Position numbers and translations under genes: made by a program. 64,000 bases of DNA from Prorocentrum cordatum. Taxonomy: Eukaryota; Sar; Dinophyceae; Prorocentrales; Prorocentraceae. The stretch's first letter is position 1; each line of letters begins with the position of its first letter. Below, in pieces: positions 1 through 64,000 of this stretch. A model generated the notes under the pieces. That model worked only from the letters and a program-made list of their open reading frames with translations, was not told the origin of the DNA and did no database searches. The stretch covers positions 32,501-96,500 of the forward strand of contig CAUYUJ010000843.1 of assembly GCA_963575745.1 (NCBI GenBank), read 5' to 3'.

Positions 1-60
1 AGGAGGAGGAGGAGGAGGAGGAGGAGGAGGAGGAGGAGGAGCGAGCGAGCGAGCGAGCGA
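1..60. repeat. (AGG)n then (GAGC)n microsatellite
   Basis: Pure AGG triplets to about 41, then about five GAGC tetramers. Read on the minus strand this is the 3' boundary of LINE A: a short (TCGC)n tail followed by (TCC)n. The window edge cuts the array, so its full length is unknown. Confidence 0.95.
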
Positions 61-271
61 ACCTCGAGGAATCCACCAGTGTCCTGCCTTGACTGAGCAA
101 CTAAGCAATCGCCTCGTGCCATCATCGCGTGCAGCTGGATTCTGAGACGGGGCACTCCAACCCCAACGCGGAGGAAAAAAATAGCTTTGTGAACCCTGCC
201 TGCGCTCCCCTTTGGGGCACAGGCCCGCGGGCAACCCCCCTAAGGCACGCAACCCTGCGGAAGGCGCCCAC

Positions 272-3200
272 TCAGGCACGAGAGCCACGCCCACCACCAC
301 GACGTCCGCGCCCACCACGTCTGCCTGGCGCGCCGCGGCCGTAGCCTGGTAGAAACACCAGCGGATGGGCAGGAAGGGCATCGTCAGCATAGCTGCTCAC
401 CAGCACGGCTCCCGAGCGAGCCCTTGCCGCGGTCTCGGCACTGATGCTGCCTCTAGCCTCCAGCTCCGCTAGTCTTTGAGAGCTGCTAAAAAATTGCCCC
501 CGTCTCCTATCCGTGCCTCCCACGCGAGGCGCTAGGGCGGGATGAGCTACTTCGCATTGTTCACCATCTTCGCAATCTCGCGCTCGAGCGGGCCCCTGGG
601 AGCTGATCCATGCACTGCCGTCGCGCCCTCGTACTGGAGCACATTCATGATGTATGGGCGGCGCGCCAGTGCCAGCTTCGTGTCCTTGTTGAAGTTCGCG
701 ATGACCAGGCACTGCTGCTCCACGCCCTCCTCCTTGCGGAGCGGCTTCAGCCTGAAGTAGAGCACCGCTTCCGCGATGGTCTCCATCTCGCTCGAAACGA
801 TCGCGTTCTCCCACACCTGCTTGGCCTCGAGCGCGTTGGTGCTCTCTCCGTCTTGGCCCTCTGCCGCCGCGCGCTCCGCCACGTACTGGAAGGCCGCCAG
901 GAACACGTGAATGCGCGGAGGGCCTCGCTTCTTGAAGTGCTCCTGCGAGGCGCCGGGCTCCTTCATGGCCTTGCTGCCCTCCTCGTATTTCTTGCCTGCC
1001 GCCTGCATGGCCGCGGGGAACCCCCGCGAGAGGGGCATCATGAAGGTCACGTAGACCACCGCCGCCAAGTCGGCCACCGCGCGAGCCTGTGCCAACACCA
1101 AGCGCCCAATGGCCGTCACCAACTTCATCAGGTCGTCCTTCTCGCCTTTCTTGCCCCGCTTGGCAGCGGCGCCCCCGGCCGCGCCCGCCGCCGCGTTGCC
1201 GCCTGTCCCCGGCGTCGGAAGGCTGGACCACGACGGCATCTCCAGCGGCATCTGTTCCAAATGCTCGCGTAAGATGCGCCGCCGGCGCTTGCTGCAACGT
1301 CGACGGTAGATGGCTGAGGAGACGGCTACAGTGGGCTGGGAGATCCCCCGCTTCATGTCCACACAGCGGGCGCCTCAGGGACTTGGGCTCTCTGAGGGTC
1401 TCATTGCTCCGCGGCGTGGCCCCCAAGGCTCCTTTGTCGCATCTCCCTCTCCGAATCGCCGCCTGCAAGTGACGCGCGGCCGTGATGCGAGTCTTGAAAA
1501 CCTGTCGGCACCCGATGCAGATATTCGTCGGTGTCAGCACATGCGCAAGATTGTGGAGGTGGTGTTGTTGGGTTATATGTTTGAGGAGAGAGGTCTGGGT
1601 AGAGAAACAAGCCCCACATAGCTCCCCCTCGTCAGTCCGCACTTCGCATCGAAAAGGCCCTTCCTCGCCCATCCCATCCGTCGGCGCACGCAGCCCTCCA
1701 GCATCGGGCCCACTTGAAGCAGTGGTAAAGACGGGAGCGGCGCAGTCCACAACCTGACCTCTGCTCGAATTCCGTTCCGATGCACCCTCCTGTTCCCACG
1801 TCGGCGGCGGGATCTGCACAGTATTCAACTCTGCGCGCAACCTCCCAAAATCCAAGGCCGTGAATTCTGAAGACCGCTCCACATCAGCAAAAATAGTAAA
1901 GTCCTCCAAAATCTCATCCAGGCTGCAAGAATCCATGATCGGGGCCGCAGCCCACAAGTCCGCTTCCATCTGGCGAAGCCAAGGTGAAGCCGAAATCGAC
2001 GGCCTCCCCCTCACAAGCTGCGGTACAGTCGACTCGTGTTCGCCCCTCAGTACCCCGAAGAGTGCACACAAAGGTTGTACATGCCCCGTCGGATTGCGTG
2101 CCCAAGACTGATACCACTTAAGCCTCCTAATACGAAGGTCAACACGACTGCCCGAGAATCGCCAGTAACGCAAGACCTCAGGAGTGGTCATACTCACCTT
2201 GTGTCCGGTCGACGTTTCGGCGCACGCGTCCCCTAGCATCGCCGTCCTGCAGAGGGCCGCCAAACAGCCGTCCAGCTTGCTATAATCCGGCGACGTCAAC
2301 ACGAAAGGTTCAAGCCCACTTAAGAGAGCGTTGCCCACGAGGCCCTGCAGGAGCTCCCTCCGCCACTTATATGGCAGGCCCACCGACCACACCCCTCCCA
2401 AGCGAAAGAAAGCCTGCCGAGCCGCATCGCACCTCCGAGGGATCTCGTGGTGTCCTGTAGACAACATATTAATAAAGGGGCCCAGGTATCGTACACGCTC
2501 TCGTACCTTGCCCCGACATGGCAGGGACCCCTGGGCGGACCGCTCTCTCAGGATCGTCTTCGCAGGCCTAGACTGACTCGCAAAGTAGAAAAGCAATTCT
2601 TGGTTATCAGCGTTTTGACCGTAGCCGTACATCCCCAAGAAGTCGTCTAGCGTCTCGTCGACCCAACTTAGTTTATGTAGGAAGTCTGAAACCGTGTTCC
2701 CAGGATCGGCCACCACAAACTTGTTTAGATCGTCCGCGTATTTGAATAGACTTAGGTCAACTGATAGTTGTTGCCAGCTCGATATTAAAACCTTGGCCGA
2801 ACGGTCGTGCGTAAAAACGTGGTGTCCCCATGCTGTTGTGGCCCGTCCGAAAGTTCCCAGGAAACCCTGCACGGTGAACGGGTCCCCCATCACACCTCCG
2901 CACCTAGGACGTACGCAGAACGGGCCGTCGCACGATTCCAACTCGATGATCGCATTCCTGTACCGTTGTCTGCACAAGTCGGCATCGTATGGGGAGGCAC
3001 ACAAAGATACTGTCGTATCCAGCTCCGTCCATAAGGAACTCGAGAAGGCATTGCTGAGGTCTTTTAGTGACATGCAATGGGTACGGCCCATCCGTCGTAG
3101 TCTCCAACTCGTCACTTGTGCTGTGAATATGGCGTCCTCCCTCCTCCCCTCTCTTACAAAACCATGGTCTTGGGCCGTCGGTGTCGCTTGTAATTTGGTC

Positions 3201-3385
3201 GCAAAGAAAGCCTTGCCCAGCGTCGGAAGGACGTGGATCACTCTCTTGCCCCGTGGCCCTCGCACGTGTGATTTGTGCAGGCCTACCCCCCGTGACTTAT
3301 TCCAGTAAAGCGGGATTTCTCGATGATCACGTATTTTGCACAAGCCCAGCTCAATTAGGAACCAAAAAAATGGTGTCCTAGGCAT
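272..3385 (-). CDS. LINE A reverse transcriptase with C2H2 zinc fingers
   Basis: Open for 1037 residues, but only about the first 650 (down to about 1435) look genuine. RT motifs in order: finger segment IPLYWNKSRGV at 24-34, motif A LKDLSNAF at 107-114, motif B GGVMGDPF at 163-170, motif C KYADD at 215-219. Two C2H2 fingers follow, at about 579-609 (C-x9-C spacing, HITQQHH) and 623-645. After that the frame becomes Arg/Gly-rich and the plausible protein continues in another frame (547-1362). RT copies the element RNA at the nicked target. The N terminus starts inside the fingers because of the upstream frameshift. Confidence 0.75.
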   Translation of the reverse strand: MPRTPFFWFLIELGLCKIRDHREIPLYWNKSRGVGLHKSHVRGPRGKRVIHVLPTLGKAFFATKLQATPTAQDHGFVREGRREDAIFTAQVTSWRLRRMGRTHCMSLKDLSNAFSSSLWTELDTTVSLCASPYDADLCRQRYRNAIIELESCDGPFCVRPRCGGVMGDPFTVQGFLGTFGRATTAWGHHVFTHDRSAKVLISSWQQLSVDLSLFKYADDLNKFVVADPGNTVSDFLHKLSWVDETLDDFLGMYGYGQNADNQELLFYFASQSRPAKTILRERSAQGSLPCRGKVRERVRYLGPFINMLSTGHHEIPRRCDAARQAFFRLGGVWSVGLPYKWRRELLQGLVGNALLSGLEPFVLTSPDYSKLDGCLAALCRTAMLGDACAETSTGHKVSMTTPEVLRYWRFSGSRVDLRIRRLKWYQSWARNPTGHVQPLCALFGVLRGEHESTVPQLVRGRPSISASPWLRQMEADLWAAAPIMDSCSLDEILEDFTIFADVERSSEFTALDFGRLRAELNTVQIPPPTWEQEGASERNSSRGQVVDCAAPVFTTASSGPDAGGLRAPTDGMGEEGPFRCEVRTDEGELCGACFSTQTSLLKHITQQHHLHNLAHVLTPTNICIGCRQVFKTRITAARHLQAAIRRGRCDKGALGATPRSNETLREPKSLRRPLCGHEAGDLPAHCSRLLSHLPSTLQQAPAAHLTRAFGTDAAGDAVVVQPSDAGDRRQRGGGRGRGRRCQAGQERREGRPDEVGDGHWALGVGTGSRGGRLGGGGLRDLHDAPLAGVPRGHAGGRQEIRGGQQGHEGARRLAGALQEARPSAHSRVPGGLPVRGGARGGRGPRRREHQRARGQAGVGERDRFERDGDHRGSGALLQAEAAPQGGGRGAAVPGHRELQQGHEAGTGAPPIHHECAPVRGRDGSAWISSQGPARARDCEDGEQCEVAHPALAPRVGGTDRRRGQFFSSSQRLAELEARGSISAETAARARSGAVLVSSYADDALPAHPLVFLPGYGRGAPGRRGGRGRRGGGRGSRA
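547..1362 (-). CDS. LINE A C-terminal domain (frameshifted continuation)
   Basis: A 271-residue frame lying out of phase inside the RT frame above. It has a basic KRRRR-type stretch near the start, a GKKGEKDDLMKLVTAIGRLV helix region, then a mixed globular-looking segment ending MVNNAK. Composition is that of a normal protein, whereas the overlapping frame is Arg/Gly-rich, so this is taken as the true C terminus after a frameshift near 1435. Function unknown; an RNA- or DNA-binding tail of the ORF2 protein is an inference. Confidence 0.5.
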   Translation of the reverse strand: MDMKRGISQPTVAVSSAIYRRRCSKRRRRILREHLEQMPLEMPSWSSLPTPGTGGNAAAGAAGGAAAKRGKKGEKDDLMKLVTAIGRLVLAQARAVADLAAVVYVTFMMPLSRGFPAAMQAAGKKYEEGSKAMKEPGASQEHFKKRGPPRIHVFLAAFQYVAERAAAEGQDGESTNALEAKQVWENAIVSSEMETIAEAVLYFRLKPLRKEEGVEQQCLVIANFNKDTKLALARRPYIMNVLQYEGATAVHGSAPRGPLEREIAKMVNNAK

Positions 3386-5193
3386 CTGTCCCTGTTACCC
3401 ACCCCCCTGCGTTGTCGTACCCTGTAGTTTGGCCATAATAGTTGTTGCCACAATGCCAAAGGAGCCGTGCCGACGGGAACTGCTCGTCGCTTCGGCGCTC
3501 GTCGCACGTATCGTCGTATCGCACGCAAGTCCTCCTTAGCCACCTCCTTCGTCTCCTCCGACTCCGTCACACCATAGCCGCCCCCCATGTCCTCTCTGCT
3601 GCTCCTCCACTCATCCCACTCACACTCCTGCACCTGCATCCCTCCATCAGGTCCCGAGAGCGACCACACCCCGAGCCATTCGGCCCGGCTTGGGAGCATG
3701 CCTCTAACCAGGCGTCCGTCCCTCTTCTTCGCTCCGTATCTGCAACTGGCCGCGCGCCTGGCTAACTTCATGCCCTCAGAGACATACCCACACCCCCATC
3801 GCTCTCTAGCTTCCTGCAGCAAGGTAGCACGTCGTTCCCTCTTCTGTGACCGGCGTAACAGAAACAGCTCGTGGGATAACTGCTTGAGTTCAGTATCGAG
3901 GGCGGCCACCTCCTCTCGCGAAGCCCCCAACTTGTCCCCTCGGAGGTCGGCCCGTCGTGCCAAAAGCGATCTCCTACGTGCTGACGCGGAGGCTGGCTCC
4001 TGTAGTAAATTGGCCCCAGGATCGGGCCCCGTTGGAGCAGGGGTAAAGACAGGGGCGGCCCGGTCAACCACCTGACCTCTGCTCGAAATGGCGTGGTGAT
4101 GTCTCCAGTCCGACTTCATTCCAAAACGAGCCTGCCCCGCCCTCACAATGGCCCCCTCCAAATGCTCAAATATCTCATCTGCCGAGGCCTGATCCCGCAT
4201 CCAAGGTAAGTGGGTTGAGCCTTCCAATTCCCTGTTGACCTGTTCCAAAAAAACGTCACGGTTTTTCCCTTCACGCACCGCCTGCATCATAGCATCCTGG
4301 TTCCACCGTTCTCCCCTGCCAGTCTGCCGTGCCTCGTGGTAAGCCCCATGCTTGTCATAACGCAGCACACACACAATGGGCAAGTGGTCCTTGGGGGGGC
4401 AACCCCCCAGGGCTTGTAAACGGGCGCCCAGGCGATCGTGCGGGCGGCACACACATATCTGACTGCTAAACCCCTGCGGCACAAACACATAGTCGATACG
4501 AGAACCCCCCGTCATCCCGAAGAAAGTGGGCTCAGGGCCCGTGCCTCGGAAAGTATTCGCAGCACACACAAATTGTGTCTCCAACAATTGGTAGATCCGT
4601 GCCCCTGCCCCCTGAGGTAGCCGCTCTCGACTGGGAGTCCCTACTACTGAAGTGTCCCGTGTAACCCACGCCTGACCGTCGTGCCATAACCCCATGCCGT
4701 CATTGAGGTCGCTATACACCACCGGCATACAACGCACAGGTAACTCCGAGAGCACATCCGACAACCACTTCGTGAGGATGTCGACCGTTTTGAAGTAGTG
4801 AGCCCGTTGAGCCCTCTTCTGGGGTTGGGGCGGGTAGTACACCACAAGCGCACACACATCGACATTGCTGTATTTAACCCGTACTCCCAAGGCCCTCCCG
4901 GGGGCCGTGGGCGGGGAAGGCCAAGTCTGCACAATACTATTCTGCTCCACCGCAGGTCCCAACCCAATCGCACATCCACACGAGCTGTTTGCGTGTTGGG
5001 CCGTCGACGTCGGCGCTTCCAATACCCACCTCCCCGCAGTCCTCGTCGTCATAACTGGATTCCCCGAGTGTGTACGCTGTCGTGTTCCCCCCAGCAATAC
5101 CAAATCAAAATTCCTCGTCTCCTGCATAATATCCTCCATTCGGTTTCGCGCTGCATGAAGAGGATTAAAGCCGAAGATACGAAGGGACGTCAT
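3355..5193 (-). CDS. LINE A endonuclease (EEP) domain and linker
   Basis: A 612-residue frame. The first about 280 residues read as an endonuclease/exonuclease/phosphatase fold: SDLND at 161-165 (the GDxN position), SRIDYVFVP at 231-239 and KDHLPI at 268-273 (the SDH position). This domain nicks target DNA to prime reverse transcription. The segment where the catalytic Glu (QET) is usual reads LLGGTRQRT near 33-41, so that Glu may be missing. The rest is a basic linker leading to the RT. The frame ends 31 bases inside the start of the RT frame, which is in another phase, so one indel probably split a longer ORF2. Confidence 0.75.
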   Translation of the reverse strand: MTSLRIFGFNPLHAARNRMEDIMQETRNFDLVLLGGTRQRTHSGNPVMTTRTAGRWVLEAPTSTAQHANSSCGCAIGLGPAVEQNSIVQTWPSPPTAPGRALGVRVKYSNVDVCALVVYYPPQPQKRAQRAHYFKTVDILTKWLSDVLSELPVRCMPVVYSDLNDGMGLWHDGQAWVTRDTSVVGTPSRERLPQGAGARIYQLLETQFVCAANTFRGTGPEPTFFGMTGGSRIDYVFVPQGFSSQICVCRPHDRLGARLQALGGCPPKDHLPIVCVLRYDKHGAYHEARQTGRGERWNQDAMMQAVREGKNRDVFLEQVNRELEGSTHLPWMRDQASADEIFEHLEGAIVRAGQARFGMKSDWRHHHAISSRGQVVDRAAPVFTPAPTGPDPGANLLQEPASASARRRSLLARRADLRGDKLGASREEVAALDTELKQLSHELFLLRRSQKRERRATLLQEARERWGCGYVSEGMKLARRAASCRYGAKKRDGRLVRGMLPSRAEWLGVWSLSGPDGGMQVQECEWDEWRSSREDMGGGYGVTESEETKEVAKEDLRAIRRYVRRAPKRRAVPVGTAPLALWQQLLWPNYRVRQRRGVGNRDRCLGHHFFGS

Positions 5194-5321
5194 GAGAGCA
5201 GAACATCAGCCCCCGCCAGGCAAGGCGGGCGAGAACCTCCGCTATGGTACCCGTACACGAAACTGTGTTGGGTGTCTGGCGTGCCTCCTGGGACGGTCCT
5301 TCCTCGGGCCAGGGAGGCTGG

Positions 5322-5376
5322 AGGAGGAGGAGGAGGAGGAGGAGGAGGAGGAGGAGGAGGAGGAGGAGGAGGAGGA
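5322..5376. repeat. (AGG)n microsatellite at LINE A 5' side
   Basis: About 18 pure AGG triplets, 130 bases upstream (element sense) of the LINE A endonuclease frame. The 5377-5534 stretch is GC-rich with no recognised gene. Confidence 0.95.
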
Positions 5377-5534
5377 TCGGCACTGCAGCTGCTCCGCATG
5401 CCTGCGGACCCCCCCCGAGGCCCGCGCGGCCCACGACTGCCCCCAAAGGCACGGTGCGCCTCCGCGCCTCCGCCGCCTCCGCCGCCTCCCCGCCCGCCCG
5501 ACCGCTCCCCGCGGCGGCGTCGACCCACGCTGGC

Positions 5535-5734
5535 GGCGGCGGCGACTAAGGCGACGACGACGGCGGCGACGACGGCGACGACGACGACGACGGCGGCGAC
5601 GATGACGACGTCGACGACGACGACGGCGGCGACGGCGGCGACGACTACGACGACGACGGCGACGACGACGACGACGGCGGCGACGATGACGACGTCGACG
5701 ACGACGACGGCGGCGACGGCGGCGACGACTACGA

Positions 5735-5808
<74 letters not shown>

Positions 5809-5853
5809 GCGACGGCGGCGGCGGCGACGACGACGACGGCGACGGTCGCGGCG
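5535..5853. repeat. (GAC/GGC)n triplet array with internal duplication
   Basis: GAC, GGC and a few GAT/TAC triplets for about 320 bases. A block with the landmark GACGATGACGACGTCGACG at about 5597 recurs at about 5684, so part of the array is duplicated at about 87-bp spacing. It is open in several frames on both strands as poly-Thr, poly-Val or poly-Arg, which are low-complexity artefacts. Confidence 0.9.
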
Positions 5854-6680
5854 GTCTCGCGAGGACCCGCAAAGAAAGATGGCAGCGCCTTCGCCCAGTG
5901 CATGAAGGTCCGCTCCGTGGAGAACCACACCTCGCGGGCGGCTGGTGAGGCAGGAAGCCCAGAGGGGCAAGCAGACACAGCCCATCCTTGCACCATACTT
6001 CTTGGATTTGCCGCTTCCCCTACATATGCCCATGCTTCCCCATTTCCTCATGAAAATCTGCGCTTGTGTGTTTGCTGTTGCCTATTCGTCCCTCCTGAAC
6101 ACTGCCTGCTCGAGGTAAATGCCGAGAGCGCAACAGAACACGACGACGACCCGATTCAGCGCCCCTCAGGGAGAGCGCATGTCGCCAACGCCGTGTCGCT
6201 GAGTATCGTTTAACCGATCCCCATCCCCAGCGGCGTGGCCTGGGCCCCACTGGCCGATGTACCCCCCAGGTGGGGATATAGGTCGTTGCCTTCGGGTTTC
6301 GAGGTGTGTATCCCCAACTGGGTTGGTAATTTGGTGGGGGGTTCGAAGGGGATGGGGCTGTTCCCTTTTCTACGCCCTCTGAGGCACGGCAGCAGCAACC
6401 GATTTCAGACTGTTCGCTCTTTGCTGCTCCCGTGTCGCTCGACATGTTGACCCCCAAACCCTCGATCCTCGCTCTCCTCGTCTTCTGCCATGCACCCCGG
6501 GTGTACATTCCTTCGCCTGCAACGTGTAATTGGCGCGGCCCCTCAACCAGGAAGAGGAGGAGGATGAGAGAAGGAAGAAGGCGAGGAGGGGAAGAGGACA
6601 TGAAATGGGGAGGGTGGCAGGAGGGAGGGATCAGGATTGAGGACGGGGAAGACTTAGCGCGAGGGAGGGGACGGATAAAC
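5854..6680. other. No gene recognised
   Basis: Mixed-composition sequence. A CCCCATCCCC / GGGGATGGGG inverted pair lies at about 6217 and 6350 but is too short to define an element. Nothing resembles a known protein or RNA. Confidence 0.5.
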
Positions 6681-7530
6681 AGGACGATTGGCAGGCGGCC
6701 CCTAACGGGCGGGCCGGGCGGGTGGACCCAACAGGCGAGTCGGGCGGGCAGACCCTGACGGGCGGCCCGGGCGGGCGGGACACCAGAGCGAGCGGGCGGC
6801 AGGCGAGCCCAGAATCGAATCGATGAGCCGACTCGGCGATCAAGACGAATCGGATCGGCGGAGATCGGCAGCCGAGTCGGGGAAAGTCGAACTGGTAGAT
6901 ATCGGCAGGCTAGCTGGCCTCCATTGAGGAACCAGATGCAACATCGGGATCCGACGTCGAATCGAATCACAATCGGAATCCATCGATGGGCGGCGAGCGA
7001 GGGGGGAAATAAGAAGGAGAAGGCCTTCTCAGCAGGCGGCCGGGCTTCTCAGAAGCGCTCGCGCCTTCTGGGAGGTTGCTTCTGCACTCGGGGGAAGCTC
7101 AGGACCATGCTCAGAAGGCCAGGGAAACTTCCGAGCCGTCTGAAAAGGCCCGCTCCTTCCCACTCCGGGAGCGGCCAAGAGGGGGGGCGTCCAAGAGGGG
7201 GGGTGCAAATCATGACCGGCGGCACGTGCGCGGCCCAGCGGGGGGGCCAGGGACGTAATGAAACAAGAAGGGGCGCCAGGAAATCTGGGGAGCTATCATG
7301 GCCCCCGCAATGATATCCACACCCCCCCTCCCCCCTAGTCATCACCACCCCCCTTTGCCGCCCCCGATTCTGCGAAGGCCCGCTCCTTCCCACTTCCCCC
7401 CCGCGCTCGCCGCCGAATCGAGACCGAGTAGAATCGAATCGAAGGAATCGAAATGAGTCCCGGGGCGGGCCTCCCAACAGGCGAAGGGGCAGACCCCAAC
7501 GGGCGGGCAGGCCGAGCGGGAGGGGCCAGG
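6681..7530. repeat. Mosaic of GGGCGGG-type and AATCGA-type short repeats
   Basis: GGGCGGGCCGGGCGGG-like units at 6690-6780 and again at 7462-7525; AATCGAATCGA-like units at 6805-6985 and 7400-7455. Between them lies a dispersed repeat (7165-7380). The AATCG composition recurs at 39710-39930. No gene seen. Confidence 0.6.
7165..7380 (+). repeat. Dispersed repeat U, copy 1
   Basis: Shares about 200 bases with 41986-42190, including GGCACGTGCGCGGCCCAGCG and ATCATGGCCCCCGC. A shorter relative lies at 38685-38735. No coding potential recognised. Confidence 0.8.
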
Positions 7531-7655
7531 AGGAGGAGGAGGAGAAGGAGGACGAGGAGGAGGAGGAGGAGGAAGAGGAAGAGAAAGGGGGAGGAGGAGG
7601 AGGAGGAGGAGGAGGAGGAGGGGGAGGATGAGGATGAGGAGGAGGAAGAGGAAGA
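7525..7655. repeat. Interrupted (AGG)n microsatellite at LINE C 3' side
   Basis: Purine tract of AGG with GAA and GAT interruptions. In LINE C sense it is (TCC)n just beyond a (GCAATC)3 tail at 7655-7675. Confidence 0.9.
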
Positions 7656-7716
7656 GATTGCGATTGCGATTGCGCTGAATGCGGTGACCAAGAGCAAGCC
7701 TGGGCGCATGGGGAAA

Positions 7717-8619
7717 TCACCCTCTCACGGGGAAGCTCATACCTGACTTCGGAGGGAGCCCACGGGACAAACGGGAGAGAGCCTCCCGCCCTTTCGCGGT
7801 GGGGGCTCCACACTGGGCAGATAACTTTCGCGTTTGATCAACTCCAAACGCGCCATCCACAAGGCAGTACAGCACACCCTGACAAGTGGCGAGGGTGCGG
7901 GAGGCATGGACAGACTCAAAGAGGGGATGGTCGGAGGGAGGGCGCCGCGCCTGGATGTCCGCCACCTCCATGGGGGGCGCCTCCGCACGGCGGTCCTGCT
8001 CACCCTGAGGAGCCCACTCCCCCGCGACCTGCCCAAACCCGGACAATGGGATGCAGGTACGACGCCAAAACTGCGACAGGGCTCCTCTGCGGGAGAAGGA
8101 GCGGCAACATCTCGCACATTTGAACAACGCGCGCCGAAGAGAGGTACCATGGCCAGCAGCGATCAACCTCAACCGCCGCGCCCCCAGACTAGTGATACCA
8201 GCACGCTTCCGAGCAGCCGCGAGGCCAACGCGACTGCAAGCGCAACGCTCACGCTCACATGTCAAGAAAACTTCGCGCTGGATCGCCACTAGACGGCGCA
8301 GGATCTTTCCCTGCAGCTCATCAGCAGCTCGGACAGAGGCGACCTCTTCTGGTTCTAACTTGCCTCTCAGGGCGCCTTCGTTGGCACAAACGTCAGAAGC
8401 GCTATTCAAAAGCAACTCGACACGGGAGATCTGCATGTCCTCAATGTGTGCCTGGGTCGGGTGGGATTTAGTCCAGCGGAGATCAACCTCGCCCGAACGC
8501 GCCCCAAGACGTTCCCAAATCCGTCCCCAGAGATCAAGCATACAACTCTTACTCCTCTCCACATGTTCTGGAGACTTCCGGAAACTCCGAACAACAGGGA
8601 GGTAGTCAGAAAACACCAT
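7717..8619 (-). CDS. LINE C RNase H second half and C-terminal tail
   Basis: A 300-residue frame. It starts VFSDYLPVV, matching the third conserved Asp segment of RNase H, followed by WTKSHPT and NSASDVCANEGAL, which sit where the last acidic residue is expected. A later KCARCCRSFSRRG segment is a possible metal knuckle. RNase H would remove the RNA strand after first-strand synthesis. The first half of the domain is in the preceding frame (8630-9169), a few bases upstream. Confidence 0.65.
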   Translation of the reverse strand: MVFSDYLPVVRSFRKSPEHVERSKSCMLDLWGRIWERLGARSGEVDLRWTKSHPTQAHIEDMQISRVELLLNSASDVCANEGALRGKLEPEEVASVRAADELQGKILRRLVAIQREVFLTCERERCACSRVGLAAARKRAGITSLGARRLRLIAAGHGTSLRRALFKCARCCRSFSRRGALSQFWRRTCIPLSGFGQVAGEWAPQGEQDRRAEAPPMEVADIQARRPPSDHPLFESVHASRTLATCQGVLYCLVDGAFGVDQTRKLSAQCGAPTAKGREALSRLSRGLPPKSGMSFPVRG

Positions 8620-8629
8620 AATACTCCCT

Positions 8630-9169
8630 TCAGAAAATCGTCAGCAAGGCGAACAACGCATAGAGCTCTGACCGAGGAGAGCTCTGACAAGTAGTAGGCA
8701 AAGTCCCAAAGACTCCACCCGCAATATCCGATTCATTAGGATGTAGCATAACGGCGCTCCACCCACACCTCCTTAGCCTCCAGCCCTTAGTTTCGGAGCC
8801 CCCCGATCCATCGATCCCCCGCACCCCACCAACCACAGGGCGGGCACCTTGGAGAGACCCAAAGGCCCACTGAGCAGTTTGGGGCATCGGAAGACCTTTC
8901 ACAACCTGATCGAGCGACATCAGACCGCGGCACCAGAGGGAAGGGAGGGAGGTACTTTCCACGATAGCAATCGGGGACAAGCTATCTGTGGCCGAGACAT
9001 CAGGATTATCCAGCTCACAGTTCGCCGCGCACTGCCAGCTCACGCCCGCACCTGGGACACAAAGGGCTAGCTGCGTAGCCAGCCTCGAACAGACGGGATT
9101 CGGTCCAATATCCCCCCACCAGGGCGTTCCGCAAGATGGCCTGGGATTCGCAATCCAGGCTCCGACCAA
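8630..9169 (-). CDS. LINE C RNase H first half
   Basis: A 179-residue frame whose later half carries RNase H signatures: GIDGSGGSE with the first Asp, GWSAVM as the following strand, and SELYALFALL with the helix Glu. The N-terminal part overlaps another frame (9015-9383) that carries the Cys knuckle, so residues before about 60 are probably out of phase. The frame stops just before the third Asp segment, which resumes at 8619. Confidence 0.65.
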   Translation of the reverse strand: MVGAWIANPRPSCGTPWWGDIGPNPVCSRLATQLALCVPGAGVSWQCAANCELDNPDVSATDSLSPIAIVESTSLPSLWCRGLMSLDQVVKGLPMPQTAQWAFGSLQGARPVVGGVRGIDGSGGSETKGWRLRRCGWSAVMLHPNESDIAGGVFGTLPTTCQSSPRSELYALFALLTIF

Positions 9170-9383
9170 ACTGTTTCAACATGGCCCGAGGGACGGAAAA
9201 GTCAACACTCTTGAACTCCCGCTCCCAAATAGTGCTCCGCAGCTTTACCCCAAACCACATCAGCACAGGCAGCTTGGAGAGCCCACCACAGGTGGAACCG
9301 AAAGGAGGGAGTCTCAACGTAGAGGGACGCACCGTACTCATCATGCCATTCACAAGGAGAGGTGGGGGCCCACTCAAGGTCAA
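9015..9383 (-). CDS. LINE C post-RT segment with Cys knuckle
   Basis: A 122-residue frame ending in SPLCPRCGRELAV, a CxxC zinc knuckle of the kind found between RT and RNase H in several LINE clades. Upstream it has a well-formed helical segment (MLKQFGRSLDCESQAILRN). It bridges the RT frame (9202-10239) and the RNase H frame (8630-9169), which implies frame changes on both sides. Confidence 0.6.
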   Translation of the reverse strand: MTLSGPPPLLVNGMMSTVRPSTLRLPPFGSTCGGLSKLPVLMWFGVKLRSTIWEREFKSVDFSVPRAMLKQFGRSLDCESQAILRNALVGGYWTESRLFEAGYAASPLCPRCGRELAVRGEL

Positions 9384-10239
9384 AAAGGGCGGCGACGGTG
9401 GCCATCATGGGTCCTTTGACCCGCCCCCAACGACAATTCGCAGGGATGGTCAAAAACAAGTCCACCGCCGCCACCCAAACCCTCTGGACCCGCATTCGAT
9501 CCTTAGGTGGCAAGTCACACCACAGGTCTGCAAAGCTCAGCAGGTGCTCGCGCCTTAGTCGAAAGATGGGGTCCTCCGCGCTGCTACAAACCAACGCCGA
9601 GACCGTGGTGGAACAAGACCCAGGGGTCCACCAACCAGAACACTGGGCCGCCTGGCCCCTCACAGTCTGCAACTGGTGAGGGGACATCCCAACCAGTTGA
9701 TGGCCCCAGGTCCCAGCCGCCAAAACACTAGGTTGGCACAGCTTGGAGGCCCTCTGATAGATGCGGGAAAGGAAGGACACCTTACCAGCACGACGCCGCG
9801 CTTCAAGCCTCCGCCGCTTCACTGCAGGAACCCTCCGCCGTCTTCCAGCCGTGGTACATGACCCCAAATCCCTCGTTTCAGCACGATACCGAATTGGAAG
9901 TCCCAAGGCCTGAAGACTATCTGCAAGGCGAGCGCCAACTGCCGGGGAAGAGCAGACGAGGGCGCTCTTGCTACTGAGCGCCGGGCCCAGCTTGTCGACT
10001 TCTTGCGCGAACAGCGTCGCAGCAGGCAAGACGTGGGCAAGGAGCTCCTGCTCCGTACCCGCCATATTCTGGGCGACGTCATCAACATAGGCCCGTGACA
10101 CCACTCGAGACACCTCACCATTCACCTGATAATGGGCGGCCTCCAGGGCCTCGTAAACGTAGATTTTGACCCACGGCATGCTCTGGGAACATCCAGGTAA
10201 AAACACTTCCCCCCCGCAGACACCATGCGGGAGACGCAA
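9202..10239 (-). CDS. LINE C reverse transcriptase, second half (YVDD)
   Basis: A 345-residue frame with motif B-like PGCSQSMPW at 15-23 and motif C YVDD at 51-54, then the connection and thumb region. The first half of the RT is in 10122-10874, in another phase, with an overlap of about 118 bases. Catalysis needs both parts, so this copy is broken here. Confidence 0.75.
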   Translation of the reverse strand: MRLPHGVCGGEVFLPGCSQSMPWVKIYVYEALEAAHYQVNGEVSRVVSRAYVDDVAQNMAGTEQELLAHVLPAATLFAQEVDKLGPALSSKSALVCSSPAVGARLADSLQALGLPIRYRAETRDLGSCTTAGRRRRVPAVKRRRLEARRRAGKVSFLSRIYQRASKLCQPSVLAAGTWGHQLVGMSPHQLQTVRGQAAQCSGWWTPGSCSTTVSALVCSSAEDPIFRLRREHLLSFADLWCDLPPKDRMRVQRVWVAAVDLFLTIPANCRWGRVKGPMMATVAALFDLEWAPTSPCEWHDEYGASLYVETPSFRFHLWWALQAACADVVWGKAAEHYLGAGVQEC

Positions 10240-10874
10240 CCTTCAACTTCCAACATACGGGGGGCCGTATGGATGAGCATCCCAAGATACAATAAATGGG
10301 GTGGGTACCCCATGCGCAGGGCCAATCGGATGAGCAGACGAGGGCTCACCGCATCAAAAAACTTCGCAAGATCCCAATGGGTCGCAGGCGAGATAACCCC
10401 TTCATGTCTGGCACACTCGCGGTACAACTCCCGAACAAGCGCCGCTCGAAGAGCCGACGATCCTTTGACCGCCGTGTCCCAGAACGCCGCGTGGTCGGCA
10501 GTCCACGACTCGATATCCCTCCCCCGAATTTGGGCGTAGAGACCGCACAGGGTGGGACACTTACAGACGGGGCGCTCATCAACCTGAGACTTCGGCAACG
10601 ACGCAATCAGGCCAAGCAAGATTTGAGCTGGCCACGCCATACTCCTCTCGCACAGGGAGTAAAGAGAGGCCTGCGCGCGAAGGGCCTCGGCAGGGAGCTC
10701 TGCCACCGCCGGAGGCCCCCACTCATCAACTCCGACAGCAGTTGTCGCCGAGAAAAAATTGCATGCTTGAATGCATGGGGCGGCGATGGGGGGAAGGCCT
10801 TCAACACGCTCGATCGCCACAGCACGGAGGTCAGACATGGCATCACCCAGCCTCAAAATTTCCTCCGCCGACAC
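10122..10874 (-). CDS. LINE C reverse transcriptase, first half
   Basis: A 250-residue frame covering RT fingers and first palm motif. TAVGVDEW at 45-52 is the G-x-D-x-W segment of the fingers. HWDLAKFFDAV at 166-176 is motif A with both Asp residues. The frame drifts after about residue 225, where 9202-10239 takes over. Confidence 0.75.
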   Translation of the reverse strand: MSAEEILRLGDAMSDLRAVAIERVEGLPPIAAPCIQACNFFSATTAVGVDEWGPPAVAELPAEALRAQASLYSLCERSMAWPAQILLGLIASLPKSQVDERPVCKCPTLCGLYAQIRGRDIESWTADHAAFWDTAVKGSSALRAALVRELYRECARHEGVISPATHWDLAKFFDAVSPRLLIRLALRMGYPPHLLYLGMLIHTAPRMLEVEGCVSRMVSAGGKCFYLDVPRACRGSKSTFTRPWRPPIIR

Positions 10875-11328
10875 AGACCAAAATCCCCCCCCACAAACGG
10901 GCCCTGTACTCCATCATTTCTGCAGGTAACTGTTTGACACCGTCAGGGGGGGTAAAATATTCAACCACGCTCCGATTGCCCCGCTTCAACCAGGAGTGCA
11001 CCCCCTTAGCACCATGTGGGATGGAGCGCAGCAGCCAGGCCTTGAGGCCTTTCGAAGACTCCGCCTTAGCTGCCGTCCAAGCTCGCTTCAAAACCTCGGA
11101 TGTGAGATCAACGAGGCGACCCACCATATCAAGATCCCCCAGCGCAGAAACGGTGACCTGATCGGTCCACCAGGGAGCAGGCTGAGCTGGCGGCAGCACC
11201 TCGGAACACTCCCCGACACGGCTGATCATGTCCATGATCAGCCCGAAAATGCGGCTCTCGGTGGATCGCCGTCGCAACGACGCGCGAAGCTCAAATAACT
11301 CGGCAGAGAACCGAGACCAGAACGCCAA
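10843..11328 (-). CDS. LINE C linker between endonuclease and RT
   Basis: A 161-residue frame, mostly helical and basic, with AHSWLK-like GVHSWLKRGNR near 110-120. It overlaps the EEP frame by 38 bases and the RT frame by 32, each in another phase. No separate enzymatic motif; it occupies the usual EEP-RT linker position. Confidence 0.5.
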   Translation of the reverse strand: MAFWSRFSAELFELRASLRRRSTESRIFGLIMDMISRVGECSEVLPPAQPAPWWTDQVTVSALGDLDMVGRLVDLTSEVLKRAWTAAKAESSKGLKAWLLRSIPHGAKGVHSWLKRGNRSVVEYFTPPDGVKQLPAEMMEYRARLWGGILVCVGGGNFEAG

Positions 11329-12337
11329 AGTCGGACAGCGAAAAGATGTGCCAATGCCACCTTTTATGCGTGATCGTAGATGTAACCAGTTTCAATGCAT
11401 CCCCTCCCCCCATGTACGCATGCTCCTCCTCCTCACCGATAGCGGCACAGGCACGCGAAAGAAACAATCGCTCGGTAGCACGCGACCAGAGGGAATACTG
11501 CACAGAAACCTGATCATCCAGGTGCTCGACTGCATGCGGGATGAGATGGGCCAGCTGCACAGGGCACATACACAGCGGCACGCGATCTGAGCAAATCTCT
11601 TGATGAAGATGACGCCGCCGCGGTAAGTCAGGCCCGCGGCAACCTGGAATAACGCGAGGGCGAACTCGCCGACAGAGACGCTGAACCAACACTCGGTGGG
11701 CCAACTGGATACGAAGTGCACGATGTGTTTTGAACGGGGACGGTTCGAAAACTCCAACCTGGTCGAACGGGGCCAAATCCTCCGAGACCAGCGCATAATC
11801 GATCATCGTCCCCGATCCTTGCGAACACGTGAAATCGACGCCCATCGGGGCCAGCACCCGAGCATGAACAGACTGCGGATATCCCGAGAGCCACAGACTT
11901 TCAACTTCAATAGTGAAGTCCCCAACCAACATCCAGGGAATCCCGAGAGCACGGACGAACTCGGCGACACCCCGCATTTTGGACAGGTTCTCCCCCGCGA
12001 CACCCAGGCACGAGACAAAGTAGCACACTCCGACCGCGATAGTCGCTCTCTGGGTCTTGAGCTCGAGAAACATCCAACCTGGGCCCGACCCAATGTCGGA
12101 AATCACACCTGCATGGGCAAGAAAACGCTTAAAATACAAGCTCCTGCTGACGACCATCCCGACCCCGCCGTGAGTCCCCCCTCCCTTAGTAGGCACGCCT
12201 GCCTGAAGGTGGGGCCTCCAGCCCACGGCTGCGATCTCCCGCTTCGCGGCAGGCAAAGCAAGCTGCTGTATTCTGTGCTCGCAAAAAAAGGAAGCCATCC
12301 ACCTCTGGACAAATGGCAGACGCAAAATCCTCTGCAA
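11291..12337 (-). CDS. LINE C endonuclease (EEP) domain
   Basis: A 348-residue frame. VGDFTIE at 138-144 sits at the GDFN position (Asn replaced by Thr), TMIDYALVS at 177-185 is the I-D-Y strand, and KTHRAL at 203-208 keeps the terminal His of the SDH motif. The tail (YSLWSRATERLF) is helical linker. It would nick the target site. N-terminal catalytic residues lie upstream of this frame. Confidence 0.7.
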   Translation of the reverse strand: MQRILRLPFVQRWMASFFCEHRIQQLALPAAKREIAAVGWRPHLQAGVPTKGGGTHGGVGMVVSRSLYFKRFLAHAGVISDIGSGPGWMFLELKTQRATIAVGVCYFVSCLGVAGENLSKMRGVAEFVRALGIPWMLVGDFTIEVESLWLSGYPQSVHARVLAPMGVDFTCSQGSGTMIDYALVSEDLAPFDQVGVFEPSPFKTHRALRIQLAHRVLVQRLCRRVRPRVIPGCRGPDLPRRRHLHQEICSDRVPLCMCPVQLAHLIPHAVEHLDDQVSVQYSLWSRATERLFLSRACAAIGEEEEHAYMGGGDALKLVTSTITHKRWHWHIFSLSDFGVLVSVLCRVI

Positions 12338-12493
12338 CCTTAGACCAGCTCGTGATGTTACAAAACGCCAAATTCAGGCGACCGCCTGCTGCGAGCGAAA
12401 ACTTGGATCGGGGCGGACGGGACCGGGAAGGAAAACCATCGCTAAAGAGACGCCGCCCCTTCCACTGGCATTGCGACGGCCTGCTTGAGCAGC

Positions 12494-13729
12494 TCAGTGA
12501 ACTGGCTCTGGAAATGCCCCTTTCGTGGTCCGCAGGCGCTTGGCGGTGCGGGCTCGAACCCGATCACGGATGAGGTTCTCCATGCGCTCCTGCTCCTCAG
12601 GGGTGAGCACCTGATCCTGGCCACGCTTGCGCAGCCCGCGCAATTCTTCATCGCCAGCTCCGACAGCATCTCCAAAGCCAACGTCGCTGCCAGCATCACT
12701 AGCAGCATCATCCTCAGCACGTTGAATGGTGGCCCGCATGGCCACGAACGCTTCCCAGAGGCCCTTTGGCAACCGCTGCTGGTTGGCCCACTCGTTCTGC
12801 TCGGCTGCCGACATCTGCGAGAAGTCTGGAAGATCCACCTGCATGGGCTCCTGCACTGGTGCATCCACGCCTTCTTCGCCGTCAGCAGGCACATCAGCAG
12901 GAGCTGGGCCGCCATCGCCAGCACCTCCAGCAGCCACGCCGCCACGCGCCGCGCCGCCGCGCGCCGCGCCGCGCCAGGGCGCGCCCGCCCGCGGCGCAGC
13001 AGGGGCCCCAGCGGGGGGCGCAGCCCGCTGGGCCTGGCGCGCCGCCTCAGCGCGCGCCTCAGCAGCCTTCGCCACCTTCCAAGCCTCGGGGTCGAAGGCC
13101 TGGAGCTCGGCGTCGGCATCACGACGGGCCTTCTCAGCAGCTCCATGCTCCTCCTCCGCAGCGTGCAGGGCGTTCGTCGCCTCGTCAAGTTGCCCCCGTA
13201 CCCGCTGAGCCTTGTTTCTCTTCTGCTCCACTTCCTGGCACGCAAGCCGAACCTGCCGAGCAGCGTCCTCGACCACACGGGCCAAGCGGGTCCACTCGGT
13301 GTTCGCCGCGGTGTCGAGCTGGGCAGGTGCGAGGACAGCCGCTGGAGGCGCAGGCTCCTCCGCCAAGTCGCCCAGGTACTCGCGGAGACCAGGCCGCGCC
13401 GCCAAGAGAGTGGCGGCAGCGGCGCGCAGCTGCGCTTCAGGCTGCCCAGCACCAGCAGCACCTGCAGGGGCACCTTCATGGTCTCCCCCTTCCACGGACT
13501 TTGGACTCGAGGTAAGAGCCACCACACTTGGAGCAAACCTCATGACCGCGGCTTGCCCACTCCCAGTGACTGCAGGAAACACACATGTTGTATCTCCGCT
13601 GGCGCAGGCGGCGCCGCGGAACACGTTTGTCGTCCCGTGAACCTTCAGGCTGAAACACCCAGTTCCCTGCCTTGCCACGGTAGCTGCCAGCCCGCAAACC
13701 AGCACCACCGCGACGCCATGGGGGCTCAT
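12494..13729 (-). CDS. LINE C ORF1 coiled-coil part
   Basis: A 411-residue frame. From about residue 85 it is Ala/Glu/Arg-rich with long heptad-like helices (RLARVVEDAARQVRLAC, QLDEATNALHAAEEEHG). The middle is Ala/Gly/Arg-rich, and the C terminus is acidic then basic. This resembles the nucleic-acid-binding ORF1 proteins of LINEs. The first about 75 residues are probably out of phase: the true N terminus is the zinc-ribbon frame at 13476-13742, joined by an indel near 13500. Confidence 0.6.
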   Translation of the reverse strand: MSPHGVAVVLVCGLAATVARQGTGCFSLKVHGTTNVFRGAACASGDTTCVFPAVTGSGQAAVMRFAPSVVALTSSPKSVEGGDHEGAPAGAAGAGQPEAQLRAAAATLLAARPGLREYLGDLAEEPAPPAAVLAPAQLDTAANTEWTRLARVVEDAARQVRLACQEVEQKRNKAQRVRGQLDEATNALHAAEEEHGAAEKARRDADAELQAFDPEAWKVAKAAEARAEAARQAQRAAPPAGAPAAPRAGAPWRGAARGGAARGGVAAGGAGDGGPAPADVPADGEEGVDAPVQEPMQVDLPDFSQMSAAEQNEWANQQRLPKGLWEAFVAMRATIQRAEDDAASDAGSDVGFGDAVGAGDEELRGLRKRGQDQVLTPEEQERMENLIRDRVRARTAKRLRTTKGAFPEPVH

Positions 13730-13742
13730 GCGCCATGGCCAC
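13476..13742 (-). CDS. LINE C ORF1 N-terminal zinc ribbon
   Basis: An 88-residue frame starting about 126 bases after the spliced leader, the expected place for the first ATG of a trans-spliced mRNA. MCVSCSHWEW and VCSKCGGSY give two CxxC pairs about 15 residues apart, a zinc-ribbon pattern. It precedes the coiled-coil part of ORF1 but in a different phase. Confidence 0.6.
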   Translation of the reverse strand: MAMAHEPPWRRGGAGLRAGSYRGKAGNWVFQPEGSRDDKRVPRRRLRQRRYNMCVSCSHWEWASRGHEVCSKCGGSYLESKVRGRGRP

Positions 13743-13867
13743 GAGAGACTCCGAGATGTAGGAATGATGCCAAAAGGGAGCCTTCGCTCCGCTGGGAAAG
13801 CAGGCTACGGAAGCCCCAACGCTAATCGCTGGTTCTCAGGTGTCCATAGCCCTTCACAACGTTTAGC

Positions 13868-13889
13868 CTTGAGCCAAAATTGCTACGGG
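13868..13889 (-). other. DinoSL spliced-leader relict at LINE C 5' end
   Basis: Reading the minus strand gives the dinoflagellate spliced leader with one internal mismatch (CAATTTTGG in place of CCATTTTGG) and C as first base. It is followed directly by the LINE C 5' leader and preceded by (TCC)n. Trans-splicing adds this leader to mRNA, so its presence in DNA indicates retroposition of a processed transcript. Confidence 0.88.
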
Positions 13890-14065
13890 GAGGAAGAGGA
13901 AGAGGAGGGGGAGGAGGAGGAGGAGGAGGAGGAGGAGGAGGAGGAGGAGGAGGAGGAGGGGGAGGATGAGGAGGAGGAGGAGGACGAGGAGGAGGAGGAG
14001 GAGGAGGAGAAGGAGGAGGAGGAGGAGGAGGGGAGGAGGATGAGGGGAGGAGGAGGAGGAAATCC
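13890..14065. repeat. (AGG)n purine tract
   Basis: About 175 bases of AGG with GAT and GAA interruptions, abutting the spliced leader. It faces a (TCC)n tract at 14276-14545, so the two can pair. The intervening 200 bases are GC-rich without a gene. Confidence 0.95.
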
Positions 14066-14218
14066 CCCGACGACGACGCCCCTCCTCGTCCGCTGCCCCC
14101 CCGACGACGCCGCGGCACCCGCGAAAGCCGTGCGGCGCGCAAGCGCGCGGGGCGCCCACGGGCCGCCCAAGAGCGGGCACGCCAGCACTGCTGCCCCTGC
14201 CTGGTGACCCTGGTGTGG

Positions 14219-14625
14219 TCCTTTGGGGGGGGGCCTCCCGGGGGCCGCCCTCGTCGCCACGGCGAGATTCGCCTCCGCCTCCTCCTCCTCCTCCTCCTCC
14301 TCCTCCTCCTCCTTCTCCTCCTCCTCCTCCTCCTCTCCTCCTCGTGCTCCTCCTCCTCTGCTCCTCGTCCTCCTCCTCCTCCTCCTCTTCCTCTCCTCCT
14401 CCTCCTCCTTCCTCCTTCTCCCCCTCCTCCTCCTCCTCTCCTCTCCTCCTCTCCTCCTCCTCTCTCTCTTCTTCCTCCTCCTCCTCGTCGTCCTCCTCCT
14501 CCTCCTCCTTCTCCCCCTCCTCCTCCTCCTCCCCCTCCTCCTCGCCACGGCGAGAGTCGCCTGCGCCTTCGCCTTTGGGGGGGGCCTCCCGGGGGACGCC
14601 CTCGTCGCCACGGCGGGGTCCGCCC
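14219..14625. repeat. (TCC)n tract between direct repeats
   Basis: Pyrimidine tract at about 14276-14545. It is flanked by two near-identical segments of about 60 bases (14219-14275 and 14545-14622) carrying GGGGCCTCCCGGGGG and CCCTCGTCGCCACGGCG. The direct repeats may reflect insertion or slippage-driven duplication. Confidence 0.85.
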
Positions 14626-14755
14626 TGAGATCCTGGTCGCACCACGCATCCAGGAGGGGAACGGGGCGTAATGGTGTGGCCATCTCTTGGTTTCGCCACC
14701 GATGCGCGCGGCGAGAGGGGGGAGGGGGCGGGCTTAGAAAACTCTAAATTCGGAG

Positions 14756-15016
14756 GAGAAGGAGAGGAGAAAGAAGAGGAGGAGGAGGAGGAGGAGGAGG
14801 AGGAAGGATAGGAGGAGGAAGAAGGATAGGAGGAAAAGGAGGAAGGATAGGAGGAGGAGGAGCAGAAAGGATAGGAGGAGGAGGAGGAAGCGGAGGAGGA
14901 GGAGGAGGAGGAAGGATAGGAGGAGGGGGAGGAGGAAGGATAGGAGGAGGGGGAGGAGGAAGGATAGGAGGAGGAGGGGGAGGCGGAGGAAGGATAGCAG
15001 GAGGAGGAGGAGGAGG
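14756..15016. repeat. AGGATAGGAGG minisatellite in an (AGG)n tract
   Basis: AGG triplets punctuated by AGGATAGG about nine times at irregular 15-45 base spacing. The opposite strand is open as a Pro/Ile-rich frame, taken as an artefact. Confidence 0.9.
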
Positions 15017-15980
15017 CAGGTCAGTTATGAACCTTCCCACCGCCTGCGGAACCCACCTCCCAGGGCGTGATATGGCTGGGGCCCCTGGTGCTGCTGCCTG
15101 GCGCCCCCCTTCGGCCTCCAGAAGACTCCATCCTCCAGCAGAGCCCGAGTCTGCGGCCAAAGGACGCCCCAAGGCCGTCCAGAGACGGCCCAACGAGTCC
15201 CCACAGGCTCAAGGTGTCCCGACGTATGCCCCGAGAAGCCTGCAGGAGACTCTCGACGAGGCCTCAGGCAAGGCCAGCCTGGACCCCGAACAGTGAAGCA
15301 TCGCACGGTGGATGTGAGAGACAGGATGTGCAATCTAGTATATACATACACGTGGGCAACATATATTGTGTAAATTCTGCGGTGGCGTAAGCTATGTGGT
15401 GCACGCTATGCGGTGTAAGCTGTGTGGTGTAGCATGCACTGTGTAAAATTCGCCGGCACAACGGGCCAGAGGCGTGCTAAGATCTCCGGTAACCACTTAA
15501 CAATATTTTTAGTTCGCGCGCGCGGGGCGGCCCCTAGGGGGCCCCAGACGAAAAGTACCCCGGCCGATCCCCGGCTGACCCCCGGCCGATCCCCAGGGGG
15601 GAGGCTATTTTTCGCCTCCCCTCACGAGGATCGTGGCCTCCGAGGGGGGGGCTGCCAACGACTACCCCCCCTCCCGCCCCAAGGGGCCCCCAAGAGCCCC
15701 CCAAGAGGCCCCAGGGGAGCCCAATACGCCGCCAAGGAGCCCCAAGACGCTCCCAAGAAGCCCCCAAGAAGCCCCCAAGACGGCCCCAAGAGGCCCCAAA
15801 TAGCGCTCCAGGGCCGGCGGAATGAGCGAAGCGATTAAATATGTCGCTTGAGACCTTTAGGGTGAGCTATGTTGGAGAATGCGTACGCTATGTGTTATAA
15901 ACTATGTTGAGTGAGCGGCGTCGCTTCGGATCCGGCCTACCCGAGAGTGCAAGGTTGTTCGCTGGCATCCAGAGGACGGA
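15017..15980. other. No gene recognised; short CCAAGA-type repeat block
   Basis: 15655-15800 holds the CCCCCAAGANGCCCC degenerate repeat that recurs across the window. 15365-15445 has a TGTGGTGTA / CTATGTGGTG degenerate repeat. Nothing else identifiable. Confidence 0.5.
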
Positions 15981-16135
15981 AGGAAGGAGAGAGAGAAAGA
16001 GAGAGAGAGAGGGAGGGATATAAATAGAGAGAGATAGAGAGGGAGATAGAGAGCGAGGGAGAGGGACAAAAGAGCGAGAGAGAGAGAGAGAAGAACACAA
16101 ACAAACGAAAACGAAAGAGAGAGAGAGAGAGAGGG
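15981..16135. repeat. (GA)n microsatellite
   Basis: Interrupted GA dinucleotide tract. 16136-16400 is pyrimidine-rich (TCC/TCT at 16202-16272) without a recognised gene. Confidence 0.9.
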
Positions 16136-16404
16136 GGAAAAAAAAAGGAGAGGTTCACTGTCTATTCCCTTTCACTCTCCCCATCCTCCTCGTTCTCTTG
16201 CACCTCCTCCTCCTCCTCCAACGCCTCCCCCATTCCTCCTCCTCCTCCTCCTCGTCCTCCTCTTTCTCTTTCTCGTTCGTGGTGACGGGTAAGGCCTGGC
16301 GCATGGGAGTGCCAGAACTGTAGGAACGCCCTCGCGAAAACAACACACATACACATAATCCAACGCGCCGGTGAGAGAAGCACTGGTCACATCCCCATAA
16401 GAAA

Positions 16405-16432
16405 TACAAAACACACACACACACACACACAA

Positions 16433-16522
<90 letters not shown>
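16405..16522. repeat. (AC)n then (CAA)n microsatellite
   Basis: About 12 AC units followed by about 30 CAA triplets. It borders the first copy of the 778-bp repeat; CAA runs also border the other copies. Confidence 0.95.
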
Positions 16523-16523
<1 letters not shown>

Positions 16524-17300
16524 TACTAGCACGTGGGGACACTCCGTTCTCACCAGTGCCAGGGTTTTCATAGGAGGCGGGCAATACCCCCACTTTGTGG
16601 GGGGGCCGGTTCAAGCTCTACCAAATTTCCAAACGACTCTTCGCCACCACCCACACCCAGCTTCCCGCCCTATGACGTTCGGACACTTCACTTCGTGGCA
16701 TGCGGACGACCGTGGCTACTATTCAGGGCCCCGCGGCCGACGACGACGGCGTGCGCGCGCGAAGAAAAAACGAATGTGTCCCGCATGGTATTATTTGACA
16801 GGGATGATGGCCCTGGCAGGTGCGCAACCGTTGTTGCAGAAGTTCGAAAAAGTTGCTCGCAAAAGCCCGTTTGACAGAAATGATTAAAAAGTGTTGGGTT
16901 TCCTACGAATCCGCAAGAGCGCGCGGGATGAAATTTTGACAAGTTGTTTTGAAAAACCATTGGTTTTTTTATGTTTTTATGTTAAAATCGCTACGAAACT
17001 AAGGTTTTGGAAGGATTTCGTCTTGCGCGCGCGAATGTCCACTTTACCTTATTTTTTGCAAGGGATTCTTGAAGTTTGGTTATGTTAGAACAAGAAATGT
17101 CCACTTTAGCTTATTTTTTGCAAGGGAAAACCGATCGTAACAACACAACCGGATCTGGATGACATCGTTTTACCTGAGACTTCCTCACGAAAATGATGAA
17201 AATGAGGCTGCGGCCTAGGCGCGGCGAGGGGGGCGTGCACCAGGGGTCCCAACAATAATTATTCTTTAGAAGTAATAATGTTCAACAACAACAACAACAA
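16523..17300 (+). repeat. 778-bp tandem repeat, copy 1
   Basis: Starts TTACTAGCACGTGGGGACAC after (CAA)n and ends in AATAATGTT(CAA)n. It is almost identical to 17301-18060 at a 778-base offset. A 113-residue plus-strand frame (16533-16874) and minus-strand frames are open in both copies, but none resembles a known protein. The (CAA)n joint suggests a retroposed unit with a CAA tail, which is an inference. Confidence 0.9.
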
Positions 17301-18060
17301 TTACTAGCACGTGGGGACACACCGTTCTCACCAGTGCCAGGGTTTTCATAGGAGGCGGGCAATACCCCCACTTTGTGGGGGGGCCGGTTCAAGCTCTACC
17401 AAATTTCCAAACGACTCTTCGCCACCACCCACACCCAGCTTCCCGCCCTATGACGTTCGGACACTTCACTTCGTGGCATGCGGACGACCGTGGCTACTAT
17501 TCAGGGCCCCGCGGCCGACGACGACGGCGTGCGCGCGCGAAGAAAAAACGAATGTGTCCCGCATGGTATTATTTGACAGGGATGATGGCCCTGGCAGGTG
17601 CGCAACCGTTGTTGCAGAAGTTCGAAAAAGTTGCTCGCAAAAGCCCGTTTGACAGAAATGTTTAAAAAGTGTTGGGTTTCCTACGAATCCGCAAGAGCGC
17701 GCGGGATGAAATTTTGACATTTTTTTTGAAAAACCATTGGTTTTTTGATGTTTTTATGTTAAAATCGCTACGAAAACTAAGGTTTTGGAAGGATTTCGTC
17801 TTGCGCGCGCGAATGTCCACTTTACCTTATTTTTTGCAAGGGATTCTTGAAGTTTGGTTATGTTAGAACAAGAAATGTCCACTTTAGCTTGTTTTTGCAA
17901 GGGAAAACCGATCGTAACAACACAACCGGATCCGGACCAACCCGTTTTGCCTGAGACTTCCTCACGAAAATGATGAAAATGAGGCTGCGGCCTAGGCGCG
18001 GCGGGGGGGTCGTGCACCAGGGGCCCCAACAATAATTTTTCTTTAGAAGTAATAATGTTC
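17301..18060 (+). repeat. 778-bp tandem repeat, copy 2
   Basis: Second copy. Small differences: an ACACACC for ACACTCC change near the start, T-tract length differences near 17718, and GGATCCGGACC for GGATCTGGATG near 17932. It ends in a long (AAC)n array. Confidence 0.9.
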
Positions 18061-18068
18061 AACAACGA

Positions 18069-18099
<31 letters not shown>

Positions 18100-18206
18100 A
18101 ACAATGACAACGACAACGACAACAACAACAACAACAACAACAACAAAGACAAAGACAACGACAACGACGACAACAACAACGACAACAACAACAACAACAA
18201 CAACAA
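18058..18206. repeat. (AAC/GAC)n microsatellite
   Basis: AAC triplets mixed with GAC and AAG. Frames through it read as poly-Thr, poly-Asn/Asp or poly-Val and are artefacts. Confidence 0.95.
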
Positions 18207-18410
18207 CGTCGCGGCGCCCGTCCCGGCCCCGGGCCAGGGCCGGGACGGGCGTCAGCACACCGCGGCGTGCGCCCTCTCACCCGGCCCCGGGTAAAAGCGT
18301 TCGCGCTCTCGGTGCGCCGACGACTCTCCCGGCCCCGGGCATTTCCCACTGGCGCGCGCATTCGCGCGCCTGGTGTGCAGACAGACGACTCTCCCGGCCC
18401 CGGCAGGCCC
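18207..18410. repeat. Cluster of CCCGGCCCCGG motifs
   Basis: CCCGGCCCCGG occurs repeatedly (about 18221, 18280, 18329, 18393) and once as its inverse near 18234. GCGCCCGTCCCGGCCCCGG also occurs at about 19248 and 19302, and inverted at 19413. The motif appears only near the 778-bp repeat family here. Confidence 0.7.
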
Positions 18411-18905
18411 GAAATCGTTGAAACCTGGGCATCCCCAAGGACTCCTCAGGGATTCCGAAGTATCCCTGCGTATACTATATATTATATGAGTACGTGTATG
18501 TACGCAAATCCATACATGTTTACATACATACACATGTATATGTATGTGTGTATGCATGTATATGAATGTTTGTACATATATATGTAAGCCTAACAATGTG
18601 TAAGTGTGTATACATGTATGTGAACACATATATGGAATGTATAGATGTAAGCGGTGGCGAAGGCGAGGCGGGGCATTTTTTCTCGGCACGGGCGCGGTGG
18701 CGAAGGCGAGGCGGGGCCTGCGCCGACGCGGCACTCAGCTACCGAAAACATCCAAGCCGCCTTCAGCGAAAGATGGGCGGGCGTACAATCGTGGACACCT
18801 CTATTTGAACATTGATAACAATGAAACAACTATAAAAGCCAGAAGCCGTGCAAATGGACCCCTGGGAAGCTTTGGCAACTACAACGCGAATGACAAAGCC
18901 TAGCT
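18411..18905. other. No gene recognised; TA/TG-rich stretch and short duplication
   Basis: 18465-18650 is rich in ATGTATAT-type sequence. GGTGGCGAAGGCGAGGCGGGGC occurs in two copies about 45 bases apart (18654 and 18699). Nothing resembling a gene. Confidence 0.5.
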
Positions 18906-18907
18906 AA

Positions 18908-19138
18908 TTACTGACAGGCATTCACCAAAAAAAGATCTCGAGCGTCAAACCAAGGGTTCCAAGAGGCATCGACCCACCACAGGGAACCCGCGCGCCGCGT
19001 CACGCATGTCCAATGCGCATCGTGGTGGTTCACCACGAGCCCGACGACGGCAGGCGAGCCGAGCAACGCCCCAACGGCATCTGGCGAGACGGGGGTCTCG
19101 ATCATCTGGAAAGCAAGAGGAGGGCGGCCCTCCGCCAT
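18908..19138 (-). CDS. Retroposed DinoSL-tagged ORF, papain-fold protease-like fragment
   Basis: A 76-residue frame whose ATG lies 57 bases after a spliced leader relict (19195-19216), in a CGCCATGGCGG context. NHHDAHWTCVTRR followed by SLWWVDASW gives a His-Trp then Trp-x-Asp pattern. That pattern is seen around the catalytic His and Asp/Asn of papain-fold deubiquitinases and SUMO proteases (Josephin or Ulp-like). The nucleophilic Cys region is absent. It is most likely a partial or recombined retrocopy. The family assignment is tentative. Confidence 0.45.
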   Translation of the reverse strand: MAEGRPPLAFQMIETPVSPDAVGALLGSPAVVGLVVNHHDAHWTCVTRRAGSLWWVDASWNPWFDARDLFLVNACQ

Positions 19139-19194
19139 GGCGGGCGGCTTCCGCCCTGGCCCCCGCCCGCGCGCTCAGCGTGCGCGCGGCCCGC

Positions 19195-19216
19195 CTTGAG
19201 CCAAAATGGTTACGGT
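19195..19216 (-). other. DinoSL spliced-leader relict
   Basis: The minus strand reads the spliced leader with one mismatch (GTAACC in place of GTAGCC). Unlike the other three relicts it is not next to (TCC)n. It sits directly upstream of a short leader and the 76-residue ORF. Confidence 0.85.
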
Positions 19217-19436
19217 TTTCGGTTTGTTGGTCGCACGCCCCGTGTGCCGACGCCCGTCCCGGCCCCGGTGGCCTGGTCGGGGGCCACGACCCAGTGAAGG
19301 CGCCCGTCCCGGCCCCGGGGGGGGGGCTAAGCTCCGCCAACTCCAAGTTTTCAATTTACCAAGAATGATAAAATATCATTTTCCAAGAAGAACAAGATAT
19401 CAACAACAAGCTGGGGCCGGGACGGTGGTCGCAACG

Positions 19437-19505
19437 AACAACAACAACAACAACGACGACGACGACGACGACGACAACAACAACCACACAACAACAACAA
19501 CAACA
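19437..19505. repeat. (AAC/GAC)n microsatellite
   Basis: AAC and GAC triplets directly before the third copy of the 778-bp repeat, as at the other copies. Confidence 0.9.
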
Positions 19506-20545
19506 ATCACTTTACCCGAACGCTCAGTGTTCTCACCAGTGCCAGGGTTTTCATGCGACGCCAGCCAATACCCCCACTTTGTGGGGGGGCAGTGCAAGCT
19601 CTACCAAATATCCACACGACTCTTCGCCACCACCCACACCCAGCTTCCCGCCCTATGACGTTCGGACACTTCACTTCGTGGCCTGCGGACGACCGTGGCT
19701 ACTACACTGGCGTGGAGTACACACCCACAGAAGTTGTTAAGCCTACGTTCGTACACCCACAGAAGTTGTTAAGCCTTGTTAACCCACAGAAGTTGTTAAG
19801 CCTTCCACAGAACATCTGTTGCATATGATGCATATGGTACATGATACACATGATACACATGATACGTACTCACAAGATAGTTGATCACATCTTTAGGGCA
19901 AATTCGTGCAGGTGTTTTTCGAGGACCTACGGCGCGATTCGTGTGATTTTATGATGCGCGGTGCTAGAATTCTTAAGAAGCCCAATGGTTTTTGGAGATT
20001 TCGGCGTGCGCGCGCGAAGAAAAAACGAATGTGTCCCGCATGGTATTATTTGACAGGGATGATGGCCCTGGCAGGTGCGCAACCGTTGTCGCAGAAGTTC
20101 GAAAAAGTTGCTCGCAAAAGCCCGTTTGACAGAAATGTTTAAAAAGTGTTGGGTTTCCTACGAATCCGCAAGAGCGCGCGGGATGAGATTTTGACAATTT
20201 TTTGTTGAAAAACCATTGGTTTTTTGATGTTTTTATGTTAAAATCGCTGCGAACACTAAGGTTTTGGAAGGATTTCGTCTTGCGCGCGCGAATGTCCACT
20301 TTACCTTATTTTTTGCAAGGGATTCTTGAAATTTGATTATATTAGAACAAGAAATGTCATTTTCTATTGTTTTTTGCAAGGGAAAGCGGATTACAACAAA
20401 ACAACCGGATCCTGTACACACCCTCTTTTCTGAGGCTTCCTCACGAAAATGATGAAAATGTAGCTGCGGCCTAGGCGGCGCAGGGGGGGCGCGCACCAGG
20501 GGGCCCAACAATAATTATTCTTTAGAATAAATAATGTTCAACAAC
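19506..20545 (+). repeat. 778-bp repeat family, copy 3, interrupted
   Basis: 19520-19705 matches the start of the family and 20005-20545 the rest. The intervening about 300 bases replace a short GC-rich piece. The replacement carries three copies of CCCACAGAAGTTGTTAAGCC (19732-19805) and a TACACATGA-type repeat. This copy is more diverged than the tandem pair. Confidence 0.85.
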
Positions 20546-20967
20546 AACAACAAAACATGTGGAGGAGGACAAGGAGGGGGAGGACCCGCGCTGCGGGGCG
20601 GAACCCGCAGGGGTGGCAGAACTTCGGGCGCACCCTGCGGACCCCGACGCGACAGCAGCGACCGCGCGACAACCGCGGGACAGCCGAGCACGACAGTGGC
20701 GACAGACCAGCCGCGCTGGACAAGCGCATCCTGGCACGGCCGCGCAGAACAGCCACGAGACCAGCATTGGAACAGCCACCGGGGACAGCCCCGGGGCGAC
20801 CGCACGAGCCCGGCGCTGGGCACGCGGGCCACAGCAAGCATGCCGACCGACCTGGCCCTGGCCAGAAGGCCTCGCGCAGCTTCGCCTCTCCAACACGCGC
20901 GGCACGAGCCGATACCAAGGTGCAATGTCTGGTGGTAGAGGAGACTCCCGTTACACTTCGATGCGCG

Positions 20968-21001
<34 letters not shown>

Positions 21002-21880
21002 GCTATCGCATTCTCTCTCTCTCTATCTCTCTCTCTCTCTCTGCCAGTGGTTGGCCCCTAATTGAAAGGTCCTTGAATCGGGCCTAGCGCCTAGCCCAGA
21101 GCCGTGTCTACCCGAGGCAAACCCTTCGGGATCAAGCAGTGACTTTAATTCCCCGGATCGCATTTAGCTGTTGCCAGAGTTGTTGCTACACAGAGTTCGG
21201 CAACGCACAGACCTGGCGTCATGTGAGGCAAATAATAGAGCGGTCACAAGAAAGAGTATGCACGCCATTCATCAGTCTTGCATTGCGTTTACGCTATATC
21301 TCTCTCTTGGCCGAAATGCGCCTCCCGATGCCACTTCGTGTGTGGGGGAGCGAGCACGAGAACAGGTCGCAGGACTCACGTCATCTGAACCAGCGCGTCG
21401 CTCGGGATCTCAGCGGAGAGGCATCGGATGCTCGCACTCGAGGGCGGATGAACTGCGCACCCCTTGATGGTATTGACGGAGTGGGATGTATCTTCATCCC
21501 TCCGATGCCACAGGTGGAGATGTGGAGATGAATGGTTTCTGGCTTCCCCAACTCAGCGGGCCGCAAGCTCCATCGATAGGGGAACGAACAATGACATAAA
21601 CATACAAACTCGGAGGTCCGCGCGGATTTCTCGGATCCGCGCTGGACCCCCCGACAGCGACGGATCCCCGCGGCGAGCAGGAGCGCACCCTCCCTCCACG
21701 CTGGCGTCGCCACGCCATGCCATGTCAGGCTACGCGTCCTCCGAATCATGCTCCCGCTGCAGCGCTCGCCTCATTTCCGCGTTTTCGTTCGTTCCAAATC
21801 GTACTCCCGCTGGAGCGCTGGCGTCGTTATTTCCAGCGCCATGCCACGGCATGGTTTTCGGTCCTTCCAGATAGGCCCAA
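20546..21880. other. No gene recognised
   Basis: 20560-20940 is GC-rich and open in several frames on both strands without recognisable domains. A (TA)n run lies at 20969-20990 and a (CT)n run at 21011-21043. 21060-21880 has mixed composition with several short frames and no motif I could recognise. Confidence 0.5.
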
Positions 21881-21933
21881 ACATCACAACGACAACAAAC
21901 ACAACAACAGCAACAACAACAACAACAACGAAC

Positions 21934-21975
<42 letters not shown>

Positions 21976-22014
21976 GCAACAACAACAACAACAACAACAA
22001 CAACAACCACAACC

Positions 22015-22051
<37 letters not shown>

Positions 22052-22065
22052 CCACAACAACAACC

Positions 22066-22105
<40 letters not shown>

Positions 22106-22152
22106 CCACAACAACAACAACACCAACAACAACAACAACAACAACAACAGCC
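21881..22152. repeat. (CAA)n microsatellite flanked by a direct repeat
   Basis: About 260 bases of CAA/ACA with rare CCA and GCA. A segment with GCGTCGCCACGCCATGC and ATGTCAGGCTACGCG occurs on both sides (about 21704-21735 and 22227-22258). Confidence 0.9.
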
Positions 22153-22400
22153 ATCGGAAGTGATTACACATTCGGTGCCGATTCGTTCATTTGGGGGGCC
22201 GCAGAAGCTCCCCCCCCATTTTGAGGCGTCGCCACGCCATGCTATGTCAGGCTACGCGTTGGTCTTCAACACCATGCTATGCCATGTCATGCTATGCCCT
22301 GCTACGACATCCGACTGTGCGAATAAAGAGAGATCTACGCCACGGTAAGGGATGGGAGGGAGGGGTAAGACCTCAGATATGACGCGAGCGCACCTAGCTT

Positions 22401-22557
22401 GTCCTCCTCCTCCTCCTCCTCCTCCTCCTCCTCCTCCTCCTCCTCCTCCTCCTCCTCCTCCTCCCTCCCCCTCCTCCTCCCCTCCTCCTCCTCCTCCTCC
22501 TCCTCCTCCTCCTCCTCCTCCTCCTCCTCCCTCCTCCCCCTCCTCCCTCCAAGGAAG
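22401..22557. repeat. (TCC)n microsatellite
   Basis: About 50 CCT triplets with a few extra C residues. It is open as poly-Pro, poly-Ser, poly-Leu or, on the other strand, poly-Glu/Gly/Arg, all artefacts. Confidence 0.95.
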
Positions 22558-23694
22558 ACCTCCCGCGGCCGTGCGGGACGATCCGGACAACGCCGGGCAC
22601 GCTGCAGGCGAGGCGCAGCGGCTGGGGCGCATCCCGAGGCGAGGAGAGCTCCGGAAACCACTGGCCGCTCCGGCGAAGGGTCGGTCACAGCTGCTGGGAA
22701 GCTAGGGATCCACGTGCGAGCCCGACCCCTGCCCCAACGATTTCTGAGGGGGAGGGGGGGGGGACAGTCTCTTCGCTCGGGAGCTCCTGGCTTCGGTTCA
22801 CTTCAGCCTGGGAAACAGAAAGAAGGTCCAGAAAGCCACCCCCAGAATAAGCCCCCCGGCACGCGACGTCGATCAGTAAACGCCCCCAAAGAAGGAATCG
22901 AACAGGGCAAGACTGTTTAGTAAACGCCTAGGGCAGTCTAATCAACGCCATTTATCGGGTCTGGGTGTTTTGTCCTCCCTTGAAGAAAGATACCGATATC
23001 GCTGCTCCCCAGACCTCTCCCGGGGTGCGCCCTGACCAGGACATCGAAGCGGACATGGCCGTGGCGGCGAAACCCTCCCGGGAGGGCTGCGAAAAAAAGC
23101 GAAGGCGAGGCCAGGCATGGGCAGAGGTATCGGCACCCTCTCCTCTGGCACGGGTGCTCAGCAAATTCGTGTCGTGACGACCTCGGCGTTGGTTTCTGTG
23201 ACCGCGTGGCTCGTCCGACCTTGAACGATCGGCGGCTTCTCGATCGCCAGATCGTTCCATGTTGGCCGATTCTGGGCCGCCGCCAGCGTTTAACCTTGAA
23301 CGCCCACGGCGGGGTCACCGCCGCGTCGGCCCGACACGAACCTACCGTTCGAGTAAGGGATCGACTACATAATCGCTGTACCCCAGAAATTGACTTGTCC
23401 ATCCAATCCCCCGACCCTGTCGGCGTGTGTGAGGGGCTTGTCTCTCCGAGTCGTCGTCTCCATCAGTCGTCGTCTCCGTCGTCCCTTTTCCTGCACCCTC
23501 ATGTCAGGAAGAGAAGAATCTAGCAATGTCGTAATCGAGTCGAAGAGGAGCCCCTTCCCTTCGATCCCTCCCCCGTCGGGAGGGGGCGGGGCCCGGTGGG
23601 GGGGTGTTCCGGTAGGGGCGGGGGGAGGTAGGGGGAGGGTCAGATACGCATCGCCCCCTGGGGGTCCTGGGGCTTCAGAAAGTATCAAGGCAGG
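22558..23694. other. No gene recognised
   Basis: GC-rich sequence with short open frames on both strands and no conserved motif. 23575-23640 is G-rich (GGGGCGGGGGGAGG). Confidence 0.5.
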
Positions 23695-24270
23695 CCAAGA
23701 GTGCCCCAACTGGCCCCCGAGACGGTCCAAGACGGCCCCGAATCGCCAAACTATCAGTCCAAAACGCCTTCACGCCCTCCAGACTGCCCACGAGGCCTCA
23801 GACGCCCCAAGAACCCAAGAAGCCTCCAAGAGAACTCCCGAGACGGGCCCCGCGAAGGAAAACTCGTTGATTTCCATTTGGGTCTTTCAAGAATCTTAAT
23901 GCTCTCGCCTTTCCGCTCCCCGCCGCTCCAACAGGCCCCCAAGATTGCCCCAAGACTGCCCAAGAGGCCTCCAAGACGGCCCAAAACATCGAAAGAGGAC
24001 CCAAGACCTGTCACAACGCCTCCAAGACGGCCCAAGGGGCCCTCAAGACGGCTCCAAGAGCGTGCCCAAACGGGGGGCCGCAACGGACATTTCGAGCCCT
24101 CGGCCCCGAGAGGCTCCCAGGAGGCTCCAAGAGGCTCCCACGAGGCCCCAAGAGGCCCACAAGAGGTCCCCAGGAAGCCCGAAGAGGCCCCCAAGAGGCT
24201 CCCAAGAGGCTCCAGAATTCCTCCCCAGAGGCCCCCGAGGGCCTTCCGAAGAGACCCCCAGAAGCATCCC
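23695..24270. repeat. CCAAGANGGCC-type degenerate repeat block
   Basis: Short units around CCAAGAGGCCCCC, CCAAGACGGCC and CCAAGAGGCTCC repeated at roughly 12-base multiples. The opposite strand is open as Leu/Gly/Trp-rich frames with a four-residue rhythm, as expected of a 12-base period. Homologous blocks lie at 15655, 33670, 34240, 34720, 35250, 35790, 38890 and 61700 (plus sense) and at 58375 and 59650 (inverted). Confidence 0.8.
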
Positions 24271-24692
24271 TGAGGACTCTGCCCCACGTCAGCGTCGTCG
24301 TCGCCGCCGCCGCCGCTGTCATCGTCCCCCTTCAGGGTCGGCGGCACCGGCCTTAAGGCCTTCGCAATTTACGAAAAATGCGTAGAATGCTCCGTAAATC
24401 TACGGAACATCCTGCGCGCATCCGTAGCATCGACGATCAGCAACACAATTCTAGGGTAACTCAACTCTCCAGTCGTCGGGGCCTTGCAAGATCCCACAAG
24501 ATCCTGCAGGCTCCTGCACCGAAGCCCAGGTCGATGCAGCCCGGGCTCTGCAGGATCCTGCAAGGTCTGGCTCCCTTGAGCCCCAAAGCCGACCCCCTAC
24601 CCAAGCGGCAAGGGGGGCAAGGCTTCTTGGAAGAGCCCTGCTTCTCAGAAGGCGCCGGGCCTCACACCTATGGATGAGGCTCGCGCCTTCTA
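24271..24692. other. No gene; short palindromes and CAGGATCCTGC motif
   Basis: 24380-24425 holds CCGTAAATCTACGG. 24505-24565 holds GATCCTGCAGG and CAGGATCCTGC motifs, which recur at 41500-41530. No gene recognised. Confidence 0.5.
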
Positions 24693-24958
24693 AGAGGAAG
24701 GAGGAGGAGGAGGAAAAGGAGGAGGAGGAGGAGGAGAAGGGGGAGGAGGAGGAGGAGGAGGAGGAGGCGGAGGAGGAGGAGGAGGAGGAGGAGGAGGAGG
24801 AGGAGGAGGAGGAGGAGGAGGAGGAGGAGGAGGAGGAGGAGGAGGAGGAGGAGGAGGAGGAGGAGGAGGAGGAGGAGGAGGAGGAGGAGGAGGAGGAGGA
24901 GGACGAGGAGGAGGAGGAGGAGGAGGAGGAGGAGGAGGAGGAGGAGGAGGGAGGAGGA
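24693..24958. repeat. (AGG)n purine tract
   Basis: About 260 bases of almost pure AGG. It is open as poly-Glu on the plus strand and poly-Leu/poly-Pro on the minus strand, both artefacts. Confidence 0.95.
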
Positions 24959-25117
24959 GCCCCCCTCTGCGCGTGGCCGACCGTGGCGGCATGCGGGGCC
25001 CCGTGCCGCCTTCGGCTCCACCCGCACGGTGTAGCTGGGCCCCATCGCCGGGCACGCGGGCACGCGCTCGGCGAGAGCGGGGGCGGGCGGGGAGCCCCGA
25101 AGGCACCGATGCTGCCA

Positions 25118-25262
25118 CCCTAAGCTCAAGGGGCCCTGGGACACACAAATAAGTACACACAAATGACAGGATTGCCCATATTTTCCCATATGTTCTAAGA
25201 TTTTGTCTCCCCACCACACACACACTTCCCATATGTTCCGATATGTTCTGGGGGATCGACGA
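25118..25262 (+). repeat. Dispersed repeat Q, copy 1
   Basis: Shares GGGGCCCTGGGAC, CCCATATTTTCCC, ATATGTTCTGGGG and ATCGACG with 33255-33412 in the same order. A reduced relative is inside the inverted-repeat element at 44525-44657. Confidence 0.75.
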
Positions 25263-25269
25263 TGAATTG

Positions 25270-25680
25270 TGGCTGTGTGATTTGTTCCCTCCTGATAAGA
25301 TCCTGGCGTTGCGACTGTTTCACACCAAGCGTTTTTGCTCGATCTCGGGCCCCAGGACCCTCACAGGTCGATGTGGCTCGAACAATAACGCAGAAGGATG
25401 GGCTCCGGGGCTCCGGGCGTGAGTTGTTGCGATGTCGCATTTTTGTTGCGGCGTCGGGCCTACGCCTCGAGGCACGTCCAGCGGCGGCGACGAGGGCCTC
25501 CCAGGAGGCCCCTAAAAATGGGACAACGGGAAGAGCCCAGACTCCCGGCCTCTCCAATTTTGTTCGTTCGATGCGTGGGCCCAAGGTCCGGAACACTTCC
25601 CCAGGACCGGTTTCTCGTCCCGAATCGATGTTCGACGGTCCCGAGACCCCGCGAGGGCCCTGTGGAGGCCGAGTGTGGCC
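25270..25680 (+). repeat. Dispersed repeats S and T, first copies
   Basis: S (25290-25470): TCCTGGCGTTGC, TTTCACACC, CTCGGGCCCCAGG and CTCACAGGTCGAT recur at 36660-36830. T (25540-25680): CACTTCCCCAGG, GGTTTCTCGTCC, GAATCGATGTT and GACGG-CCC recur at 32580-32700 and 39945-40075. Q, S and T are contiguous here but separate elsewhere, so this may be the fullest copy of one longer element. Confidence 0.65.
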
Positions 25681-25908
25681 AAAAGCCCGCCGCTCCGACT
25701 TTCGTGGGAGCGTCGGGTGCCTGGGAGGGTTGCGGCATGGGCACCTCTCTCTCCCCCTGGCTCTCGGCGAGAGCCTGGGGGGGCGGGCCCCCTCCTCCAG
25801 AGGGGCGCACGCGCCCGGGCGCGCCTCTCGAAGACTGGGCGATCCCTCGCCGGCCACGGGGCAGCGCGGGATTGTGCTGGGGTGCAGTCGAGGCGCGGAC
25901 GCGGGACG

Positions 25909-26545
25909 TGGAGGAGGAGGAGGGGAAGGAGGAGGAGGAGGAGGAGGAGGAGGAGGAGCAAGAGCAGGAGCAGGAGCAGGAGGAGGAGAAGAAGCAGGAG
26001 AAGGAGGAGAAGGGGAAGGAAGAGGAGTGAGGAGAACGAAGAAAAAGAGGAGGAGGAGGAGGGGGAGGACGAGGAGATGGAAAAGGAGGAGGAGGAGGAG
26101 GAGGAGGAGCACGAGGAGGAGCACGAGGACGAGAACGAGGGTGAGGAGCAGGAGAAGGAGGAGAAGGAAGAGGAGGACGAGAAGGAGGAGGCGCAGGAGG
26201 AGGAAGAGGAGGAGAAGGAACAGGAGGAGGAGGAGGAGGCAGGAGGAGGAGGAGGAGCAGGAGGAGGAGGAGTGAGGAGGACGACAAGCAGGAGGAGGAG
26301 GAGGAGGAGGAGGAAGAGCACACTCTTCCATGAGATCCTGGCGCCTCGATCTGGCGGCGCGCCCGAGGGAAAGCGAGACCCTCCTCCCTCCTCCTCTCAT
26401 CCTCTCTCCTCCTCCTCTTCATCCTCTCCTCCTCCTTCTCTCGTCCTCGTCCTCCTCTCTCCTCCTCGTCCCCCTCCTCCTCGTCCTCCCGTCCTCCTCC
26501 TCGACCTCCTCCTCCTCCTCCTCCTCCTCCACCTCCCCCTCCCCC
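25909..26545. repeat. Paired (AGG)n and (TCC)n tracts
   Basis: A purine tract of about 410 bases (25909-26320), 60 unique bases, then a pyrimidine tract (26380-26545). The two are complementary in type and could form a large imperfect hairpin. All long frames through them are low complexity. Confidence 0.9.
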
Positions 26546-26923
26546 TCCGCGCTGTCTTTGGAGAGGGAGCGCACTCGCAGCACGGCCACGAGGGCGTGGG
26601 TCAAGAACGCGGGCCCTCTCGGGCCCCCTGGGGACACACCCCTAGCGAGCGACATTCCGATGTGGAGAGCCCACGCACCAAGGTGCCCCTCCAATGAGAC
26701 GCACAAAGGCATATCAATACTAGATGTCCTCCTTGGAGGCGCGCGTCCGACACGAACCTATAACATACCCGTATTGTAGCAGATCGTTTCCCGAGCGGTG
26801 TGGCCAGAAAGCGCCGGCCAAGACGCATTTACTGTAAGATTTGTCGGAACGCGCCTCGCCCCTGGGGGAGCGACGCACATATAATATTAGTGTGTTAGGG
26901 GTGACGCCGATCCAAAGCTAGGG
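26546..26923. other. No gene recognised
   Basis: Mixed-composition spacer between the pyrimidine tract and the broken coding block on the minus strand. Confidence 0.5.
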
Positions 26924-27511
26924 TTATGAACCCTCGTGCCAGCGACGGACGAGAAAGAAACGCGGGACGGGAAAGAGACGGAACGGAATGAGGAAGGGTA
27001 GGAAAAGAGCGGCGCGCAGGGACAGGACCAGAAGTGAGACACTGGGAATGGCATCGAAGATAATACCGTCAAACCAAACAAATACAACAGAAGCTGGAAA
27101 GCAACACCGTCGGTTGAGACCTCCACAACAAATCGGCTCGAGCTGATCGCGACCGTTGAACTTGTTCTCGAACGGCTGGAACGACTCACGGCGCAAGATG
27201 TTCCTGCCTGCCATCATCGTCGCAGCCTCGCCTCTTGCCCAGTGGAGTTCCTCGTGGGCGCGGCGCCTCTGCCCTGGCGCTCCGAAGTGCCAAAAAGAGC
27301 TGCACGCTCCTCCGCTCTGTCGCTGATGCCTTTGACTTTGCCCGTTCGCACCACCATGTGCTGCAGCACCTCGCTGTGACGCTTGGCCGATCTTCGTTTT
27401 TCGTAGGTCGGGTTGATGGTCTGATGCTCGCTGCAGCTGTGTGTAGAGGCGCTGGTGTAGCGGTCGGCGCTTGGCCTGGGCCCGTTCCGCAGCGTCCTTC
27501 TCGGCATCCAA
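26924..27511 (-). CDS. Ala/Gln-rich fragment of broken block
   Basis: A 195-residue frame. The first half (MDAEKDAAERAQAKRRPLHQ) continues the helical composition of the upstream frame; the second half becomes hydrophobic and may be read-through. Not recognised. Confidence 0.3.
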   Translation of the reverse strand: MDAEKDAAERAQAKRRPLHQRLYTQLQRASDHQPDLRKTKIGQASQRGAAAHGGANGQSQRHQRQSGGACSSFWHFGAPGQRRRAHEELHWARGEAATMMAGRNILRRESFQPFENKFNGRDQLEPICCGGLNRRCCFPASVVFVWFDGIIFDAIPSVSLLVLSLRAALFLPFLIPFRLFPVPRFFLVRRWHEGS

Positions 27512-27550
27512 CTGCTTCTACTTGTACTGTTGGAGCTGCTGGTCTTTGCG

Positions 27551-27775
27551 CTATAACTGCCGATGAGTTTCCGCCGCTTGCTCCTCGTGCTGATGCAGTT
27601 GCTGGTACGTCGCCTCGTTGACATGAGCTTTGCTTCCTTTCCAGACTTCTGCTTTGGACGCGAGTCTGATATTGAAAACGACCCATGTGTGTCCTTGAAG
27701 TTGCCGTTCGCAGTATTGTTCCAAGTGGTGCTGTTGCTTATCGACGTTGCGCTTCTGTTTCATCATTAGCTGCAT
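27551..27775 (-). CDS. Helical Gln/Lys-rich fragment
   Basis: A 74-residue frame (MQLMMKQKRNVDKQQHHLEQ, EATYQQLHQHEEQAAETHRQ) predicted by eye to be helical. It continues the broken block toward 26924-27511. No domain recognised. Confidence 0.35.
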   Translation of the reverse strand: MQLMMKQKRNVDKQQHHLEQYCERQLQGHTWVVFNIRLASKAEVWKGSKAHVNEATYQQLHQHEEQAAETHRQL

Positions 27776-28148
27776 CGCATCTTCTTTTGCAGCTTTAATC
27801 GTTCAAGACCCGTGCTCCCGCCGCGCATTCGCTTCCTTGCTGGACATGGCGTCGCGGCTCTCACACTGGAGAAGATCCACATTCAACAATTGCGCCCTGC
27901 GCTCCTCGGTTTTTCCACTGCATAGCATGATCCGTTCCCCTCCGTCGCCTTGTTGCTTGAGCGGTGCTCTTGTCGGCCGGCGTGAGTTTGACCTTGAGTG
28001 CCACTGGTGCTGCTCATCTGGATCAGATGCCTGGTCTTCCTACTCATTGTCGTCCTCCTGCTGCTTATGATTTTCAGCCATGTGTAAAAAGATCTGGTTC
28101 TCGGTCAACGTCAGTGTCCTCTTCTGCTCAGAACGGTCGTCCGCAGGG

Positions 28149-28340
28149 TCATAGTTGTTTGCCGTACGCTGCTCCATGTCCTCTCGTGCGACACCACGTT
28201 GCCAACTGCTCTTCCTTCTCAGGTGTCGTCAACGGCGCGTACTTGTCCGTGGCAACCGAGAATTCGATATTGCTCAGGTCGGACCCAGCTTCTTGCGCAG
28301 CTATGTAAAAGCGTGCCAGTATTCCAATGTAACTCTGCAC
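28149..28340 (-). CDS. Unknown protein fragment
   Basis: A 63-residue frame (GILARFYIAAQEAG, SNIEFSVATDKYAPL, TPEKEEQLATW) with ordinary globular composition, part of the broken block. Not recognised. Confidence 0.35.
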   Translation of the reverse strand: MQSYIGILARFYIAAQEAGSDLSNIEFSVATDKYAPLTTPEKEEQLATWCRTRGHGAAYGKQL

Positions 28341-28484
28341 TTGTCACGATACTTGTTCATGTTTGCGACAGTTCCTGACGTTGGGTTCCAATGAGTGTTC
28401 TGTACCGCCTCCTCATATGTTGCCATCATGATCTGGTCGATGATGGATCTGGCCTTCGCATGGTGGCAGGTCGTCTTGTCATTG

Positions 28485-28658
28485 TCAAATTTGCGCCATG
28501 GTGTCTTTCGCTCTTCGTTGTTGGCCGACGTGGGTTGGGTAGCCCACCATATCCTGTTCGGTGCGCTGGACGCTGGAGTCGCACCGCTTGCAGATCCAGC
28601 GGGTTTGGTTATTTGCCAAGTGGCGGTTCATCTCGGCGAAGACGCGAGAGGGCGGCAT
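28485..28658 (-). CDS. Short frame with CxxC motif
   Basis: A 57-residue frame starting MPPSRVFAEMNRHLANNQ with WICKRC. It ends at a TGA, and a plausible continuation (WRKFDNDKTTCHHAKARS) reads in another phase, so a small indel is likely near 28500. Function unknown. Confidence 0.35.
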   Translation of the reverse strand: MPPSRVFAEMNRHLANNQTRWICKRCDSSVQRTEQDMVGYPTHVGQQRRAKDTMAQI

Positions 28659-28739
28659 GTCCTGTTGTCGACTATGATACCCTTCGAGTAAAGCTTTATC
28701 ACTGGCAACCCTGAGCGAGGTGCGGGTTTGCGTTCTATG

Positions 28740-29115
28740 CGAGCACTGCCTGCAATCCCAAGCAGGCTCACCACCGCCGCCGCGCTACGCCGTGGGCGCA
28801 GCCGCGCTCCCGCCGCGAGCCTGGGGCGGGGAGCACCGGGGGAAAGCCCCCCGCCGCAAACTATGGCGTGCCCAGCGCGGCGCGCTTGGGATCGGTCTGG
28901 GGGGCAGCTCGCCGCGCGCGCGCGGGCGCCCCACCCCCTCTAAAGGCCGACTCGTCATGGCTGCGACACGCCGCCGACGCCGCCGTCGTCGTCGCGCCAT
29001 TGCGGGTGACCTGTAGAGGGCGCTCTGGCCACGATACCAGGGCGAGTCAGGCCGCGGGGACGAAGGACGCGCAGCAGCACCTCCGCATCCCCTTCCTCCT
29101 CCTGACCCTCCTCAT
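28740..29115. other. GC-rich spacer, no gene recognised
   Basis: Very GC-rich (CGCCGCGCTACGCCGTGGGC-type) with open frames on both strands that look compositional. Confidence 0.5.
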
Positions 29116-29119
29116 TGTT

Positions 29120-30700
29120 CTTTTCCTCCTCCTCCTCCTCCTCCTCCTCCTCGAACCCTTCAACGAAAAATCCTCTCTGTCGCACCCCGAGGTCAGTCGG
29201 AAGGGCCGGCTGGGCTCTTCGCCCGAGACTTCCTTACCACATATGACCCTTGCGCTGATAAGCTCGTAGCAACGACACAGATGGAGGGCGGCCCGTTTCC
29301 AAAATGTGGCGCTCGATTTAGTGCACCGCACATTCGTTCAAAAACATCAATATCTTCACCGATTGAAGGCGGGTGGTTTTCAAAATGTAGCTCTCGCCAT
29401 GGCGCCGCGCACACTCGTCTTAAACACTTGCAAGAGGCTTCACGGATGGAAGGCGGGTGGTTTTCAACATGTGGCTATCGCATCAACGACGCGAACAGTC
29501 CTGTTACAAAAACGGCAACAACGTCGCAAAGTTAGGGCGAGTGGTTTTAGGAATGCATAAAGGCCGCAGCGCGCCACATAGTCGGTTTCCACTGAACGCC
29601 GCGAACATCCACTTAAGCAGTTCAAGGGTTTCAAGAATTGAAGACGGCTCATGTTCAAAACGTGTCTGCCGCCTTAACATTGAACACATTCGTCCTGGGA
29701 TATTAGAAGTCCAATGATTATCATGACTAACGTGCCAAAAATATGTGTTGGAATAATTCCGGAATGTCGTGGCGCAACAATTACTTTGATTCGCGGCGTC
29801 GAAATCCCAGGAAAGGTATTATGGCACGAGTCCGGATCGTCAAACAGCATCAGTCAGGATGAGTCGTGGCAGTAAAACGGTTGTCTACAATCGGAACATT
29901 TCCCTCGGTGGACGTGAGCCCTTGCAGGGGCCTATGAAGACGGAACTGGAGGAGGCCTTATTCAAATGTTGTTCCTGAGTTTTCGGTTTACAATGGTCCT
30001 CCTCTTCCTCTTCGTCCTCCTCCTCCCCCCTCTTCCTCCTTTGTCCCTCCCTTTTTCCTCTCGCAACCCGAAGCCAACCAGAAGGGCGGCCTGAGCTTTT
30101 CGCCTGAAGCTGCTTCACATCTTATGGTCCTGGAGCTTAGAATTGGTAACGTACTCACAGATCGAAGCCGGGCCGTTTCCAAAATGTAGTTTTCGCCATA
30201 GCGCCGCGCACTTGGATTGAGGACGGGTGGCTTTCAAAATGCGAATCTCGCGTCAGCGCCGCGCACATTCGTTTTAAAAATCGAAGGAATTTTTACGGAT
30301 GGACGGCGGGCCGTTCTCAAAAAGTAGTTATCGCCATGGCGCCGCGCACATCCGTCTTAACAAATGCAAAAGTCTCACGGATGGAAAGCGGGCCGTTTTC
30401 AAAATGTAGCTCTCGCCATGGCGCCACGCACACTCGTCTTAACATAAGTGCAAGAGTTGCACGGATTGGAAACGGGCAGTTCTCAAAGTGTGGGTCTCGC
30501 CTTAGCGCCACACACCCTCGTCTGAAACATATGAAATAAGCTAGCGATTGAAGGTGGGTGGTATTCATAATGTCGTTTTCGCCTGAACGCCGCGCGCATT
30601 TGTCGTCAAAATATGACAAGACTGCGCGCACGGAGGGCGGAGTCGTTTCAAAATAGCTGATTTTCGCAGTAACGTTGCGCGCGTTCGCTTGAAGAAATTG
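29120..30700 (+). repeat. Higher-order repeat, copies 1 and 2
   Basis: The order (TCC)n, then AAGGGCCGGCTGGGCTCTTCG-like sequence, then a minisatellite of about 82-85 bp, then a GGCGTCGAAATCCCAGGAA segment occurs twice. Copy 1 runs from 29130 (minisatellite 29276-29660). Copy 2 runs from about 30000 (minisatellite 30155-30690). Minisatellite units carry CACGGATGGAAGGCGGG, TTTTCAAAATGTAGCTCTCG and CATGGCGCCGCGCACACTCG. A third, shorter copy lies at 31800-32210. Confidence 0.8.
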
Positions 30701-31404
30701 ATTCAACAATACCCGCGGCTAGCGTACGATTGGGAACGATTTAGGATTGTCCAGACGCAACAAGTACTTTGATTCGTGGCGTCGAAATCCCAGGAATGGT
30801 GGTCTGGTCATGTCAGCTTATGATTTCCGAATCCTTGGGGGGGCGCGCGTTGAAAATAGTGTCCCTATTCGGGCGAATCGCGGAGTGACGCCCGCCATAT
30901 TGAAAATCAACGGCGGCGGCGCCGGTGATTAGCGCCAGCGCCCGCTGCCAGCGAGAAGGCGACAGAAACAGCACAGACTGGGGGACGGGGGGGGGGCAAG
31001 GGCGGCAGGAGCAGGGGCCGTGAGCCAGGGCGACAGCTGTTCGAAATGAACTGATGTCGGCGCTCGCCCCCGCATTTTCTGTTTTTGTTTTGTCGAACCG
31101 ATGAGCCTCCTTTGCCCTGGCCGCAGCCAGGGGGGCGCCAGGTGCCTCCCGGGCCCGCGAACAAGGCGGGCTGGACGAAAAGGGCGCGTGGCCAAGCGGG
31201 GATGTGCCAAGCAGCTCACGTTGCTGACTTTCCGGGCGCCGCCTGGCGCCGAAAGCGGCCGTGCATCGAGGACTGGCCCCCCGCGGGGCGACCGAAACCG
31301 GCTGCGCGCAGCAGGTTTCGCACCCCCCCTTCCCTTCCCCAGCCTTTCGTCCGACCCGCGGCGGGCAGCCCTCCTCCCCCCGTCTGTCGCGCTCTGTCTG
31401 TGGT
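30701..31404. other. No gene recognised
   Basis: 30730-30805 is the second GGCGTCGAAATCCCAGGAA segment. 30900-31400 is GC-rich with overlapping frames on both strands and no recognisable domain. Confidence 0.5.
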
Positions 31405-31585
31405 CGTCGTCGACGACGACGACAACGACGAGTAGGCCCGATGACGACGACGACGACGACGACGACGACGAAGCACTGCGGATGCCGCATGGGGGGGGTG
31501 CTGCGCAGGCCCGCTGTAGTCGACGACGACGACGAGGACGACGACGAGGACGATGACGAGGACGAGAACGACGACGACGACGCCT
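31405..31585. repeat. (GAC)n triplet array
   Basis: GAC/GAG triplets around a short GC-rich island (31470-31520). The array is open in several frames as Asp- or Thr-rich. Confidence 0.9.
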
Positions 31586-31799
31586 GATAGAGTGAAAAAA
31601 TCGCCTCATACGTATACGACCCCAACTTCTGTACGACAGGCCATCACTCGTTTTGAGGCTGTCATACGATCCCCTCGGCGGTGCCCGCGACGACCCCCTG
31701 GCGCGCGTGATAAAAAAAATGTTTCGCGCCCCCCGGGGTCCATGCATCTGCCCGGGGGGGAAGGGGGGTACGCACTTGTTAATGGTACATCACAACCTG

Positions 31800-32210
31800 A
31801 CATTACGATTTGAGATCGTCAAGACGCAATTCAACATCCGAGACATATGCTTGGACTTCAGGATCTTCAAACGGTTGTCTCCCAACAGGGCACTTCCGTA
31901 GGTGGAAATGAACCCTTATAAGGGGCCTGTGAAGGGGAGCTTGGAGGGAGGCTGTATTCCAACATCCTCCTCCCCTTCCTCCTCCTCCTCCCCATTCCTC
32001 CTCCTCCCCATCCTCCTCCTCCTCCTCCTTCTCCTCCTCCATCCAAGCTTATTATAGACAACTCCTCCCCGTCGCACCCCGAAACGTGTCGGTAGGGAAG
32101 GCCAGGCGTTGTGCCTGAGTTTTCTTCACATTATCAAAGATCCTCAAGCTAAAAGATTGGAGCAACTTCACGGATGGAGGACGGGCCGATGTCAAAATGT
32201 GGCCGCACCT
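31800..32210 (+). repeat. Higher-order repeat, copy 3 (short)
   Basis: Matches 29840-29970 (ACGGTTGTCT, GGGGCCTRTGAAG) and then 30050-30170 (CGCAACCCGAA-like, AAGGCCAGGCGTTGTGCCTGAG). It has a single minisatellite unit at 32170-32205. A (TCC)n run lies at 31967-32042. Confidence 0.75.
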
Positions 32211-32424
32211 TTGGAACAGCCCTGGAGCCACTTGATCCAGGATATCCTGCCGTAGAAACGCAGCGGGCAATATCTCCATGAGGCGGCAGAACGTGAACCG
32301 GGAAAACTCGGGCCGAGTGTCCGGTGGGCCAACTCCCGCGCATAACATGGGAGGCCCGAAGCAGGCGTTACCCACGACCACCCCCTGCCCTGATAACTCT
32401 GGGCTCTGCATCTTCGAGCCCAGA

Positions 32425-32583
32425 CTTAGGTCGGGCATGTCCCCCTACAGGCAAATATTGAAGGAAAAACAAAAATACCTCAGAAGAAAAAGAAACAAAA
32501 AAATCTAGCAAACAAACACTTCATGATACTATGTTTGACTATGTTTTGAGATTCCTTCTGTAGAGGGACATGCCCGACTTAAG
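32425..32583. mobile_element. 159-bp inverted-repeat element (MITE/introner-like)
   Basis: Arms of 26 bases with two mismatches: CTTAGGTCGGGCATGTCCCC at the left, and the complement of GGGACATGCCCGACTTAAG at the right. The interior is AT-rich (CAAATATTG, AAAAAAATCTAGC), unlike the flanks. There is no coding capacity, so it would be non-autonomous. A target-site duplication is not evident. Confidence 0.8.
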
Positions 32584-32700
32584 CCCAAACTCCCGGCGTC
32601 ATGATGTCTTCACCCATCCCCCGGAACCGGTGTTTCGTCATCCTAAGTCTTTGTTTGACGGCCCCGCGACTCGGCAAGGGTCCCCAGCGGCCGAAAAGAG
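32578..32700 (+). repeat. Dispersed repeat T, copy 2
   Basis: GGTGTTTCGTCATCCTAAG, TTTGTTTGACGGCCCCGCG and AGCGGCCGAAAA align in order with 25600-25670 and 40000-40070. Confidence 0.65.
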
Positions 32701-32796
32701 CAACGCAACAAGAAAAACACGCCGTGATGTTGCTCATGACTCGAGGGGGTCTGGGAGTGCAGCAACAGCGCGCGCGCGCCGCCGCAGATGATGAGC

Positions 32797-33004
32797 CTGG
32801 TTTCCACCTCCACCACCACCACAAGTTGGAGGGGGGAAGGAGGAGGAGGGCGAGGAGGAGGAGGAGGACAAGGAGGACAAGGAGGACAAAGAGGACGACG
32901 AGGACAAAGAGGAGGAGGAGGAGGAGGACGCGGAGGAGGAGGCGGAGGAGGAGGCGGAGGAGGACCCCCCCCCCTCCAACTTGTGGTGCTGGCAATGGAA
33001 AGCA
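32797..33004. mobile_element. 208-bp inverted-repeat element with (AGG)n core
   Basis: The left arm (TTTCCACCTCCACCACCACC then ACAAGTTGGAGGGGGG) pairs with the right arm (CCCCCCTCCAACTTGTGGTG then GGCAATGGAAAGCAG). The core is (AGG)n with AGGACA units. The same arm type bounds 52487-52971, so this is a family of at least two. Confidence 0.75.
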
Positions 33005-33240
33005 GGCCCGCCCGCAGAGCTCAGCCCGCCGCGGCCACGCGCGGGGGCGGCGCAAAGCCCGCGGCTGGCGCGCCGCCCGCCGCCGCGGCGCCGCCCGCCG
33101 CCGCCGGCGCGGTGTGGCCGGCCGCGGCCGAGAGCGCGGCAGCCCTCCCGCGCAGCGGCGGCTGCCGCGGCGGCGCGGCGGCTGCCGCGCCGGCGGCGGC
33201 TGGAGGCGGCCGCCGGCAGCGGCTTCTTTGGTGGGCAGAG
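33005..33240. other. GC-rich spacer, no gene recognised
   Basis: CGCCGCCGCGGCGCC-type sequence. Frames on both strands are Ala/Arg/Pro-rich and look compositional. Confidence 0.5.
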
Positions 33241-33254
33241 GGGCACAAAGAGAG

Positions 33255-33412
33255 AGGCACAAACGAGCAGACCAGGGGCCCTGGGACGCACAAAATCAAG
33301 AGACTCGGATAGCAGGATTACCCCTATGTTTCCATACTTGGGGGGCTTTCGTCTTCCCCCCCACGTCCCAAATTTTCCTATATTTTCTGGGGAATCGACG
33401 GTTAATCCCACC
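33255..33412 (+). repeat. Dispersed repeat Q, copy 2
   Basis: Aligned with 25118-25262: GGGGCCCTGGGACGCACAAA, GGATTACCCCTATGTTTCC, TTCCTATATTTTCTGGGG and ATCGACGGTTAATCCC. A GGATTACC/GGTTAATCC pair suggests short degenerate inverted ends. Confidence 0.75.
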
Positions 33413-35245
33413 AGCCCTCTGGGCGTCAGTGGTTTAGGGCGTTTCCTCTTCCACCCCTCCCTCTTCCCCTTCGGGGAGGGGTTTACCCCTCCCCCTACCC
33501 CCTCCCCACTGACCTGGACAGGAGGGGCGGGGAGCGGTCAGAGCGTCCAAAACGGCCTCGGCGAGGAAGCCAAAATCATTGATCTTACTATGGCTTTGGC
33601 CCGATGTTTGGCCTTCTGAGGGGGCAGGGCTAAGTAAAGCTCTCCTCTTCTTTGATCGATTTCCTCCACGATGGCCGCAAGAGGCCCCCAGGATGCCCCA
33701 AGAGGCCGCAGGATGGCCCCAAGATGGCCCCAAGAGGCCCCCCAAGAGGCCCCCAGGAGGCCCCCAAGAGACCCCCAAGAGGCCCCAAGAGACCCCCCAG
33801 AGGCACCCAAGGTGCTCCCAGAGGCCCCGGCGATAATGTCAAACCATTGTTCGCACTAAGGTTTTAGCCACATGTTGGCCTCTTGGGGGGGGCACTGATT
33901 AAGATGACTCCAAGAGCGCCTCGGAGAGCCCAAAATGACCTCCAAGATGGCCCAAGAAATCCCACGATGACTCATACTGGCTTCCTCTGTGTGCTGTCCA
34001 CTTCCCTGATCGAGGCAATCCCACCAGCCCTCTGGGCGTCGGTGGTTTAAGGCGTTTCCTCTTCCACCCCTCCCTCTTTCCCTTCGGGGAGGGGTTTACC
34101 CCTCCCCCTACCCCCTCCCCGTGGACCTGGACGGGGGGGGCCGCGAGCGGTCAGAGCGTCCAAAACGGCCTCGGCGAGGAAGCCAAAATCATTGATTTTA
34201 CTCAGATGTTGGGCCCCGTTTTGGCCTCCTGAGGGGGCAGAGATGGCCCCAAGAAGCGCCCAGGAGGCCCCCAAAGGCCCCAAGATGGCCCCAAGAGGCC
34301 CCAAGAGGCCCCCAGGAGGCCCCAAACAGGATCCCGAACGGCCCACAGAGGCCCCCCCGAGGCACCCAAGACGCCGAAAAGCCCCTCAGGACGACCCTCT
34401 ACTCGCCTGGGCGTCGTTTCTGGACGGGCTGGTGGGGATACGCGAAGCGTTTCCCCACCAGCCCTCTGGGCGTCGGTGGTTTAGGGCGTTTCCTCTTCCA
34501 CCCCTCCCTCTTCCCCTTCGGGGAGGGGTCCCCCTACCCCCTCCCCACTGACCTGGACAGGAGGGGCGGGGAGCGGTCAGAGCGTCCAAAACGGCCTCGG
34601 CGAGGAAGCCAAAATCATTGATCTTACTATGGCTTTGGCCCGATGTTTGGCCTTCTGAGGGGGCAGGGCTAAGTAAAGCTCTCCTCTTCTTTGATCGATT
34701 TCCTCCACGATGGCCGCAAGAGGCCCCCAGGATGCCCCAAGAGGCCGCAGGATGGCCCCAAGATGGCCCCAAGAGGCCCCCCAAGAGGCCCCCAGGAGGC
34801 CCCCAAGAGACCCCCAAGAGGCCCCAAGAGACCCCCCAGAGGCACCCAAGGTGCTCCCAGAGGCCCCGGCGATAATGTCAAACCATTGTTCGCACTAAGG
34901 TTTTAGCCACATGTTGGCCTCTTGGGGGGGGCACTGATTAAGATGACTCCAAGAGCGCCTCGGAGAGCCCAAAATGACCTCCAAGATGGCCCAAGAAATC
35001 CCACGATGACTCATACTGGCTTCCTCTGTGTGCTGTCCACTTCCCTGATCGAGGCAATCCCACCAGCCCTCTGGGCGTCGGTGGTTTAAGGCCTTTCCTC
35101 TTCCACCCCTCCCTCTTTCCCTTCGGGGAGGGGTTTACCCCTCCCCCTTACCCCCTCCCCGTGGACCTGGACGGGGGGCGGCCGCGAGCGGTCAGAGCGT
35201 CCAAAACGGCCTCGGCGAGGAGGCCAAAATCATTGATTATACTCA
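33409..35245 (+). repeat. Nested tandem duplication, offset 1039 bp
   Basis: About 795 bases (33409-34205) recur almost identically at 34450-35245. Inside is a box of about 135 bases containing CCAGCCCTCTGGGCGTC and GGACCTGGAC, present five times (33409, 34018, 34454, 35054, 35640). Each box is followed by a CCAAGANGGCCCC degenerate block. Copy 2 lacks a few bases in the first box. Confidence 0.9.
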
Positions 35246-36190
35246 GATGGCCCACGACGGCTCCAAGAGGGCCTCAGAGAGCCCAAGATCGCCTCCAAGA
35301 TGGCTCAAGATAGCGCAAGATGCCTGGAGATGGTTCAGAAGACGCTCCAACACGTTCCAAGACCGCTCCAAGATGGTTCCAAGTGCCCACAAGAGCATCA
35401 TTAGTGCCCTCGAAAGGCCGAAATGCTTCAAAACCCTACGGAAAATCAATGTTTTTGGTGTTCTCACTTTTTCGCTTCCGAAGCCCATCCGAGGCCTCAA
35501 GATGGCGCCAAAATGTCCCAATTGGGCCCCAACAGGGACCCAAGAGAGCCTCAAAACTGCCTCAACAGCGTCCAAGAGCGCTCCAAGAGCGACCCAAGAG
35601 GGGTCCAGGAAACGATTTTAGACAGTCCGGAGGGGCAGCGCTAATCCCTCCAGCCCTCTGGGCGTCGGTGGTTTAAGGCGTTTCCTCTTCCACCCCTCCC
35701 TGTTCCCCTTCGGGGAAGGGTTTGCCCCTCCCCCTACCCCCTCCCCACTGACCTGGACAGGAGGGGCGGGGAGCGGTCAGAGCGTCCGAGATGGCCCACG
35801 ACGGCTCCAAGAGGGCCTCAGAGAGCCCACGATCGCCTCCAAGATGGCTCAAGATAGCGCAAGATGCCTGAAGATGATTCAGAAAACGCTCCATCACGTT
35901 CCAAGACCGCTCCAAGATGGTTCCAAGTGCCCACAAGAGCATCATTAGAGTGCCCTCAAAAGGCCGAAATGCTTCAAAACCCTACGGAAAATCCATGTTG
36001 TTGGTGCTCTCACATTTTCGCTTCCGAAGCCCATCCGACGCCTCAAGATGGCGCCAAGATGTCCCAACTGGGCCCCAACAGGGGCCCAAGAGAGCCTCAA
36101 GACTGCCTCAACAGCGTCCAAGAGCGCTCCAAGAGCGATCCAAGAGGGGTCCAGGAAGCGATTAGACAGTCTGGAGGGGCAACGCTAATT
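35246..36190 (+). repeat. Second tandem duplication, offset 544 bp
   Basis: 35246-35638 recurs at 35790-36185 with scattered substitutions (shared GATGGCCCACGACGGCTCC, ATGCTTCAAAACCCTACGG, AACAGGGRCCCAAGAGAGCC). Box copy 5 lies between them. The opposite-strand open frames are Leu/Gly/Trp-rich. Confidence 0.88.
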
Positions 36191-36655
36191 AAAGCTCTGC
36201 TCTTGTTTGATAGATTTGCTCCAAGATGCCCCCCCAGAGCGCCCCGATGGCGTCTAAAAGGACCCCAGACGCCCAAAAACTGCTTCACAAGAAATTCAAT
36301 CGAGCGCTCGCGCGGGACGCGAAGCCGAGAATACTGCGAAAACACATGTAAGAGCAACCGAAACGATCAAATGCTTCTCACAGAAATATGTTATTCTTCC
36401 TGCACATCCTTACTCGACGCCTCAATTGCTCTCATTGTTCCAAACGGAAGCTAAGAAAAGCGTCACGTCCGACTGCTGTTGCAGGAGATTGCGGCAGGAG
36501 AAGGAGGAAGAAGGCGGAGGAGAAGGAGGAAGAGGGGGAGAAGAACAGCTGCCGATCATCGGCGCTCTTCGTTCGAGTGCCTGGTGTAGGATGGGCTGGT
36601 GGGGATACTTCTTTTGCGTCAAGAATTGCGTCTATGTGCTGTTTCCCCTCCTGCA
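36191..36655. other. No gene recognised
   Basis: Mixed sequence with a short purine tract at 36490-36545. No motif recognised. Confidence 0.5.
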
Positions 36656-36830
36656 GAAACCCTAAGCTCCTGGCGTTGCAACTTTTTCACACCGGGAGTT
36701 GTCCCTCAATCTCGGGCCCCAGGGCTCTCACAGGTCGATTCGGCTCGAGAGATGGCGCAGGAGCGTGACTTTGTACGATGTCACAACTTTTTTGCAACTT
36801 CGGATCTCAGGGGCCGGCGGCGGCTTCTTT
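36656..36830 (+). repeat. Dispersed repeat S, copy 2
   Basis: CTCCTGGCGTTGCAAC, TTTTTCACACCGGGAG, CTCGGGCCCCAGGGCTCTCA and CAGGTCGATTCGGCTCGA align in order with 25300-25400. Confidence 0.7.
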
Positions 36831-37130
36831 GATGAGCATAGATGAAGCCGATCCCTATCCCGAGAGATCCTACGTATCAAAAAAAACGGAGATGTTTCTC
36901 GCAACTTTCGGCCTCTAGGGGCCCTCGCCATTCTCCAGGACCGTCAACAAAACCGACGCAGGATGAAAATCGGGTCCTCGGGAGTGGGTCGAGACTCCTG
37001 GGGACCCCACTTAAAACATTAGACAACGGATGTCTGGGTCCCCACTGGCGTGTCCTTGACGGCACTGGCCGACTTACCCACCCAGGCGAGGACAACTACG
37101 TATATGATCCAGGGCAGTCCAGAAGGATTA

Positions 37131-37344
37131 TCCTCCTCCTCCTGGTCCTCCTCCTCCTCCACGTCCCCCTCCTCGTCCTGCTTTTCTTCCTCCTCCTCCT
37201 CCTCCTCCTCCTCCTCCTCCTTCGCCTCCTCCTCCTCCTGCTCCAGCTCCTCCCTCTCCCTCTCCTCCTCCTCCTCCTCCTCCTCCTCCTCCTCCTCCTC
37301 CTCCTCCTCCTCCTCCTCCTCCTCCGCCTCCTCCTCCTCCTCCT

Positions 37345-37383
<39 letters not shown>

Positions 37384-37412
37384 TCTGCTCCACCTCCTCG
37401 TCCTCCTCCTCC
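37131..37412. repeat. (TCC)n pyrimidine tract
   Basis: About 280 bases of CCT/CTG triplets. All long frames are poly-Leu, poly-Ser or poly-Glu artefacts. Confidence 0.95.
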
Positions 37413-37429
37413 TACCCGTGGATGTGAGC

Positions 37430-38440
<1,011 letters not shown>

Positions 38441-38889
38441 CCCCCCTTCTCATCGGGGGGGGGGCCCTGCGACCGACCCATCCCATCTCGGGGGGGCTGT
38501 GATCTCGGGGGGCGGGCTGTGAACCCTAGACCCAGGGCTGAAGGGCAATTACGCCTCGTGTCCGCCCAAGCCCAGATCCTCTCTATAAATATGAAAAGGC
38601 GGGCCCACCCACAAACTGAGCTACGAGCCCTCCTCTGGCCGAACCCCTCTCGAAATACGACGCAGCTCTCAAATCTCGGGGGCGCCCAAGAGAGGGACGT
38701 CCAAGAGGGAGGTTCGCAAATCATGGCTAGAAACGCATGCGCGAGCCCAGGGAGGGCCAAAGGATGCATTGAAATCCGCCGACCCCCGCTTGCCGGGTTA
38801 AAAAGGCGCGTGAGACATTTGGCTGTCCCCCTCCCCCTTTCCCCCTCCCCTGTGGTCCAAAATGCAGCTTGAGGGGAGGGGGGGGGACG
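38441..38889. other. No gene; partial repeat U
   Basis: 38685-38735 (CCAAGAGAGGGACGTCCAAG, GCAAATCATGGCTAG) is a diverged part of repeat U. Nothing else recognised. Confidence 0.5.
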
Positions 38890-39530
38890 AGCTTGCCAAC
38901 GCCTCCCCGGGGCCTCTAGAGGCTCCAAGAAGCCACACGTAAGCCCAGACAGAGCGCCAAGACAGTCGAAGAGAGCGTCGAGACGGCCCAGAATAGCCCC
39001 ACGACGACCCAAGAAAACTTCAAGACGGCCCACGAGGCCCCCAAGAGGGCCCAAAAGTGTTCCCAGAGGACCGCCGAGAAGGCCCCAAGAGGCAACACTT
39101 GTCCCATTCTCTTCGGACAACGTGCATTTTTAGAGCACTCGCCGACTCTATGTGACAGCATCTGAGACTGCCCAAGGGACCCCCAATATCGTCACAAGAC
39201 GACCGACGAGGCCCCAAAGAGGCCCCCAGGACGGCCCAAGAGGGCCCTGAGACGGCCGCAGGGGCCTCCAAGACGGCCCATGAGAGCCCCAAGAGGGCCC
39301 CAAGAGAGCCCAAGAGGGGGAATCCGAACTGATAGTTCGAGCATTTCCCCCAAAGATGGCCCCAGCGGCCCCCCAGAGGCCCCCGAGGCGCCCCCAATAG
39401 ATCCGAAGAGGTCTCCAAGACGCCTCCAAGGAGCCCCCAAGAGGCCACTGAGAGACCCCAAAAAGCCCCCCAGAAGCGCCCAAGAGCCCACCAAGAGGCC
39501 ATGAGAGGCATCCCACGAGACCCTCCTGGC
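38890..39530. repeat. CCAAGANGGCC-type degenerate repeat block
   Basis: About 640 bases of CCCCAAGAGGCC, CCAAGACGGCCC and GAGACGGCC units interleaved with short unique stretches. Minus-strand frames here are Leu/Gly/Trp-rich. Confidence 0.8.
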
Positions 39531-40105
39531 CCACAGCCAATGCACAGTGGCGGGGTGGGCCGAAGGCCACTAGACTTCCACGATCGTCGCAAGCTCTTAC
39601 TCCTTCTAGGGGTCGGCAGAATGGCGCAAGCCACTTGAATACAATCAACAGAGGAGACCATGAAATCTAAGGAGACATTCCTGCCCCGAGCCCCGCTTGC
39701 GATGAACCCTTGATCAGTCAGCATCGAGTCGGCCATTCGGACCAAACCGAGATGTGCATCGGATGGGCCCGCATCGGCACGGAATCGAAACCGAATATGA
39801 TCGGCTGCGCCAGGATGCACAGCATCGCCACGCAAGCATCGAGCCGCATTGGATCGTCGCAATGTCGGAACTGAATCGAACCGGGCCAGCTGGAATCGAT
39901 ATAGAATGACATCGATCAGATCGAAATGGACCCAGACATCTGACCGCTCCAAGTTTTCGATTCATGCCCTGGAGGTCTGGACCACTTCCCCAGGCTGGTT
40001 TTTCGTCCTGAATCGTTGTTTGACGGCGCCCAGGCCTGGCGAGGGCCCCCAGAAGCCGAAAACGGCCAACAAAAAAAAGAAAAAAGAACACCCCCCCAAA
40101 AAAAA
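39531..40105 (+). repeat. ATCGA-rich stretch and dispersed repeat T, copy 3
   Basis: 39710-39930 is rich in ATCGGA/ATCGAA. 39945-40075 matches repeat T (CACTTCCCCAGGCTGG, TTTTTCGTCCTGAATCG, TTGTTTGACGGCGCCC). An A-rich run follows at 40060-40110. No gene recognised. Confidence 0.6.
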
Positions 40106-41405
40106 ATTGCATGGCGAAAGGACCCAACCATATGCAGTTGTGAGCACCGTCGTTGTATGCACCGCATTCGGAAGAGCTCCCTATCGGGCCACGGAACGTA
40201 TGAGGGGTGTGCCAAAATTTGTCCGGTAGGCGCATGCGCAAACAGTCACTGGGGCCGTCGGTAGAATTCCCTATGCGGCCACGACCGGCGCGAGGGGTGT
40301 GCTGAAATGGGTGCGCGTGACGCATGCGGGTGGTGGCACTGGGGCCTTCGGTGGAGCTCCCTAGGGGGCCGCGAAACGCGTGAGGGGTGTGCCGGAATGG
40401 GTGTGGGTGACGCATGCGGGCGGTGGCACCGGGGCCTTCGTTGGAGCTCCCTATGGGGCAACGAAACGTGTGGGGGGGGGGGGGAGTGCCGACATGGGTG
40501 TGGGTGACGCATGCGGGCGGTGGCACTGGGGCCTTCGGCGGAGCTCCCAATAAGGCCACGAAACGTGTGGGGAGGAGGGAGTGCCGACATGGGTGTGGGT
40601 GACGCATGCGGGCGGTGGCACTTGGGCCTTCGGTGGAGCTCCCTGGGGGGCCGCGAAACGCGTGAGGGGTGTGCCGAGATGCGTGTGGGTAGCGCATGTG
40701 GGCGGTGGCACTGGGGCCTTCGGTGGAACTCCCTATGGGGCCACGAACGTATGAGGGGTGTGCCAACATGGGTGTGAGTGACGCATGCGGGCGGTGGTAC
40801 TGGGGCCTTCGGTGGAGCTCCCTATGGGACCACGAAACGTGTGAGGGGTGTGTGCCGGAATGGGTGTGGGTGACGCATGCGGGTGGTGGCACTGGGGCCT
40901 GCGGTGGAGCTCCCTATGGTGTCAAGAAACGTGTGAGGGATATGCCGGAATGGGTGCAGGCGACGCATGCGGGCGGTGGCACTGGGGCCTTCGGTGGAGC
41001 TCCCTATGGGGCCACGAAACGTGTGAGGAGCGTGCAGAAATGGATGTGGGTGACGCATGCGGGCGGTGACACTGGGGCCTTCGGTGAAACTCCCTATGAG
41101 GCCACGAAACGTGTGATGGGTGTGCCTGACTGGGCGTGGGTGACGCATGCGGGCGGTGGCACAGGGGCCTTCGGTGGAGCTCCCTAGGGGGCCACGAAAC
41201 GTGTGAGAGGTGTGCCAAAACAGGTGTGGGTGACGCATGCGGGCGGTGGCACTGGGCCCTTCGGTGGAGCTCCCTATGGGGCCACGAAACGCGTGAGGGG
41301 TGTGCCAAAGTGAGGGGGGTGACGGGAGGAAGGAGGCGGGAGGAAGGAGAAGGAGAAGGAGGGGCGCCGCCTCTCCAAAACGAAAACCCAACACCACAGG
41401 ATGGT
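40106..41405 (+). repeat. Element M1 with 90-bp minisatellite (about 13 units)
   Basis: Starts near AAAGGACCCAACCATATGCAG and ends near CGAAAACCCAACACCACAGG. The core is about 13 tandem units of 90 bp (40165-41310; two units are 95-97). The consensus begins GTGGAGCTCCCTATGGGGCC, passes GGGTGACGCATGCGGGCGG and ends GGCACTGGGGCCTTCG. Because 90 is divisible by three, frames stay open on both strands as 30-residue repeats. A purine tract precedes the right end. The relative at 58770-59625 has the same ends but 77-bp units. Confidence 0.9.
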
Positions 41406-41574
41406 TTGGGGAGAAAAAATTGGGAGCGTTTGATCCCTGGGGGGCCTGCTCGGGGATCCTCTGACCCGGGTCGAGCCAGACCCCAGGTCAGTCAGGCTTC
41501 TGCAGGATCCTGCCTGCAGGACCCTGCAGGTGGACGGTTTCCCCCGGGGCCGTATTCGACCCGAAGAGGGGAGG
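41406..41574. other. No gene; CAGGATCCTGC motif
   Basis: CTGCAGGATCCTGCCTGCAG near 41500 matches the motif at 24505-24565. Confidence 0.5.
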
Positions 41575-41745
41575 GCGAGGAGGGGGAGGAGGAGGAGGAG
41601 GAGGAGGAGGAGGAGGAGGAGGAGGAGGAGGAGGAGGAGGAGGGGGAGGAAAAGGAGGAAAAGGAGGAGGCGGCGGCGGAGGAGGAGGAGGAGGCGGAGG
41701 AGGAGGAGGAGAACGAGAAGGAGAAGGAGGAGGAGGAGGAGGAGG
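41575..41745. repeat. (AGG)n purine tract
   Basis: About 170 bases of AGG with GAAAA and CGG interruptions. 41746-41985 shows no gene. Confidence 0.95.
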
Positions 41746-41985
41746 GGTCGCCTATGCCCTTCGGAGAAACCCTCCAGGCTTCGTTCCCTGCTCAGCTTTC
41801 TTCATTCCAACATCCCGCGTGTACGCACGTCGTATAACATCGGCATGTGGCTGCCACGCGCCATGCGCCACGTGATGAACTACTGCCCTGCTTGGTACTC
41901 ACAGGGCCGTGACCCCCGCCGCAAGACTCCAAACCTGCCGAGCCCCACCCCCTGCCGACCGATCCTGCACGCCCCCGGCCTTCGG

Positions 41986-42190
41986 GGCCCGCACTCGGGA
42001 GCGGCCAAGAGGGGGGCGTCCAAGAGGGGGGGGCGCAAATCATGACCGGCGGCACGTGCGCGGCCCAGCGGGGGGGCCAGGGACGCAATGAAATAAGAAG
42101 AAGCTCCATGAAATCTGGGGAAATATCATGGCCCCCGCCATGATATCCACCCCCCCTAGTCATCACCCCCCTCTTTTCCGCCCCCGACGC
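41986..42190 (+). repeat. Dispersed repeat U, copy 2
   Basis: Same order as 7165-7380: GGGAGCGGCCAAGAGGGGG, CAAATCATGACCGGCGG, GGCACGTGCGCGGCCCAGCG, ATCATGGCCCCCGC, CTAGTCATCACC. Here it lies on the 3' side of LINE D. Confidence 0.8.
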
Positions 42191-43317
42191 ACCCCAGCCG
42201 AGCTCCCGAGGGCCGCGGGGGGCCGGGGCGCACGCGGCGAGGGAGGGCGCCCCCTGCGCGCCTTCTGCGCGCCCCGAGCACGACCGAGGCTGCCCCCAGC
42301 GGCGTCCCTGCAGACCTCCGGGATTTGGGCGAGGGCCCTTGCTAGGAGGGCACCAACTATACACCAACACCGATCCTGGCCAGGATCACCCTGGGCCCAG
42401 GATCGGTGTATACGCACTCCTACCTGGGGCAGGAAGGCATACACACCGATCCTGGGCGCAGGATTGGCGTGGCCAAGATCGGTGTAGGTGTATAGTTGGT
42501 GCCCTCCGACTTGCAGTGGGCTCGACAAGTCTTCCGAAATAGTGTCCAACATGCGAGTCGCCCCTGCGGCAGAACGTGCAGACCGTATAATATCATCAGC
42601 ATACCGGATGATGCTAATCAACCTGACGTCTCCAACGTCGAAGCCGCACTGCTGAGCTCGGATTTTGAGCCTTCTGATTGCGTGCTCCAGTCCAGCGTTG
42701 AAAAGCAGCGATAGCGAAACATCGCCTTGTTTGACTCCGCGCGTTATGTCAAACGCTGCGCTGCCAGTAACGCTTGCACTGTAAATGTCTGACAAGAGAC
42801 GCACGTATTCTACATCAACTCCCTGTTCCGCCAACGCTTGGAAAAAAAGCACGTGATGATCCAGCCTGTCGAAAACTTTCGTGAGTTCAATGCTGGCTAT
42901 CCACAGTGGGAGCTGCCACTCCCAGGCCTTCGTGCAAAAATCCTCCAAAACGACAAATGGGTCGTCCACAGAGCGACCCGGTCGAAATCCTATTGTCTCA
43001 TGCGTCTGCTCCCTCTCTAAAACGGGTTGCAAACGCGAGAAAACTAGGCGAGCGAACGTCTTATATGTTATGCACAAAATCGCAATGGGACGCGCATAAT
43101 TTACATCACGTATGTTGCCCGTCTTCGGCAACATGGTAAGACGCGTATCCTGCCACGTGGGATCGACGCATCCTGTGCTGAACAGAGCGTTCAAACACGA
43201 CATAAGATGCCTGTGCAGAGCATCGCCACCAAACGCAAACATTTCAAGGGTGATGCCGCATTTGTCTTCGCACCTTCCGCGCTTCATGCGCTTAAGAGCT
43301 TGTCGCAACTCTTCCAT
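42163..43317 (-). CDS. LINE D reverse transcriptase
   Basis: 384 residues open; residues 1-270 are RT. The GFRPGRSVDD segment lies at 110-119; motif A ASIELTKVFDRLDH at 141-154; motif B RGVKQGDVSLSLLFNAGLE at 193-211; motif C YADD at 239-242. The first motif A Asp is replaced by Glu (IEL for the usual VDL), which should impair catalysis. After residue 270 the frame runs through the inverted-repeat element and unrelated GC-rich DNA. It is the best-preserved classical RT in the window. Confidence 0.85.
   Translation of the reverse strand: MEELRQALKRMKRGRCEDKCGITLEMFAFGGDALHRHLMSCLNALFSTGCVDPTWQDTRLTMLPKTGNIRDVNYARPIAILCITYKTFARLVFSRLQPVLEREQTHETIGFRPGRSVDDPFVVLEDFCTKAWEWQLPLWIASIELTKVFDRLDHHVLFFQALAEQGVDVEYVRLLSDIYSASVTGSAAFDITRGVKQGDVSLSLLFNAGLEHAIRRLKIRAQQCGFDVGDVRLISIIRYADDIIRSARSAAGATRMLDTISEDLSSPLQVGGHQLYTYTDLGHANPAPRIGVYAFLPQVGVRIHRSWAQGDPGQDRCWCIVGALLARALAQIPEVCRDAAGGSLGRARGAQKARRGRPPSPRAPRPPAALGSSAGVRRGRKRGG
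42345..42507. mobile_element. 163-bp inverted-repeat element at the LINE D break
   Basis: Terminal arms are exact over 21 bases: GGAGGGCACCAACTATACAC + C at the left and its complement at 42487-42507. Further paired ACACCGATCCTGG-type segments lie inside. The LINE D RT frame ends exactly at 42508. A relative with the same internal order (ACCGATYCTGG, CCCAGGATCGG, GGCCAGGAAGGC) lies at 55032-55179. There is no coding capacity of its own. Confidence 0.85.
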
Positions 43318-43772
43318 GCGAAACGGCGCGATATCAGATGGACCTCTGTTACAATTCGCCGCTGACCACTCGTCCCTGGCAGCGCCGCAGCCCGTTGAAA
43401 AATGTGTTCGAGCGAAGCCTTAAACACATCATGATATAAAGGGCAACGCTTGCTCTGCTGCGTCGGAAACATGCGCCCGCGAGGCAAGTGCTTGATACCT
43501 TCGACTGCCCGCAGCTGCGAAGCAGCACGCGACTCGCAATGCTCACGCACACGCTTGAGATTTAGACACTCTGGACCTTTTTTGTGGGCCACGTGTCTCG
43601 CGCCTCCTCCGGCGCAGCTCTCGTAGTTCAGGTGCGTCCCATGGTTTCGCATGCGAACGAGCCGCACTGCTATTTGCCGCTGCTTGCCAGGCTGACGCAA
43701 CGGCGCGGCCCTCCAGATCCAAAAATGAAGACGGCTGAGGTTCAGACAGAGACTCCTGCACAATCCTCTCAT
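43284..43772 (-). CDS. LINE D linker upstream of RT
   Basis: A 162-residue frame whose second half (LKRVREHCESRAASQLRAVE, KASLEHIFQRAAALPG) reads as a helical linker leading to the RT. It ends 34 bases inside the RT frame, in another phase. The first half is probably out of phase with 43543-43779. Confidence 0.45.
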   Translation of the reverse strand: MRGLCRSLCLNLSRLHFWIWRAAPLRQPGKQRQIAVRLVRMRNHGTHLNYESCAGGGARHVAHKKGPECLNLKRVREHCESRAASQLRAVEGIKHLPRGRMFPTQQSKRCPLYHDVFKASLEHIFQRAAALPGTSGQRRIVTEVHLISRRFAWKSCDKLLSA

Positions 43773-43779
43773 AAATCAC
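43543..43779 (-). CDS. LINE D linker fragment
   Basis: A 78-residue frame with AKPWDAPELRELRRRRRE, a basic segment typical of the region between endonuclease and RT. It overlaps the next frame in another phase. Confidence 0.4.
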   Translation of the reverse strand: MIYERIVQESLSEPQPSSFLDLEGRAVASAWQAAANSSAARSHAKPWDAPELRELRRRRRETRGPQKRSRVSKSQACA

Positions 43780-43800
43780 ACCTCGGCCCTCGGCATTTAC

Positions 43801-44058
43801 TCATGGTTTCCATCGAACCGCATTGTGCTGCCAGCGCCGAGAGGCTGGGCTTACATTAAACACCCCGTGCACTGCGCTACGGTCAGAGTCAAAATCTAAA
43901 AAGTCGCTCGGGCAGCAAGACTGGCAGTGGAACGAAGCATCAAATCGCATAAAACCTCTGGCCCGTTTGGCGCCAAGTGAATTTCGAAACGCCCATGCAT
44001 CGAGCGCACGTCGAACATCGCCGGCTTCTAAGCCGTTCTCGGAACAAAACGTTTGCAA
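43801..44058 (-). CDS. LINE D post-endonuclease fragment
   Basis: An 85-residue frame (QTFCSENGLEAGDVRRALDA, ASFHCQSCCPSDFLDFDSDR). It is preceded in the same direction by a RRRRRKLCKACDFNTQ-like segment near 44120. Probably the end of the endonuclease domain and the start of the linker. Confidence 0.4.
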   Translation of the reverse strand: MQTFCSENGLEAGDVRRALDAWAFRNSLGAKRARGFMRFDASFHCQSCCPSDFLDFDSDRSAVHGVFNVSPASRRWQHNAVRWKP

Positions 44059-44148
44059 GAAGTGCCCTCTTTCACCGAATTCAACCTGCGTGTTAAAATC
44101 ACATGCTTTGCATAGTTTTCGGCGTCGCCTCCTAGCAAAGTCTATATC

Positions 44149-44715
44149 CTACGGTAAAAATCCGCAACATTGCATGAGATGATCGCGCGGGTACCCAGCG
44201 CACGGCACGCATGCAGAAAGGAACGTGCAAGCACTGCCGTGGATACCCATGTCAACTGCAAGCGCTCGGCCATACTGCGCACGCGCAGCTGTGACACCTC
44301 CCGCGCGCCGAGCATGCAAGCAGATAGCCACCCCTGCGTATCTAGATGGGCCAAGCGCGGCCAGCTGGGCACACTCTGCAGACCGCGCGGCGCGCCCACG
44401 ACTGCGGGGACGCGGCGAAGGACAACCCCCGCGGGCCCTCTTCGGTGACCAGCAGGCCCAGATCGCGGGCGACGCTCGCCATGGGCGACCGCTCGCAAGG
44501 GGCGGCTGACTACCTACCAGACCACCCAACCCAACCCGAAGACCCGAATTTCGGGTTGGGGGGGGTAGGGGTTCCACATGTGTTTTCCGATGTTTCCCGA
44601 CCCCCCCCCCCCCCACTGGAAATCGAGGGTAAATTTGAGCCTTCGGGTTGGGTTGGGGCGTGGTGGGCGGTGAACGGCTGCGCCAGGGGTCGCCACCAGA
44701 GCCTCCGAGAGCCAC
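44149..44715 (-). CDS. LINE D endonuclease remnant
   Basis: A 188-residue frame; only the C-terminal about 70 residues look genuine (RYAGVAICLHARR, then ACVPCAGYPRDHL). This resembles the central strands of EEP domains, where a surface-loop AYxPC segment precedes the GDxN strand. Upstream residues come from the GC-rich flank and the inverted-repeat element at 44525-44657. Confidence 0.4.
   Translation of the reverse strand: MALGGSGGDPWRSRSPPTTPQPNPKAQIYPRFPVGGGGVGKHRKTHVEPLPPPTRNSGLRVGLGGLVGSQPPLASGRPWRASPAIWACWSPKRARGGCPSPRPRSRGRAARSAECAQLAALGPSRYAGVAICLHARRAGGVTAARAQYGRALAVDMGIHGSACTFLSACVPCAGYPRDHLMQCCGFLP
44525..44657. mobile_element. 133-bp inverted-repeat element, Q-related
   Basis: Exact 17-base ends: CCCAACCCAACCCGAAG at 44525-44541 and its complement at 44641-44657. 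An internal ACCCGAATTTCGGGT palindrome lies beside the left arm. The core (TTCCGATGTTTCCC, CTGGAAATCGAGGGTAAATT) resembles the right half of repeat Q. Confidence 0.75.
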
Positions 44716-44929
44716 TCGCAGCGACCGCGCCGGGGGCCGACGGCCTCAGCGGCAGCCCCCAGAGCGCGCGCGGGCCGCCGAGCTCGCGCCCCCGGGAGCG
44801 GGCGGCGCGCCAGGCCGCCGACGCCGCGCCCCGCGCCCCGTCACCGCACGAGGGGCCGCCGGAGCTGCGGCCCCCCGCCAGACTCCCTGGCGCTGGCCCG
44901 AGCCGACATGATCATGATGAGACAGAGGA
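44658..44929. other. GC-rich spacer, no gene recognised
   Basis: Composition-driven open frames only. Confidence 0.5.
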
Positions 44930-45178
44930 GGGAGGGGGGAGGAGGAGGAGGAGGAGGAGGAGGAGGAGGAGGAGGAGGAGGAGGAGGAGGAGGAGGAGGA
45001 GGAGGAGGAGGAGGGAGGAGGAGGAGGAGAGGAGGAGGAGGAGGAGGAGGAGGAGGAGGAGGAGGAGGAGGAGAGGAGGAGGAAGGCGGAGGAAGGCGGA
45101 GGAAGGCGGAGGGGGAGGGGAGGAGGAGGAGGAGGAGGAGGAGGAGGAGGAGGAGGAAGGCGGAGGAAGGCGGAGTGG
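44930..45178. repeat. (AGG)n purine tract
   Basis: About 250 bases of AGG with GGAAGGCGG interruptions near 45085-45110 and 45158-45175. The 45179-45990 stretch is GC-rich with no recognised gene. Confidence 0.95.
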
Positions 45179-45590
45179 GAGGAGTATTTTTTTTCATCGC
45201 TGGACGCTCGCCAATAATCCTTATCCATAGCCCGTGAACTGCGAGGGCCACGCCGCGGCAGGCTAGGCCTGCCAAAGTCGAGGGCCGCGCAGGAGGGGGG
45301 AGCAGCAGCAGCAGAGGAGCAGCGAAAGAGGAGAGGGAGGACAGGGTACGTGAGGCCAGCGCACTGCGAGATGCCGCTCTTCGGCGACTCGCGGGAGGTA
45401 CCGCGGCACCTCGCGCGCGGGGAGGGGCGGGGCAGCCCCGCCCGCTACCGATCCTCCCGCGCGAGAGTCCTCGGCAGCGGGGGGGCGCACTCGGCGACGG
45501 GGGAGGACAGAGTCCATGCCCCACAAGCCACGGGCGCTTGCGACCCAGGCCACCGTCACCTCGACCCACAACCCAGGCCCGAACCCACGC

Positions 45591-46190
45591 CTAGACAAAA
45601 TTGAGAGGCGAGCACCCTTCCCCCCAGAGAGGCGCAACGGGCGCAGTTGAACAGGTCGTCGACGGGGCGGGCGGCGGGGGCGGCAGGGAGCGGCGGGGCG
45701 GGCGCGCGCACGCCCCCGCGCGCGCTCCCCCAGCCAGGCGAGGACCCAACCCCAGCAGCAGCAGCACACGCACAGCGGAGCAGCAGCAGCAAAGAGGACC
45801 GAGGGGGCGGGCAGGAAGAAAGGCAGGGATAAGAGGGGAAGGCAGGGGCGGGAGAAAACCGAGGACCCAACAAAGCCCACCCCGCAGGGGAGAAGCAGCG
45901 GCAGCGGCAGGGAAGAGAAGGAAGACAGCAAGCGACAGGAAAGGCAGAGGGAACACAAAGAGAAGCACCATAACTAACGCGCGAGAGATGGAAGGGAGCG
46001 GCCACGCCCAGATCTTCGCATCCGCGTTCGAGAGGGAGAGCGGGCGGGTGGAGGCAGGTGCACGTGAGACAAAGTCACTGCGATCACGTGGGTCGCTGCC
46101 CTTCGGGAGGAAGACCACACGACGAACTCGACACTCAGGGGGGAGAGCATCACCTGCACTGTTGAAAACCTCCTCGTAAACCTCGAACAA
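45591..46190 (-). CDS. LINE B reverse transcriptase N-terminal fragment
   Basis: Frame with VVFLPKGSDPRD and RPLSLSNADAKIWA, RT motifs 1 and 2. APGPDGIPYGCW reads just upstream in the same phase (about 46230), so the real domain begins there. After about residue 65 it becomes hydrophobic then Ala/Arg-rich and no palm motifs follow. The RT is truncated near 45990. Confidence 0.6.
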   Translation of the reverse strand: MFEVYEEVFNSAGDALPPECRVRRVVFLPKGSDPRDRSDFVSRAPASTRPLSLSNADAKIWAWPLPSISRALVMVLLFVFPLPFLSLAVFLLFPAAAAASPLRGGLCWVLGFLPPLPSPLIPAFLPARPLGPLCCCCSAVRVLLLLGLGPRLAGGARAGACARPPRRSLPPPPPAPSTTCSTAPVAPLWGEGCSPLNFV

Positions 46191-46346
46191 AGCAGCGGTC
46201 GCCTCAGGGACCTTCCAGCATCCATACGGGATCCCATCAGGACCAGGAGCAGAAGGAAACTCATGGCCGACACGGTCCCGAAATTCGCCAACTTCAAGTT
46301 TCCATCGAGGGGCAGGAGTAATGTCGTCAATAGTCTGAACGTGGGC

Positions 46347-47024
46347 CTAAATTTCTTGCCAATGAGTCGGATCGTGATCAGCCTGTGCAAAGACCTTACT
46401 CCAATGGGCCACCAGAGCCGCAGTTGCCGCTTCTGGGGAGGCACACGGGGCCCCGTCCTCGTCCAAGACGCCTAGCAGCCCAGTCCTCCTCCTCATGGGG
46501 TCCCACCCACGCCGAAGAGCCGCCGGCCTTCGCCTCTTCTTGGTCCTTACCTCATCCACCTGGTTACTATGATCCACCTCCTCCAGCTCCGCATCAAACC
46601 AACGCCCCTTCAAGGCCAGTACCAAACTGTGGAGGCCATCAGGATCAATGCACACACCGCTGTCGACGTCGAAGAAAGGCAGGAGAGAGGCGCAGCAACG
46701 AATGGCACGAAGACAGAGATACCACTGCCGACCCCGCCACCCACGGCATGCCACGAAAGCAAAGTGGAGCCGCTCCGCATCGTCGGCCGCTGGGCGACAG
46801 CAGCCGCACCGAAAACTTCTTTCGCCCGTTCGAGTTTCTGGGCAGGGCCCGACGGGGGCGTCAGCCCCCGCAGCTGTTCGGAAACCATCACGTGCTAGTC
46901 GGCATGCTGGCTGATCCATTTCGGAACCGAGAACCGACCCCTCGGGGTCGGGAAACCGCGGCAGCAACGGGAATGCGATCGGAGGAGGCCCCTGGATGCA
47001 GGAGGGCGCCGACAGCGTTGACAA
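46347..47024 (-). CDS. LINE B linker before RT
   Basis: A 225-residue frame with Cys-rich RCGCCRPAADDAERLHFAF near 70, a helical segment, RTKKRRRPAALRRGW and WSKVFAQADHDPTHWQEI at the end. The position and the closing segment match the linker just before RT motif 0. Confidence 0.5.
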   Translation of the reverse strand: MSTLSAPSCIQGPPPIAFPLLPRFPDPEGSVLGSEMDQPACRLARDGFRTAAGADAPVGPCPETRTGERSFRCGCCRPAADDAERLHFAFVACRGWRGRQWYLCLRAIRCCASLLPFFDVDSGVCIDPDGLHSLVLALKGRWFDAELEEVDHSNQVDEVRTKKRRRPAALRRGWDPMRRRTGLLGVLDEDGAPCASPEAATAALVAHWSKVFAQADHDPTHWQEI

Positions 47025-47601
47025 CGACGGTCATCTCATTGAGAATACCTGCAGGAAGGGTCGTGTAAATCCGATCTAATCTGGCCAACCCCCTCAGCTC
47101 CCGATTCACAATATCCCTACGGGTCGGGTCGGGCTGGTATAATTCACACCAGTGGCTACAATGTTCCAGAAAGGCATCGCATTGCACACGGTCCCCAGGC
47201 CCAATCTCCCCCGATACAAGCGACCTACCATCCTCCATCGTACAGAAATTCCAGTCGCCCAGAATGACAACCATAGTATGGGCTGCCGCGGGAAGGGCGG
47301 CATTGATGAGGCGTAAGTACTGATGATACATATGGACATCATCGCACGTGTTAGGCACATGAACATTGACCACGACCAAGTCGCCTCGAGGTCCCCGACC
47401 ATGGACGAGTAAAATCCGCCCAGGAACGACCGGAATCGGAGCGACCGAGTCGAAACAGTCACATAGATCTGAAGACAAGAACGCCACCACCCCACCAGCG
47501 TTCCGATCATCCAGATAGCTCCCAAAAAAATGCCCGGTCCGCATTTCGTCCCGAAGGATAACCAAGTCCGCTTCAGAGCCGTGCGTCTCCTGTAAACACA
47601 T
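46888..47601 (-). CDS. LINE B endonuclease (EEP) domain
   Basis: A 237-residue frame. CLQETHG at 2-8 holds the catalytic Glu; VVVNVHVPN at 77-84 is a core strand; ILGDWNF at 113-119 is GDxN; ARLDRIYT at 173-180; SDRIPV at 207-212 has Arg where SDH has His. In the same phase, upstream codons read SWNARALFASLSSRASR, the expected first strand, so the domain starts near 47700. It would nick the target for priming. Frame changes separate it from ORF1 and from the linker. Confidence 0.78.
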   Translation of the reverse strand: MCLQETHGSEADLVILRDEMRTGHFFGSYLDDRNAGGVVAFLSSDLCDCFDSVAPIPVVPGRILLVHGRGPRGDLVVVNVHVPNTCDDVHMYHQYLRLINAALPAAAHTMVVILGDWNFCTMEDGRSLVSGEIGPGDRVQCDAFLEHCSHWCELYQPDPTRRDIVNRELRGLARLDRIYTTLPAGILNEMTVVVNAVGALLHPGASSDRIPVAAAVSRPRGVGSRFRNGSASMPTST

Positions 47602-47890
47602 GACCTGATACTGGAAGAGCAGCTGCTTAGCCCGAAGGAAGCGTAAACGTGACCGAGATGCGCGAGACGAAAGAGAGGCAAAGAGCGCGCGCGCGTTCCA
47701 ACTGCAGAGAGAGAGAGGACGGGCAGGACGGTAGACTCCACCAGCTTCCCCAGCAGGCGGCGAGAAGGATCAATCACTGTCACTTGCATGGTGTGCACCA
47801 AAATTGGCAGGGAGGGCGGACGAGCACTCAGTAGCCAAACCCGCTGGACTTCTCCCCGCCGCCCACTCACCTGTCGAGCCGTTCCGATAC

Positions 47891-49036
47891 TCACCGAAAA
47901 GGGCGAATCTCTGCAAACATGGCGCGCAGACACTGTGCGCGTTGCTGCCCACCCACTTCCGTCAACCCATCGATTTCGACGCCACACTGGACGGTGCCCG
48001 CAGTGGGGCCATCATCGACAATAGAAATCTTTACAACCTGCACGGTGACTCCGTTGTCCTTCATCACATAAATCGCACCTCCTAGCCCCGTCGACCCGAC
48101 CTTGTCCGCCCCAAAGATTCTGGAGACATGCTGGCGCATATTCCCAAGATAATAGAACAGCTTCCTGGACGAGGGGGGGAGATCACGTCGAACCCGTAGC
48201 TGCAAGTCAGGACCGCCCTCGGGGTTCGGGAAGGGGAACGCGCCCACGGACGAGGCCATCCCGTGGAAAGTGGAGGCCTCTAGGTTGGAATCAAAGTCCA
48301 CGAACACCTTCTTACTGCAATCGTAAGCCTTGACCTGAATCGAACCCTGAGTCGAAGACGGAGCACAGCGGGCGAGGATGCTCTGGACTGCCTCGCGGAG
48401 CGTTTTCTCCATCAACGGCCGAGGGAACCCAAGTGCCACAAGAGGCGAGGGGTTGCCCACGAGACCAGAGTCGATCTTCCGACGAACCTGCCTTTCATCA
48501 TCCCCACGAGGCGTCGGGGTCCCCTGGTCGGCATTCCGAAGGTCCTGGATCTCATCGCGCATCGTCTGGATCATTCCCTCGAGCTCTTCACGAATGGCGG
48601 ATTCTGCGGTCTCTCGGTCCTGAATGCACTGAAGAAGAGCCTGTTCATGGATCGCTCGCATCTGCTCGAAGTTTGCAGCCGTCTGCTTGGCCAATTCAGT
48701 GCGTGCCTGTTGTAATGTCTGGAAATTCTTCTCAGCTGCGATCATCTGACCCTGGATTCCCGAAATCTGCTGGTTGATCTCCTGAACGCCGAGATTCAAC
48801 TGACTGGACAGGCTTGCGACTGACGACGACAGAGGAACAATCATATCACGCATGGCGGCAAGGATCTGCTCGGTGTCCCGCTTGCCCTCCAGGCAGGTAC
48901 CTCCAGGCACCGGCGGGGGCGTACTCATCCCTCCAGGGGAGGCAGGAGGAGTGGACGAGAGGGACACAGGCCACGAGTCGCCGCCCTCGGACGGCATCGC
49001 GGGAGGAGAGCCGCAAGCACGAGGGAGCGCGGCCAC
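47891..49036 (-). CDS. LINE B ORF1 protein (coiled coil)
   Basis: An intact 381-residue ORF; its ATG is 87 bases after an exact spliced leader, which supports this start. Residues 1-50 are Pro/Ser-rich. About 55-170 is a long heptad-like coiled coil (SSVASLSSQL, ELEGMIQTMRDEIQDLRN). 190-380 is a globular domain with LVGNPSPLVALGFPRPL and KVFVDFDS, compatible with an RNA-binding ORF1 fold. ORF1 proteins coat element RNA. The first 76 codons are duplicated at 52531-52757. This is the least damaged coding sequence in the window. Confidence 0.75.
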   Translation of the reverse strand: MAALPRACGSPPAMPSEGGDSWPVSLSSTPPASPGGMSTPPPVPGGTCLEGKRDTEQILAAMRDMIVPLSSSVASLSSQLNLGVQEINQQISGIQGQMIAAEKNFQTLQQARTELAKQTAANFEQMRAIHEQALLQCIQDRETAESAIREELEGMIQTMRDEIQDLRNADQGTPTPRGDDERQVRRKIDSGLVGNPSPLVALGFPRPLMEKTLREAVQSILARCAPSSTQGSIQVKAYDCSKKVFVDFDSNLEASTFHGMASSVGAFPFPNPEGGPDLQLRVRRDLPPSSRKLFYYLGNMRQHVSRIFGADKVGSTGLGGAIYVMKDNGVTVQVVKISIVDDGPTAGTVQCGVEIDGLTEVGGQQRAQCLRAMFAEIRPFR

Positions 49037-49123
49037 GGCGGGCCAGGGGAGCGCGTCCGCTCCCGGCCTTGGTGCCTGGCCACCAGGCGCCTCGAGAGAG
49101 GTTGGAAGTTAAGGAGCAGGCCC

Positions 49124-49145
49124 CTTGAGCCAAAATGGCTACGGA
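49124..49145 (-). other. DinoSL spliced leader, exact 22-nt copy
   Basis: All 22 bases match the dinoflagellate spliced leader with T at position 1. The preceding bases (element sense) are (TCC)n, so TCC of the tract runs into TCCG of the leader. Downstream is the LINE B leader and ORF1. Confidence 0.95.
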
Positions 49146-49320
49146 GGAGGAGGAGGGGGAGGAGGAGGAGGAGGAGGAGGAGGAGGAGGAGGAGGAAGAG
49201 GACGAGGAGGAGGAGGAGGCGGAGGAAGGCGGAGGGGGAGGAGGAGGAGGAGGAGGAGGAGGAGGAGGAGGAGGAGGAGGAGGAGGAGGAGGAGGAGGAG
49301 GAGGAGGAGGAGGAGAGGGA
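49146..49320. repeat. (AGG)n purine tract at LINE B 5' end
   Basis: About 175 bases of AGG with GGAAGAGGACG and GGCGGAAGGCGGAGG interruptions, directly adjoining the spliced leader. Confidence 0.95.
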
Positions 49321-50684
49321 GGAGCCTGAAGGTGGCTCCGAGGGGAGAGGGAGTGCCGAGGGGGTAGTCCTTGGGAGCGAAGGGCGAAGGGCGGCAGGGG
49401 AACAGGCCCGGAGAGGCAGGCGAGAGGACCAAGAGCGGCGGACCACTCCGCATGGCGTGGGAGGTTCGATGGGAGTTACAGTCGGGCCGCTGAAAGAAGG
49501 AACGCTACATAAGAAACGAAGCCCCTTCTTGGCCCTGCAAGCGCCTCCGTGCCCCAGGAGGGCAAGAGGAACAGCACTGGAGGAACCAAAGGAACATCGA
49601 GCCCCTTCCGAACCCAAACTGTTCCTTATTTCAGCGTCTTGGCTGTATGTTGTTCCCATCGTACTTGAGGACCACATGCTGGAAATCATTCCGAACACCA
49701 AGAGAAGAATCGAAACAATGTCGATCGAGTATCGCCTCCCGGGGCACGGCACGTGAAAACCCTCCAGTGTTGGTACTTTCTTTGCTGGTGCTCGAGATTA
49801 CTTCTGGTGATCAAGGCTAAAGTAGGTTGGAACAGCATAAGATGAGAGCTCGAATCGGCTCCTCTAGACTCTCTCAGCTGGCGCTGCTGCGTGTAGCCGA
49901 GGGTCTTCCTCCACTCTGGGAAGGACATGGGCTTGGGCTCCTCCCCGGTGGCCTGAAAGGAAGCGCGCCCCCGAGCCAACTGGCTTTCGCCCTGACTCCT
50001 CTGCCGGTGGCCTCTCGAGCAGCACTGGCACCCCCTTCCTCTTCCAGCTCTTAGATTATCTCTACGTCTCTCTCTCTCTCTCTCTCTCTCCCCCTCCCTC
50101 CCTGCCAACCTCGCCCGCGTCCTCCCTCCCTCCCTCCCTCCCTTCCTCGTTATTTCTCTCTCGCTCTCTATGTGTTTCCCTCTCTATCTACATATCCGTC
50201 CCTCTCTCTCTCTCGCCATATCTAAGTCTGCATTTTCTCTCCGTCTCTCCGTATCTATACATCTGCACAGATGTGCATTTAGCATAAATACACATGTATG
50301 CGTGTGTGCGTGTACGTGGCACCAAACACAGTTATGGTAAGAAGAAAATGGATATCTGCACAAACATGTAAATATACATATATGTATATATGTAATGATT
50401 GGCAGCCCCCCTCCGGCACCCACGTATCGTCGCATGTTCGCTTGGCGGTGTTATTATCTCATCTTCCTCTCCGTTCGTTCCTTCACTTCTTTTCATCATC
50501 CACATCCTCCTCCTCCTCCTCCTACTCCTACTCCTACTCCTTCTCCTCCCTATCATCCTCATTAGCTTGCCTCCACTTCCTCCTCCACCTCCTCCTCCTC
50601 CTCCACCTCCTCCTCCTCTTCTTCCTCTTCCGATGAGGCACGGAGGCAAAGAGTTCGGAAGGAGACAGGGACAGAGAGACCCGA
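49321..50684. other. No gene; CT- and TCC-rich stretches
   Basis: 49330-50040 has mixed composition without a recognised gene. (CT)n and (CCCT)n runs lie at 50065-50245. An ATACATATATGTATATATG run lies at 50375-50395, and a TCC/TAC-rich tract at 50505-50630. Confidence 0.5.
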
Positions 50685-50734
50685 GGGAGCAGCGACTCCT
50701 ATGAGATCGCGTTGTTTGCGAAGTAAGGGTGCGC
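50685..50734. repeat. Palindromic unit P1, right arm only
   Basis: GGAGCAGCGACTCC then TTTGCGAAGTAAGGGTGCGC matches the right arms of P2 and P3. The left partner is not seen. Confidence 0.7.
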
Positions 50735-50930
50735 CAAAACCTGTGATGTCATTGGGATATTTGGGATGCTGGAACTAAAACCTCAGAAACCCTTTGATTT
50801 CATGTGTCTGCTTGGGATTTCTGTGACTTTTGAGGTTCAGAGCTCTGGAGGGCTGCAGCGTGGATTGTCGGAGGATGTATATCCCACACACACACACACA
50901 CACACACACACCACTGACATTAAAGGGTGT

Positions 50931-51267
50931 GGCGCCCCCTTACTTCGCAAACCATGTGGTCTCACAGGGATCGCTGCTCCATGTAGTCTCTCTCTCTCTC
51001 TTCCCTCCCCCTGCCTCATCTGGAGAGGAAGAGCAGGAGGAGAAGGAGGAGGAGGGGAGGAGGAGGAGGAGGAGGAGAAGGAGGAGGAGGAGGAGGAGGA
51101 GGAGGAAGGGGAGGGGGAGTAGGACGAGGAGGAGGAAGAAATGGAGGGGAAAGAGGTGGACCTCCTCGTCCTCCCTCGAGGAGGCAGAGAGACAGAGAGG
51201 CAGAGAGAGACATTCGATGGAGCAGCGATCCCTGTGAAATCACATGGTTTGCGAAGTGAGAGGCGCC
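50931..51267. mobile_element. Palindromic unit P2 (337 bp, 50-bp inverted arms)
   Basis: The left arm starts GGCGCCCCCTTACTTCGCAA and passes CAGGGATCGCTGCTCCAT. The right arm (51217-51267) is its imperfect complement. The core holds (CT)n, (AGG)n and CAGAGAGAGGCAGAG. The next unit starts 576 bases on. Confidence 0.8.
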
Positions 51268-51506
51268 AAACCCTACGAGTCCATTCGGAGGTTTGGGATT
51301 TCTAGTATGAGAATCCCAGAGGCCCTGCAATGTCATTCGGAGTTTGTGGAGTTTGGGGATTTGCTCTGGAAGGTTGCACCGCGGGTGTTCGTCAGAGGAT
51401 CAGAGGATGTAACATCACAAAACCCACCAGCATCCGAATGACATCGCATGGTTGCTGCGATTGTCACGCCAGGAACCGAAAACATCCCAGTGAAATCACC
51501 GAGTGC

Positions 51507-51793
51507 GGCGCCCTCATACTTCGCAAGCCATGTAATTGCAACGGGACCGATGATCCCTCGAGTCTCTCTCTCTATTTCTCTGCCTTTTCTCTCTCTCTCT
51601 CTCTCTCTGTCCCTATGTGCCTCTCCCTCTTTCCCTCTCTCGTTCTGCCCCTCTGCCTCATCAGGAAAAAAGAAGAAAAGGTGGAGGAGGACCTCATCGT
51701 CTTCTTCCAATGAGGCAGGCAGGCACACAGGCAAAGACTCGAAGGACCACCGATCCACGTGACATCACATGGTTTGCAAAGTAAGGGGGCGCC
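51507..51793. mobile_element. Palindromic unit P3 (287 bp)
   Basis: The left arm GGCGCCCTCATACTTCGCAA with GATCCCTCGAGTC pairs with the right arm GACTCGAAGGACC and GGTTTGCAAAGTAAGGGGGC. The core is (CT)n with AAAAAAGAAGAAAAGG. Between P2 and P3, and after P3, are related spacers sharing GGTTCAGAGCTCTGGAG, GGATGT and TCACRCCAGGAA. Confidence 0.8.
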
Positions 51794-52041
51794 ACGCCCT
51801 GCGATTTCAGTGGGATGATGTGGACTTCTAGTGTAAGAGTCCCAGGAGCCATGTGCTTGTGTGTGGGTTGTGCTTGATACTTAGTTTCCGTGGTTCAGAG
51901 CTCTGGAGAGCGGCAGCGAAAAGTGTCGTCGGGGGATGCGAAGTCTTCCTCCCCCCTGACCAACAAAACAAAATATCACACGGTACCTGGGATAATCACA
52001 CCAGGAAAACAAACAAACAAACAAAAAACAGCACAGGGCGT

Positions 52042-52103
52042 GACGCCCTCTGACTTCGTGAACCATGTGATGTTACAGGGTCGTTGCTCCCTCCACGGTA
52101 TCG

Positions 52104-52150
<47 letters not shown>

Positions 52151-52154
52151 TCCC

Positions 52155-52204
<50 letters not shown>

Positions 52205-52208
52205 ATCT

Positions 52209-52252
<44 letters not shown>

Positions 52253-52262
52253 TTCTCTCTAT
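52042..52262. repeat. Palindromic unit P4, left arm, then (CT)n
   Basis: GACGCCCTCTGACTTCGTGA and ACAGGGTCGTTGCTCC match the left arms of P2 and P3. A (CT)n run of about 155 bases follows. The right arm is missing; sequence after 52262 is unrelated. Confidence 0.75.
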
Positions 52263-52451
52263 CAGTCTCCCCCCGCCCACCGCTGCCTTGGCGAGTGGCG
52301 AAAATGCTGGACCCACGCAGCCAGCGTCGGCGCCGTCCCGAGAGCGACCATCGGAGACGTCAGCACGTCCTCGGCCCTCCGTCTCGAGCAGGCGCGACGC
52401 CTCGCCGTCCCCCTGGAAGGGCGCTACCCTGGACAAGCAGAAATGTTTCGG

Positions 52452-52757
52452 TTACATTATAGCCGACATCTGCCTGTCGCTCGCCCTGCATGATGAGCAT
52501 GTTTTCCACCACCGCCACCATAAGTTGGAGAGGCTTGCGACTGACGACGACAGAGGAGCAATCATATCACGCATGGCGGCAAGGATCTGCTCGGTGTCCC
52601 GCTTACCCTCCAGGCAGGTACCTCCAGGCACCGGCGGGGGCGCACTCATCCCTCCAGGGGAGGCAGGAGGAGTGGACGAGAGGGACACAGGCCACGAGTC
52701 GCCGCCCTCGGACGGCATCGCGGGAGGAGAGCCGCAAGCACGAGGGAGCGCGGCCAC
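52452..52757 (-). CDS. LINE B ORF1 N-terminal duplicate fragment
   Basis: Residues 1-76 match LINE B ORF1 with two substitutions (T39A and V67A), ending SSVASLS. The frame then reads into the inverted-repeat arm (NLWWRWWKT) and stops. It is a non-functional fragment; its near identity to 48816-49036 points to a recent origin. Confidence 0.8.
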   Translation of the reverse strand: MAALPRACGSPPAMPSEGGDSWPVSLSSTPPASPGGMSAPPPVPGGTCLEGKRDTEQILAAMRDMIAPLSSSVASLSNLWWRWWKTCSSCRASDRQMSAIM

Positions 52758-52971
52758 GGCGGGCCAGGGGAGCGCGTCCGCTCCCGGCCTTGGTGCCTGG
52801 CCACCAGGCGCCTCGAGAGAGGTTGGAAGTTAAGGAGCAGGCCCCTTGAGCCAAAATGGCTACGGAGGAGGAGGAGGGCGAGGACGAAGAGGAGGAGGAA
52901 GAGGAGGAGGAGGAGGACCCCCCCTCCAACTTACGCGGTGGTGGTGGTGGAAAACACGCCCATCACTGCAT
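52487..52971. mobile_element. 485-bp inverted-repeat element enclosing a DinoSL-tagged LINE fragment
   Basis: The left arm (GATGAGCATGTTTTCCACC, then ATAAGTTGGAG ending 52530) pairs with the right arm (CTCCAACTTACG from 52924, then GTGGAAAACACGCCCATCAC). Inside, on the minus strand: (TCC)n, exact DinoSL, LINE B leader and codons 1-76 of ORF1. The LINE sequence starts on the base after the left arm. The insert is nearly identical to 48816-49145. Confidence 0.8.
52845..52866 (-). other. DinoSL spliced leader, second exact copy
   Basis: Matches all 22 bases. Again (TCC)n lies directly upstream in the minus sense, with interruptions different from the LINE B copy. Confidence 0.95.
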
Positions 52972-53729
52972 GCGGGGTGCGCTCCACATATCGCCCGAGC
53001 GCGGCGCAATTTCTGCTGCCGCCGCCAGCGATGCATTCGGAGGGGGGGGGGGGCATTGCCCGCCGCTGAAGCGAACAGGCGGCCACCCCGAGGGTAGCCC
53101 GCGGCCTCTCGACGACATGGCGCTACTCGTGGCGCGGGTGGGCAAACCGCCAACACCGCCACGCCCCACGCCCCCTCAGCACCACCTTTGTCGGCGACGG
53201 CAAATCCACTCCTTGATCTGCGGAAGACGTTCGACGGTCCCTCGAAACCACCACCATGTTCGACCGTCTCTCTCGGGTCAGGAGATCCAGCGAGGTAAGG
53301 TTACGGGCTGGGCACTGGGTCAAAACCTTCGTGACCAGGTCCCCCAACTCACCCTCGACCAGAAACCCCTCAAATTCCAAGACCACATCAAACTGGCCAG
53401 AAGCTGCATCAACGCGGGAGCAGAGCCGCCCGCAGGCGCTCTGAATCTCACCCACACGGCCAACGCCCGTGCGAGGCGCTCGCGCCAGCGCCTCACTCGC
53501 TTGGAAGCTAAATCCCATCAGGCTCGGCCCCTCGCCGCCAGTGTCGGCGCCACGGGCGCGGGCATTCAAACTCCGAGCACCAAGACCGAAGGGGCCCGCG
53601 ACAAAGGACTCCTGGCTGCTGTCCTCCCCGAGGGCAACCAATCGGTCAACTTCTGGTCCCCCCCTGGACGTCCGCATCCCTGGCCATGCCGTCGAGCTCG
53701 ACGCCACCGCCCAGTAGGAAACCACCCCG
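52972..53729. other. GC-rich; possible decayed 5' part of LINE E
   Basis: Several frames are open on both strands, but none shows RT motifs that I can place. It precedes the recognisable LINE E 3' region. Confidence 0.35.
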
Positions 53730-54287
53730 GTGGTCCGACGCCAGGTCCAGCGATGCCCCGACCCTACACGCCTGGCGCCCGAGCTCAAGGACTACGTCCA
53801 GACCGCGCACGGCGGAGGGCCCACTGGGCGCCAAGTTCAGGTCCTACGCCAGATCTTCTGGACCTGGCCCGAATTCGGCACCTTCTGCCGTGGCTGGGGC
53901 AACCGCATCAGCTGGATCCACGTGCCCCAATGGGGCCCTGTTTCACAACGCGCCGCCTTCCTGCGAAAAATAAAACCTTCGCGCCGCGACCTCAGGCGCC
54001 CCCCGCGCGTCGAGCAGGGCGTTGACGCGCTCGCCGCCACGCGGCTCGCCCACGCAAAGGTGGCCCTCAAAACCCACGCCGGGCAACTCGGTCTCATCCA
54101 CAACTACCTCTCGGACGGAGACCGCCCCCGGCAACGCTGCGCGCGGGCCAGCATTTCCGCGGGCCCCAGCCCCACGCGCAGATACTACGACACTGACGAG
54201 GAAGCCCGAGAGCACGCCATCTGGAAATGCCCCTGCCGGGAAAACAATCGCCGCCCCCTGGCCACGATGATCTCGGACGAGCAATAG
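53730..54287 (+). CDS. LINE E post-RT segment with Cys knuckle
   Basis: A 185-residue frame rich in Arg/Pro. Its last 35 residues (DTDEEAREHAIWKCPCRENN) fit the His/Cys knuckle that precedes RNase H in such elements. No palm motifs are present. Confidence 0.45.
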   Translation: MVRRQVQRCPDPTRLAPELKDYVQTAHGGGPTGRQVQVLRQIFWTWPEFGTFCRGWGNRISWIHVPQWGPVSQRAAFLRKIKPSRRDLRRPPRVEQGVDALAATRLAHAKVALKTHAGQLGLIHNYLSDGDRPRQRCARASISAGPSPTRRYYDTDEEAREHAIWKCPCRENNRRPLATMISDEQ

Positions 54288-54375
54288 AACGCCCCCGCCG
54301 CGCACGCGGCGCCGTGGCCACGTCGACGAATCCGCTGCCCTTTTCGACCTCCAAGCTGAGCTCTCCAGGGGCCCG

Positions 54376-54654
54376 ATGCCCCAGCCCGCCCCCCGACCTC
54401 CGACCGAAGGCCCCGGCGGCGACACTTTCACTGCCCATGCCGACCCCGACGGCAGTCAGCGGGTGCACGCGGGCGCGGAAGAGGCCTGCTCGCACCGAGC
54501 CATCCCACTACTGGCGCGGGCTGTCTTTGGTGTCTACGGCAGTTGGCATCGCCTCAACTGCTCTGCCCGCGCGCACGGTCTCACGCAGAACGCGCAGCGA
54601 GCCGCGACCTTAGCCCTGCTGCACCTCATCGCCACGGCCGAGCGACCTGTCTAA
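54376..54654 (+). CDS. LINE E RNase H first half
   Basis: A 92-residue frame with TAHADPDGSQRVHAG near 20 (first Asp) and NAQRAATLALLHLIATAERP at the end, where Gln/Arg replace the usual Glu. An in-frame TAA at 54652 interrupts it; the same phase continues LLIDTKAVVDGFQRLLGGHP, the next Asp segment. Confidence 0.5.
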   Translation: MPQPAPRPPTEGPGGDTFTAHADPDGSQRVHAGAEEACSHRAIPLLARAVFGVYGSWHRLNCSARAHGLTQNAQRAATLALLHLIATAERPV

Positions 54655-55835
54655 CTCTTAATCGACACCAAAGCCGTAGTCGACGGGTTCCAGCGGCTGC
54701 TGGGTGGCCACCCCCGTCGCCTGACGGGGCGCAGAGCGACCTGTGGACCCGCGCCCATCGCTGCGCCCTTGCCAAGCCAGACATCTTCAGGATCGAAAAG
54801 GCTACCAGCCGCCTCTGCGACGAGAGCGTGGACGAAATTCACATCAGCCCCATCGCGAAGGAATTCAACCGCCAGGCCGACCACCCGGCCACTGTCGCGG
54901 CCACCCTTCACCACCTGCCCCCTTACCGGATCGAGGAAGCCAAACAGCGCCACCGCCCCGCCGTCTCGCTGCATAGCGCCGCTGTAGCCATTTACGACAA
55001 GCGACATCGCACGCCCCCGCTAGAGGAAAGAGAACGATGCACATACACCGATTCTGGCAAGGCCCATCCTGAGCCCAGGATCGGCGCATACGCCCTCCTG
55101 CCCTGGCCAGGAAGGCACGCGCACCGATCCTGGGTCAAGGACGGGCCTGGCCAGGACAGGTGCACGCGCATAGTTCACTTCGCCAGACCCGCCCCCTCAC
55201 AGACGAGCGGGCCACACCAACGCCCAGATGAACAAGTTCGAACCCAACCCGATGCTCACCGCGGCGGCCGCGCCCAGAGGCCACCAGCGGCTGCACGAGG
55301 ATCTCGGCGACCTCTGGGAGGAGGCTCGACGCCTCGTAGACCCCGTCGGCGACGACGACGACGAGGACCCTCTTGGCTTCGGCCGAAGCATGGACGACCT
55401 CGACGCTCCCACTACCCACGCCCTGATGTCACCAAGCCTACGTCGCCCCCCCCAGCCCCTGGCCCATGGGGCACCGACCGCAGTCGCGCCCCCCGGCGAG
55501 CCTGGTTCGAAGCCCTCCAACAGAACGGCCGTTGCTGCACCGCGCCACGGCGAAGGGCACTGACGGCAGTCGTGCTCACAGGGGGGCCGACCCCGCCCCC
55601 GTCCCACCGCATTCCCGCTGCCGACATGCACTACGGTTCAGGCCACGAGAACGACGAAGATATTTTCGGCCTCGCGGGTTGCAATAACGACGAGGACACC
55701 AGGTCCCCGTCGCCCCAGGCCGCGGTCAACCGCTCCAGCTGCAAAGCCCGACGCGCGGACAAGGGCCCAGCCGCGGCCGCCAGCTCCACGCGCTCCGGGC
55801 TCACTCCGCGCCGCCCCGCGGCGGCCGCGCGCTAG
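54543..55835 (+). CDS. LINE E RNase H end, then read-through
   Basis: 430 residues open, but only about 65-160 look genuine: DLWTRAHRCALAKPDIFRIE and SPIAKEFNRQADHPATVAAT, the latter matching the final Asp (N-x-x-A-D) segment of RNase H. It then reads through an inverted-repeat element (55032-55179) and GC-rich DNA. Confidence 0.4.
   Translation: MASPQLLCPRARSHAERAASRDLSPAAPHRHGRATCLTLNRHQSRSRRVPAAAGWPPPSPDGAQSDLWTRAHRCALAKPDIFRIEKATSRLCDESVDEIHISPIAKEFNRQADHPATVAATLHHLPPYRIEEAKQRHRPAVSLHSAAVAIYDKRHRTPPLEERERCTYTDSGKAHPEPRIGAYALLPWPGRHAHRSWVKDGPGQDRCTRIVHFARPAPSQTSGPHQRPDEQVRTQPDAHRGGRAQRPPAAARGSRRPLGGGSTPRRPRRRRRRRGPSWLRPKHGRPRRSHYPRPDVTKPTSPPPAPGPWGTDRSRAPRRAWFEALQQNGRCCTAPRRRALTAVVLTGGPTPPPSHRIPAADMHYGSGHENDEDIFGLAGCNNDEDTRSPSPQAAVNRSSCKARRADKGPAAAASSTRSGLTPRRPAAAAR
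55032..55179. mobile_element. 148-bp inverted-repeat element, relative of 42345-42507
   Basis: Internal order ACACCGATTCTGGC, AGCCCAGGATCGG, GCCAGGAAGGCACGCG, CACCGATCCTGGGTC, AGGTGCACGCGCATAGTTCA parallels 42345-42507. The ends are degenerate. Both copies translate to similar open peptides (PRIGxYAxLP, HRSW, PGQDRC), which is notable because they lie in opposite orientations. Confidence 0.7.
55228..55563 (+). CDS. Small acidic ORF, uncertain
   Basis: 111 residues (MNKFEPNPML, HEDLGDLWEEARRLVDPVGD, DDDEDPLGFGRSMDDLDA). The first 70 residues are acidic with plausible amphipathic helix composition; the rest is Pro-rich. No domain recognised. It may be the end of LINE E or chance. Confidence 0.25.
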   Translation: MNKFEPNPMLTAAAAPRGHQRLHEDLGDLWEEARRLVDPVGDDDDEDPLGFGRSMDDLDAPTTHALMSPSLRRPPQPLAHGAPTAVAPPGEPGSKPSNRTAVAAPRHGEGH

Positions 55836-56765
55836 CCTTACCACGCCCAAGCACGAGCGCCGCGCCGACCTGGCCAGGTGACCTCCCGCCGCGGCAGCCG
55901 TCGCCACCAGCGCCCCTGGCCCGGCCCCCATCCTCCGCCGCCCGACCGAGCCGAGCCGCGCTGGCCAAGCGCAACCCGGTCGATCGACAGGCCCCCGCGG
56001 CGACGCCCGCCGTTGCCCCCAAGTCAGAACTGAACCGCCGCCCGTGCGAGGCACTGACCGCCGCGCGGACTTTACCGCGCACCTCGCTAACAGGGCCACT
56101 GCTGCCCGCCCGCCCCATGCTCCGCGCCCTGCCCATGGTCGAGCCGCAGAGCCCCAGGCGTCTTGCGACCGCCTGAGTCTCCCGCGCACCGCGTTTTCGC
56201 GCCACGTTCGCTCCTTGACCTCCCAGCAGAGCCTGCTGGCGCAACGCCATTGCCGCGCCCAGGCTGCCCTCGCCCCCCTTCCGACCCTCGCCTTCGCCCG
56301 ACGGGGCGTCGCCCGCCCCTGCGCTGCATGGCCTTCTCGTCCGCGCGCGCGCGCCCGCATAAGGCCTCCGACGCGGCCGCGGGCCCCACTTCACGCCAGC
56401 CCGATTGCCCGCGCAGCCACGCATCATCGGGGCGCGGCTGCGGCGGCGGGGGGCGCCCCGTCGTTCGCAAGCCGCGCAGCGGCCAAGCCCTTGCCCCCCG
56501 GCCGCCAGACGGGGCCTCGCCGACCTGGGTCGTTTTTCCCACGCTGGGCGCAAAGCGACGCGGCGCATCGCCTGCCCACGACCCCGCCCTTAACCTCAGC
56601 CGCTTAGCGCCAGGGGGTGGTTGTTCCAACCCTGTTCCCCACGGTGCGCACAACCGCCAACAATGCGATGGCGGCCTCGGCTGCCGCAGTAGCCGGCTGT
56701 CGTGATGACACCCGTTCATTTGGCCGATATTTCTTGTTCGTTCTCTCTATCGCTCTCTTTGTTTA
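55564..56765. other. GC-rich stretch, no gene recognised
   Basis: Very high GC. Long frames are open on both strands simultaneously (Arg/Pro/Ala-rich), the signature of composition, not of a gene. Confidence 0.5.
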
Positions 56766-57135
<370 letters not shown>

Positions 57136-57769
57136 TATCTATATATCTATATATGCGCGTTTGATGAGCCACGGGTGCCGCTGTAAGGCCCGCCGCGGCC
57201 ACAACGACGATTTCCAGCTAACTCGAGCCCATGCCATCGGCGCAAAGAAACGCGCAGTCAGAACGTGGGACGCCACGTTCCCGCACATGTCACAATCTCG
57301 CTGCCGCTTTTGTTTGGTTTATCGAACTGCGATTGTTTCTCCACTTTCACTTCCGCCCTGCCCCGTCGTGACACTCAATAGAATTTGCACATCTGCACGG
57401 TATCCCCATGGCCGATCACGCGGACACCCGCCGGTTACTGACGTCGGGTTTGGCTCGGGGCCTCGTCACGCGCGCGTGGGTGCGCGCTGATTTGTCCACT
57501 CTTACTTGCGCTCCAAGCTTCTCTTTGTCAGCGGTCGTTCAGCTGTCGGGCATCGGCGGAGGGCGCGCGCAGATGTCCTGGTCATCAGTGCCCTTCTCTG
57601 CAATCAGTTGTTGCCGGGTCCATCATCCACGGGAGTGGGGAAGCTTCTTTATGCTGGACGGCAAACCTCATGCCGGCGATAATCGCACCCGTGGGACCAG
57701 AAGGTTCGGGCGCACGGGGGGTGCTCAATTATTTGCCTGGCAAATCCCATGTATGGGGCTGCGTGGAGC
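57136..57769. other. No gene recognised
   Basis: Mixed composition with short frames and no recognisable motif. Confidence 0.5.
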
Positions 57770-58240
57770 TCTGACGGGGCCTCTGGCGGTTCCTTTTTGG
57801 TGCTCTGGCGAAGCCTTTTCAGGAGGTGAGGGAGGGGCACGAAACCTGAGAAAGTGTATAGTATAGACACACCCCGTTCGCTCGGGCGGGCCCGCCCTGC
57901 AAGGGTGGGGGGAGCAAGAATCGCGCGAAAGAATATGGTGTAGGGATGCCCTGCTCTCTCTCTCTCTCTCTCTCTCTCTCTGGCGGAGGTTTCCCTGGCG
58001 CAGTGGCGGGGCTGGCCCAAGAGGGGAGGGAGGAGCACGAAACCTGGTGAAAATTATGGTATAGCCACACCCCGTGCGCTCTGACGGGGCTACCTCGGGT
58101 GCGGTGGGTGGTGCAGGAAAGAACAGAGACTGTATACGTTATAGCAACGCCCTGGAGGGGTGGGAGGGGCAAGGCAACTTGTGAAATGATAGGGTGTAGC
58201 GATGCCCCGATCACTCTGGCGGGGCCTGTCTGGCGCTCTG
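57770..58240 (+). repeat. Degenerate minisatellite, about 75-120 bp units
   Basis: A landmark of the form TATRGTRTAGNNAYRCCCYG recurs at about 57855, 57931, 58052, 58135 and 58190, between GCTCTGRCGGGGCC-like segments. A (CT)n run (57955-57982) interrupts one unit. Confidence 0.7.
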
Positions 58241-58374
58241 GCGGGGCCGTCCCAGGAGAGGACGAAGGAGGAGCACGAAAGTTGAGGGGTGAGGGGAAGA
58301 CGAGGAGAGAGGGGAGGGAATGGACGCAAGGAGAGAGGGCGGGCGGGAAGGAGGGACGGAGGGGGGAGGCCTGG

Positions 58375-58690
58375 GCCATCTGGGCCGTCATCGGGCGCCC
58401 TGGGGCCTCCCGCTCCCGCTCTGTGGCCCATCTTGGCATGCCGGGACGCCTGTCGGAGCTTTCTCGGGGCCTCTTGGAGGCCTCCTGGGCTGTATACTTG
58501 CCGTGTTGGGCCCATGTGGGGCCACGTTGGGGCCATCTGGGCCGTCTGAGAACGCCTTGGGGCCTCCCGCTCCAGCTCTGTGGCCCAGCTTGGGTTCTCT
58601 TGGGCCGTCTGGGGCTCCTCCTGGGCAGTTGTCGGGCTCCCTGGGGTCGTCCTAGGGCTCTTTTGGGTGCATTTTTCGGCGGCCCCGGGA
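58375..58690. repeat. CCAAGA-type block, inverted
   Basis: GGCCTCTTGGAGGCCTCCTGGG-like units: the complement of the dispersed CCAAGANGGCC repeat. Confidence 0.75.
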
Positions 58691-58769
58691 CGGCCCCAGG
58701 GGCGTAGTCAGCCGTCTTGGAGCGTCGGAATCTCGAAAACGCATGAAGCCGAAAAACATCCAAACATTA

Positions 58770-59625
58770 GCCTGGCGAAGGACCCAACCATATGCAGCTG
58801 CGGGTGCCGCATTGTGGGTACCGATTTCGGTGGAGCTCCCTATGGGGCCACGAAGCGCGCGAGGGGTGCGACGAATTCGGTGGCGCGGACGCACGCGGAC
58901 CCTGCCAGTGGAGCCTTCGAAGAAGCTCCCTATGGGGCCACGAAGCGCTGCCCTGGGTGGCGGTGACGCACGCGGACCCTGCCACTGGAGCCGTCGGTGG
59001 AGCTCCCTATGGGGCCACGAAGCGCTGTCCTGGGTGGCGGTGGCGCATGCGGACCCTGCCACTGGAGCCTTCGGTGGAGCTCCCTATGGGGCCACGAAGC
59101 GCTGTCCTGGGTGGCGGTGACGCACGCGGACCCTGCCACTGGAGCCTTCGGTGGAGCTCCCTATGGGGCCACGAAGCGCTGTCCTGGGAGGCGGTGGCGC
59201 ATGCGGACCCTGCCACTGGAGCCTTCGGTGGAACGCTGTCCTGGGTGGGTGAACCGCAGGGAGGTGACGAGGCGGATGGGAGAAGGGAGGACGGGGAGGA
59301 GGAGAGGAGAGGAGAGGAGAGGAGAGGAGAGGAGAGGAGAGGAGAGGAGAGGAGAGGAGAGGAGAGGAGAGGAGAGGAGAGGAGAGGAGAGGAGGAGAGG
59401 AGAGGAGAGGAGAGGAGAGGAGAGGAGAGGAGAGGAGAGGAGAGGAGAGGAGAGGAGAGGAGAGGAGAGGAGAGGAGAGGCGAGGCGAGGCGAGGCGAGG
59501 CGAGGCGAGGCGAGGCGAGGAGAGGAGAGGAGAGGAGAGGAGAGGAGAGGAGAGGAGAGGAGAGGAGAGGAGAGGAACGCGGGGCGCTCTCCTCCAAACG
59601 AGGACCCAACACCACAGGATGGTGG
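58770..59625 (+). repeat. Element M2 with 77-bp minisatellite
   Basis: Same ends as M1: GCGAAGGACCCAACCATATG at the left, GACCCAACACCACAGGATGG at the right. Tandem units of 77 bp at 58997, 59074, 59151 and 59228 (last truncated) follow two diverged units (58830, 58921). The unit is the M1 unit lacking about 13 bases after the CACGAARCG segment. A pentanucleotide array precedes the right end. Confidence 0.9.
59303..59575. repeat. (AGGAG)n array with an (AGGCG)n block
   Basis: About 54 pentamers, AGGAG except for about eight consecutive AGGCG units at 59478-59520. It is open as Glu/Arg or Leu/Ser repeats. Confidence 0.95.
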
Positions 59626-59649
59626 GCAAAAATAATGAAAATGAAGGAT

Positions 59650-59905
59650 GTTGACCTCTTCGGGCTCTCTCGGGACGCCTCTCGGAGCTCTCTTGAGGCC
59701 TCTTGGAAGCCTCTTGGGCTGTGTATTTGCCGTCTCGAGCCCATCTTGGGCCACGTTGGGGCTATCTGGGCTGTCTTGGAAGGTCTTGTCGAAGTCCCCT
59801 GGGGGCTTCTGGGAGCGTCTGGGAGCTCTCTGGGGCAGCCTGGGGGCTCCAAGGCCGTTCAGGGGTGCTCTGGGAGCGGTCTCGGAGGCCCCGGTCCTCC
59901 CATGC
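59650..59905. repeat. CCAAGA-type block, inverted
   Basis: TCTTGAGGCCTCTTGGAAGC and GGGGCTATCTGGGCTGTCTTG units; complement of the dispersed repeat. It lies beside M2, as 58375-58690 does on the other side. Confidence 0.75.
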
Positions 59906-59956
59906 GCTGTCGGGGCCTGGCCCCCGGGCCCCCGGGCCTCGCGCGCGGGATAGATA

Positions 59957-59958
<2 letters not shown>

Positions 59959-59989
<31 letters not shown>

Positions 59990-60640
59990 CGCAGCCATCT
60001 AAATACATACATACATACATACATACATACATACATACACACCTACAGACCTACATACCTACATACCTACATACCTACATACCTACATACCTACATACCT
60101 ACATACAAATATACATACATACATACATACATACAGACATACATACAGGCATACATACATTACATTACATTACATTACATTACATTACATTACATTACAT
60201 TACATTACATTACATTACATTACAATAACTTACATCGCATTAAGTTACATTACATCACATTACATTACATTACATTGCATACATTCCATAACACTACACT
60301 ACGCTACACTACACTACACTACATTACATTACATTACATTACATTACATTTCATTACATTACATTACATCACATTAGTATATTGCAGTACATCCCAGTAC
60401 GTTACATACATACATACATGCATACACACATACATGCCTACACACCCACATACCTACATACCTACATACCTACATATCTGCATACATGCATACCTACATA
60501 CCTACATGCCTACATACCTACACACCTACATACTTACATACCTACATACTTACATACCTACATACCTACATACCTACATACACACATACATACATACATA
60601 CATGCATGCATGCATACATACACACAGACATGTGATTATG
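59959..60640. repeat. (AT)n, (ATAC)n, (CATACCTA)n and (TTACA)n arrays
   Basis: (AT)n 59959-59988; ATAC/CCTACATA units to 60160; TTACA pentamers 60160-60370; CATACATA/CCTACATA units 60400-60630. Frames are Tyr/His/Thr/Ile repeats and are artefacts. Confidence 0.95.
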
Positions 60641-61261
60641 TAAACATGTCTCTACGTTGATCTAAATATCTCCCAAAGAGGCGTCCTCCTCCTCTTCAAT
60701 GTTCCTCCCTCTATTCCTCTTCCTCTTTCTCCTCCAAGAGTTCCCCAAGCGTCTCCACAACGGCTCGGGGAACACATGGTCCGACAGCTTGTCCAAGCTC
60801 GTGACACAAAGCTCGGCCACATCGGCGGGTCCGAAAGAGCAGGGAGAGCGGTGTCTCGCCGTAAGCATCTTCGATCAGATGTGGCACCTCCCGAAGTCGT
60901 GACGCGAAGGCCTATGTCATTGACTTCTGAGTCTTTCGTGACAGCGAGGAGGCGCATAAGCATCAGGAGTCAACCAGAAGCGATCTCGCCTCTCGGGAGC
61001 CTCTGGGATATGTGCTGGGGCTCGTTCAGGACTGCGGGTGGGTTCTTGGAGCCGTCTTCGAAGACATCGATGAAGGAAATTATACATGTGGCGTCCCCCA
61101 GTCGGAGGGCGACCAGAAAGCCGCATGGACCCTCTCGGGCCTCTCGGGGTGCTGCGAAGGGCCGTTCGGTCGGTGCTGGAGCCCGCTGGGGCCCGCATGC
61201 GGGGCCCTTTTCGGCGACCGTGGGGACACCTTCCATGTCTTTTGAAGCCAAACATGCAGGG
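60641..61261. other. No gene firmly recognised
   Basis: Minus-strand frames around 60660-60960 have fairly ordinary composition (LSDHVFPEPLWRRLGNSWRR) but no identifiable domain and competing phases. Confidence 0.4.
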
Positions 61262-61405
61262 CAGTCTTAATACGTAGGATTTGTAAAGTTTAATACATGA
61301 TTAATGTATGAATAAATGTATGCATGAACTCATCGTTGTTTTTAATACTAAATCCCTGCATGTTTAAAACATGATCCGCACGCGGAGCATGTATTAAAAA
61401 CGGCA
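61262..61405. repeat. AT-rich island with degenerate inverted ends
   Basis: AGGGCAGTCTTAATACGTAG at the left resembles the complement of GCATGTATTAAAAACGGCAC at the right. CATGTTTTAAACATG-like and ACATGATTAATGTATG palindromes lie within. It may be a small inverted-repeat element, but the arms are imperfect. Confidence 0.4.
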
Positions 61406-61880
61406 CTGTAGGCGAACAGGCGAGAAGCCCAGATCAAAGATCTCAGGTGTGTGCATTGGCGGCACGCTGCACGCCATGCTGATCCAGCTTGGACCATCTC
61501 GCGTCATCTTGGAGCCAACATTGGGGGTGTCCAGAGCATCCTGGGGCCACAGTGGGCGCAATTGGACCATATAAGCTCTCGCGCGGCGAAACATTCCAGA
61601 CCCAGTAGAGGGACTTCGTCTGACAAAGCGGGCGAAGCCCTCCAGTCGCCACCCAGCGAGGACATAGGCGTGACCCTCGCCCAAGAGGCGCCCGAGATGC
61701 CCCCAAGACGACCCAAGAAGACCAGGCAAGGAGAGAAGGGACCAGACACGACGAAACAAGACAAGACGACCGACAAGACGAGACAAACCTGACAAGACAT
61801 ACCAAGGCAGCCTCCAGGTGGCCCAAAACGCCCACCAAGACGGCCGCCGAAAGGCCCAAATCCTTCAAACCAGTTTTCAG
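61406..61880. other. No gene recognised
   Basis: Mixed sequence with open minus frames rich in Leu/Gly/Arg; the right part blends into CCAAGA-type units. Confidence 0.45.
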
Positions 61881-62180
61881 CAATCACGAAGTATGTCTTC
61901 TCGCAGTGTCGCTCCCGAAGGGCTCTTGAGGCCTCAAGGTGGCCTCAAGACAGCACCAAGAGAGCCCCAAGATGAGCCCAAAAGGAGGCCCAATGCGGCC
62001 CCAGACGTCCCCACCAAAGGGCCCCAAGAGAGGCCCAAGAAGGCCCCAAGAGCGCCCCAGGCCGCTCCGAAGCTCGAACAGACAAACAACGCACCGCGTC
62101 GTCAGCGCCAAAAACGGCCCCGAAGGGCCTCCCCTGGAAGCCTTCCAGAGGCCCCAAGGCGCCCCCCCAGTGGCCCCCGA
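61881..62180. repeat. CCAAGA-type degenerate repeat block
   Basis: CACCAAGAGAGCCCCAAGATG, GGCCCCAAGAGAGGCCC and GCCCCAAGAGCGCCCC units, plus sense. Confidence 0.7.
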
Positions 62181-62261
62181 CAGGCCCCCGGAGGCTTCGC
62201 GGAGCGGGGGGGGGAAGTCTTCCAGCGTGGCGAAGGGAGGGGGGTAACAAGGGCTCTCCCA

Positions 62262-62289
62262 ACTTCGCGCTTCGCGCGAAGCGCGAAGT
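62262..62289. repeat. 28-bp perfect palindrome
   Basis: ACTTCGCGCTTCGC followed by its exact complement. CGCGAAGCGCGAA-type repeats continue to 62380, and GCGCCCTCGAGGGCGC is another perfect palindrome at 62385-62400. Confidence 0.9.
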
Positions 62290-62460
62290 GCGAATAACTT
62301 CGCGCTCTCGCGCCGCCTCCCAGGGGAGAAGAGGAGGAGGAGGAATCGAAGCCGAACCGCGAAGCGCGAAGCGCGAACAACTTCGCGCCCTCGAGGGCGC
62401 CCTTGGGTAAGCACCTACCCGAAGGGAAAACTAGTCGGGAACGCGCGAACATGGATTAGC

Positions 62461-62500
62461 GATCCATGGATTTGGCGCGCGGTCGCCAAATCCATGGATC
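62461..62500. repeat. Perfect stem-loop, 17-bp arms
   Basis: GATCCATGGATTTGGCG, loop CGCGGT, then the exact complement. No U-tract follows, so it is not a bacterial-type terminator. Role unknown. Confidence 0.9.
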
Positions 62501-63730
62501 GGGGGAGGCGCCCTCCCCAAAATGTGGCCGGTGCCGCCTCTTTCGGCGGCGGGAATCAGCAACTTCAGATGGATACGGGGCCCGTCGCTAATACACGCCC
62601 CTGAATCCATGTTTGCGATCGCCTGAACCAGGAGGGGCGGGAGAGGGGGCAGCTCACTCAGTCACCTACGCCCAGAGGCTGGCGGGGTTGGCGACACCAG
62701 GTCTGGACACCACCGAACGGGCACGGGACGCCGCAGGAGCGTGTTTTCGTTACCCTCTGGGCCATAACGCGCGTTATGCCCCCCCCAGGGCTGAACCTAA
62801 ACGGTGCTTTTCGTTTTCGTTTTGTTTTGTTTACCCTCGTTGTGTCTTCAATCCGCCTTTGCCGCAAAACGAAGTCGAAACGAAAACGGCCCACGAAATC
62901 TCCGTAACCTCCCCCCCTCCCCCCCCCTAAGGTAACGCTCCCCTCCTCAGTGCGTTCCCTGGCACTGCCGCAGTGCGTCCGGCATCACAATCTGGGGGCG
63001 GGGGGGGGCCGCTACGTTATGCCCCATCCCGTCCCCCACCCCTCCCCCCCAAAGCGCCCGTTATGGCCGCGAATAAAAAATGCGCTCCAGGACACCCTGA
63101 CGATCCACCATGAGGCACCAAGGGACATTACGGCAGACACCCCAAGATCCCCTGGAACTCCACGGAGTATCGGCTTCACCACTAGCGTTGAGTTGGATGT
63201 TCATTATAGCTGTCGCTATTGCTTGTTGGCTGGCAGATGTTACCAGCCTGCTTTAGCTGGAGGCTTGACATTTTTTCCGCCTGGGTGGCACAACAACGGC
63301 AGCCGCCTCGGAACACAACGGGGCAAGATGGTGGGCACTTCAGGGGAGCACGAGCTGGAGGAGAGGGACGGATAGGATAGGGAGCCCACAAAGGACGTAC
63401 GCGCCCAGCTATGTACATGAGCACGGCCCCTCGATCTGCGAGACTGGCCGCGTTATACGAACATTTGCGCAATGCGTAATCTCGAAACCAGCGTGGATTC
63501 ACGTACGCGTGCGTCCTTCTTTCGCTCCTCATAGGCTATAGGAGGACATCCGAGTCGCCAGCTCCCCGAGGGGACTCCGCGAATTGCACGGCCTCGCGCG
63601 CATCGTCCCGGACGCCACCGAACGCAATTTCCCTGCCGAAATGGACTCGTAAGCGGCGTCCGCATCCCGGAGCTCCAGCTCCGCCCATCCGTTCCCCCAC
63701 CCCTTCTCCAAGTCCACTCCGTCTCCCTTT
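62501..63730. other. No gene recognised
   Basis: Mixed composition; a CCCCCCCTCCCCCCCC run lies at about 62911-62928. No recognisable coding or RNA gene. Confidence 0.5.
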
Positions 63731-63960
63731 CTCTCTCTCTCTCTCTCTCTCTCGCTCTCGTTCTTTCGCCTTGCCACAGCTGTCCACACCTCACAGCTGG
63801 CAGCAACGGTGGAGGCAGGGACGTCCTTGTAGAACACCGTTCGACCCGAAGGGCGGAAAAGAGTCCGACGGGAGAGAGGGGGAAGAGGAGGAGGAGGAGG
63901 AGAAGGAGGAAAAGGAAGAGGAGCAGGAGCAAGAGCAGGAGCAGCAGAGGAGCAGGAGGT
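63731..63960. repeat. (CT)n then (AGG)n microsatellites
   Basis: (CT)n at 63731-63760 and an interrupted AGG/AGC purine tract at 63880-63960, near the window edge. Confidence 0.85.
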
Positions 63961-64000
63961 GGATCATACGAGACAGCGCTCCAGAAGCTCCCAAGCCGAA

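Follow-up and report, generated by a model that had tools for sequence, protein, structure and literature searches.

Microsatellites have been named as targets of non-LTR retrotransposons that carry a restriction-like endonuclease, in the available portion of one account (PMC4640811). In dinoflagellates, retroposition is possibly mediated by retrotransposons, according to the accessible text of PMC12014239, and introners with inverted-repeat arms (TIRs) and short duplications occur, as indicated by the available sections of three reports (PMC9860276, PMC7789003, PMC10666404). The locus described here lies in a 64,000-nucleotide stretch of the Prorocentrum cordatum genome (contig CAUYUJ010000843.1), hereafter the window, whose G+C content is 60%. 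It is a composite in which a TIR element encloses the 5' fragment of a LINE headed by the spliced leader, DinoSL. The original prediction saw in it an inverted-repeat element that had captured the LINE fragment, perhaps an undescribed type of mobile unit that moves spliced-leader sequence. We argue below that the composite is the outcome of two ordinary processes.

The composite and its inverted-repeat family

The composite is a TIR element at 52491-52965 of the window, with a 5-bp target duplication, CTGCA, outside both arms (exact copies at 52486-52490 on the left and 52966-52970 on the right). The left arm (52491-52530, plus strand), which terminates in TTGGAG, is the inverted repeat of the right arm (52920-52965, minus strand); their 29-nt ungapped core is 90% complementary, and 38 of 43 aligned positions are identical. 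Between the arms lie a 335-nt 5' fragment of a LINE B-family retrotransposon (52531-52865, minus strand), with an exact DinoSL 21-mer at its 5' end (52845-52865, minus strand), and the TIR element's 52-nt (GGA)n core (52866-52917, plus strand), (TCC)n when read from the minus strand. The inverted arms, the (TCC)n, the exact spliced leader and the piece of LINE described in the original prediction are therefore all present at 52491-52965. The LINE part was also said to start on the base after one arm, and it does so: the arm ends ..TTGGAG and the next base opens the LINE sequence AGGC.., with no spacer. Equally correct was the near-match to LINE B, in which the counterpart of the fragment is 48810-49144: over 52534-52865 the two differ at 3 of 332 bases. 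The count of 76 ORF1 codons holds if the frame is taken from the GTG at 49036, and fails if it is taken from the ATG at 48997, which gives about 62. A search for target-site duplications had been suggested, and the CTGCA pair is its result; this duplication and a LINE-free copy of the element at 32789-33013 (copy 2) are additions to what had been noted earlier.

The arm pattern has a mean of 0.00 chance matches over 100 shuffles. TIR pairs (at least 16 of 20 positions) accompanied by an exact 5-bp direct repeat occur in none of 40 local dinucleotide shuffles and nine times in the real window; six of the nine were set aside as belonging to a low-complexity stretch at 37.4-38.4 kb, and the composite is among the three that lie outside it. 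The ORF flanking the composite at 53123-53788 has no Pfam match at E 0.1. Both partners are repeats, which might suggest an assembly join of unrelated pieces, but the arms are paired in register, the 5-bp duplication is intact outside them and the core boundary of the family is preserved inside, and we regard such a join as scarcely conceivable.

Copy 2 has paired arms, a GGA-type repeat alone between them, no LINE, and a 5-bp duplication, GCAGA, with which it spans 32784-33018 (plus strand). This arrangement of TIR, (GGA)n and TIR, over about 220 bp, is the usual anatomy of the family. With copy 2 as the query against the genome, the best-scoring 40 of 1390 candidates (copy 2 and 39 relatives) were taken as a sample, which is therefore non-random; all 39 relatives were retrieved and compared with an arm model built from the four arms of the window. 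Both arms are present in 35 of the 39, and one or both are missing in L097, L106, L107 and L108. Every one of the 35 paired-arm relatives has a GGA microsatellite core (115-434 nt, median 143), in a sample that is likely to overlook TIR copies whose foreign cargo is long, since nothing but their short arms would match the query. When these 35 relatives are considered together with the composite and copy 2, an exact 5-bp duplication in fixed register is found in 18 of 37, against a null mean of 0.48 and a maximum of 3 in 300 shuffles of pairs; the duplication matches at 4 or more of 5 bp in 27 of 37, and no exact duplication of 4 or 6 bp is seen in any of the 37. The consensus arm of the family is TGATGGGCCTGTTTTCCACCACCACCACCATAAGTTGGAGGGGG, and the arm pattern has no match in IMG/VR.

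Anatomy and family together show that the TIR element is short, non-autonomous and MITE-like. The idea of a mobile inverted-repeat unit is upheld by the many paired-arm copies with 5-bp target duplications; since these exist, the absence of other paired-arm copies, which had been named as the point against the idea, does not apply. The TIR-(GGA)n family also provides one source of trinucleotide repeats in the genome. Two more MITE-like elements with other TIRs are found in the window, at 41995-42187 and 42343-42509, with exact 5-bp duplications CGCAC and CTTGC, respectively; the second is nearly wholly palindromic.

The TIRs and short duplications known from the dinoflagellate introners cited above, and the fact that the ends of the composite can be read as GT...AG on the minus strand, bring to mind an introner, a TIR element spliced out as an intron, with the LINE sequence taken up in that role. 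We consider this improbable. Common splice signals were not seen: the 5-bp duplications differ in sequence from one element to another, GTAAGT is present in one of the four window arms, and copy 2 ends without a GT donor on either strand (dinoflagellate donors may, it is true, be non-canonical).

The DinoSL LINE family and its insertion sites

LINE B (45187-49144, minus strand) has a DinoSL 5' end, ORF1, an endonuclease domain (Pfam Exo_endo_phos, E 9.9e-7), the start of a reverse transcriptase and an A8 tail. It is flanked on both sides by (GGA)n arrays with common variants that are absent elsewhere in the window. A comparison with five copies of the family that lie in (TCA)n repeats shows that about 1.8 kb is missing from its reverse transcriptase region (near 46011), and the ends of this deletion share 2-3 nt of homology, TC(T) at both; internal deletions thus occur in the LINE B family. 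Splicing was rejected as the origin of the deletion, there being no GT...AG at its ends. A second DinoSL-bearing, LINE-like element, LINE A (7657-13888, minus strand), is distinct from LINE B. The 16-mer GGAGGAAGAGGAAGAG stands at both of its ends (7641 and 13889) inside GGA arrays, with a third occurrence at 7568 in the same array, and its terminus is a short GCAATC repeat. Its reverse transcriptase is indicated by a sub-threshold Pfam match (E 0.36) and a YVDD motif; a reverse transcriptase piece of LINE A has no similar proteins at E 0.01, and the three matches of a LINE A piece to solved structures (E 0.17-0.89) are none of them meaningful. The presumptive primer strand terminates in GAG at all three loci, LINE A, LINE B and the composite. 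The window contains four DinoSL sites, of which the one at 19195-19215 is a DinoSL relic with one mismatch and no microsatellite upstream.

The family was followed across the genome with the composite as query, by taking the best-scoring 40 of 2437 candidates (the composite, LINE B and 38 further loci), again a non-random sample. DinoSL is present in 37 of the 38 retrieved loci. A period-3 repeat, called at an identity of at least 0.75 over the 36 nt upstream of the outermost leader, precedes 33 of these 37 copies, whereas random positions show one in 4.0% of cases within these loci and in 4.5% across the window; L041 and L042 have a common flank and possibly represent one event. The four copies below the cut-off (L015, L026, L033, L046) nevertheless have short TCC or TCA runs. 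Judged by eye, the upstream repeat is (TCA)n at L021, L027, L033, L045 and L048 and mainly (TCC)n at the other loci. The query included the 52-nt GGA array and could have biased the sample towards GGA-flanked copies, but the (TCA)n cases are not attributable to it.

Five (TCA)n copies were read over about 6.5 kb and each proved to be some 5.7-5.8 kb long. In these five, the part of the 38 retrieved loci for which 3' ends were examined, the 3' end always lies in a (TCA)n-type repeat, in four cases after a plain A5-A6 run (L117 being the loosest case). The same kind of microsatellite lies on either side of these five copies, and of the window's LINE A and LINE B as well. At least 7 of the 37 DinoSL-bearing copies (L016, L019, L022, L038, L039, L041, L042) carry two or three consecutive leaders, as would be expected if each cycle can add a new leader, and these may be read as the trace of successive rounds in which the RNA was trans-spliced and inserted again. 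The overall pattern is strong and points to a trans-spliced LINE family with a target preference for microsatellites.

DinoSL was also met with outside dinoflagellate contigs. A contig listed as viral and rich in A+T (L001, IMGVR_UViG_3300045993_001077) has two exact copies, at 2746-2766 and 2893-2913, one of which precedes a 254-aa ORF that differs in composition and may be a dinoflagellate gene retrocopied into a virus. A contig from a Dehalococcoidia MAG (L002, positions 1-52) begins with (TCA)n followed by an exact DinoSL and then by bacterial-looking ORFs, through contamination or as a chimera.

How the LINE fragment and the element came together

In all probability, a MITE-like TIR element received in its GGA core an insertion from a LINE of the microsatellite-preferring DinoSL family. 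The first step, which anatomy and family demonstrate, was the insertion of the TIR element with its (GGA)n core, creating the 5-bp duplication. In the second, suggested by the strong pattern of LINE insertion sites, the DinoSL-LINE machinery would have taken as its target the core's first GGAG, where the array meets the left arm. The pairing of a LINE fragment with a TIR element is explicable in this way, with no need to invoke a novel type of mobile unit.

The position of the LINE within the element can be judged from an 18-mer, AGGAGGAGGAGGGCGAGG, that occurs twice in the window: at 32838, where it forms the arm-proximal start of the copy 2 core, and at 52866, where it forms the first 18 nt of the composite's core, beside the leader. 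A looser version of the motif falls in the first 75 nt of the core in 13 of the 35 relatives; in 9 it is placed at some other point of the core, and at none of the 37 LINE loci does it come within 24 nt of the leader. The LINE is therefore most likely located between the left arm and the beginning of the array that belongs to the element. At this arm/array boundary the composite lacks about 6 nt, which read GGGGGA in copy 2.

The same array bears on the possibility that DNA repair did the copying, a break in the GGA core being mended from the array and 5' end of a LINE (LINE B, for example, 3.7 kb off), with a return to the arm through microhomology. This would account both for the GGA homology at one junction and for the microhomology at the opposite one, and fragment and LINE B are 99% identical. 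However, the array on the leader side fits the core start of copy 2, with its GCG triplet, and not LINE B, which has GGG. Since arrays change fast, this difference does not settle the matter; we hold this course of events to be unlikely.

If insertion of the LINE is accepted, its missing 3' part would find an explanation in a third step. The first strand would have been primed by the 3' end of the arm, TTGGAG, on an inner position of the LINE RNA through TGGA pairing, and not on the A tail; alternatively, priming would have taken place on the end of a tailless RNA. Synthesis would then have reached the spliced leader, so that the 5' 335 nt alone were copied and about 6 nt of target were lost. 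A first strand begun inside the LINE RNA would, in a single step, leave just this 5' portion without a tail, and the GGA array beside the leader. Internal priming or tailless insertion is less certain than the two preceding steps, and we put its chances about level with those of all the alternatives together. Only a short pairing, TGGA, is available at the junction before a mismatched base, and 61 of 3948 LINE B positions (1.5%) do equally well. The LINE copy in the composite lacks an A tail, a clear duplication and the LINE 3' end, so that target-primed insertion is unproved for this copy.

The main rival for the loss of the 3' end is a later deletion: a longer LINE would have inserted in the GGA core, and its 3' part would subsequently have been removed by a microhomology deletion reaching up to the arm. 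LINE B itself, with its 1.8-kb internal deletion and TC(T) at both ends, provides a precedent, and TGGA is common to both sides of the arm/LINE junction. Against this, beside the leader the array of the element seems to be whole, its arm-proximal start included; the LINE must therefore have been lying directly against the arm, with the deletion stopping exactly at that point. This variant of nested insertion is possible, and a good deal less probable than the insertion itself.

It had been argued that a 5'-only LINE fragment needs a mechanism such as gene capture. This argument is not compelling, as internal priming, tailless insertion or later deletion suffices. Moreover, one retrieved locus (L044) is a 5'-only fragment of the LINE B family, ending at LINE position 306, and is armless, so that such fragments arise without the TIR element. 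In the form in which a TIR DNA transposon acquired a piece of LINE and travels with it, gene capture can appeal to the exact 5-bp duplication around the whole composite, which is compatible with movement after the acquisition. The arm/LINE junction, however, is found exactly once in the 4.13-Gb assembly, in the composite itself; with up to 3 mismatches allowed there are four matches, and the other three, each with 3 mismatches, have neither arms nor LINE B. No locus besides the composite spans arm and LINE together among the best-scoring 40 of 2437 candidates. Since the junction occurs once, there is no sign that the composite moves, and the suggestion of a mobile unit carrying spliced-leader sequence finds no support. 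Nor does capture of the LINE fragment by the element, given the junction's single occurrence, the GGA-only cores of all 35 paired-arm relatives (in a sample liable to miss long cargo) and the microsatellite sites of the LINE family itself; we consider it very improbable.

Nested insertion of the kind we prefer is infrequent, because not one of the 37 further LINE loci with DinoSL shows a TIR-family arm beside its 5' end. At L032 an intact TIR element lies about 440 nt upstream of the leader, as a neighbour only.

Significance and comparison with known systems

The target preference of the LINE, combined with trans-splicing, outweighs the composite itself in importance. With a DinoSL LINE family that resides at (TCC)n and (TCA)n repeats, it becomes directly testable which machinery produces the spliced-leader retrocopies of dinoflagellate genomes. 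It is also tempting, though speculative and rather doubtful, to imagine a two-element system in which (GGA)n TIR elements spread fresh microsatellites and the trans-spliced LINE lands there, gaining a new leader per cycle. Should that machinery insert host mRNAs as well, DinoSL retrogenes would owe their origin to it, and their ends would be expected at trinucleotide repeats.

No description of this LINE family or of the TIR family was found in the literature on dinoflagellate LINEs, leaders and microsatellites, introners, target-specific LINEs and endonuclease-independent insertion (including PMC6050394), as far as the partial coverage of these sources extends. The TIR family resembles MITEs in its TIRs, its target duplication of constant length, its many copies and its size of about 220 bp without coding capacity; it differs from them in its GGA microsatellite core, and its TIR TGATGGGCCTGTTTTCCACC and 5-bp duplication could be matched to no superfamily. 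The composite shares short homology at the 3' junction with the tailless, endonuclease-independent L1 insertions described in the available text of PMC2912911, but here the site is of the type usual for the LINE family, and the organism and the LINE are others.

Like the microsatellite-targeting non-LTR retrotransposons of PMC4640811, as presented in its accessible portion, the LINE family has copies with the same type of simple repeat on both sides. Those elements carry a restriction-like endonuclease, whereas the LINE described here has an Exo_endo_phos domain, bears DinoSL and occurs at (TCC)n as well as (TCA)n. Finally, the relic retrogenes with DinoSL, going by the available parts of PMC7245778 and PMC12014239, resemble the present case in that genomic DinoSL arises through reverse transcription of trans-spliced RNA, and in that leaders are repeated, as they are in the multi-leader LINE copies mentioned above. 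The difference is that the RNA here is the LINE's own and that a microsatellite lies at the insertion site.
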